In this document: piece after piece, positions 1 through 35,879 of the stretch | Numbering within the stretch: the stretch's first letter is position 1 | Layout: every line of letters begins with the position of its first letter | From: Actinomycetota bacterium | Lineage (GTDB): Bacteria > Actinomycetota > Thermoleophilia > Gaiellales > Gaiellaceae | Direction: 5' to 3' | DNA length: 35,879 nucleotides | Assembly (NCBI GenBank): GCA_004366385.1 | Contig: SIRU01000050.1 | Span: forward strand, 1-35,879 | Program-made: the position numbers and the translations under genes | The notes under the pieces: model-generated | The model's database searches: none | Told to the model about the DNA's origin: nothing | Seen by the model: the letters and a program-made list of their open reading frames with translations, nothing else

Positions 1-2
1 GC

Positions 3-449
3 CGCGCGCCGCTGACCCACATGGGCAAGTACCACGGGCGCATCGCGGGCGACGCAATCCTCGGGCGCGAGATCACCGCGCGCGCGGACGGCCTCGCGCT
101 TCCCCGCGTCACGTTCACCGACCCGCAGGTCGCCGCCGTCGGGCTCACCGAGGAGCAGGCGCGCGAGCAGGGCGTCGACGTGCGCACCGTGGCCTACGGC
201 ACGGGCGACGTCGCGGGCGCCTACACACGTGGGAACGGGATCGCGGGCACGAGCAAGCTCGTCGTCGACGACTCGCGCAACGTGATCGTGGGCGCGACCT
301 TCACCGGCCCGGACGTGCAGGAGCTCCTCCACTCCGCGACGATCGCGATCGTCGGCGAGGTGCCCCTCGAGACCCTCTGGCACGCGGTGCCCTCCTTCCC
401 GACGGTGAGCGAGGTCTGGCTCAGGCTGCTCGAGGCGTACGGGCTGTGA
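3..449 (+). CDS. Pyridine nucleotide-disulfide oxidoreductase, C-terminal part (cut by window edge)
   Basis: This is the carboxy end of a class I flavin disulfide reductase (mercuric reductase/dihydrolipoamide dehydrogenase-like). The frame is open to base 3, so the FAD and NAD domains lie outside the window. Visible are the segment THMGKYHGRIAGD, typical of the end of the central domain, and the dimerisation domain from LPRVTFTDPQVAAVGLTE to PSFPTVSEVWLRLLE. In true lipoamide dehydrogenases the last motif is HAHPTLSE with a catalytic His; here the aligned position reads F (PSFPTVSE), as in many uncharacterised members. Substrate cannot be named. The polyphosphate kinase gene follows 40 bp downstream on the same strand with its own -10 box. 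Confidence 0.85.
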   Translation, partial: RAPLTHMGKYHGRIAGDAILGREITARADGLALPRVTFTDPQVAAVGLTEEQAREQGVDVRTVAYGTGDVAGAYTRGNGIAGTSKLVVDDSRNVIVGATFTGPDVQELLHSATIAIVGEVPLETLWHAVPSFPTVSEVWLRLLEAYGL

Positions 450-477
450 GGCGGGACGGCGACGCACGCCTCGGCCC

Positions 478-483
478 TACACT
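478..483 (+). promoter_or_regulatory. -10 box of leaderless ppk2 transcript
   Basis: TACACT lies 6 nt before the GTG start at 490 and no Shine-Dalgarno sequence is present. It fits the TANNNT-N6-start pattern seen at many genes of this window, implying that transcription begins at or next to the start codon. Confidence 0.5.
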
Positions 484-489
484 CACCGA

Positions 490-1290
490 GTGGTCGAGGA
501 GCTCCGAGTCGAGCCCGGCAGCCAGGCGCGCCTCGCCGACCGGGACCCGCGCGACACGCTCGGCCTGGACAAGGCGCGCGCGAGAGAGCTCCGCAGCGGG
601 CTGATCGAGCGCCTCGACACCCTCCAGCGCCGGCTCTTCGCCGAGGGCACCCGCAGCCTCCTGCTCGTGCTCCAGGGCCAGGACGCGTCCGGGAAGGACG
701 GCGTCATCCGCTCCGTCTTCACCGGCGTCACCCCCCAGGGCTGCCGCGTGATCTCGTTCCGAGCGCCGCACGAGGGCGAGCTGGCGCACGACTACCTGTG
801 GCGCGTGCACGCCCAGCTCCCGGCGCGCGGCGAGCTCGCGATCTTCAACCGCTCGCACTACGAGGACGTCGTCACGGTGCGCGTGCGCCGGCTCGCGCCC
901 GAGGAGGTGTGGCGGCGGCGGACGGGCCACATCCGCGAGTGGGAGCGCATGCTCACCGACGAGGGCACCACGCTCGTGAAGGCATTCCTCCACGTCTCCG
1001 AGGAGGAGCAGCGGCAGCGGCTGCAGGAGCGGATCGACGACCCCGAGAAGCGGTGGAAGTTCCAGCGCGAGGACCTCCAGGCGCGGGAGCGCTTCGACGA
1101 GTACCTCGCCGCCTACGAGGACGCCATCACGGAGACGTCGACCGAGTGGGCCCCGTGGCACGTCGTCCCCGCCGACCGCAACTGGCTGAAGGCGCTCGTC
1201 GTCGCGCAGCTCCTCGTGGACGCGCTCGAGCGCATGGATCCTCGGCTCCCCGAGCCCGAGCCGGGAATCGACGGCCTGTCCATTCCCTGA
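490..1290 (+). CDS. ppk2: Polyphosphate kinase 2 family protein
   Basis: PPK2 enzymes move phosphate between polyphosphate and nucleoside mono- or diphosphates in the cytoplasm. The 266-residue protein has the family P-loop GQDASGKDG (about residue 60), the following GVTPQGCRV segment, the Walker B-like IFNRSHYEDV (about 117-126) and the lid region rich in Arg. The tail PADRNWLKALVVAQLLVDAL is also typical. Length matches single-domain PPK2 (about 260-300). The AMP versus ADP preference cannot be told safely from sequence alone. The GTG start is preferred because TACACT stands 6 nt upstream, giving a leaderless message. It is followed at 8 bp by the convergent end of the hydrolase gene. Confidence 0.9.
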   Translation: MVEELRVEPGSQARLADRDPRDTLGLDKARARELRSGLIERLDTLQRRLFAEGTRSLLLVLQGQDASGKDGVIRSVFTGVTPQGCRVISFRAPHEGELAHDYLWRVHAQLPARGELAIFNRSHYEDVVTVRVRRLAPEEVWRRRTGHIREWERMLTDEGTTLVKAFLHVSEEEQRQRLQERIDDPEKRWKFQREDLQARERFDEYLAAYEDAITETSTEWAPWHVVPADRNWLKALVVAQLLVDALERMDPRLPEPEPGIDGLSIP

Positions 1291-1297
1291 GGCCGGG

Positions 1298-2233
1298 TCA
1301 GGCGGCGGAGAACTCGTCGACGCCCTCGGCGGCGCGCTCGCGGCGCAGCCGGCCGGGTGCGAGGTGGGCGAGAACGCGCGACCACGACGAGAGGACGACG
1401 AGGTGCCCGGCGCCCGGGTATGTCTCGAGCCGGGATCGCGGAAGCCGTCGCTGCCACCAGCGCCCGTGCCGCGGCGGCGCGACCACGTCGCACGAGCCGT
1501 GGAGCAGGAGCGTCTTCGCGCGCACCTCCTCCGGCCGGAACCCCCAAGGCCTGAGCGCCTGTCCCGCGACATCGGCTGCGAGCCCCGCTGCGCCCTGCGC
1601 GAACGCGGCCTCCAGCGTGCCGCGCAGCCGCTCCCGCACGCCGGGCACCTCGAGCGCCGCGCTCTCCTCGGCGCTCGCGCCGAGCCACGCCCAGGAGCCG
1701 TCGGACTGCATGTCGACCGCGACGGCGTCGCGGAACCGGACCTCGAGCTCCGCCTGCGCCTCCTCGGGCTCGCGCCCGCGCAGCCCGTCGAGCGCCTCGC
1801 GCACGTCGCGCGGCACCCAGCCGATCTCGGAGTCGGGCGCCGGGGTCGCGACCAGCGCGACGCGGTCGACGAGGTCCGGTCTGCGCGCTGCGAGCGCGAG
1901 CGCGACGCGTCCTCCCGCCGACCAGCCGACGACGCCCGCACAGCCCACGCCGAACGCGTCCAGCGCCGCTTCGAGATCCTCCGCCGCGCCCGCCACGGTC
2001 GCCCACCGCCCCGGCGGCAGTGGGTCGGAGCCGCCGTACCCGGGCCGGTCGACGGAGAGGAGCGCGACGCCGCGGGCACGGGTGGCCGCCGGGTCCGGGT
2101 CGAGGAGGCCGCCGCCCGGGGCCGGATGGCACACCACGACGACACGCGAGCCCTCGAGCGGCGCCGACCGATGCACGGCGACCCGCCGCCCGAGGCCCAC
2201 GGAGACGTGCTCGTCGACGAGCCGGAGCTTCAT
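1298..2233 (-). CDS. Alpha/beta hydrolase
   Basis: A 311-residue alpha/beta-hydrolase fold protein. The oxyanion-hole region is CHPAPGGG, the nucleophile elbow is GWSAGG (Ser), the acidic residue sits in LLHGSCDVVAPP and the catalytic His in GAGHLVV, so the triad is complete. A longer reading to 2320 exists, but the segment before MKLRLVDEHVSVG does not look like protein, so ATG at 2233 is chosen. The gene is divergent from the WYL regulator, with 64 bp between the starts, which suggests that the regulator may control it. Substrate unknown; esterase, haloalkane dehalogenase-like and peroxidase-like enzymes share this fold. Confidence 0.8.
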   Translation of the reverse strand: MKLRLVDEHVSVGLGRRVAVHRSAPLEGSRVVVVCHPAPGGGLLDPDPAATRARGVALLSVDRPGYGGSDPLPPGRWATVAGAAEDLEAALDAFGVGCAGVVGWSAGGRVALALAARRPDLVDRVALVATPAPDSEIGWVPRDVREALDGLRGREPEEAQAELEVRFRDAVAVDMQSDGSWAWLGASAEESAALEVPGVRERLRGTLEAAFAQGAAGLAADVAGQALRPWGFRPEEVRAKTLLLHGSCDVVAPPRHGRWWQRRLPRSRLETYPGAGHLVVLSSWSRVLAHLAPGRLRRERAAEGVDEFSAA

Positions 2234-2284
2234 TTCCGGGGAGGCTATTGCACATTCCCGCCATCTTCTGTCGTGTTCAGCGCA

Positions 2285-2290
2285 TAGATT
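2285..2290 (+). promoter_or_regulatory. -10 box of leaderless WYL regulator gene
   Basis: TAGATT lies 7 nt before GTG 2298. No Shine-Dalgarno sequence is visible before that start. Confidence 0.45.
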
Positions 2291-2297
2291 CAGAGAC

Positions 2298-3218
2298 GTG
2301 CGCGCGAGCCGTCTCGTCACGTTCCTCCTCCTGCTCCAGACGCGCGGCCAGTTGACCGCCGCGGAGCTCGCCGAGCGGCTCGAGGTCTCGGAGCGGACGG
2401 TGCAGCGCGACGCGCAGGCGCTCGCCGCCGCCGGCGTGCCGATCGCGTCGATGCGCGGCCCGGCGGGCGGCTACCGGCTGGAGCGCGGGTACCGGACGAA
2501 GCTGACGGGCCTCGACTCGACGGAGGCCGAGGCGCTCTTCGTGGGGCCGGCTGCAGAGCTGGGGCTCGGACGGGAGCTCGCGGCCGCGCGGCTGAAGCTC
2601 CTCGCCTCCCTCCCCGCGGAGGTCCAGGAGCGGGCGAGCCGGGCGTCCGAGCTCTTCCACGTCGACACGCGCGGCTGGTTCCGCGAGGAGGATCGCGCGC
2701 CCTGGCTTCCCATCATCGCGGGCGCGCTCTGGCGGGGGCAGCGCGTCGACATCCGCTACCGTGAGGGGCCGGACGTCGTCTCGCGCCGCCTCGACCCGCT
2801 CGGCCTCGTCCTCAAGGCCGGCGTCTGGTATCTGCTCGCGACGCGACGCGGCGAGGAGCGTGTGTACCGCGTGTCGCGGATCGTCTCCGCCCGCGAGCGC
2901 GCCGAGCCGAGCACTCGCCCCGAGGGCTTCGACCTCGCGGCCGTGTGGGCCGAGCGGTCGGAGGCGTTCGAGCGGAGCGCGCGGGCCGGCGGCGTCGAGG
3001 TGAAGGTCCGCGTCCCGCAGGAGGAGGTGCGCCGGCTGCGGAACGCGCGCGTCCTCGAGGAGGGCGAGCCGCCGGTCGTCGCGGCCCGGTACGACAGCCT
3101 CGACCACGCGTTCCACAGCCTGCTCTCCTGGGGCGCGGCGGCGGAGGTGCTCGAGCCGGCCGAGCTCAGGGAGCGCCTCGCGGCCGCCGCCGCCGAGCTC
3201 GCAGCGCTGTACGCGTAG
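2298..3218 (+). CDS. HTH/WYL-domain transcriptional regulator
   Basis: A 306-residue regulator of the DeoR-like HTH plus WYL family. The amino end (residues 1-60) is a winged helix: LVTFLLLLQTRGQLTAAELA, then the recognition segment VSERTVQRDAQALAAAGVPI and the wing GPAGGYRL. The WYL domain follows, with IRYREG, DPLGLVLKAGVWYLLATR and YRVSRI, and a C-terminal WCX-like domain ends the protein. WYL domains bind small ligands or nucleic acid. The frame is open far upstream (to 798), but that part is a shadow of ppk2 and of the hydrolase; GTG 2298 begins the HTH and has TAGATT 7 nt before it. It is divergent from the alpha/beta hydrolase, a probable target. Confidence 0.88.
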   Translation: MRASRLVTFLLLLQTRGQLTAAELAERLEVSERTVQRDAQALAAAGVPIASMRGPAGGYRLERGYRTKLTGLDSTEAEALFVGPAAELGLGRELAAARLKLLASLPAEVQERASRASELFHVDTRGWFREEDRAPWLPIIAGALWRGQRVDIRYREGPDVVSRRLDPLGLVLKAGVWYLLATRRGEERVYRVSRIVSARERAEPSTRPEGFDLAAVWAERSEAFERSARAGGVEVKVRVPQEEVRRLRNARVLEEGEPPVVAARYDSLDHAFHSLLSWGAAAEVLEPAELRERLAAAAAELAALYA

Positions 3219-3256
3219 CGGCGCAACGCCGCCCTCGCGCGTGCTAGACAGCGGGC

Positions 3257-3718
3257 ATGCGAGGACGCCTGCGCTCGGCCGCGGCGGGAGCCGCCGCTGC
3301 GACCGTCTGGGGGCTCCAGGAGCCGCTCGACCGGCGCGCGTTCCGGTACGGCTACTCGGACGTCGCGATCCTCGGGAAGGGCATCACCCGCGGGCGGCTC
3401 TGGTGGCCGGCCGGGCTGGCCGTGCACGCGGCCAACGGCGCGCTCTTCGGGCTCGCCTTCCACGAGGCGCGCCGCCGGCTCCCGTACCCCGAGCGCCGGC
3501 TCGCGCTCGGGCTCGCGCTGGCGGAGCACGTCGCGCTCTACCCGCTCTCCGGCCTCGTCGACCGCTTCCATCCGGCGCGCGGGGACGCGGGCCTGCCGCC
3601 GCTGCTCACGAGCCCGCGCGCCTTCGCGCAGGCGACGTGGCGGCATACGCTCTTCGGGATCCTCCTCGGGCGGTTCGCGGCGTCCGACGAGCATGAGAAC
3701 GTTCTCATCTCCAGCTGA
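3257..3718 (+). CDS. Small membrane protein, unknown function
   Basis: A 153-residue protein that I do not recognise. It has three to four hydrophobic stretches (GLQEPLDRRAFRYGYSD is followed by WWPAGLAVHAANGALFGLAF, then LALGLALAEHVALYPLSGLV, and near the end TLFGILLGRF), so it is probably an integral membrane protein. Similar proteins occur as hypothetical ORFs in actinobacteria. The ATG start has TAGACA 6 nt upstream (3245-3250), again leaderless. Its last codons overlap the palindrome ATGAGAACGTTCTCAT and the ATG assigned to the next gene, so the 3' end carries the control region of the glycosyltransferase. Confidence 0.7.
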   Translation: MRGRLRSAAAGAAAATVWGLQEPLDRRAFRYGYSDVAILGKGITRGRLWWPAGLAVHAANGALFGLAFHEARRRLPYPERRLALGLALAEHVALYPLSGLVDRFHPARGDAGLPPLLTSPRAFAQATWRHTLFGILLGRFAASDEHENVLISS

Positions 3719-3746
3719 CACCATCTTCACCTTGACCGCGTACACC
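3693..3746 (+). promoter_or_regulatory. TCTCAY operator-promoter A
   Basis: ATGAGA-ACGT-TCTCAT (3693-3708) is a perfect 16-bp palindrome. On the plus strand the 7-mer TTCTCAT (3702) is followed at 11-bp steps by AGCTGAC (3713) and TCTTCAC (3724). After exactly 10 nt comes TACACC (3741-3746), a -10-like box. The layout is the same as at 29617-29670 and 30627-30680. The middle repeat is the weakest of the nine. It lies inside the end of the upstream gene and before the conserved part of the glycosyltransferase. Confidence 0.6.
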
Positions 3747-4964
3747 GAGAGCATCCAGGCGAGACGCTTCCTCTTCTACTCGCACGACGGGCTCGGTCTC
3801 GGGGACGTCCGGCGCAGCCTGTCGATCGCGCGCGAGCTGGTCGAGCTCAGCCCCGGCGCGTCGGTGCTGCTCGTGACCGGCGCGGAGGAGGCGGAGAGCC
3901 TCGGCGTCCCGGCGCGCGTCGGCATCCTCAAGCTGCCGGGGTTCCAAAGGCGCGACGACCGGTCGGCGGCCGGGCGTCTCCCGCTCCCCCGCGGCGAGGT
4001 GAGGACGTTGCGCGAGCGCCTGCTCGCGGCGACCGCCGAGACGTTCCAGCCCGAGGTCGTCCTCGTCGACGGGCATCCGCTCGGCGTCGGCGGCGAGCTC
4101 GGGCCTGCGCTCGAGATCGCGCGCGCGTTCGGCGCGCAGGCGGTCCTCGGGCTCTGCGACGTCGTCGACGACCCGGCCACGGTCGAGGTCGAGTGGCACG
4201 GCCGCGGCGTCTTCGAGCGGGTCGCGACCAACTACTCGCGCGTCCTCGTCTACGGGCAGCCCGACCTCCTCGATCCCGTGCGCGAGCACGCCTTCCCGGC
4301 AGACGTGGCCGCGCTGACCTCGTTCTGCGGCTACGTCGTCTCGACCGCGGCGCGCGAGATCAAGGGCCTGGCGATCGCCGAACCGCCCGGCTCCGCGAAG
4401 GGGGAGCGGCCGCACGTCCTCGCGACCGCGGGCGACGGCGCAGACGCGCTCCCGCTGCTCGAGACCTTCCTCGAGACCGCCGCCGAAGCGAGCTGGCGCG
4501 CGACGATCGTCGCCGGGCCGGAGTGCTCCCAGGGTCGCGCGCGGCGGCTCGAGCGCCTGGCCGCCGACGCCGGCGTGACCTTCCGCGGCTTCGTCCCCAG
4601 CCTCCCCTCGGAGTTCTCGTCCCTCGACGCACTCGTCTGCACGGGCGGGTACAACACGCTCGCCGAGGCCGTCGCGAGCGGCGTCCCGACCGTCTGCGTG
4701 CCACGGAGCGATCCGCGCAGCGGGCAGCAGCTCGTCCGCGCGCGGGCGTTCGCGCGCCGAGGGCTCCTGCGCCTGCTCGAGCCGGATCTGCTCACGGCCG
4801 ACGCGCTCTCGCTCGAGATCGACGCCGCGCTGATGACTCGCGCGTTCCGCCCCCGGGCGCGCCTCGACCTCGGCGGCGGGCGGCGCACGGCGCACCACCT
4901 CATGGAGCTCGCCTCCCAGCGCGCGTCGCGCGCCCGCTCGAAGCCCGCGCTCGTCGTCGCGTAG
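3693..4964 (+). CDS. MurG-like glycosyltransferase (GT28/GT-B type)
   Basis: A GT-B fold transferase likely to use a nucleotide sugar. The amino part reads RRFLFYSHDGLGLGDVRR (from residue 24), the nucleotide-binding start of MurG-like proteins. The carboxy part has FRGFVPSLPSEFSSLDALV, then CTGGYNTLAEAVASGVPTV and VPRSDPRSGQQLVRA, the donor-binding motif of GT28. Acceptor unknown. Only two standard in-frame starts exist before the conserved core: ATG 3693, which is part of the palindrome, and TTG 3732. If the promoter at 3741-3746 is real, both would be left out of its transcript, and an ATC codon at 3753 would stand 6 nt after the -10 box. The true start is therefore open. Confidence 0.8.
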   Translation: MRTFSSPADTIFTLTAYTESIQARRFLFYSHDGLGLGDVRRSLSIARELVELSPGASVLLVTGAEEAESLGVPARVGILKLPGFQRRDDRSAAGRLPLPRGEVRTLRERLLAATAETFQPEVVLVDGHPLGVGGELGPALEIARAFGAQAVLGLCDVVDDPATVEVEWHGRGVFERVATNYSRVLVYGQPDLLDPVREHAFPADVAALTSFCGYVVSTAAREIKGLAIAEPPGSAKGERPHVLATAGDGADALPLLETFLETAAEASWRATIVAGPECSQGRARRLERLAADAGVTFRGFVPSLPSEFSSLDALVCTGGYNTLAEAVASGVPTVCVPRSDPRSGQQLVRARAFARRGLLRLLEPDLLTADALSLEIDAALMTRAFRPRARLDLGGGRRTAHHLMELASQRASRARSKPALVVA

Positions 4965-5028
4965 CGGCCCGGCGCGACGCACGCGCGGGAGACGTTGTAC
5001 GGTTTGCCGGGATCGAGGTGACGGGGCG

Positions 5029-5880
5029 CTGAGCCCACACCGGTCCCGGGATGGCCCGCACGCAGGCCGCGTTGCGGTCGGGATCGCCGCGGTCGGGGTC
5101 GCGCTGGCGGTCGCAGGCGCAGCCTTCGTCGCCCCGGCGGGCCGGTCTGCGCCGCTCCAGCTCGCTCCCGGCTTCCCCGGCGGGCCGTACTTCGCCCTCG
5201 GCTGCGGCCTGAGCCACCGGAACAACGACGACCCGATCGTGTTCCCCGGCAGCCCGGGCCGCTCGCACAACCACACGTTCGTCGGCAACCGCTCGACGGA
5301 CGCGTCGACGACCGCTGCGTCGCTCCTCGGTGGGGAGACGACGTGCCAGCCGGAGACGGACGCGTCGGCGTACTGGGTGCCGACGCTGTTCGAGCGCGGC
5401 CGCCACGTCAACCCGCTGACCGCGATCGTGTACTACGTCCGGCGGACGCACGACCGCGTCGTCCCCATCCCGCCCGGGCTCAAGATGGTCGCGGGCGACC
5501 AGTACGCGACGAGACGGCAGCCGAAGAACAACGTCTCGTGGAGCTGCGGCGCCCTCGGCGGCAAGCCTCGCTTCTACGCCCTGCCGCAGTGCCGCCCGAG
5601 CCAGCCGCTCCAGCTCCAGGTCACGTTCCCGAGCTGCTGGAACGGGCGCGACCTCGACAGCGCGAACCACCGCAGCCACATGCGCTACGCGGTCGCGAAG
5701 CGCTGCCCGGCGTCACATCCGGTGGCCGTCCCCACGATCGCGCTGCTCGTCCTCTACCCGCCCGTCTCGAAGCACGCGCGCCTGTCGTCGGGGAAGTTCG
5801 GCGGGCACGCCGACTTCATCAACGGCTGGGACCAGGACGTGCTCGCCAAGCTCGTCACGGGGATGAACCCGCGGGGCTGA
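5029..5880 (+). CDS. Secreted DUF1996 domain protein (start uncertain)
   Basis: The body matches DUF1996: FALGCGLSHRNNDDPIVFPG near the start, SHNHTFVGN, then CWNGRDLDSANHRSHM and the ending HADFINGWD. The family is found in fungi and actinobacteria; its role is not established. Before it, GRVAVGIAAVGVALAVAGAA is a convincing signal peptide, so the protein is exported. No ATG, GTG or TTG stands in frame before the signal peptide. The first GTG (5239) would remove it and part of the domain. Candidates are CTG 5029, given here, or ATG 5051 in another frame with a one-base error or true frameshift before about 5090. The gene converges on the TadG-like gene 16 bp away. Confidence 0.7.
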   Translation: MSPHRSRDGPHAGRVAVGIAAVGVALAVAGAAFVAPAGRSAPLQLAPGFPGGPYFALGCGLSHRNNDDPIVFPGSPGRSHNHTFVGNRSTDASTTAASLLGGETTCQPETDASAYWVPTLFERGRHVNPLTAIVYYVRRTHDRVVPIPPGLKMVAGDQYATRRQPKNNVSWSCGALGGKPRFYALPQCRPSQPLQLQVTFPSCWNGRDLDSANHRSHMRYAVAKRCPASHPVAVPTIALLVLYPPVSKHARLSSGKFGGHADFINGWDQDVLAKLVTGMNPRG

Positions 5881-5896
5881 CGAGCGCCGGTCGTGG

Positions 5897-7378
5897 CTAC
5901 TGGTCGAGCGCGAGGAGGACGGTCCCGCCGAACTTGCTCTTGCCGACCATCCGGAAGTTCTCGCCGTTCACCTTCACCTTGTTCGCAAGGATCGTGCCGG
6001 TGAGCTGCCCGTCGCCCGCCGTCGTCCCGCCGACATTGACGGTCACCTGAATGCAGGGGGCGAAGATGATGCCCGTCCACTGGTGGTCGTTGCCGTTGAG
6101 CTTCATCTCCTTGCCGGCGAACGAGGGGTCGCAGTAGGGGTTGCCGGTCGGGTAGGCGCCGTCGAACTGGGCAACTCCGCCTGCGTCGATGTTCGGGACC
6201 GCGAAGAAGAGGACATTCCCGAACTTCTCCGTGCCCTTGTACGCGGTCAGGCGCTGACCGTTCTCGTTGACCGTGATCTCGGGCGCCAGCACCGTCATGG
6301 TCGCCACGAGGTTCTGCCGGCCGATCTCGAACTTCTCCCACGCGCAGTAGACGTACGGGACCGTGATGACGTTCGTCGGGAAGGTCAGGACCGAAGGCTG
6401 CGTTCCGATCGGGGTGTCGATCACGATCCGCGTCCCGGCGCCATTCGCCTCGATCTTGATCCCCTTCCCCCGCACGTCGCAGCCGGTGTCGCCGGCCGAG
6501 AGCTGACCGACCCAGCCGAAGTCCGCCGGCGTCCACCAGGCGGGCCAGGTCTGCGGCGTCACGACAGTCGGCTGCGTGCTGACGTGGTGCGCGTAGTCCT
6601 CTCCCCCGAAGTGGGCGGTGCCGGGCGGGCTCGCCGAGAAGCACCCGACCATGGTGCCCTCCTGGGCCCAGAAGTACTCGTAGCCCGGCGGATCGGCGCC
6701 GTTGTTGATCAGGTACTGGCCGTTCGAGTGCACGCGGCCGTCGATCAGGTGCTCCTTCCCGTTGAAGATGAGGGACTCGCCGGTGCCGCTCGCCGGGCAC
6801 CCGGAGCTGTGGGAGTAGATCGCGTAGTTCCCCTCCCCGACGGACTGCTCCGCGACGGCGCGGCGCACGAGGTCGACGGAGCCGAGGCCGACGTAGCGGC
6901 CGAAGAACGTCTGCACCCGCATCGTGACCGTCGCCTCGACGAGGGTCGGATCGCCCTCGTACGGCGAGAGCACCTTCGTGCTCAGATGCACCGGCTCCGA
7001 GCCGGCGCTCTGCGCCGGGATGTTCGTGAGCACGTAGTCGCGGCCGTCGTGGACACACTCGGTGCGCGCCGGGTCCCAGTCCTGCGGGAGGTCGCGGGCA
7101 GCGGCGAGCGCGCACGCGTCGGCGGCGATCTGGGCCTTGCGCCCGTTCGCCCACCAGTAGCCGACGTCGATCACGATCGCGCCGGAGAGCATGAAGATCG
7201 GCAGGAGGATCGCAAACAAGACCAGGATGTTCCCGGACTGGTCGCGGCGCAGGGCTCTCGCCCGCCTGCCCCGATCCCGATCCCGATGAGCGCTCACGCG
7301 AGTAGCGACCTCACCGTGCCCACGGTTCGAAGCATAGGTGTCGAGTCGGGATCTCACAAGACGTCGGGCATCCCGCAT
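5897..7378 (-). CDS. TadE/TadG-like secreted or pilus-associated protein
   Basis: A 493-residue protein with a positively charged amino end and one membrane segment at about 49-70 (GNILVLFAILLPIFMLSGAIVI) followed by DVGYWWANGRKAQIAADACALAAA. This is the hallmark of the Tad/Flp pilus-assembly TadG family (putative Flp pilus-assembly TadE/G-like domain). The rest is a beta-rich extracellular part, with Cys pairs, resembling the large C-terminal region of such proteins. No other tad gene is in the window, so a role in Flp pili is not shown. ATG 7378 is preferred to 7396 because TAATAC lies 5 nt upstream; both starts share the reading frame. Confidence 0.75.
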   Translation of the reverse strand: MRDARRLVRSRLDTYASNRGHGEVATRVSAHRDRDRGRRARALRRDQSGNILVLFAILLPIFMLSGAIVIDVGYWWANGRKAQIAADACALAAARDLPQDWDPARTECVHDGRDYVLTNIPAQSAGSEPVHLSTKVLSPYEGDPTLVEATVTMRVQTFFGRYVGLGSVDLVRRAVAEQSVGEGNYAIYSHSSGCPASGTGESLIFNGKEHLIDGRVHSNGQYLINNGADPPGYEYFWAQEGTMVGCFSASPPGTAHFGGEDYAHHVSTQPTVVTPQTWPAWWTPADFGWVGQLSAGDTGCDVRGKGIKIEANGAGTRIVIDTPIGTQPSVLTFPTNVITVPYVYCAWEKFEIGRQNLVATMTVLAPEITVNENGQRLTAYKGTEKFGNVLFFAVPNIDAGGVAQFDGAYPTGNPYCDPSFAGKEMKLNGNDHQWTGIIFAPCIQVTVNVGGTTAGDGQLTGTILANKVKVNGENFRMVGKSKFGGTVLLALDQ

Positions 7379-7493
7379 TTGGGGTATTAGCGGCAATTTT
7401 CACCCGCGAGTCACCCATGGCCAGGGGGACGCCACGCATGGGTACACGGTACGTCCCGGGCAGGATGTCGCGCGCGCAGCCAGGTCGCGCAGC

Positions 7494-8459
7494 TCAGGTC
7501 TCGCCGTGCGAGGGCGCGCTCCGCCACACGCGGGCGCCCGCTGCGACCCGCTGCGTCGTGGATGTGCGCTGCGCGAGGGCGATGCCGCCGACGACGAGGG
7601 CGCCGCCCGCGACGAGCCACGGCGTCACGGTCTCGCCGAGCGCGACTGCGCCGATCAGGACGGCCAGCGGTGAGATCGCATAGGTGTACGTCACCGCCCG
7701 CGTCGGCCCGAGCCCGCGCAGGCCCGCGTTCCAGAGGATGTAGCCGAGGAACGTGGCGAGCACGCCCAGGTAGAGGATCAGCGCCGCGTCCGCGGCCGTG
7801 GCGCCCGTCACGGCGTCGACCGTCGACCCGCGCACGAACGGGACGAGCCCGGCCATCCCGATCAGGCTCGATGCGGCGGTGAGCGCGACGAGGTCGTACC
7901 GCGCCAGGAGCGGCTTGAGGACGACGTTGTAGAGCGCGAACGAGAGCGGCGCGCCGAGGACGAGGAGCGGCCCCCGCGCGCTCTGGAGCGAGATCTCGCG
8001 GCCGGTGCCGAGCGCGATCACGATCGCGACCCCCGCGAACGCGATCCCGAGGCCGAGCACGTGCCGCACGAGCAGCCGGTCGAGCCCGAGCGAGAGCGCC
8101 AGGGCGAGCGTCATCGCCGGCGCGAGCGCGACGACGAGCGCGGCGATTCCGGAGGTCGTGTGGCCGGTTCCGAGGTTGAGGAAGACGTGGTAGCCGACGA
8201 CCACGAGCAGGCCGACCGCGGCCAGCCGTGCGGCGTCGCGCCGGGTCAGCCCGGGCAGGCCGCCCGCGCGCCAGAGCACGAGCGCGAATCCCGGTGCCGC
8301 GACCGCGTAGCGCAGCAGCGCGACGTCGACGGCGGCGACGCCGTGGTCGAGCAATGTCTTGATCACGGAGAACGACCCCGCCCAGAGGACGACGACGACG
8401 AGGATCGCAAGGTGCGCGCGGGCGGCCATCGGCAGGGTGAACGCGCGAGCCTCTCTCAT
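7494..8459 (-). CDS. EamA/DMT-family transporter
   Basis: A 321-residue protein with about ten hydrophobic segments in two homologous halves, as in the drug/metabolite transporter superfamily (RhaT/YdcZ-like EamA domains). The first half begins HLAILVVVVLWAGSFSVIK and contains LLRYAVAAPGFALVLWRAGG. The second half ends in YTYAISPLAVLIGAVALGET and LVAGGALVVGGIALAQR, the classic last two helices. Probably an exporter of small metabolites or amino acids; the substrate cannot be read. ATG 8459 is used, though ATG 8429 is also possible. The 377 bp upstream contains copy 1 of the inverted 73-nt repeat. Confidence 0.88.
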   Translation of the reverse strand: MREARAFTLPMAARAHLAILVVVVLWAGSFSVIKTLLDHGVAAVDVALLRYAVAAPGFALVLWRAGGLPGLTRRDAARLAAVGLLVVVGYHVFLNLGTGHTTSGIAALVVALAPAMTLALALSLGLDRLLVRHVLGLGIAFAGVAIVIALGTGREISLQSARGPLLVLGAPLSFALYNVVLKPLLARYDLVALTAASSLIGMAGLVPFVRGSTVDAVTGATAADAALILYLGVLATFLGYILWNAGLRGLGPTRAVTYTYAISPLAVLIGAVALGETVTPWLVAGGALVVGGIALAQRTSTTQRVAAGARVWRSAPSHGET

Positions 8460-8835
8460 CGTGAGGTCGCCAACGAGCGGCCACCCGCGCTGCTTCCCCC
8501 GCCGGGTGCAGCCATCCGTCCGCGACCTGATGCAGCTCCACGTGCCCCGGGGGCACTCCCGTGTCCCTACACGAACGCCAGCGAGGAAACGCTCACGGCT
8601 GGGTCACGATAGTGGGGCGATTCCGCACGGCCGCGGCACCGCTGTCGCGCGCGCCGCTCCCCCCGCGCGCGCCGCCCGCCCTTTGCGCACACCGCCCGCA
8701 CGCGCCCGCGCACGCCGCGGCCCGCCGCCCGCCCTCACACGCCGCGGCTCGCTGCCCCACCGCAGGCCCGTCGACCGGACGCCCACAGCCCGCCGTTCGC
8801 CCGCGCCGCCGCTGCACGTCCTCGCACTGCGCAGG
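8460..8835. other. Gene-free stretch between eamA and csoR
   Basis: No convincing coding region. The eamA-proximal part holds repeat copy 1 (8540-8610). The rest (about 8625-8835) is extremely C-rich on the plus strand. It contains an 8-bp CG stem, CGCGCGCG at 8646-8653 and 8664-8671, which could act as a terminator for csoR although no T tract follows. ORFs here encode only Arg/Pro/Ala-rich strings. Confidence 0.5.
8540..8610 (-). repeat. Dispersed 73-nt repeat, copy 1
   Basis: Read on the minus strand, this segment matches 13453-13525 on the plus strand with about seven mismatches in the first 62 nt. The stretch around TTCGTGTAGGGACACGGGAG is fully conserved. The copy ends in the hairpin GTGCCCCCGGGGCAC. 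In copy 2 the corresponding hairpin has changed but still pairs, using two G-U pairs. Both copies lie shortly upstream of a gene in the same relative orientation (here eamA, there serS). Confidence 0.75.
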
Positions 8836-9147
8836 TCAGCGGGCGCGGGAGAAGCGGTGCACGGCCTCGAGGAGCTCCTTGCTCTTCTCCTCCGCCGCCG
8901 CGGGGTTGCCCGATGCGAGCGCGCCGGCGACGCAGTGGGTCACGTGGTCGTCGAGGACGACGAAGGCGAGACTCTCGAGCGCGGTCGTCACCGCGGAGAT
9001 CTGCGTGAGGACGTCGATGCAGTATCGATCCTCCTCGATCATCCGCTCGATCCCGCGCACCTGCCCCTCGATCCGGTGCAGGCGCCGGATCAGCGCGTCC
9101 TTGTCGGCGACGTACCTGTGCGTGGCGTGCTCCGTCTCGGCGCTCAC
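8836..9147 (-). CDS. csoR: CsoR-family copper-sensing repressor
   Basis: A 103-residue all-helical DNA-binding repressor that leaves its operator when it binds Cu(I). The family ligand set is present with exact spacing: Cys43 (RYCIDVL), His68 and Cys72 ([12 protein letters not shown]), matching C-x24-H-x3-C. The start [19 protein letters not shown] is the conserved first helix. The GTG start overlaps the copA stop by 4 bp (GTGA), so it is the last gene of the copZ-copA-csoR operon and is translationally coupled. A CsoR-like palindrome lies before copZ, so the operon is most likely autorepressed. Confidence 0.93.
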
Positions 9148-11249
9148 GCGCGCGCCTCCCGGCTCGAGCGGAAGCGCCGCAGCCGCAGGCTGTTCGAGAC
9201 GACGAACAGGCTCGAGGCGGCCATCGCCGCCGCCGCGATCATCGGGTTCAAGAGCCCCGCGACGGCCAGCGGGATCGCGGAGGTGTTGTAGGCGAAGGCC
9301 CAGAACAGGTTTCCCTTGATCGTGCGCAGGGTCCGCCGCGAGAGCCTGATCGCGTCGGCGGCCGCGCGCAGGTCGCCCGACACGAGCGTGAGGTCGGACG
9401 CCTCGATCGCGACGTCGGTGCCGGTGCCGATCGCGAGCCCGAGGTCGGCCTGCGCGAGCGCAGGCGCGTCGTTGATCCCGTCCCCGACCATCGCGACGAC
9501 GTCGCCCGCGTGCTGGAGACGCCGCACTTCGGCGACCTTGTCCTCCGGGTACACCTCGGCGAGCACGCGCTCGATCCCGACCTCGCCGGCCACACGCCGC
9601 GCGGTCTCGGCATCGTCGCCCGTGAGGAGGACGGGCGTCAGACCGAGCCGGGAGAGCTCGGCGACCGCGGCACGGCTCGTCGGCTTCACCGTGTCGCGAA
9701 CGACGAGCGTCGCGCGGGGGAGTCCGTCCCAGGAGACCGTTATCGCGCCGTCGCGGCGCCCGACCTCGACCGCGTGCCCGTCGACGACACCGGAGACGCC
9801 GACACCCGGCTCGTTCCGGAACTCGTCCACGGGAGGCAGCTCCCCGACCTCGCCGCGCGCCGCCTCGGCGACGGCGCGGGCGATCGGATGCTCGGAGGCG
9901 GCCTCCACCGCGCCCGCAAGGCGCAGCACGTCGGCCCGTGCGGCCCCGTTCAGCGGCGTCACGTCTACGAGCGCCATCCGCCCCTCGGTGACGGTGCCGG
10001 TCTTGTCGAGCACGATCGTCCCCACCTTCCGCGTCTGCTCGAGGATCTCCGGGCCCTTGACGAGGATGCCGAGCTGCGCTCCACGCCCGGTCCCGACCAT
10101 GAGCGCGGTCGGCGTCGCGAGCCCGAGCGCGCACGGGCAGGCGATGATGAGGACGGCGACGGCCGCAGTGAACGCGTCCCCCGCGGAGCCGCCGGCGAGC
10201 AGCCAGCCGGCGAGCGTGGCGCCGGAGATCGCGATCACCACCGGCACGAAGACGCTCGAGACGCGGTCGGCGAGCCGCTGCACCGGGGCCTTCCCGGACT
10301 GCGCCTGCTCGACGAGCCGCGCGATCTGCGCGAGCGCGGTGTCGGCGCCGACCTTCGTCGCGCACACGACGAGGCGGCCGTACGTGTTGATCGTCGCGCC
10401 TGCTACGTCCGAGCCGGGCTCGACCTCGACCGGCACCGACTCGCCGGTGAGGAGCGACTGGTCGACCGCGGAGCGCCCGTCGACGACCACGCCGTCGGTC
10501 GCGATCTTGTCCCCCGGCCGGACGACGATCAGGTCGCCGACCGCCACCGACTCGATCGGCACCGAGACCTCTTCGCCGTCCCGGAGCACCCGCGCCTCCT
10601 TCGCGCCCAGCTCGAGCAGCTTCCGGATCGCGTCGCCCGAGCGGCGCTTCGCGCGCGCCTCCAGCCAGCGCCCGAGGAGGATGAGCGTCGTGATGACCGC
10701 CGCCACCTCGAAGTACATCTCCTCCTCGAGCCCCGCGACGAGCACGACCGTCGACCACGTCCACGCGGCGAGCGTGCCCATCGAGATCAGCGTGTCCATC
10801 GTCGCCGCGAGGTGGCGCGCGCTCTGGAGCGCCGCGCGGTGGAACCCGAGGCCGCTCCAGAAGACCACCGGCGTCGTGAGGGCGAAGGCGACCCACTCCC
10901 AGCCCGGGAAGCGCAGCGCCGGGATCATCGAGACGGCGGCGACGGGCACCGTGAGGACGGCCGCCACGACGAGCCGGCGCGCGAGCGCCCCGCCCTCGTC
11001 GCCGTGGTCGTGGTCGTGCGCGGCCGCGGGACGCGCCCCGTAGCCCGCCGCCTCGACCGTGCGAACGAGCTCGTCGACCGTGACCGACGGGTCGTGGACG
11101 ACGGTCGCCTGCTCGGTCGCGAAGTTGACCGAGGCCTCGACGCCGTCGAGCTTGTTCAGCTTTCGCTCGATGCGCGCCACACAGGACGCGCACGTCATCC
11201 CCTCGAGATCGAGGCGGACCTCCTCGCGCTCGGCCGGCGTCGTGGTCAT
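9144..11249 (-). CDS. copA: Copper-translocating P-type ATPase
   Basis: A 701-residue P1B-type ATPase that exports Cu(I) across the plasma membrane. One amino-terminal heavy-metal domain carries MTCASC (Cys20, Cys23), followed by a His-rich HDHDHGDE linker. The membrane metal site is [10 protein letters not shown], the phosphorylation site DKTGTVTEG, the P1B marker SEHPIARAV, and the hinge [10 protein letters not shown]; the TGE loop is LLTGES. YN in the seventh and MxxSS in the eighth helix ([20 protein letters not shown]) fit the Cu(I) subclass. ATGA overlap with copZ upstream and GTGA overlap with csoR downstream mark one operon. Length is normal for a one-HMA CopA. Confidence 0.95.
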
Positions 11250-11449
11250 GCGACCTCGTAGCCCGCGTCGGCGATCGCCGACCGGAGCGCGGCGTCGTCC
11301 AGGTCGCGCCCGGTCACCGCGACCAGCTTGGACTCGAGGTCGACGTCGACGCGGTCGACGCCCGCGACCTCGGAGACCTCCTCGCGGATGGACAGCGCGC
11401 AGTGCGCGCAGTGGACGGCGGGAACGGTGTAGGTGACGGTCTCGCTCAT
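11246..11449 (-). CDS. copZ: Copper chaperone, single HMA domain
   Basis: A 67-residue metallochaperone that hands Cu(I) to CopA. It consists of one heavy-metal-associated domain with the metal site VHCAHC near the amino end and the usual end [10 protein letters not shown]. It is the first gene of the operon. ATG 11449 has TATACT exactly 6 nt upstream and no Shine-Dalgarno sequence, so the message is leaderless, and the -10 box lies inside the CsoR-type palindrome. Confidence 0.92.
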
Positions 11450-11451
11450 GG

Positions 11452-11479
11452 CCGGAGTATACCCCTGCAGGGTATCCGG
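11452..11479 (-). promoter_or_regulatory. CsoR-type operator fused with copZ -10 box
   Basis: A near-perfect 28-bp palindrome: outer arms CCGGA/TCCGG, inner arms TACCC/GGGTA around CTGCA. Tracts of C and G flanked by TA are typical of CsoR sites. The minus-strand -10 TATACT (11461-11456) is part of it and ends 6 nt before the copZ ATG. Repressor bound here would cover the -10 box and transcription start. Confidence 0.8.
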
Positions 11480-11480
11480 C

Positions 11481-12146
11481 CTACAACCCCTCGATGCGCG
11501 AGGCGCCCACGATCGCCTCGTCCCCGCTCGCGAGCCGCACGAGCGCCTTCCCCTTCCCGTCGTAGTCCGGGGACCAGACGACGAGCGTCGCGTCCTCGCC
11601 GTGCACCGTGCACGCGCGGCCGTCCTCGCCCTCGAGCCCGCGCCAGAACCTGATGAACGGGTTGTGCTCCCACTCGCGGCCGAGCGTCGTCTCGTCGGTG
11701 TGCCCGGGGAGCACGCGGAGTTCGTGCGGGAGCTCCATCAGCACGTCCATGACGGAGCTGCGCACCTCGTCCGCGGGCCCGCCGCCGACCGCGTCCTTGA
11801 ACAGCGTGTCGCCCGTGAAGCAGAGCTCGTCGACGACGAAGGTGACCCCGTCGTCCGAGTGGCCCGGCGTGGCGTGCACGTCGATCCGCAGGTCGCCGGT
11901 CTCGACCGCCCCGGTCGTGACCTCGAGCCCGAACCGCTCGACGAGCTCGTCGTTCCCGGCCACGTGATCCGCGTGCCCGTGCGTGACCAGCAGGTGCGTC
12001 GGCGTGACGCCGAGCCGCTCCACCGCCTCGAGCAGCGGCTCGAGCGGCGCGCCGCTGTCCACGAAGACAGCGGTGCCGCCCTCGCGGTCGGCGAGCAGAT
12101 ACGCGTTCGAGAGCCAGGACGGGTGCAGGCTCCGCTCGACGATCAT
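11481..12146 (-). CDS. Metallo-beta-lactamase-fold hydrolase (glyoxalase II-like)
   Basis: A 221-residue MBL-fold protein. The metal motif THGHADH (H56, H58, D60, H61) is complete, followed by TPGHSDDG (third His) and CFTGDTLF (bridging Asp) and LPGHTDETTLGRE (last His). This layout is that of glyoxalase II/persulfide dioxygenase-like hydrolases, substrate unknown. It ends 31 bp beyond the CsoR operator but is outside the copper operon (same strand, upstream). ATG 12146 has AGGGGGG 7 nt upstream. That start overlaps the end of a 13-codon ORF (12143-12184). Confidence 0.85.
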   Translation of the reverse strand: MIVERSLHPSWLSNAYLLADREGGTAVFVDSGAPLEPLLEAVERLGVTPTHLLVTHGHADHVAGNDELVERFGLEVTTGAVETGDLRIDVHATPGHSDDGVTFVVDELCFTGDTLFKDAVGGGPADEVRSSVMDVLMELPHELRVLPGHTDETTLGREWEHNPFIRFWRGLEGEDGRACTVHGEDATLVVWSPDYDGKGKALVRLASGDEAIVGASRIEGL

Positions 12147-12184
12147 CGTGCGCCCCCCTTCACGTGCTCGACCCTGACGGCCAT
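12143..12184 (-). CDS. Possible 13-residue leader peptide
   Basis: An ORF reading MAVRVEHVKGGAR with a good Shine-Dalgarno sequence (GAGGGAGG) before its ATG at 12184. TACGAT, a possible -10 box, lies at 12219-12214. Its TGA overlaps the ATG of the hydrolase (ATGA). It could be a coupled leader, or the real amino end joined to the hydrolase by an unrecognised frameshift. Too short to judge by composition. Confidence 0.35.
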   Translation of the reverse strand: MAVRVEHVKGGAR

Positions 12185-12289
12185 GGCTGCCTCCCTCGTC
12201 GCTTGCGGCACAGATCGTACGGAAGCCGTCCCGCCGGGATGGAAGAATCGGCGAGCGAACGAGCGCATCCCCCACGGAAGGAGGAGTCG

Positions 12290-12868
12290 ATGGCCACCAT
12301 GGACACGATGTTCGAGCCCCGCGAGGTGCTGGCCGAGGCCGCGGGCAGGTGGTGGATCTTTCTCCTCTCCGGGATCGCCTGGCTCATCTTCTCGGTCATC
12401 ATCTTCCGCTTCGACATCGGAAGCGTGGCGACGATCGGGATCCTCTTCGGCGTGGTCGCGATCATGGCCGGGATCAACGAGTTCCTGGCCGTGTCCGTGT
12501 CGACGACCGGCTGGAAGATCGCGCACGGGATCCTCGGCGTGATCTTCGTCGTGGTCGGGATCTTCGCGCTGATCGAGCCGGGCGAGGCGTTCGCCGCGCT
12601 CGCCGCGGTGATCGGCTTCTACTTCCTGTTCAAGGGGATCTTCGACATCACGCTCGCGATCACGACGAGGAGCGAGTTCGAGCTCTGGTGGATCCAGCTC
12701 GTGATCGGGCTGCTCGAGATCGGCCTCGCGTTCTGGGTCGCCGGCAACTTCCGGAACAAGGTCGTCCTGCTCGTGGTCTACACCGGCCTGCTCGCGCTGT
12801 CGCGCGGGATCACCGAGCTCGTCCTCGCGTTCAAGCTCAAGGGGCTGAAGCGGGAGCTCGCCGCCTGA
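12290..12868 (+). CDS. HdeD/DUF308 family membrane protein
   Basis: A 192-residue protein with six hydrophobic helices, beginning WWIFLLSGIAWLIFSVIIF and repeating the pattern IAHGILGVIFVVVGIFALI and VIGFYFLFKGIFDI, as in the HdeD (short repeat, DUF308) family. HdeD is linked to acid resistance in E. coli; the role here is unknown. ATG 12290 is preceded by a strong Shine-Dalgarno GGAAGGAGGAG, unlike many leaderless neighbours. Confidence 0.88.
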   Translation: MATMDTMFEPREVLAEAAGRWWIFLLSGIAWLIFSVIIFRFDIGSVATIGILFGVVAIMAGINEFLAVSVSTTGWKIAHGILGVIFVVVGIFALIEPGEAFAALAAVIGFYFLFKGIFDITLAITTRSEFELWWIQLVIGLLEIGLAFWVAGNFRNKVVLLVVYTGLLALSRGITELVLAFKLKGLKRELAA

Positions 12869-12904
12869 GGCTGGTTCCCGGGCGGCACGGCCCACCCCCC
12901 GGTG

Positions 12905-12910
12905 TAGGAT
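12905..12910 (+). promoter_or_regulatory. -10 box before the cytochrome c gene
   Basis: TAGGAT ends 8 nt before ATG 12919 and no Shine-Dalgarno sequence is present, so the transcript is leaderless or nearly so. Confidence 0.45.
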
Positions 12911-12918
12911 CGCGCGCG

Positions 12919-13380
12919 ATGCGCCGTACCGCTCTCGCGCTCGCGCTGCTCGCCCTCGCGGTCGCCTTCGCGGCCGGCTGCGGCGGCGAGGAGGAGGTGT
13001 CGCCGACGCCCGACGCGGTGGTCGGGACGCTGCCCACGGAGACCGAGCCCACGGAGACGGAGCCGACCGAGACGACCGCCACCGAGACCGAGCCGACGGA
13101 GACCGAGCCGACCGAGACCGAGCCTCCGGACGAAGGCGACCCCGTCGCCGGGAGGCAGGTGTTCCTCGGCCCCTCCGGCTGCGGGAACTGCCACGTGCTC
13201 GCCGATGCGGGCACCACCGGCACGGTCGGCCCGAACCTCGACGAGACGCAGCCGAGCTACGAGCTCGCGCTCGACCGCGTCACGAACGGCCGCGGTGGGA
13301 TGCCGTCGTTCTCGGCTTCGCTCTCCGAGCAGCAGATCGCCGACGTCTCCGCGTACGTCGCGGAAGCCGCGGGCGGCTGA
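12919..13380 (+). CDS. Lipoprotein mono-haem cytochrome c
   Basis: A 153-residue exported electron carrier. Residues 1-21 are a lipoprotein signal ending AFAAGC (lipid-bearing Cys21). A linker of TETEP repeats (about 39-69) follows, then a class I cytochrome c domain with haem site CGNCH (Cys88, Cys91, His92) and the axial Met in GGMPSF (Met128). The end EQQIADVSAYVAEAAG is the conserved last helix. It is probably tethered to the outer face of the membrane. No oxidase or dehydrogenase gene is next to it, so the partner is unknown. Confidence 0.88.
   Translation: MRRTALALALLALAVAFAAGCGGEEEVSPTPDAVVGTLPTETEPTETEPTETTATETEPTETEPTETEPPDEGDPVAGRQVFLGPSGCGNCHVLADAGTTGTVGPNLDETQPSYELALDRVTNGRGGMPSFSASLSEQQIADVSAYVAEAAGG
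13036..13125 (+). repeat. TETEP-coding 15-bp repeats
   Basis: The linker of the cytochrome gene is made of imperfect ACGGAGACCGAGCCG units coding TETEP. One unit is altered to TETTA. Unit number could vary between strains without frameshift. Confidence 0.7.
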
Positions 13381-13452
13381 GTCCACTTCGCCGACTCCCG
13401 GCCGGCGGCACGCCAGAACGATTACCGCGCGCTGCGACGATTTCGGCACGAA

Positions 13453-13525
13453 GTCGTCACCCACCCGTGAGCGTGTCCTCGATATCGTTCGTGTAGGGAC
13501 ACGGGAGTGCCCCTGGGGGTGCTTG
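13453..13525 (+). repeat. Dispersed 73-nt repeat, copy 2
   Basis: Plus-strand partner of 8540-8610. It contains CCCGTGAGCG, the fully conserved TTCGTGTAGGGACACGGGAG and a terminal hairpin formed by GTGCCCC and GGGGTGC with two wobble pairs. It ends about 36 bp before the serS start. Inside it TAGGGA is followed after 7 nt by GTG 13507, which is in frame with serS; the same -10-like/GTG pair exists in copy 1. Confidence 0.75.
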
Positions 13526-13547
13526 GGGTTCGATGGGAGCGACTGCC

Positions 13548-13553
13548 TAGACT
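13548..13553 (+). promoter_or_regulatory. -10 box of serS
   Basis: TAGACT ends 7 nt before GTG 13561, where the conserved SerRS amino end begins. Confidence 0.5.
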
Positions 13554-13560
13554 CTCCGGC

Positions 13561-14796
13561 GTGATCGACCTCAGGGCCGCCCGCGCCGAGCCTGACGCCG
13601 TCCGCTCCGCCCTCGCCCGCAAGGGCGACGAAGCCGCGCGCCTCTTCGACGAGCTGCTCGCGGCCGACGAGCGCTGGCGCGGGCTGATACCGCAAGTCGA
13701 CGAGCTGCGCGGCCGCACGAAGCTCAAGGGCAAGCCGACGCCGGCCGAGCTCGAGGAGCTGAAGGGGGTGAAGGTCGACCTCAAGCGGCTCGAGGACGAG
13801 CTCGCCGAAGCGGAGGCGGCGCGGAAGTCGCTGCTCGACCGCGTGCCGAACCCGCCCGACGACACGGCGCCGGACGGCTTCGCGGAGGAGGACGCGGTCG
13901 AGATCCGCCGGGTCGGCGAGCCGCCCTCGTTCTCCTTCCCCGTGCGCGACCACGTCGACCTCGCCGCCGAGCACGGCTGGATCGACCTCGAGCGCGGCGC
14001 GCGTGTGTCCGGCTCGCGGTTCGTGTACCGGATCGGCGACGTCGCCCTGCTCGAGCTCGCGCTCTACCGCTTCGCGCTCGACCGCCTCGCCGGCAAGGGA
14101 TTCACACCGGTGCTTCCCCCCGTGCTCGTGCGCGAGGAGGCGATGTACGGCACCGGCTTCTTCCCCACCGACGAGGTGAACATCTACGGCGTCGAGCGCG
14201 ACGGGCTGTACCTCGTCGGCACCTCCGAGGTCTCGCTCGCGGCTCTGCACACGGGCGAGATCCTCGGCGGGCTCCCGCTCCGCTACGCCGGCTACTCGGT
14301 CTGCTTCCGCCGCGAGGCGGGCGCCGCGGGCAAGGACACACGAGGGATGTTCCGCGTGCACCAGTTCGACAAGGTGGAGATGTTCGTGTTCACGACCCCG
14401 CCGGAGTCGCGCGACGAGCACGACCGGCTGCTCGCGATCGAGGAGGAGCTCGTGCAGGAGCTCGGGATCCCCTACCGCGTCGTGAACGTCGCCGCCGGCG
14501 ACCTCGGCGCCTCGGCCGTGAAGAAGTACGACATCGAGGCGTGGTTCCCCGGGCAGGAGCGCTGGCGCGAGATCACGTCGACGTCGAACACGACCGACTT
14601 CCAGGCGCGCCGGCTCGAGATCCGCCACCGCCTCGAGGACGGCTCGCTCCAGCCGGTCCACACGCTGAACGGGACGGCGGTCACGGCCCGCGCGCTGATC
14701 GCACTGATGGAGAACTTCCAGGACGAGGGCGGCGCGATCGCCGTCCCGGCGCCGCTCGTCGAGCTGGGCGCCCCCAAGCGCCTCGGCGGCGAGTAG
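13561..14796 (+). CDS. serS: Serine--tRNA ligase
   Basis: Class II aminoacyl-tRNA synthetase, 411 residues, the usual bacterial size. The amino end VIDLRAARAEPDAVRSALAR opens the coiled-coil arm (about 30-100) that grips the long variable arm of tRNA-Ser. The catalytic domain shows motif 2 (CFRREAGAAGKDTRGMFRVH) and motif 3 (NGTAVTARALIALMEN). The frame stays open to GTG 13507, but family comparison and TAGACT 7 nt upstream favour GTG 13561. A tRNA-Ser(TGA) gene follows 428 bp downstream, and two further tRNA-Ser genes lie 10 kb away. Confidence 0.96.
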   Translation: MIDLRAARAEPDAVRSALARKGDEAARLFDELLAADERWRGLIPQVDELRGRTKLKGKPTPAELEELKGVKVDLKRLEDELAEAEAARKSLLDRVPNPPDDTAPDGFAEEDAVEIRRVGEPPSFSFPVRDHVDLAAEHGWIDLERGARVSGSRFVYRIGDVALLELALYRFALDRLAGKGFTPVLPPVLVREEAMYGTGFFPTDEVNIYGVERDGLYLVGTSEVSLAALHTGEILGGLPLRYAGYSVCFRREAGAAGKDTRGMFRVHQFDKVEMFVFTTPPESRDEHDRLLAIEEELVQELGIPYRVVNVAAGDLGASAVKKYDIEAWFPGQERWREITSTSNTTDFQARRLEIRHRLEDGSLQPVHTLNGTAVTARALIALMENFQDEGGAIAVPAPLVELGAPKRLGGE

Positions 14797-14864
14797 CTGG
14801 CGCGTGCACGCGAGCGGCAGGGATGTGTCGCGCGCGGCGACACGTGGACGACAGGCGTCACGGC

Positions 14865-14870
14865 TACCCT
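14865..14870 (+). promoter_or_regulatory. -10 box of the PD-(D/E)XK gene
   Basis: TACCCT ends 6 nt before GTG 14877, with no Shine-Dalgarno sequence. Confidence 0.5.
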
Positions 14871-14876
14871 CTTCAC

Positions 14877-15248
14877 GTGCGCGCCACCCAGCGCAAGGGG
14901 GACATCGCCACGTCCCGAGCGATCGCCACCTTCACGGCGGTGGGATACGACGTCTCGATCCCGCTGACCGAGTCGGCCGCATACGACCTCGTTGTCGAGG
15001 ACGAGAAACGGCTGTTCCGCGTCCAGTGCAAGTTCGCCACCGACAAGCGACGCCAGGTCGACCTTCGAAGGACCCACTCGAACTCGACTGGCTACGTCGT
15101 CAAGCGCAGCACCGAGGACTCCTACGATTGGTTGTACGTGCTCGACGGGTCGAGCTCGGAGTTCTCGACAGAGGCGTGCTTGGTGGGCCGACGGTCGGTG
15201 ACGCTACGAGACGACTACAAGCTTGGAGCGGTGGCAGAGTCTGGCTGA
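14877..15248 (+). CDS. Small PD-(D/E)XK nuclease-like protein overlapping tRNA-Ser
   Basis: A 123-residue protein resembling the group I intron-associated PD-(D/E)XK endonucleases (the I-Ssp6803I type). It has QRKGDIATSRAIATFTAVGYDV, then ESAAYDLVV with Asp37, and RVQCKFA with Gln50 and Lys52, which together give the D-(x)n-QxK catalytic core. The middle YVVKRSTEDSYDWLYVLD and the end are also family-like. The start GTG 14877 has TACCCT 6 nt before it. The stop TGA lies inside the tRNA-Ser gene: the last 24 nt overlap the tRNA acceptor and D arm. No intron interrupts the tRNA. The activity and its target are inferred, not shown. Confidence 0.75.
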   Translation: MRATQRKGDIATSRAIATFTAVGYDVSIPLTESAAYDLVVEDEKRLFRVQCKFATDKRRQVDLRRTHSNSTGYVVKRSTEDSYDWLYVLDGSSSEFSTEACLVGRRSVTLRDDYKLGAVAESG

Positions 15249-15314
15249 ATGCAGCTGCCTTGAAAGCAGCCGGCCCGCCCGTCGGGCCCGGGGGTTCGAA
15301 TCCCTCCCGCTCCG
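15225..15314 (+). tRNA. tRNA-Ser(TGA)
   Basis: Acceptor arms GGAGCGG (15225-15231) and CCGCTCC (15307-15313) pair fully, with discriminator G. The anticodon stem GCTGC/GCAGC encloses loop CTTGAAA, anticodon TGA at 15261-15263. A long variable arm (CCGGCCCGCCCGTCGGGCC region) and GGGGGTTCGAATCCCTC-like T arm are typical of tRNA-Ser. CCA is not encoded. Its 5' part overlaps the nuclease gene. Confidence 0.95.
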
Positions 15315-15451
15315 TCCGCCCGATGTATCCGACCGAAGCGCGCGGAAGCGACAGCCGCTGCCGCGATGCCCGAGTCCTTCGGACGGCGCAGTGCTGTCCT
15401 CTGTCTGGAGCCCGGGCGGATCCTCTGTCTACCCACCCCGGTAGGGTGGCC

Positions 15452-15937
15452 GTGCCTCTCGCGATGGTCGATCCCGAGCACGTCCGCGCTCTCCTCAGCC
15501 GCCACCCGTCGGGCGTCTGCGTGGTCACGGTCGCCGCGGGCGAACAGAAGCTCGGCCTGACGATCGGGTCGCTCGTCTCCCTCTCCCTCGACCCGCCGCT
15601 CGTGGGGTTCGCCGTCTCGCGCGAGGCCGCGATGCACGAGCTCCTGCGCGAGGCGGGCGGGTGCGCGATCTCGCTCCTCGCGGCGGGGCAGGAGTGGCTC
15701 GCGCAGCACTTCGCGCGGGGTGTCCCGCCGATTGCGATGTGGCACAAGGTCGGGATGGAGCCCGGATCCAACGGCGCCCCGCTGCTCGTGGGTGCGCTCG
15801 GGTGGCTCGAGGCGACCCTGCAGCACGAGGTCGCGACGGGGACGCACACGTTCTTCGTCTGCGAGGTGCGGCGGGTCGAGCTCGGCGAGAACGCGCCGGC
15901 GCTCGTCCGGGTGCGCGGCGAGTACACGAGCGTGTGA
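15452..15937 (+). CDS. Flavin reductase-like, FMN-binding protein
   Basis: A 161-residue protein of the flavin reductase/HpaC-like split-barrel family. Visible are FPSGVCVVTV-like HPSGVCVVTV, the FMN-binding GLTIGSLVSLSLDPPLVGFAV, the middle GGCAISLLAAGQEWLAQHFA, and the end HTFFVCEVRRVE. Such proteins reduce flavin with NAD(P)H or act as the reductase of two-component monooxygenases. GTG 15452 has TAGGGT only 4 nt away; ATG 15464 is an alternative. The HAD gene overlaps its stop by 4 bp, so the two are co-translated. A longer paralogue lies at 26040-26828. Confidence 0.87.
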   Translation: MPLAMVDPEHVRALLSRHPSGVCVVTVAAGEQKLGLTIGSLVSLSLDPPLVGFAVSREAAMHELLREAGGCAISLLAAGQEWLAQHFARGVPPIAMWHKVGMEPGSNGAPLLVGALGWLEATLQHEVATGTHTFFVCEVRRVELGENAPALVRVRGEYTSV

Positions 15938-16596
15938 GCAACATCGAGGCGGTCGTCTTCGACCTCGACGGCGTGCTCGTGGACTCGGAGCACGTGTGGG
16001 ACGAGGTGCGCGAGACACTGGCCCGCGAGCGCGGCGGCCGCTGGCACGAGCGCGCGCAGGCGGACATGATGGGGATGAGCTCGACCGAGTGGTCGCGGTA
16101 CATGCACGACGTCATCGGGCTCGCAGAGCCACCGGAGGCGATCGACGCCGAGGTCGTGCGGCGGATGGAGATGCGGTACGCGGAGTCGCTGCCGCTCGTG
16201 GAGGGAGCAGTCGAGGCCGTGCGGCGGATTGCCGGCTCGTTCCGGCTCGCGCTCGCCTCGTCGTCGAACCGGCCGCTCATCGACCTCGTGCTGGAGCTCT
16301 CGGGGTTGGCGCAGCTCTTCGAGGCGACGGTGTCCTCGGAGGAGGTGGCGCACGGGAAGCCTGCGCCGGACGTCTTCCTCGAAGCGGCCCGTCGGCTCGG
16401 CGTCGAGCCCGCTGCGTCCGCGGCGGTCGAGGACTCGGGGAACGGGATCCGGTCGGCGCACGCAGCGGGCATGCGCGTCGTCGCGATCCCCAACCGGCGC
16501 TACCCGCCCACGCCGGACGCCCTCGCTCTCGCCGACGTCGTCCTCGCGTCGATCGTCCTCCTCACGCCCGCGGCCGTCACGCCGCCGCACGAGTAG
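15934..16596 (+). CDS. HAD-superfamily phosphatase (beta-phosphoglucomutase-like)
   Basis: A 220-residue HAD hydrolase. Motif I is FDLDGVLVDSEHVW (nucleophile Asp10, Asp12), motif II LALASSSNRP, motif III Lys in AHGKPAPDVFLEA, and motif IV AVEDSGNGIRSAHAAGMRVV. The helical cap after motif I puts it in subfamily I with phosphoglycolate phosphatase and beta-phosphoglucomutase. Substrate not determinable. The GTG start lies within the GTGTGA that ends the flavin reductase gene (4-bp overlap). Confidence 0.9.
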   Translation: MSNIEAVVFDLDGVLVDSEHVWDEVRETLARERGGRWHERAQADMMGMSSTEWSRYMHDVIGLAEPPEAIDAEVVRRMEMRYAESLPLVEGAVEAVRRIAGSFRLALASSSNRPLIDLVLELSGLAQLFEATVSSEEVAHGKPAPDVFLEAARRLGVEPAASAAVEDSGNGIRSAHAAGMRVVAIPNRRYPPTPDALALADVVLASIVLLTPAAVTPPHE

Positions 16597-16636
16597 CGCC
16601 GCCGGCACGGCCGCAAGCGACGCCGAGACGCTCCTT

Positions 16637-16651
16637 GTGGCTCTGAGCCAC
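16637..16651. repeat. GTGGCTC palindrome, copy 1
   Basis: GTGGCTC-T-GAGCCAC, a perfect 7-bp inverted repeat with one central base, flanked by CCTT and GAGC. It lies 41 bp after the HAD gene. Confidence 0.8.
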
Positions 16652-16723
16652 GAGCTCTCCGGACGGCGGCAGCGCCGCACGCTCCCAGCGCGGTCGTGGG
16701 ACGGAAGGGCGGACTCAGACCTC

Positions 16724-16738
16724 GTGGCTCTGAGCCAC
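16724..16738. repeat. GTGGCTC palindrome, copy 2
   Basis: GTGGCTC-T-GAGCCAC, with longer arms GACCT and AGGTC outside one mismatched pair, giving a 27-bp inverted repeat. Confidence 0.8.
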
Positions 16739-16824
16739 AAGGTCGTCGCAGCGCTGCCTGAGTCACGCACAGGGGTGCTTGCCGGCTCGTACATGGCCTG
16801 TACTCCGAACGATGAGCCGGGGGC

Positions 16825-17136
16825 TCACGACCGGCGGCGTCGCTCAGCGGCGAGCGTGGAGTCTCGCAGCTGCAGTGCGACCCGCTCGGGGCGGGGCGCG
16901 CGGCCCCTCGCCAGGTCCGAGGCGAGGTCGCCCGCGATCTCCCTCAACTCGCGGCGTCGGGCGCGCTCGGCGCGGATCAAGCGCCGGAGATGCACGTAGC
17001 TCGGCCGTGGGAGGCCGAGCCGGTCTGCGACCTCACCGACCTTGCGACACGTCTCGGCCATCGGGAGCCGTTCATCGTCGAGGCGTCGTGCTGCAGCGAC
17101 GAGCCGCGGGTCGTAGCGCGGGGCCGAGCGGGGCAT
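16825..17136 (-). CDS. Small helix-turn-helix protein
   Basis: A 103-residue, strongly basic protein. The central part MAETCRKVGEVADRLGLPRP followed by SYVHLRRLIRAERARRRE looks like a helix-turn-helix (skip, 'xGLPRPSY' turn). Similar small HTH proteins are known from Thermoleophilia-type genomes; function not established. ATG 17136 is favoured over GTG 17139 because GACACT lies exactly 6 nt upstream and GGAG is also close. Copies 1 and 2 of the GTGGCTC palindrome lie beyond its 3' end and copy 3 lies 115 bp before its start, so it may be related to those sites. Confidence 0.65.
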   Translation of the reverse strand: MPRSAPRYDPRLVAAARRLDDERLPMAETCRKVGEVADRLGLPRPSYVHLRRLIRAERARRRELREIAGDLASDLARGRAPRPERVALQLRDSTLAAERRRRS

Positions 17137-17250
17137 CACTCCAGTGTCGCGGCCCGAGCGTCGAGAGCCGTGTCGTCATGTCGACAAGAGCTCACACGAA
17201 GCGCAACAAGCCTTCGGTCGAGCGTGCGTGTCGTGGGGAGTCATGCGAAA

Positions 17251-17265
17251 GTGGCTCAGAGCCAC
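17251..17265. repeat. GTGGCTC palindrome, copy 3
   Basis: GTGGCTC-A-GAGCCAC between the HTH gene start and the end of the ketosynthase gene. The outer arms are not conserved here. Confidence 0.8.
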
Positions 17266-17332
17266 AAACACCGCCTGTCCGCAGCCGCATGCGCCTCGGC
17301 GGGCGCGAAGCCAAGGCGTCGGCCGCGTGGTG

Positions 17333-18562
17333 CTACCCGACGCGTCCCAGCAGCACGCACGCGTTGTGCCCGCCGAGGCCCATCGCGTTCGACAGCGCCA
17401 CCTCCACCTGCTGCGTGCGCGCGTCGTTCGGCACGTAGTCGAGGTCGAGCTCGGGGTCGGGCGTGCGGTAGTTGATCGTCGGCGGCAGCACGCCCTCGTG
17501 CAGCGCGAGCACGCACATCATCGCCTCGACCGCGCCGGCGGCCCCGAACAGGTGCCCCGTCACCGACTTCGTCGACGAGACGGCCAGCGTGCCCGCATGC
17601 TCCCCGAACACCTCCTCGATCGCCTTCGTCTCCGCGAGGTCGCCCTGCGGCGTCGAGGTCCCGTGGGCGTTCACGTATCCGACCCGCTCCGGCTCGAGAC
17701 CGGCCCGCGTCAACGCCGCCCGCATCATCTCCGCCACGCCGACCGACTCGGGATCCGGCTGCGCCATGTGGTGCGCGTCGTTCGAGGTCCCGTACGCGAG
17801 CACCTCGGCGTACACCCGCGCGCCGCGCGCGGTCGCCCGCTCCAGATCCTCGAGGACGAGCACGCAGGCGCCCTCCCCCATGACGAACCCGGCCCGCGTC
17901 GCGTCGAACGGCCGCGACGCCCGCGTCGGATCCTCCTCCTCGGCGACGAGCCCGCGCATCGCACAGAACCCCGCGAGGATCACCGGGTGCATGCAGGCCT
18001 CGGTCCCGCCGGCGAGCACGACGTCCGCGTCGCCGCGCCTGATCGTCTCCGCGGCCTCGCCGACGGCGTGCGACCCGGTCGCGCATGCGGACACGGGCGC
18101 GTAGTTCGGGCCGCGCAGCCCGAGGTCGATCGCGATCTGCCCGCTCGCCGAGTCGACGAGCACGTTGGGGAGGAACCATGGCGAGACCCGGCTCGGGCCG
18201 CGCTCGGCAAGCACCTCGTTCTGTGCGAGCACGCCCGTGACGCCGCCGATCGCGGAGCCGACGAGGATGCCTGCGCGCGCGGGGTCGACGCCCTCGACGC
18301 CCGCATCCGCCCACGCCTCGCGCGCGGCCGCGACTGCGAGCACGACGTTCCGCTCCAGCCGCCGCGCGTCCTTCGCGCCGACGACCGCCTCCGGCTCGAA
18401 GCCCTTCACCTCGGCCGCGATGCGCACCGGGAACGCCGACGCGTCGAACGACTCGATGAACCCGACGCCGCTCCGCCCCTCGACCGCCGCCTCCCACGTC
18501 GAGCGTGCGTCGAGCCCGAGCGGCGTGACGGCTCCAAGCCCGGTGACGGCGACGCGACGCAT
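17333..18562 (-). CDS. fabF: Beta-ketoacyl-ACP synthase (KAS II type)
   Basis: A 409-residue condensing enzyme of fatty acid (or polyketide) elongation. The active-site Cys160 is in PVSACATGSHAV; the two His residues are in NAHGTSTPQGD and KSVTGHLFGAAGA, the C-H-H triad of FabF. The end NAMGLGGHNACVLL is typical. No acyl carrier protein or other fab gene lies next to it, so FabF-like is safer than a firm pathway claim. ATG 18562 has TAGGCT 7 nt upstream. A GTGGCTC palindrome (copy 4) covers the -35 zone of this promoter. Confidence 0.93.
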   Translation of the reverse strand: MRRVAVTGLGAVTPLGLDARSTWEAAVEGRSGVGFIESFDASAFPVRIAAEVKGFEPEAVVGAKDARRLERNVVLAVAAAREAWADAGVEGVDPARAGILVGSAIGGVTGVLAQNEVLAERGPSRVSPWFLPNVLVDSASGQIAIDLGLRGPNYAPVSACATGSHAVGEAAETIRRGDADVVLAGGTEACMHPVILAGFCAMRGLVAEEEDPTRASRPFDATRAGFVMGEGACVLVLEDLERATARGARVYAEVLAYGTSNDAHHMAQPDPESVGVAEMMRAALTRAGLEPERVGYVNAHGTSTPQGDLAETKAIEEVFGEHAGTLAVSSTKSVTGHLFGAAGAVEAMMCVLALHEGVLPPTINYRTPDPELDLDYVPNDARTQQVEVALSNAMGLGGHNACVLLGRVG

Positions 18563-18569
18563 GGCGCGG

Positions 18570-18575
18570 AGCCTA
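18570..18575 (-). promoter_or_regulatory. -10 box of the ketosynthase gene
   Basis: TAGGCT on the minus strand, 7 nt before ATG 18562. Palindrome copy 4 begins 13 bp farther upstream. Confidence 0.5.
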
Positions 18576-18588
18576 GCGCCGCGACCTC

Positions 18589-18603
18589 GTGGCTCAGAGC
18601 CAC
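18589..18603. repeat. GTGGCTC palindrome, copy 4
   Basis: GTGGCTC-A-GAGCCAC, flanked by GACCTC and AAAGTG, in the -35 region of the ketosynthase promoter. Confidence 0.8.
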
Positions 18604-18648
18604 AAAGTGACTCTCGCGCGCGCTCGCTCGCGGCCGGGCATGAACCTT

Positions 18649-18663
18649 GTGGCTCAGAGCCAC
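18649..18663. repeat. GTGGCTC palindrome, copy 5
   Basis: GTGGCTC-A-GAGCCAC with outer arms ACCT/AGGT, exactly 60 bp from copy 4. It ends 4 bp before the -10 box of the ligase gene. Confidence 0.8.
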
Positions 18664-18667
18664 GAGG

Positions 18668-18673
18668 TAGGTT
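18668..18673 (+). promoter_or_regulatory. -10 box of the ligase gene
   Basis: TAGGTT ends 6 nt before GTG 18680; palindrome copy 5 abuts it. Confidence 0.5.
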
Positions 18674-18679
18674 CCGGTC

Positions 18680-19729
18680 GTGCCTCGTTCGCGCAGCCGT
18701 TCCTCGTCCGAGCCCGTCGAGCGGCCGGCCGGCCTCGACCCCGCCGTCCCTTTCCCGCTGATGGAGGCGGAGCTCGTGCGCGAGCTCCCGGAGGGTGGCG
18801 AGTGGCAGTACGAGCCGAAGTGGGACGGCTTCCGCGGGCTCCTCGAGAACACCACCGGCGAGCTCCGGCTGTGGTCGCGGAACGCGCGCCCCCTCCTTCG
18901 CTACTTCCCGGAGCTCGAGCCTCTCGGCAAGCTCCTCCCGCCGAGCTCCGCCCTCGACGGGGAGATCGTCATCGAGCGCGACGGCGTCCTCGACTTCGAC
19001 GCCATGCAGACGCGCCTCCATCCCGCGGAGAGCCGCGTGCGCAAGCTCTCGGCGGAGATCCCGGCGCGCTTCGTCGCGTTCGACATGCTCACGTGGAAGG
19101 GCGACGAGACGTGGCGCGAGCCGCTGGCGAAGCGCCGCACGAAGCTCCAGCGAAGCGCGCGCCGCTTCGGCCTCTCCCCCGCGACGCGCGACCGCGACGA
19201 GGCGCTCGAGTGGCTCGACCGCTTCGAGGCGCTCGGGCTCGACGGCGTCGTCGCGAAACGCCGAGACCTCCCCTACCTCCCCGGGTCGCGCGAGGCCGTC
19301 GTGAAGGTGAAGCCGGAGAAGACCGCGGACTGCGTGGTCGTCGGCCTGCGCTGGAAGTCGAAGCCTGACCGCATCGCCACCGTGCTCCTCGGCCTCCACG
19401 GCGACGACGGCGGGATCGACTACGTCGGCACGGCCGCGGTCGCGCCCGCACGGCACGACGAGGTCGCGCGCCGCGTGCTCCCGCTGCTCGAGGACGCGCC
19501 CGAGCGCCGCTTCTCGGAGCCGAGCCGCTGGGGCGGCGGCGAGCTCGAGGAGTCGCCGGTGCGGCCGGAGCTCGTGGTCGAGGTGCGCTACGACAAGGTG
19601 CAGGCGAGCCGCTTCCGCCACGGGACGAAGCTGATCCGCTTCCGCGACGACAAGGATCCCGCCCGATGCACCTGGCGGGAGCTGCGCCCGCCGAAGACCG
19701 GGGAGACGGTCTCCTCGCTGCTCGGCTGA
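18680..19729 (+). CDS. ligC: ATP-dependent DNA ligase (LigC/LigD ligase-domain type)
   Basis: A 349-residue ATP-dependent ligase that seals nicks and double-strand break ends. Motif I is YEPKWDGFR with the adenylated Lys47. Motif III-like FVAFDMLTW, motif IV LDGVVAKRRDLPY and motif V AVVKVKPEKTADCVVVG are in order, and the OB-fold domain follows (IDYVGTAAVA to RFRDDKDPARCTW). No polymerase or nuclease domain is attached, as in LigC. The polymerase is the separate convergent gene 11 bp downstream. GTG start with TAGGTT 6 nt before. Likely part of non-homologous end joining, though no ku gene is in the window. Confidence 0.92.
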   Translation: MPRSRSRSSSEPVERPAGLDPAVPFPLMEAELVRELPEGGEWQYEPKWDGFRGLLENTTGELRLWSRNARPLLRYFPELEPLGKLLPPSSALDGEIVIERDGVLDFDAMQTRLHPAESRVRKLSAEIPARFVAFDMLTWKGDETWREPLAKRRTKLQRSARRFGLSPATRDRDEALEWLDRFEALGLDGVVAKRRDLPYLPGSREAVVKVKPEKTADCVVVGLRWKSKPDRIATVLLGLHGDDGGIDYVGTAAVAPARHDEVARRVLPLLEDAPERRFSEPSRWGGGELEESPVRPELVVEVRYDKVQASRFRHGTKLIRFRDDKDPARCTWRELRPPKTGETVSSLLG

Positions 19730-19740
19730 CGCGCCGCGTA

Positions 19741-20763
19741 CTACACCTTGTTGTTCTTCTCGTCCTTCGCGCGCGACGGCTGCACCCGCGGTGGCTCGCC
19801 CGGCATCTTCGGGAAGTTCGGCGGGTAGGGCGCCTCGCCGAGACCCTCCGCCTCCTCGCGCTCGACCCACTCGAGCAGGACGCGCAGGTCACACACCGCC
19901 TCGTCGATGCCGGCGTGCACGTCGCCGAGGTCGGCGAACCGGGCCGGCATCGTCGACATCGTGAAGTCCTCGGTCTCGACTTCCGGGAGCTCGTCCCACG
20001 TCACCGGCGCGGACACGGTCGCATCGGGGCGTGCGCGCACCGAGTACGCCGATGCGATCGTGCGGTCGCGGGCGTTCTGGTTGAAGTCGATGAAGACGCG
20101 CTTCCCGCGCTCCTCCTTCCACCACGCGGTCGTCACCTTCGTCGGCAGCCGCCGCTCGACCTCGCGCGCGAACGCGAGCGCAGCGCGCCGCACGACGGGG
20201 AACTCCCACTCGGGCTCGATCCGGCACGCGACGTGGAGCCCGCGGTTCCCCGAGGTCTTCGGCCAGCCGACGTACCCGATCTCGGAGAGCACCTCCCGCA
20301 CGAGCGAAGCCACGCGCTTCCCGTCTCGGAAGGTCGTCCCCGGCTGCGGGTCGATGTCGATCCGCAGCTCGTCCGGATGCTCGGTGTCGCGGCGGCGCGA
20401 CGGCCACGGGTGGAAGTCGATCGTCGCGAGGTTCGCCGCCCACACGACCTGCGCGATCTCGGTCACGCACAGCTCGTCCGCGTGCCGCCCCGAGGGGAAG
20501 GTGACGCGCGCGACGTCGATCCAGTCGGGCCGCTTCTCCGGGACGCGCTTCTGGTAGATCGCGTCGCCCGTGACGCCGTCCGGGAAGCGCCGGAGCTGCG
20601 TGGGCCGCTCGTACAGCGCCCGCACGATCCCCTCCTCCACGGCGAGGTAGTACTCGGCGAGGTCGCGCTTCGTCTTCTTCGCCTTCGGGAAGAGCACCTT
20701 GTCCGGGTTCGTCAGCTTGACGACGCGCTCCCCCACCTCGAGCTCGACGAACGGGCTCGCCAT
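19741..20763 (-). CDS. LigD-type primase-polymerase (PolDom)
   Basis: A 340-residue archaeo-eukaryotic-primase-like polymerase of the LigD PolDom family, which fills gaps at broken ends, often with ribonucleotides. The start VVKLTNPDKVLFPKAKKTKRD is the family amino end. The metal site is RIDIDPQ (Asp136, Asp138), SGNRGLHVAC is the next motif, and FIDFNQNARDRTIASAYSVR carries the third acid and phosphate contacts. ATG 20763 is preferred to GTG 20772 because TAGCGT lies 7 nt upstream; a GGAG is 3 nt away as well. It converges on the ligase gene, so the two halves of a LigD-like system are separate here. Confidence 0.93.
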   Translation of the reverse strand: MASPFVELEVGERVVKLTNPDKVLFPKAKKTKRDLAEYYLAVEEGIVRALYERPTQLRRFPDGVTGDAIYQKRVPEKRPDWIDVARVTFPSGRHADELCVTEIAQVVWAANLATIDFHPWPSRRRDTEHPDELRIDIDPQPGTTFRDGKRVASLVREVLSEIGYVGWPKTSGNRGLHVACRIEPEWEFPVVRRAALAFAREVERRLPTKVTTAWWKEERGKRVFIDFNQNARDRTIASAYSVRARPDATVSAPVTWDELPEVETEDFTMSTMPARFADLGDVHAGIDEAVCDLRVLLEWVEREEAEGLGEAPYPPNFPKMPGEPPRVQPSRAKDEKNNKV

Positions 20764-20800
20764 TCGCTCCACGCTAGACGAAGGCGTCCGGACGGGGGAT

Positions 20801-20840
20801 TACGGTCGGCCCGGTGCACCGCCGATCTCTCTCCTCGTGA
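20801..20840 (+). promoter_or_regulatory. -10 box and possible leaderless leader ORF before binding protein 1
   Basis: TACGGT (20801-20806) is followed after 7 nt by GTG 20814, which opens an 8-codon ORF (VHRRSLSS). Its TGA (20838-20840) overlaps the GTG start of the binding-protein gene at 20837. No Shine-Dalgarno sequence precedes 20837, so coupling through this leader would explain how the gene is translated. Confidence 0.4.
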
Positions 20841-21718
20841 CCATTCGCACGCACGCGGCCGCGCTGGGCCTCGCCCTCGGAGCCCTCGCACTCGCCCTCG
20901 CGGCAACCGCGACCGGCTCGACCGGCTCGACGGAGCAGGTGCAGGGCTGCGCGAAGTCGACGCTCGCCCTGAAGACGCCCGGCAGGCTCACGCTCGCGAC
21001 GGGCAACCCGGCCGCACGGCCGTGGTGGAACGGGACGCCCGTCGAGCCGTGGAAGAAGTCGAACCCGAGCACGGGGAAGGGCTTCGAGTCCGCGCTCGCC
21101 TACGCCGTCGCGAAGCGGTTCGGGTTCTCGAAGCGGGCGGTGACCTGGATCCCGCTGTCGGTCGAGGAGGCGACGCAGCCCGGCGAGAAGCCGTTCGACT
21201 TCTACCTCGGCCAGGTGCGGTACTCCCCCGCACACGACCGGAACGTCGACTTCTCGAGCGGGTACTACCTCGTGCCGCAGGCGCTCCTCTCGCGCTCCGC
21301 TCTCCCGCTCTCGCGGGCGAAGAAGCTGTCGGAGGTACGGCCCGCCTACCTGGGCGTCGTCGCCGGCACCGTGAGCCACCGGTACACGGTCCGGCACATC
21401 AGGCCGAACGTCGGCCCGATCGCGTACGACGCGATGGAGACCGTGCTGGCGTCTCTCGAGCGCGGCTTCATGACGCACGGCCTCGTGGTCGACCTGCCGA
21501 CGGCGTACCAGATCCGCGGGCGCGTCACGGGCGGCGTCATCGTCGGGCAGTTCCCGAACAAGGGCAGCCGCGACCGCTTCGCGCTCGTCTTCGAGCAGGG
21601 CTCGTCGCTGCGCAAGTGCGTGAACAAGGCGCTCGGCCAGCTCCAGGCGAACGGCACGGTCAAGAAGCTCCAGTCCACCTGGCTGACCCCTGCCGGCGGC
21701 CAGCGCCTGCTCCGCTGA
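20837..21718 (+). CDS. Amino-acid ABC transporter substrate-binding protein 1
   Basis: A 293-residue exported solute-binding protein of family 3. Residues 1-30 are a hydrophobic signal (LGLALGALALALAATATG); no lipobox Cys is placed at the cleavage site. The mature part begins with LKTPGRLTLATGNPA and shows FDFYLGQVRYSPAHDRNVDFSS, the ligand-domain signature of this family, and VVDLPTAYQI. Two Cys (GCAK and RKCVNK) may form a disulfide. It is about half identical to the next gene by eye, a tandem duplication. First gene of the transporter cluster. Confidence 0.87.
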   Translation: MTIRTHAAALGLALGALALALAATATGSTGSTEQVQGCAKSTLALKTPGRLTLATGNPAARPWWNGTPVEPWKKSNPSTGKGFESALAYAVAKRFGFSKRAVTWIPLSVEEATQPGEKPFDFYLGQVRYSPAHDRNVDFSSGYYLVPQALLSRSALPLSRAKKLSEVRPAYLGVVAGTVSHRYTVRHIRPNVGPIAYDAMETVLASLERGFMTHGLVVDLPTAYQIRGRVTGGVIVGQFPNKGSRDRFALVFEQGSSLRKCVNKALGQLQANGTVKKLQSTWLTPAGGQRLLR

Positions 21719-21800
21719 CGCCGCGCGCGAAACGCGGAGCCCGCACGGTGGTACGCTCGCGCGATCCTGGTCACCCACCGTTCGAGGAGTGGATGAAGCG

Positions 21801-22670
21801 ATGCGCACCCTTCCGTTCGTGTTCCTGCTCGCACTCGCGCTCGTGCTCGCGGCGACGGCGACCGGCTCGCCCGACTCGCAGGCGCTCACCGGCAGCTGCG
21901 CGAAGGCGAACCTGAGCCTCAAGACCGCCGGCCGCCTGACGCTGGCGACCGACAACCCGGCCTTCCCACCCTGGTGGGGCGGCGGCGAGACCCGCAAGCC
22001 CTGGAAGGTCTCGAACCCGTACAGCGGCAAGGGCTACGAGTCCGCGGTCGCGTACGCCGTCGCGAAGCAGCTCGGCTTCTCGAAGCGTCAGGTCGACTGG
22101 ACAGCCGTGCCCTTCTCGCAGTCCTACCGGCCGGGGCCGAAGAAGTTCGACTTCTACATGGCGCAGGTCTCGTACACGAAGGAACGCGACCGCGCGGTCG
22201 ACTTCTCGAGCTCGTACTACTACGTGAAGCAGTCGCTGGTCGCCCGCAAGGGGACGCCGATCGCCCGCGCGAAGTCGATCGCCGCCATGCGCCCGTACCG
22301 CCTCGGCGCCCAGCTCGGCACCACGAGCTACCAGTACATCGTCAAGAACATCCGGCCGACCCAGAAGCCGCGTGCGTTCGACACGAACGACCTCGCGGTG
22401 CAGGCGCTGAAGAACGGGCAGATCGACGGCATCGTCGTCGACCTCCCGACCGCGTTCTACGTGACCGCGGTTCAGGTCGACGACGGCGTGATCGTCGGCC
22501 AGTTCCCGAACCGGGCCGGCCGCGAGCAGTTCGGCATGGTCTTCGAGAGCGGGTCGAAGCTCCGCCGGTGCGTGAACCGCGCGCTGAACAACCTGTGGCA
22601 GAACGGGACCATGAAGCGCCTCCAGCGGCAGTGGCTCGCCCGCGTGGGCGGGGCGCCCGAGCTGCGCTGA
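21801..22670 (+). CDS. Amino-acid ABC transporter substrate-binding protein 2
   Basis: A 289-residue paralogue of the preceding gene: both have an AATATGS signal end, LKT.GRLTLAT.NPA, then GKG.ESA.AYAVAK..GFSKR, an FDFY..QV.Y core, VVDLPTA and VIVGQFPN. Differences in PPWWGGGETRKPWK against RPWWNGTPVEPWK and elsewhere suggest a different ligand. ATG 21801 is chosen (hydrophobic signal begins at once); GAGGAG lies 11 nt upstream, and GTG 21789 is also in frame. It shares the membrane and ATPase components that follow. Confidence 0.88.
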   Translation: MRTLPFVFLLALALVLAATATGSPDSQALTGSCAKANLSLKTAGRLTLATDNPAFPPWWGGGETRKPWKVSNPYSGKGYESAVAYAVAKQLGFSKRQVDWTAVPFSQSYRPGPKKFDFYMAQVSYTKERDRAVDFSSSYYYVKQSLVARKGTPIARAKSIAAMRPYRLGAQLGTTSYQYIVKNIRPTQKPRAFDTNDLAVQALKNGQIDGIVVDLPTAFYVTAVQVDDGVIVGQFPNRAGREQFGMVFESGSKLRRCVNRALNNLWQNGTMKRLQRQWLARVGGAPELR

Positions 22671-22723
22671 CGGGCGGCGCTCGCTGGACGGCGACCGCCG
22701 CTCCCGGATCCTGAGCACCGCAG

Positions 22724-22750
22724 CCCCCCGCCCCGGCCCGGGGCGGGGGG
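22724..22750 (+). repeat. GC-only hairpin at the permease start
   Basis: CCCCCCGCCCC (22724-22734) pairs with GGGGCGGGGGG (22740-22750), loop GGCCC. It would bury the GTG start of the permease if that start is right. It has no T tract. Confidence 0.55.
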
Positions 22751-23532
22751 TGCTGATCGCGTTCGCGAGCACGGTCGTCTTCTTCGGGACGCTCGCGTTC
22801 CTGATCACACGCGCGCCCGGCTGGGACAACTTCAAGGCGTACTTCTTCGACTGGGAGCTCTACCGCGAGTCGCTGCCCGAGATCGCGAGCGCGTTCCTCC
22901 TCAACGTCAAGATCTTCCTGATCGCGGAGTCGATCATCCTCGTGACGGCGCTGGCGCTCGCGATCCTGCGCAGCCTCCCGGGGCCGGTCTTCTTCCCGAT
23001 CCGCGCGCTCGCGATCGTGTACGCCGACCTCTTCCGCGGCCTCCCCACGATCCTCGTGATCCTGATGCTCGGCTTCGGCATGCCCGCGCTCGGCGTCGAG
23101 GGCATCCCACTCGACCCCGTCTTCTGGGCCGTCGTCGCACTCGTGCTCGTCTATACCGCGTACGTGTCCGAGGTCTACCGCGCGGGGATCGAGTCGGTGC
23201 ACCCGAGCCAGGACGCTGCCGCGCGGTCGCTCGGGCTGACCCGGTTCCAGTCGCTCCGCCACGTCGTCGTCCCCCAGGCGATCCGGCGCGTGATTCCGCC
23301 GCTCCTGAACGACTTCATCGGGCTCCAGAAGGACACGGCGCTCGTGAGCACGCTCGGGGTGGTCGAGGTGCTCCGGCAGTCCCAGATCATCGAGGCGGCG
23401 AGGTTCAACGGGACCCCGTACCTCGTCGCGGCGACGCTGTTCGTCGCGCTCACGATCCCGCTCGCCCGCTTCACGGACTGGCTCGTCGCCCGTGATCGCA
23501 AGCGGCGCCTCGCGGCCGGAGTCGCACAGTGA
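22750..23532 (+). CDS. Amino-acid ABC transporter permease (HisM/GlnP type)
   Basis: A membrane subunit of about 260 residues, with hydrophobic segments from [19 protein letters not shown] onward. The cytoplasmic EAA loop reads [20 protein letters not shown] followed by [20 protein letters not shown], which contacts the ATPase. The end [12 protein letters not shown] is typical. Only GTG 22750 is a standard start, but the frame is open upstream and reads RRSRILSTAAPRPGRG, which also looks like a transporter amino end, so a non-standard start is possible. The stop overlaps the ATPase start (GTGA). Confidence 0.88.
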
Positions 23533-24278
23533 CGGAGACCGCGCTCCGCATCGAGGGCCTGCACAAGTCCTTCGGCAAGCTCGAGGTGCTGCGCGGGATC
23601 GACCTCGAGCTCGCCGAGCACGAAGTCGTCTGCCTCATCGGCGCGTCCGGCTCGGGGAAGTCCACGCTCCTGCGCTGCGTCAACCTCCTCGAGCCGATCG
23701 ACGCGGGACGCATCGTGCTCCACGGAGAGGAGATCACCGCGCCCGGCACCGACGTCAACCGCGTGCGGCGCGGGATCGGGATCGTCTTCCAGGCCTTCAA
23801 CCTCTTCCCGCACATGAGCGTCGTCGAGAACGTGACGCTCGGGCCGCGCAAGGCGCTCGGGCTCCCGAAGGCCGAGGCGCGCGCCCGCGGCGACGAGCTG
23901 CTCGCGCGCTTCGGTCTCGCCGCGAAGCGCGACGACTACCCCGACCGGCTCTCGGGCGGACAGCAGCAGCGGGTCGCGATCGTACGCGCGCTCGCGATGC
24001 AGCCGCGGCTGCTCCTCCTCGACGAGGTCACGAGCGCCCTCGACCCCGAGCTCGTCGCCGAGGTGCTCGAGGTGATGCGCGAGCTCGCGGCCGAGGGGAT
24101 GACGATGCTCGTCGCGACACACGAGATGGGGTTCGCGCGCGACGTCGCGCACCGCGTCTGCTTCCTCGACGGCGGCGCCATCCTGGAGGAGGGCACGCCC
24201 GCGGAGATCTTCGCCGCGCCGCGCGAGCCGCGCACGCGGCAGTTCCTCGAGCGGATCGTCGAGGCCGGCCGCCTCTGA
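23529..24278 (+). CDS. Amino-acid ABC transporter ATPase (GlnQ type)
   Basis: A 249-residue ABC ATPase that powers uptake through the permease. Walker A is GASGSGKST, the Q-loop [12 protein letters not shown], the signature LSGGQQQR, Walker [15 protein letters not shown] and the H-loop [24 protein letters not shown] is characteristic of polar amino-acid importers. It overlaps the permease by 4 bp (GTGA) and is the last gene of the cluster. Confidence 0.95.
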
Positions 24279-24299
24279 CACGGCACCGCGCGCGAGGCG

Positions 24300-24305
24300 T
24301 ATCGT
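24300..24305 (+). promoter_or_regulatory. -10 box of the GroES-like gene
   Basis: TATCGT ends 6 nt before GTG 24312, with no Shine-Dalgarno sequence. Confidence 0.5.
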
Positions 24306-24311
24306 TCGAGC

Positions 24312-24608
24312 GTGATCGAGGAGTCGCGCAGCGTCGACGTCACGCTCGAGCCGCTCGACGAGCACGTCGTCGTCCAGCCGCTCTCGGACGAGACGGAGAC
24401 CCGGGCCGGGCTGATCCTCCCGGCCTCCGCCGCCGAGGCGGCGCCGTGCCGCAGCGGGATCGTCACCGCGGTCGGCCCCGACGTGACCGGCGTCGACGCC
24501 GGCGACAAGGTGCTCTACCCGCGCGACGTCGGCTACGACGTGCGCCTCGGCGGGATCGACGTGCGCGTGATCCACCGCGACGACCTGATCGCCCGCATCC
24601 ACGACTGA
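24312..24608 (+). CDS. GroES/Cpn10-like protein
   Basis: A 98-residue protein with the co-chaperonin fold: VTLEPLDEHVVVQPLSDETE, then the mobile-loop region TRAGLILPAS, GIVTAVGPDVTGVDAGDKVLY and the ending VIHRDDLIARIHD. The last segment replaces the usual E-x-D-ILA end of GroES. It stands alone without groEL. It might be the cell's co-chaperonin or a divergent paralogue; this cannot be decided here. GTG start, leaderless (TATCGT 6 nt before). Confidence 0.82.
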   Translation: MIEESRSVDVTLEPLDEHVVVQPLSDETETRAGLILPASAAEAAPCRSGIVTAVGPDVTGVDAGDKVLYPRDVGYDVRLGGIDVRVIHRDDLIARIHD

Positions 24609-24628
24609 CCCGGGAAGCGGCGGCGCGA

Positions 24629-24634
24629 TAGGCT
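24629..24634 (+). promoter_or_regulatory. -10 box of the PLDc_N-like gene
   Basis: TAGGCT ends 8 nt before GTG 24643. Confidence 0.45.
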
Positions 24635-24642
24635 GGCACGCC

Positions 24643-24864
24643 GTGGCACTCCTCGCCTACACGTTCGGGACCGGCCTGCTGATCGCCGCGATCGTCACCT
24701 GGGCCGTCGCCTGGCTCGTAGGCGCCGTCGCCGTCTTCCGGCGAGGCGACCTCGGGATCGGCGGCAAGGTGCTCTGGCTCGTCATCCTGCTCGTCCTGCC
24801 TATCGTCGGCCTATTCGTCTTCTACCTCTGGCAGGCCGCGAATCCCGACCGCAGCCGCGCGTAG
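24643..24864 (+). CDS. Small PLDc_N-like membrane protein
   Basis: A 73-residue protein with two membrane helices (LLIAAIVTWAVAWLVGAVAV and LWLVILLVLPIVGLFVFYLW). The second, with the polar gap before LWLVILLVLPIVG, resembles the phospholipase D-nuclease N-terminal domain (PLDc_N), which occurs alone in many actinobacterial proteins of unknown role. No catalytic HKD motif is present. GTG start. Confidence 0.75.
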   Translation: MALLAYTFGTGLLIAAIVTWAVAWLVGAVAVFRRGDLGIGGKVLWLVILLVLPIVGLFVFYLWQAANPDRSRA

Positions 24865-24968
24865 GCCGCCGGAGCGCCGCTCCAGCGCGAAGGTTGTCTG
24901 CCTTCAGACCGCGTGCTCTTCCAAGTAGTCAGCGACGGCTCTTCGGTCGCTGCGACCGCGGCCGCGCG

Positions 24969-24998
24969 TGGCTCCTGTGAGACCCCTCACAGGAGCCA
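24969..24998. terminator. Strong hairpin, probable bidirectional terminator
   Basis: TGGCTCCTGTGAG (24969-24981) and CTCACAGGAGCCA (24986-24998) form a perfect 13-bp stem with a 4-nt loop. It lies between the convergent PLDc_N gene and tRNA-Ser(GCT). No T tract follows, as is often so in high-GC genomes. Confidence 0.6.
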
Positions 24999-25039
24999 CC
25001 GGCCGCCTTCAGGTCCGTTGCCTCTCGCGCACAACGAGG

Positions 25040-25130
25040 CGGAGAAGGAGGGATTCGAACCCTCGAGGCAGGGATTACCCCACCTAACGCCTTAGCAGGG
25101 CGCCGCCTTCAGCCACTCGGCCACTTCTCC
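25040..25130 (-). tRNA. tRNA-Ser(GCT)
   Basis: On the minus strand the acceptor begins GGAGAAG and ends CTTCTCC. The anticodon stem GCGCC/GGCGT encloses loop CTGCTAA with anticodon GCT (plus 25094-25096). A long variable arm and T loop TTCGAAT are present, as in tRNA-Ser. CCA is not encoded. Confidence 0.95.
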
Positions 25131-25208
25131 GCGCGCCTCCGAGGATATCGGACGCCCCTGCTCGCCTCGCGAGCGTCGCCCCCGTGACCCGGCTACCCTT
25201 ACCCGCTC

Positions 25209-25295
25209 GGAGGGGTGCCGGAGCGGTCGAACGGGGCGGTCTCGAAAACCGTTAGACGTGCAAGCGTCTCGAGGGTTCAAATCCCTCCCCCTCCG
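25209..25295 (+). tRNA. tRNA-Ser(CGA)
   Basis: Acceptor arms GGAGGGG and CCCCTCC pair, with discriminator G. Anticodon stem GCGGT/ACCGT, loop CTCGAAA, anticodon CGA at 25243-25245. The long variable arm TTAGACGTGCAAGCGTCTC and the T arm GAGGG/CCCTC with TTCAAAT fit tRNA-Ser. No CCA in the DNA. Confidence 0.95.
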
Positions 25296-25449
25296 CTCGA
25301 ACGTGGCACTCGATTGCTCCGCTGGGCACGGGCGGCTCGCGAGTGTGGAGCGACGGCGCACCCGCAGGAACGCGCGAACACTCGGTCGGCGGCACGCGCC
25401 GGCCGCGGCAGCGCTCGGGACGAGCGGTGCCGCGGCCAGAGCACTCGTG

Positions 25450-25841
25450 CTACCTGACCTTGACGTTGACCGCTCGCTTGGCGGCGAGCGAGCCGCCGCA
25501 GGTGAGCGTGAAGGTGAACTTCGAGCCCCGGTCGAGGACAGCGGTCGAGACCTGTCCACCGACGGGCGTGCCGGGCTCGATGAGACCGCTGAAGAGCGTC
25601 ACGTCCAACTCCCGGATCGAGACGTCGCAGGACGCCGCCGTCTCCGCATTCGTCCACGCGAGCCAGTTGAAGGTCGCGCTCCCACCGGGCGCGACGACCT
25701 GGCTCTGCGGTGACGCGGCGAGAGCGTAGTCATCGCCGCCCGCGAGGCCGAGCCTCCGCCGACGAGCAGGGCGACCACCGTGAGCGCGGTCGCCGCGAGG
25801 CGTCGCGGCTTCCGTGCGGGCATGAGCACCAGCGCCTTCAT
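25450..25841 (-). pseudogene. Secreted Ig-like protein gene, frameshifted
   Basis: The reading frame is split. ATG 25841, preceded by GAGAGGAG, starts a signal peptide (MKALVLMPARKPRRLAATAL followed by TVVALLVGGGSAS). The mature protein continues in another frame as GGDDYALAASPQSQVVAPGG, with SATFNWLAWTNAETAASCDV and the end FTLTCGGSLAAKRAVNVKVR, a small beta-sandwich-like domain with one Cys pair. The join falls near 25740-25770, just at the expected cleavage site. Either a one-base error, a mutation or a true frameshift. No function is known. The start is divergent from flavin reductase 2. Confidence 0.65.
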
Positions 25842-26039
25842 GTCCGTTCTCCTCTCGTGTGTATGGCGAGCGTGGAGAGCGTCCCGGATCGCGCTTGCGA
25901 TCCACTTATTCCCTGAGACAGCCGGTGCGCGGGCACGAACACGCCGCTGGAGCTTCACGTTCTTCTGGACGCGCACGCGTGTCGAGGCGGCCCGCCCCAG
26001 GTGTGCCGTCTCGGGCCGCCGTTACCATCGCCGGGCGCG

Positions 26040-26828
26040 ATGAGGACGGAGGGGACCCGAGAACATCTCGTCTTCGTCTGGGCGCCTGCCGGGTACTCGC
26101 TCGAGGCGCGCCCGGGCGAGCCTCCTCCGCTCGGCGCCGCCGTGGACGAGGGCAACCGCTCGCACCGTGTCACGAAGGTCGCGCCCTCCCCGCTCCCGGG
26201 CGACGCGCGAGCGTGCGTCTATCTCCTCCCCCTCGACGGGAACGGCGAGCCGCACGCGAACGGCGCGGGCGAGGGGACCGCCGAGGCGGCGGCGCTCCGA
26301 CGTCCGGTCGCGCTCGCAGCTCCGCCCGAACCTGAGCCGACGACTGTGGCCTCTGGGGGTGTCGCCGACGACCTGCTCACGCTCCTCGGCGTGCTTCCCG
26401 AGGGGACGAGCGTCGTGACCGTGGAGGCGAGCGGGCGCCGCCTCGGGCTCACGATCGGCTCGCTCGTCGCGCTCGCTCCCGACCCGCCGCTCGTCGGATT
26501 CACGGTCCCGAACGAGGAGGCCGTGGCCGGCCTGATCCCCGCCGCGGGGGGCTGCGCCATCTCCATCCTCGCGGGCGGCCAGGAGTGGCTGGCCGAGCAC
26601 TTCGAGACGAGCGAGCGGCCGATCGCGATGTGGCACGGGCTCGCCGCGGAGCCGGGGGCGGCCGGGGCGCCGCTCTTCGTCGGCGCGCTCGGGTGGCTCG
26701 AGTGCGTGCTCGTCGACGCGGTCGACTTGGGTGCCCGCACGTTCTTCGTGTGCGAGGTGCGCGACGCCGAGGCGAGCACCGAGGCGCCCGCGCTCGCGCG
26801 CGTCCACGGCCGCTACCGGGTGGCCTGA
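26040..26828 (+). CDS. Flavin reductase-like protein with extra N-terminal domain
   Basis: A 262-residue paralogue of the protein at 15452-15937. Residues from about 105 match it closely: EGTSVVTVEASGRRLGLTIG, then SLVALAPDPPLVGFTV, GGCAISILAGGQEWLAEHFE, PIAMWHGL and RTFFVCEVRD. Residues 1-100 form a separate part not seen in the paralogue (HLVFVWAPAGYSLEARPGE, then RACVYLLPLDG and an Ala/Pro linker), of unknown role. ATG 26040 is chosen because TACCAT lies 11 nt upstream; an ATG at 26001 is in frame but precedes that box. Its 3' end meets the convergent regulator gene 7 bp away. Confidence 0.83.
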   Translation: MRTEGTREHLVFVWAPAGYSLEARPGEPPPLGAAVDEGNRSHRVTKVAPSPLPGDARACVYLLPLDGNGEPHANGAGEGTAEAAALRRPVALAAPPEPEPTTVASGGVADDLLTLLGVLPEGTSVVTVEASGRRLGLTIGSLVALAPDPPLVGFTVPNEEAVAGLIPAAGGCAISILAGGQEWLAEHFETSERPIAMWHGLAAEPGAAGAPLFVGALGWLECVLVDAVDLGARTFFVCEVRDAEASTEAPALARVHGRYRVA

Positions 26829-26835
26829 CCGGCCT

Positions 26836-27524
26836 CTACGCGTCGTTCGCGGCCGCGCTCGGCTGGCCGCCCTCGAGGCGGTAGCCCATGCCGCGAACGC
26901 TCGTGATCCGGTGCTTCCCGAGCTTGCGGCGGAGGTAGCCCACATAGACGTCGACGATGTTGGAGCCGGGGTCGAAGTCGTAGCCCCAGACGTGGCTCAG
27001 GAGCTGCTCGCGCGAGAGCACCTGGCCAGGATGGCGGAAGAAGGCGTCGGCCAGGGCGAACTCCCGCGCTGAGAGGTTCACGATCTCCTCCCCGACGACC
27101 GCCTGTCGCGTCCGGAGGTCGAGCGCGGCGTCGCCCACCGTCAGCACCGTGGGCTCGGGCACCCGGTCGCCGCGGAGCCGGACGCGTACGCGCGCGAGGA
27201 GCTCCTCGAAGCTGAACGGCTTCGTGATGTAGTCGTCGGCGCCGCCCTCGAGCCCCTTCACGGTGTCGTTGATACTGGTTCTCGCGGTCAGGATCACCAC
27301 CGGCAGCGCCCGGCCCTCGTCCCGGAGCTCCCGGAGCACGGCGATGCCGTCCTTGCCCGGAAGGCCGAGGTCGAGGATGAGGAGGTCGAACCTGCCCGAA
27401 CGGCCGAGACGCAAGGTCTCGTCGCCGTCGGCGGCGATCTCGGTCGAGAACCCGTTCGCGCGAAGGCCCTTCTCGAGGAAGGACGCGATCCGCGCCTCGT
27501 CCTCTGCGATGAGGATGCGGCTGC

Positions 27525-27528
<4 letters not shown>
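26836..27528 (-). CDS. OmpR-family response regulator 1
   Basis: A 230-residue two-component regulator. The receiver domain (1-120) has the acidic pocket EDE (9-11), phosphorylation site Asp53 in LLILDLGLPG, Thr in VVILTAR and Lys in YITKPFS. The winged-helix DNA-binding domain follows, with VNLSAREFALADAFFRHPGQ, LSREQLLSHVWGYDFDPGSN, VDVYVGYLRRKLG and ITSVRGMGYRLE. OmpR-type dimers bind direct repeats about 11 bp apart, as found at 29626-29654. GTG 27528 overlaps the stop of kinase 1 (GTGA), so it forms one operon with it. Confidence 0.95.
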
Positions 27529-29532
<2,004 letters not shown>

Positions 29533-29580
29533 CGCGTTCGTATCATGCCCGCAACGGGAGCAGAACCCGGTGAAAGCAAG

Positions 29581-29596
29581 ATGAGAAAACTCTCAT
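29581..29596. promoter_or_regulatory. Extra RTGAGA palindrome in the divergent region
   Basis: ATGAGA-AAAC-TCTCAT, the same 6-4-6 form as operator A. Read on the minus strand, TTCTCAT (29587-29581) is followed 11 bp on by CTTTCAC (29576-29570), so it may serve the exoprotein A-kinase 1-regulator 1 operon that starts at 29532. No matching -10 box at 10 nt was found on that side. Confidence 0.5.
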
Positions 29597-29616
29597 CCTC
29601 GCGTCACGTGAGAAGC

Positions 29617-29670
29617 GTGAGAGCCTTCTCATGGCGCTCTCACCGTCGCCTCATCGTCCCTCCGTAGCGT
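29617..29670 (+). promoter_or_regulatory. TCTCAY operator-promoter B (Ser/Thr kinase)
   Basis: GTGAGA-GCCT-TCTCAT (29617-29632). The 7-mers TTCTCAT (29626), CTCTCAC (29637) and GCCTCAT (29648) lie at exact 11-bp steps. After 10 nt comes TAGCGT (29665-29670), 16 nt before the kinase start. Another GTGAGA half-site stands at 29608-29613. The repeats take the place of a -35 box, as at PhoB-activated promoters. Confidence 0.72.
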
Positions 29671-29686
29671 AGGTCGTGCGGGATCG

Positions 29687-30727
29687 GTGTCCATGCGCGA
29701 GCACGGAGGAGGGCGGGTGCAGGAGAAGTCGACGTGGAAGTTTCGCGAGGGTGACGAGATCGTCCCCGGGCGGCACGCCACGCGCCTCCTGGGCGGTGGC
29801 CGCCGCTACGAGGCGTACCTCGCGTGGGACGACGAGCTGCACACGCTCGTCGTCGTGAAGATCGTCCGCCCCGCCTTGGTCGAGTCCGAGGGGGCACGGC
29901 GCGGGATCGAGGGCGAGGCGCGCGCGCTCGAGGCGCTCAGCCACCCGACGATCGTCCGCATGTTCGACGCCGTTCTCGACGGCAACCGCCCGCACGTGCT
30001 CCTCGAGCACCTCGAGGGGCCGCGCCTGTCGACGCTCCTCCGCCGCTACCGCGTGATCCTCGAGCAGCTCCTCCCGCTCGGGATCGAGCTCTGCTCGGCC
30101 CTCCACTACATGCACGGGCGCGGCTACCTCCACCTGGACGTCAAGCCGCGCAACGTCGTGATGTCCGCTCGCCCCCGTCTCATCGACCTCAGCGTCGCGA
30201 TGCCGCTCGAGGACGTACGCGGGATCACGCGACCCATCGGGACCGACGCCTACATGGCGCCGGAGCAGTGTGACCCCGAGCGGTTCTCGGAGATCGGGCC
30301 GCCGAGCGACGTCTGGGGCCTCGGGGTCACGCTCTACGAGGCGCTGACGCGCGTCCGCCCCTTCCCCGCCGCTGACGCCTCTACGGGATCGAGCGGCGCG
30401 GCGCGCTACCCGCAGCTCGACGCCGACCCCTTCCCGCTGCCGAGCGACTTCCCCCGTCCTCTCACCGAGGCGATCTTCTCATGCCTCGAGCGCCGGCCGG
30501 CCGACCGGCCGACCGCGGTCGAGCTCGCGAACGCTTTCGAGCCCTGGGTCGCGTCGCTCCCCGGGCCGCGGCTCGGTCTCTTCCGGCCGGGCGGTAAGGC
30601 CCAGCGAAGCGACTTCGCCTCGCGCGATGAGAGCATTCTCAGTCCGGCCTCACACCGCTCTCATCGCCGCCGATTACTTCTGTCGGGCATGAGGGACAGT
30701 CGTACTCAACAAGGAGGAAAGCGATGA
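29687..30727 (+). CDS. Serine/threonine protein kinase, soluble
   Basis: A 346-residue Hanks-type kinase. The Gly-rich loop is LLGGGRRYEAYLAWD, the ATP Lys is Lys58 (VVVKIV), the catalytic loop LHLDVKPRNVVM contains Asp151, and APE is MAPEQ. The metal-binding DFG is changed to DLS (Asp167 kept). SDVWGLGVTLYEALT is the F helix. There is no membrane helix or PASTA domain. The tail after about residue 305 is Arg/Ser-rich and coincides with operator C, so it may be shaped by that site. Start is GTG 29687 or ATG 29693. Its TGA overlaps the ATG of exoprotein B. Kinase 1, regulator 1 and this kinase share a divergent control region. Confidence 0.9.
   Translation: MSMREHGGGRVQEKSTWKFREGDEIVPGRHATRLLGGGRRYEAYLAWDDELHTLVVVKIVRPALVESEGARRGIEGEARALEALSHPTIVRMFDAVLDGNRPHVLLEHLEGPRLSTLLRRYRVILEQLLPLGIELCSALHYMHGRGYLHLDVKPRNVVMSARPRLIDLSVAMPLEDVRGITRPIGTDAYMAPEQCDPERFSEIGPPSDVWGLGVTLYEALTRVRPFPAADASTGSSGAARYPQLDADPFPLPSDFPRPLTEAIFSCLERRPADRPTAVELANAFEPWVASLPGPRLGLFRPGGKAQRSDFASRDESILSPASHRSHRRRLLLSGMRDSRTQQGGKR
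30627..30680 (+). promoter_or_regulatory. TCTCAY operator-promoter C (exoprotein B)
   Basis: ATGAGA-GCAT-TCTCAG (30627-30642). The 7-mers TTCTCAG (30636), GCCTCAC (30647) and CTCTCAT (30658) lie at exact 11-bp steps. After 10 nt comes TACTTC (30675-30680), about 44 nt before the ATG of exoprotein B. The whole unit lies in the coding sequence for the tail of the Ser/Thr kinase. Confidence 0.7.
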
Positions 30728-31173
30728 GCATCGGCAAGATCGCGGTGCTCGCAGTCGCACTCGTTCTCGTGTCCGGCGGGATCGGCGCCGCACTGGCCGA
30801 TTGGAACAACCCGGAGCCCGGGCCCGCCATCGATCTCGTCGACGTCGACGCCCGCAAGGACGACGCCGCCGACGTGACGCTCGCGAGCGAGGAGGAGGGC
30901 GACGGCGACGACACCGGAGACGGAGACAGCGCCCCGAAGAAGCAGCAGCAGCCCGCGCAGCAGCAGGCCGCCGGCGACGGAGACGACACCGCCGGCGACG
31001 ACGGGACGAGCGGAGGCGACAACACGCACGCCGCCCCCGCCCCGGCCCAGCCCGCCCGCGCAGGCGCTTCCGACACCACGGACGGTGCCGCCCCGGCTGC
31101 GCCCGCTCCCGCCCCGGCCCAGCCCGGCGCCGGCGGAGGCGACGACAGCAACACCGGAGGCGACGACACGTAG
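30724..31173 (+). CDS. Secreted acidic low-complexity protein (exoprotein B)
   Basis: A 149-residue protein with an amino-terminal signal or anchor (MSIGKIAVLAVALVLVSGGI, then GAALADW). The rest is disordered, rich in Asp, Gly, Gln, Ala and Pro, with GDGDDTGDGDS, PKKQQQPAQQQ and ending GGDDSNTGGDDT. No family recognised. Like exoprotein A it is exported, low-complexity and Asp-rich, and it is controlled by the same operator type. A strong Shine-Dalgarno AAGGAGG stands 6 nt before the ATG. A good terminator follows at 31237. Confidence 0.75.
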   Translation: MSIGKIAVLAVALVLVSGGIGAALADWNNPEPGPAIDLVDVDARKDDAADVTLASEEEGDGDDTGDGDSAPKKQQQPAQQQAAGDGDDTAGDDGTSGGDNTHAAPAPAQPARAGASDTTDGAAPAAPAPAPAQPGAGGGDDSNTGGDDT

Positions 31174-31236
31174 CAGAGGTTCCACAGAGCCGGCCCCGCG
31201 GCTGCCCGATCCCCGCCCCCAGCCCGGGGCTTGCAC

Positions 31237-31276
31237 GGCCCCCGTCGAGCTTGCTCGACGGGGGCCGGTCCTTTTC
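31237..31276 (+). terminator. Rho-independent terminator after exoprotein B
   Basis: GGCCCCCGTCGAGC (31237-31250) and GCTCGACGGGGGCC (31253-31266) form a perfect 14-bp stem, followed by GGTCCTTTTC. It is the only classic intrinsic terminator I see in the window. Confidence 0.88.
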
Positions 31277-31398
31277 ATGAGAGAGACGCCGCCGGCCTTT
31301 ACGAGAGGCGAGGCGGCGTTTATCGAGGCGGCTGCGCTTCTTTATCGCGGTCCTTACGAACCAGACCCGAGACGCACCGTTCCCCCCGGTTCGGCCAG

Positions 31399-31427
31399 TT
31401 GCACTTTTCGCCGGAACCTTCCAGACT
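31399..31427 (+). promoter_or_regulatory. Likely promoter of kinase 2/regulator 2
   Basis: TTGCAC and CAGACT are separated by 17 nt, close to the housekeeping -35/-10 pattern. The TTTATCG-like motifs lie just upstream. Confidence 0.45.
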
Positions 31428-31537
31428 GAGCCGGAGTCAGGGGAAGGGGAGATGGTTGCCAGGCACGCTGCGGTAGCACGGTTCGTCGTCGCCGACACGG
31501 CCCTCCCGTCGAGCGAGACGGAGAGTGCCTGCCGGAC

Positions 31538-33112
31538 ATGACGTCGTACACCGACACGCCGCACGTCGAGGGAGACGCGGCTGCTGCCGCGCCGCCGCCT
31601 GGTCCCGCAGCCGCGCCGCCGGGCGGCGGCCCCGAGCGCCCGCCCGAGCAGCGCGAGGAGCGGCAGGACTGGTACCGCGCGATCCGCAGCGTGCGCACGC
31701 GGATCCTCGCGTCGTACGTCGTGCTGCTCGCAGTCTCCGCGGTGGTCGCCATGTTCGGCATCCGCCAACTCCTCTTCAGCCAGCTCGAGGACCGCGTGCA
31801 GGAGTCGCTCGAGCAGGAGGTGCGGGAGTTCGACCAGCTCGCCGCGGTCGGCAACAACCCGGAGACGGGACAGCCGTTCACCTCGGTGCGCGAGCTGCTC
31901 GACCTGTACCTCGCGCGCAACGTGCCGAGCCAAGAGGAGGCGCTCATCGGCTTCGTCGACGGCCAGTTCCACCGCTCCGCCCTCTCGCAGTTCCCCTTCG
32001 ACCGGCTGCCGCTCGAGGAGCTCTCGGACTGGGAGGCGCGCTCGAGCCGCGAGCCGGGCGATCCGCAGAGCGCCGTCGGGCACTTCGACACGTCGCTCGG
32101 GAAGGCGTACTTCCGCGCACGGCGCATCCGGATCGGCGAGAGCGCCGGCGTGCTCGTCGTCACCATCCTCCCGGCCGCCGAGATCGAGGACATCAACGAC
32201 CTCCAGACCTACGGCGCCGCCGCGACCCTCGGCATCCTGATCCTCGCCTCCGTGCTCGCGTGGCTCATCGCCGGTCGCGTCCTCGCTCCGGTCCGCCTCC
32301 TCACCGAGACCGCGCACTCGATCTCGGAGTCGGACCTCACGCAGCGGATCGAGGTCCGCGGCGCCGGCGAGGCGGCGGACATGGCCAAGAGCTTCAACGC
32401 CATGCTCGACCGGCTCGAGTCGGTCTTCCAGAGCCAGCGCGAGTTCGTCCAGGACGCGAGCCACGAGCTGCGCGACCCGCTCACGATCTGCCGCGGGCAT
32501 CTCGAGTTGCTCGGCGACGACCCGGAGGAGCGACGCGCGACGACCGCGCTCGTCCTCGACGAGCTCGACCGGATCGGCCGGATCGTCGACGACCTCCAGC
32601 TCCTGGCCGAGGCCGAGCACCCGGACTTCCTCCGCCGCGAGTGGATCGACCTCGAGCTCCTGACCCACGAGCTGCTCGCGAAGGCGACGGCAATGGCCGC
32701 GCGCCGCTGGGGCCTGGACGGCATCGGGAGCCGGATGATCCTCGCCGACCGGCAGCGGCTCACCGAGGCCGTGATGAACCTCGCGCACAACGCCGTGCAG
32801 CACACCGTCTCGCACGACTCGATCGCGATCGGGTCGTCGGCGAACGGCGGCGCGGTCCGCATCTGGGTCCGCGACACCGGCTCGGGCATCTCGGCCGAGG
32901 ACCAGGAGGTCATCTTCGAGCGCTTCAAGCGCGGGTCGGACGCGCACCGCCGGTACCGCGGCGGCGGCCTCGGCCTCGCCATCGTGAAGACCGTCGCCGA
33001 GGCGCACGGCGGGCACGTCGAGCTCGACAGCCGCCTGGGCGAGGGCTCGACGTTCACGATGGTGATCCCGGTGGCAACGGAGCGAAGGAGCTCGTGGTGG
33101 CCCGGATCCTGA
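31538..33112 (+). CDS. Sensor histidine kinase 2
   Basis: A 524-residue kinase paralogous to kinase 1. Helices near 57-77 (ILASYVVLLAVSAVVAMFGI) and 227-246 (TLGILILASVLAWLIAG) enclose the sensor region, with FTSVRELLDLYLARNVPSQE matching FTNVKRIFDVFLARNVASKN of kinase 1. HAMP is RLLTETAHSISESDLTQRI, the His box DASHELRDPLT has His309, and ATP-binding motifs are NLAHNAVQH, DTGSGIS and GGGLGLAIVKTVAEAH. It differs from kinase 1 by Asp instead of Thr after the His-box Arg (LRDPLT). It overlaps regulator 2 by 16 nt, so the two are co-translated. Confidence 0.93.
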   Translation: MTSYTDTPHVEGDAAAAAPPPGPAAAPPGGGPERPPEQREERQDWYRAIRSVRTRILASYVVLLAVSAVVAMFGIRQLLFSQLEDRVQESLEQEVREFDQLAAVGNNPETGQPFTSVRELLDLYLARNVPSQEEALIGFVDGQFHRSALSQFPFDRLPLEELSDWEARSSREPGDPQSAVGHFDTSLGKAYFRARRIRIGESAGVLVVTILPAAEIEDINDLQTYGAAATLGILILASVLAWLIAGRVLAPVRLLTETAHSISESDLTQRIEVRGAGEAADMAKSFNAMLDRLESVFQSQREFVQDASHELRDPLTICRGHLELLGDDPEERRATTALVLDELDRIGRIVDDLQLLAEAEHPDFLRREWIDLELLTHELLAKATAMAARRWGLDGIGSRMILADRQRLTEAVMNLAHNAVQHTVSHDSIAIGSSANGGAVRIWVRDTGSGISAEDQEVIFERFKRGSDAHRRYRGGGLGLAIVKTVAEAHGGHVELDSRLGEGSTFTMVIPVATERRSSWWPGS

Positions 33113-33756
33113 TCGCCGAGGACGACCCCCTGATCGGCTCCTTCCTCGAGAAGGGGCTCCGGGCGAGCGGCTTCTCGACCTTCCTCACCGACGACGGCGA
33201 GCAGGCGCAGCGGCTCGGGCTGACCGAGGAGTTCGACCTGATCATCCTCGACATGGGCCTCCCCAAGCTCGAGGGCTTCCACGTCCTCCAGGAGCTCCGC
33301 TCGCGCGGGAACATGATCCCAGTGCTCGTCCTCACGGGCCGGCGCGACCGCGACGTCGTGATGCTCCTCGAGAGCGGCGCCGACGACTACATGCCGAAGC
33401 CGTTCCGGTTCGACGAGCTCCTCGCCCGCGTGCGGACCCGACTCCGGACCGCGGGCACGGAGCAGCCGAACGTCCTCACCGTCGGCGACCTCGAGCTCGA
33501 CCTGCGCGCCCGCCGGGCGACCATCGGAGAGAGCACCGTCGACCTCACCGCGCGCGAGTTCTCGCTTCTGGAAACGCTCATGCGCCACCCCGGGCAGGTG
33601 CTCACCCGCGAGCAGCTCCTCTCGCACGTGTGGGGGTACTTCTTCGACCCGCAGACGAACCTCGTGAACGTGTACGTCGGCGCGCTCCGGAAGAAGCTCG
33701 GCGACGACGTGATCGAGACCGTCCGCGGCGCCGGCTACCGCCTCCGCGCGCAGTAG
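33097..33756 (+). CDS. OmpR-family response regulator 2
   Basis: A 219-residue regulator, paralogue of regulator 1 (both have ILIAEDE/D and SFLEKGLRA.GFST). Receiver: EDD (8-10), Asp52 in LIILDMGLPK, Thr in VLVLTGRRD, Lys in YMPKPFR. DNA-binding winged helix: VDLTAREFSLLETLMRHPGQ, LTREQLLSHVWGYFFDPQTN and VRGAGYRLRAQ. Start GTG 33097 has GAAGGAG 6 nt upstream; GTG 33094 is one codon earlier. The gene overlaps kinase 2. The recognition helices of regulators 1 and 2 are alike, so the two could share or compete for sites. Confidence 0.95.
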   Translation: MARILIAEDDPLIGSFLEKGLRASGFSTFLTDDGEQAQRLGLTEEFDLIILDMGLPKLEGFHVLQELRSRGNMIPVLVLTGRRDRDVVMLLESGADDYMPKPFRFDELLARVRTRLRTAGTEQPNVLTVGDLELDLRARRATIGESTVDLTAREFSLLETLMRHPGQVLTREQLLSHVWGYFFDPQTNLVNVYVGALRKKLGDDVIETVRGAGYRLRAQ

Positions 33757-33989
33757 CCCGGGCATGTCGAGCGCTGCGAACCTCGCGGCCTAACCCTCAA
33801 CTCGAGACTGAGACTCGCCGAGCGCGCGACGGCGCCGAGAACCGCCCTCCGTAAGCCCGTCTTTATCGAGCCGGGTGAGAGGGCTGCCATCCCTCGGATA
33901 AGGGGCCTTTCACCGAATGCTTATCGCCGCTTGACGCGGGAGGGGGAGGGTGCACGTCGGGTAGCAGGTCTCTGGGGAGGAGTAACAGC
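33757..33989 (+). other. Leader/control region of the beta-helix protein gene
   Basis: Non-coding, 233 bp. It contains CTTTATCGAG (33861), CGGATAAGGGG (33895) and CTTATCG (33920), with TTCACCG (33909) and TTGACGC (33931) at 11-bp steps around the last. TTATCG also occurs before kinase 2. A strong Shine-Dalgarno, GGGGAGGAG (33974-33982), ends 7 nt before the GTG start at 33990. I could not match it to a known riboswitch. Confidence 0.5.
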
Positions 33990-35879
33990 GTGGGGCGATT
34001 CACCACCTGGTTCGGCAAGAGGAAGGCGGCGGCAACTGTGGCGGCGGGCGATGGGGGCGCGGCGCCTCGCGGTGCGGCGCGAGCTCTGGTCGTCGCACTC
34101 CTTTCTCTCTTCTCACGCGTACTCCTCGTACTCCCTCGCAGCGCCGGTCGGCACCTTCCCTCTCGGTTCGGCCGGCGCCTGCCCCCCTCCACGACGGCGC
34201 GCGCCACGGGCGGACGCAGCCGGCGGAGGCGCCTGGCGCTCGGCACCGCGCTCGTCGCGGTCGTGCTCGCGGCCGGGATCGGCATCACCGGCGCGATGGC
34301 GCTCTCGAGCGATCCGAACTACGTCGTCAACAACCCCGCCGACAGCGTCGACACGAACCCGGGCGACAACCAGTGCGTCGGCGTCGGGCTCGAGGGAAGC
34401 GCCGAGAAGTGCACCCTGCGCGCGGCGATCATGGAGGCCAACGCGCGGCCGGGCGTCAACACCATCCACATCGTCCCGGGCGAGTACTCGCTCGGCATTC
34501 CCCCGTTCAACGAGAACGCGGCGAACGTCGGCGATCTCGAGATCCTCGACCCGGTCACGATCGAGAAGGCGCCCGGTAACTGGCAGCCCGGGCACGACGA
34601 GGTCATCATCGACGGCGGCAACCCGCCGGACACGATGAGCTACCCGCTGACCGCGCGGGGCATCGACCGCCTCTTCGAGATCCATCCGCTCGCGGGCGAC
34701 GTGACCTTCCGGAACGTCACCCTGCAGAACGGCTGGACCCCGGAGGCGGGCGGCGCGATCATGAACTGGTCGTTCGGGAAGCTGACGCTCGACGGCGTCA
34801 CGGTGCGCGACAGCTACGCGACCGACGGCGGCGGCGGCCTCAACCACGGCGACGTCCACGACTACCCGTGGACGATCGAGCCGCCGAACCTTGACCTCCT
34901 CCCCCACGGCCGCGTCGACATCATCGGCTCGACGTTCACGGGGAACGGCTCCGGCGGCGGCGGCGCCGCAATAAACAACGTGTCCGGCGGGACGATCACG
35001 ATCTCCGGCGGCAGCGTGATCACGGAGAACCCCGGGCGCGTCCAGCAGGACCCGCTCGAGCCCGAGAGCTTCGTCCTGATCGACCCGTCCGACTACGAGA
35101 TCGGGCCGAGCGCGATCGTCAACGAGGCCAAGTGGGAGAGCGTCGGGACGCTGAAGGTCACGGACTCGACGATCTCGCTGAACGCGTCCGAGGACTCGGG
35201 CGCCGGCATCCACAGCGAAGGCGACAGCGTCGTCGTGATCGAGCGCTCGGTCATCTCGGAGAACCGGACCGAGGCGAGCGGCGGCGGCTTGTACACGGAG
35301 GGCGGGAAGGTCACGATCTCGGAGTCCGAGATCACGAAGAACCAGGCGGCGAACGGCGGCGGCCTGTTCAACGGGGGCGCCGAGTCGTACTACGGCCTGC
35401 GCTCGCGGTTCGAGATCCGCGACTCCGAGATCTCGGACAACATCGCGGAGAGCGGCGGCGGCTTCATGACCGACGGCGAGGGTCACGCCTTCGTCACCGA
35501 CACCGTCTTCACGGGGAACCTCTCGCAGGACCACGGCGCGGCGATCGCGAGCGAGGGCGACAACAACCTCACGCTGACGCGGGTCACGGCCGAGGGCAAC
35601 AAGTCGTGGGGCGAGGGCGGCGGCGTGTGGGTGCACTCGACCCGCCTGCAGAAGATCGTCGATTCGAAGTTGCTCGACAACCACGCGGGTGTGCCGCACG
35701 TCGAGGACGGTGAGCTCACGATCAACGACGCCGGCGGCGGCGGCCTGTACACCGACGGCGGCCCGGTCGTGGTCGAGGGGACCTTGATCGAGGGGAACAC
35801 GGCGACCGAGGAGGGCGGCGGCATGTCGCTGCACAACCTCGGCGACATCGTCGTGCGCCGCCCCACGCTCCAGAGCAGC
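33990..35879 (+). CDS. CSLREA-type beta-helix surface protein, runs off right edge
   Basis: An open frame of 630 codons with no stop in the window. After a basic amino end come two hydrophobic segments: ALVVALLSLFSRVLLVLP (about 40-57) and LALGTALVAVVLAAGIGITG (about 85-104). From about residue 110 there is a CSLREA-like domain (NNPADSVDTNPGDNQCVGV, then CTLRAAIMEANARPGVNTI). Parallel beta-helix repeats follow, rich in GGG, such as GGAIMNW, GGGLNHGD, GGGLYTEGG, GGGLFNGG, GGGFMTDGE and GGGMSLHN, about every 40-50 residues. Such proteins are exported adhesin-like or polysaccharide-binding proteins. The strong Shine-Dalgarno sequence fixes GTG 33990. It lies 233 bp after regulator 2. Confidence 0.85.
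   Translation, partial: MGRFTTWFGKRKAAATVAAGDGGAAPRGAARALVVALLSLFSRVLLVLPRSAGRHLPSRFGRRLPPSTTARATGGRSRRRRLALGTALVAVVLAAGIGITGAMALSSDPNYVVNNPADSVDTNPGDNQCVGVGLEGSAEKCTLRAAIMEANARPGVNTIHIVPGEYSLGIPPFNENAANVGDLEILDPVTIEKAPGNWQPGHDEVIIDGGNPPDTMSYPLTARGIDRLFEIHPLAGDVTFRNVTLQNGWTPEAGGAIMNWSFGKLTLDGVTVRDSYATDGGGGLNHGDVHDYPWTIEPPNLDLLPHGRVDIIGSTFTGNGSGGGGAAINNVSGGTITISGGSVITENPGRVQQDPLEPESFVLIDPSDYEIGPSAIVNEAKWESVGTLKVTDSTISLNASEDSGAGIHSEGDSVVVIERSVISENRTEASGGGLYTEGGKVTISESEITKNQAANGGGLFNGGAESYYGLRSRFEIRDSEISDNIAESGGGFMTDGEGHAFVTDTVFTGNLSQDHGAAIASEGDNNLTLTRVTAEGNKSWGEGGGVWVHSTRLQKIVDSKLLDNHAGVPHVEDGELTINDAGGGGLYTDGGPVVVEGTLIEGNTATEEGGGMSLHNLGDIVVRRPTLQSS

Follow-up and report, generated by a model that had tools for sequence, protein, structure and literature searches.

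Most homing endonucleases, according to a review, can reside within strongly conserved genes thanks to self-splicing introns (PMC3943268). Homing endonucleases as such, intronless homing, the fold of the PF11645 family and tRNA-linked phage nucleases, e.g. SegB, are likewise already known. The nearest relative with a solved structure of the nuclease reported here is I-Ssp6803I, from the group I intron of a cyanobacterial tRNA-fMet gene. Titles and abstract openings, in a search that covers few subscription journals and leaves absence unproven, include none on PF11645 proteins as tRNA-flanking or tRNA-replacing elements.

The window (the whole stretch of 35,879 nt analysed here) exhibits a small nuclease gene that runs into a tRNA-Ser(UGA) gene (Table 1). 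An earlier note on this DNA, made from the sequence alone, had placed the stop codon inside the tRNA; ARAGORN and Rfam agree, putting it 24-25 nt into the tRNA gene. The upstream ORF is presumably a seryl-tRNA synthetase (serS-like), a name that accords with its synteny with tRNA-Ser. No match to the group I intron model (RF00028) was found in window positions 13000-17000 and no intron remnant at the locus, as the earlier note had also read it. Its claim of a leaderless start is plausible only, because the TANNNT box, which might serve as the -10 element if the transcript is leaderless, fits by eye and a sigma-70 scan detected nothing at this box. Elsewhere in the window (25038-25296), tRNA-Ser(gct) and tRNA-Ser(cga) lie divergently, 78 nt apart.

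Table 1. Coordinates of the nuclease-tRNA locus and its flanks in the window
Feature	Position	Strand	Remarks
serS-like ORF, upstream flank	13507..14796	+	adjoins tRNA-Ser in nuclease-free relatives
TANNNT box TACCCT	14865..14870	+	by eye; six bases 5' of GTG
PF11645 PD-(D/E)XK nuclease gene	14877..15248	+	123 aa; GTG start; TGA stop within tRNA gene
Block common to window and G073	15172..15314	+	88.3% identity over 145 columns
tRNA-Ser(UGA) gene	15225..15314	+	Rfam 52.8 bits; ARAGORN 15224-15317
tRNA anticodon arm GCTGC-CTTGAAA-GCAGC	15254..15270	+	differs from nuclease-free relatives
Downstream flank	15554..16328	+	homologous to G031 (L045)

The nuclease family and the kinship with I-Ssp6803I proposed in the earlier note are borne out. 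The protein matches PF11645 (PDDEXK_5) with an E-value of 3.5 × 10-19 (69.6 bits, against a Pfam gathering cut-off of 26.1), and this is its sole Pfam match at E-values up to 1, a GIY-YIG or Hjc domain not being among them. I-Ssp6803I (PDB 2ost) is its only PDB sequence match at E ≤ 1 (E-value = 1.3 × 10-5). It is also the top structural match (Z 14.2, rmsd 2.9, 120 residues aligned) of an AlphaFold model with a mean pLDDT of 89.3, ranking over the archaeal resolvase Hjc (1gef), which comes second with Z 10.6. The catalytic Asp, Gln and Lys, whose loss the earlier note had named as a point against activity, are conserved: D37 and Q50 do not vary among 37 members, and K52 is kept in at least 90% of them. 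The active site of I-Ssp6803I also has a Glu on helix 1. This column holds Thr in the window protein and Glu in the intron-borne relatives L151-L153, and the Glu is not kept in the Ser-type nucleases; as it varies family-wide, the column was not used to exclude the window protein from PF11645. The GC content of the gene is 64.0% compared with 71.9% for the window; 0.6% of equal-length windows reach so low a value, which suits a foreign gene. The earlier note had left a choice between a relic and a new tRNA-targeted homing element; a relic is rejected for the window copy, with its intact ORF and conserved core, and a homing element is largely supported by the results that follow. The pN/pS medians (Ala-type 0.47, Thr-type 0.45, Patescibacteria Ser-type 0.34; window gene outside the test) are weak support, because synonymous sites are near saturation.

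Relatives of the gene are found beside tRNA genes. In the same order we identified 37 matches across 34 of 129 genomes, window included, and all 37 loci were read: 23 are at Ala-GGC, 10 at Thr-UGU and two at Ser-UGA, so that 35 adjoin a tRNA, and the remaining two end at contig edges. This agrees with the suggestion in the earlier note that the tRNA is the natural site, and its opposite case, relatives at unrelated sites away from tRNA genes, was not what the loci exhibited. A tRNA lies within 100 nt in 34 of the 37, against about 1% expected for a random gene (our own arithmetic from 47 tRNA matches in 2.73 Mb), and chance adjacency is rejected for chromosomes. Ala-type genes are located 5' of the tRNA and share its strand, and all 10 Thr-type genes start beyond the far side of the preceding tRNA. 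Among 73 relatives of the type with a downstream tRNA, 40 overlap it; at 14 loci (e.g. L003, L012, L030, L072, L148) the stop codon TAG coincides with tRNA positions 8-10, a conserved tRNA stretch.

In the wider phylum, PF11645 matches occur in 30 of 346 genomes at E ≤ 0.001, 25 of them over the cut-off. We read 32 loci there; one of them (L075) is the window again, and the four remaining match rows are second pieces of genes that these loci cover. The distance to a tRNA is at most 100 nt at 26 loci, 202 nt at one and 358-398 nt at two. L088, L090 and L091 have no adjoining tRNA and were not recovered in a homologue search; L090 and L091 fall under the curated Pfam cut-off, as do L087, L089 and L092 among the 26 with a close tRNA. 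Additional isoacceptors in this set are Arg-UCU, Tyr-GUA, Thr-CGU, Ala-UGC, Pro-GGG and Leu-UAA. The two genes at 358-398 nt (L085, L086) have tRNA-Pro(ggg) as that neighbour, and the L162 gene (genome G247) departs from the usual layout in that it overlaps a tRNA-Ala(tgc) of opposite orientation.

The comparison of relatives with and without the gene, proposed in the earlier note, covered the serS locus. A serS-like protein was searched in 30 genomes; it is present in 26, and in 21 a tRNA-Ser(tga) lies within the fetched stretch. Wherever the serS-tRNA-Ser locus of a nuclease-free relative could be read (20 of 20), it carries a GGCGGGG-type tRNA-Ser differing from that of the window. At the 21st locus, in genome G073, the tRNA resembles that of the window, and the nuclease gene beside it is reduced to its last 30 codons. 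The block shared by the two spans the 3' end of the nuclease gene to the exact 3' end of the tRNA, and the serS identity is 73%. Genome G031 provides the empty site: its native tRNA-Ser stands without nuclease between two flanks that are each homologous to those of the window, which argues for an in-place exchange of the native gene for the window unit. Occupied and empty alleles are found at one conserved site in this case (window and G031) and again at tRNA-Ala (G051 and G000, below). Among the 47 tRNA matches of the window genome, which is 97% complete, ARAGORN recognises a single tRNA-Ser(UGA), the nuclease-linked one. By eye, its D arm resembles those of the nuclease-linked tRNAs at L031 and L033; the search for a donor of the window tRNA-Ser found none. 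From these alignments, the window tRNA-Ser itself is a replacement, which appears to travel together with the nuclease gene, a point missed in the earlier note.

The Ala-type loci exhibit a clean insertion. Genome G051 carries the gene and can be aligned with the window genome G000, which is of the same genus and lacks it at this site, to either side of tRNA-Ala(GGC) (-1922..-481 with -1475..-34; 0..1269 with 0..1283). G051 thereby has about 447 additional nt flush against the tRNA start. A mostly deleted Ala-type copy is seen in the comparison of G019 with G020. The anticodon arms of this isoacceptor are highly variable: 23 distinct arms in 43 genomes for Ala-GGC, against three in 16 for Ala-UGC and one in 13 for Ala-CGC (one CGC and one UGC row with a weak 'remnant' label, E near 10-3, being taken as noise). 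Subsampling Ala-GGC to 16 gives a mean of 10.9 arms, and the 15 genomes in which both GGC and UGC were read have nine arms against three. The loop core TGGCA is kept in 42 of the 43 Ala-GGC genomes, and the stems change with pairing kept. The commonest ('native') Ala-GGC arm is found in 10 of 14 gene-free genomes versus three of 29 with the gene or a remnant (Fisher p = 10-4); with shuffling inside the genus the association is weaker (p = 0.045). The other arms in the four remaining nuclease-free genomes, where no remnant was detected, may be scars. As a control, 17 PF11645-negative genomes from other families in the class gave 6/11 arms for GGC, 4/8 for UGC and 5/10 for CGC, i.e. no GGC excess without the gene (one GGC row, G383, turned out to hold a gene remnant). 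Three arm strings in this control were cut at wrong positions, and the number of distinct arms is unaffected by them. Thr-UGU exhibits 22 arms in 31 genomes (hand count) versus two in nine for Thr-CGU, and its arms are equally variable with and without the nuclease gene.

The closest relatives of the window protein come from distant taxa. A scan of GTDB genome contigs returned five loci with 53-60% identity, in records titled Berkelbacteria, Saccharibacteria, Paceibacterota, Patescibacteria and, in one case, 'Bacterium'. All five adjoin tRNA-Ser, four with tRNA-Ser(tga) downstream; L032 has a divergent tRNA-Ser(tga) upstream and tRNA-Ser(gct) downstream. In the phylum of G471, matches occur in 13 of 379 genomes. 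Five loci are at Ser-UGA (L142 being the same place as L033), two at Tyr and two at Thr-UGU, each overlapping the tRNA or at most 11 nt from it; L154 has no tRNA, but the contig ends after only 281 nt. Three further genes (L151-L153) lie inside a group I intron. In these intron-borne cousins, from the Patescibacteria side, the RF00028 intron splits a tRNA-fMet-like gene at the anticodon loop, which is the I-Ssp6803I arrangement outside cyanobacteria. ARAGORN labels the tRNA gene of L153 as Leu, and the halves look alike. An intron at the anticodon loop of a tRNA-fMet-like gene accords with the title of Bonocora and Shub 2001.

GenBank phages gave 61 matching records, and 17 loci, picked among the 60 matches listed to cover distinct phages, were read. 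A tRNA lies within 196 nt in all 17. As tRNA arrays are dense in phages, adjacency is weaker evidence there, and it is the close gaps (at most 30 nt) or overlaps in 15 of 17 that count instead. The gene of Arthrobacter phage Talia1610 (63% identity over 90 residues to the window protein) ends within tRNA-Ser(tga) in a tRNA array, the same layout as in the window. Two tRNA-Ser(tga) are annotated at this phage locus (L166; 1773-1841 and 3363-3447), the second overlapping the nuclease gene. Haloarchaeal viruses carry relatives too. The layout is thus seen repeatedly, with more than one tRNA species, in bacteria, in phages and in viruses of archaea, a recurrence that the earlier note had also missed. 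A plasmid search gave no match to the nuclease, and no relative was found in IMG/VR viral contigs.

We built a tree of about 86 proteins, window included; decayed, partial and duplicate rows (19 names; <100 aa or without tRNA) were left out before changes of tRNA label were counted. The window protein groups with that of phage Talia1610 (support 86), within a clade (support 98) of 11 rows, 10 of them Ser-UGA and one (L032) Ser-GCU. The tRNA labels require 20 changes on the tree versus 51.6 for shuffles; support for the deeper branching is modest, with values below 80 at 42 of the 83 internal branches. The patchy distribution (34 of 129 genomes), the decay to remnants and the presence of relatives in distant taxa are as expected of a free-standing homing endonuclease.

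We consider it likely, from comparison of sequences, that the window gene encodes a free-standing homing endonuclease whose target is a tRNA gene of the host, and that it moves jointly with a substitute tRNA resistant to the enzyme ('home-and-rescue'). The case for this reading is made up of the family and fold, the position next to tRNAs, the empty sites, the exchange of the tRNA in place, the remnant and the varied arms; cleavage, target position, repair route, self-resistance and phages as the vector are what we infer from them. The nuclease, probably an oligomer as I-Ssp6803I is, would first cut the resident gene for a single tRNA isoacceptor, tRNA-Ser(UGA) in the window. The site would most likely be the near-palindromic anticodon arm, which is suggested by the intron-borne cousins at the anticodon loop; the arm of the window tRNA would then be the counterpart of the putative cleavage site. 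Donor DNA, from a phage or a relative, in which the nuclease gene lies flush against its own tRNA copy would repair the break. The nuclease gene and a tRNA with a different anticodon arm would thereby take the place of the resident gene, and this tRNA would remain uncut and maintain decoding. A gene adjoining its site leaves the site unsplit, so that another form of immunity is needed; a recoded linked tRNA would both give immunity and keep the cell alive. Afterwards the nuclease would decay, leaving the foreign tRNA as a scar. Three of the 26 intact Ala-type genes adjoin the commonest arm, which points to other specificities or to a target elsewhere in the tRNA.

An unlikely reading, though the best of the rivals, is ordinary intronless homing into the tRNA flank, in which tRNA variation reflects passive co-conversion and has no rescue role. 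Co-conversion of flanking markers is reported as usual in homing (PMC3984707), and with the unit flush against it the tRNA would be carried along. However, the arms of the targeted isoacceptors diversify far beyond the untargeted ones of the same genomes, as passive co-conversion from close relatives would not make them do, and a gene beside its uninterrupted site requires some self-resistance. The varied arms could also, though this is quite improbable, be an escape from anticodon nucleases, other tRNA-targeting defences or toxins, with the nuclease spreading resistant tRNAs as counter-defence cargo. SegB, a tRNA-linked phage homing endonuclease, is reported to amplify tRNA-Tyr genes in T6 against the Septu defence (PMC13096335), and the phage homologues of the present gene sit in tRNA arrays; yet SegB is a GIY-YIG and not a PD-(D/E)XK nuclease, and a constant TGGCA loop core with stems varying under pairing fits recoding of a DNA site better than escape from a loop cutter. 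A host housekeeping resolvase or repair nuclease, beside tRNAs by happenstance, is very improbable: Hjc is the second structural match and two phage records name the protein a Holliday junction resolvase, but the 2ost match is clearly better and the gene is patchy, decays to remnants and tracks tRNA identity on the tree.

The home-and-rescue reading may extend to the family, a generalisation that we regard as evenly poised. PF11645 clades, largely devoted to one isoacceptor each, would form a widespread natural class that replaces tRNAs cut in the anticodon arm with recoded ones, with repeated rounds making the targeted arms hypervariable and leaving the untargeted ones constant. Phages would shuttle the units between phyla, and the intron-borne I-Ssp6803I would represent one branch of this free-standing family. 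To carry along a functional stand-in for the target gene is an apparent alternative to the intron solution. If this holds, it would be a natural counterpart to engineered rescue drives and would explain the abrupt foreign replacement and hypervariable arms of certain tRNA genes. It would also open to testing how intron-borne tRNA endonucleases arose, and offer small nucleases of one family whose many specificities could be inferred.

Compared with known systems, the window nuclease shares with I-Ssp6803I the PF11645 family, the fold, the Asp/Gln/Lys core and tRNA genes as hosts. It differs in being free-standing, intronless and flush by an uninterrupted tRNA that is replaced, and family-wide in the many isoacceptors. 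With Hjc it shares the PD-(D/E)XK fold, in a weaker match than with 2ost, and context and distribution differ. The engineered drives HomeR and ClvR carry a recoded rescue copy. As in the unit proposed here, a cutter of an essential gene is linked to an uncuttable copy (PMC7968924, PMC7951863); those were engineered in insects, whereas the present unit is deduced from natural prokaryotic sequences. SegB of phages T4/T6 is likewise free-standing and tRNA-linked, and cuts inside tRNA sequences (PMC13096335). It belongs to the GIY-YIG superfamily and, in that report, is found in phages only, with no preferred isotype and no chromosomal tRNA replaced. Collaborative homing of the F-CphI type resembles our case in its intronless mobility and its free-standing gene near a target possibly shared with an intron (PMC3984707). 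In contrast to F-CphI and intronless homing, the target here would be an essential tRNA gene, of which the unit brings its own working copy.
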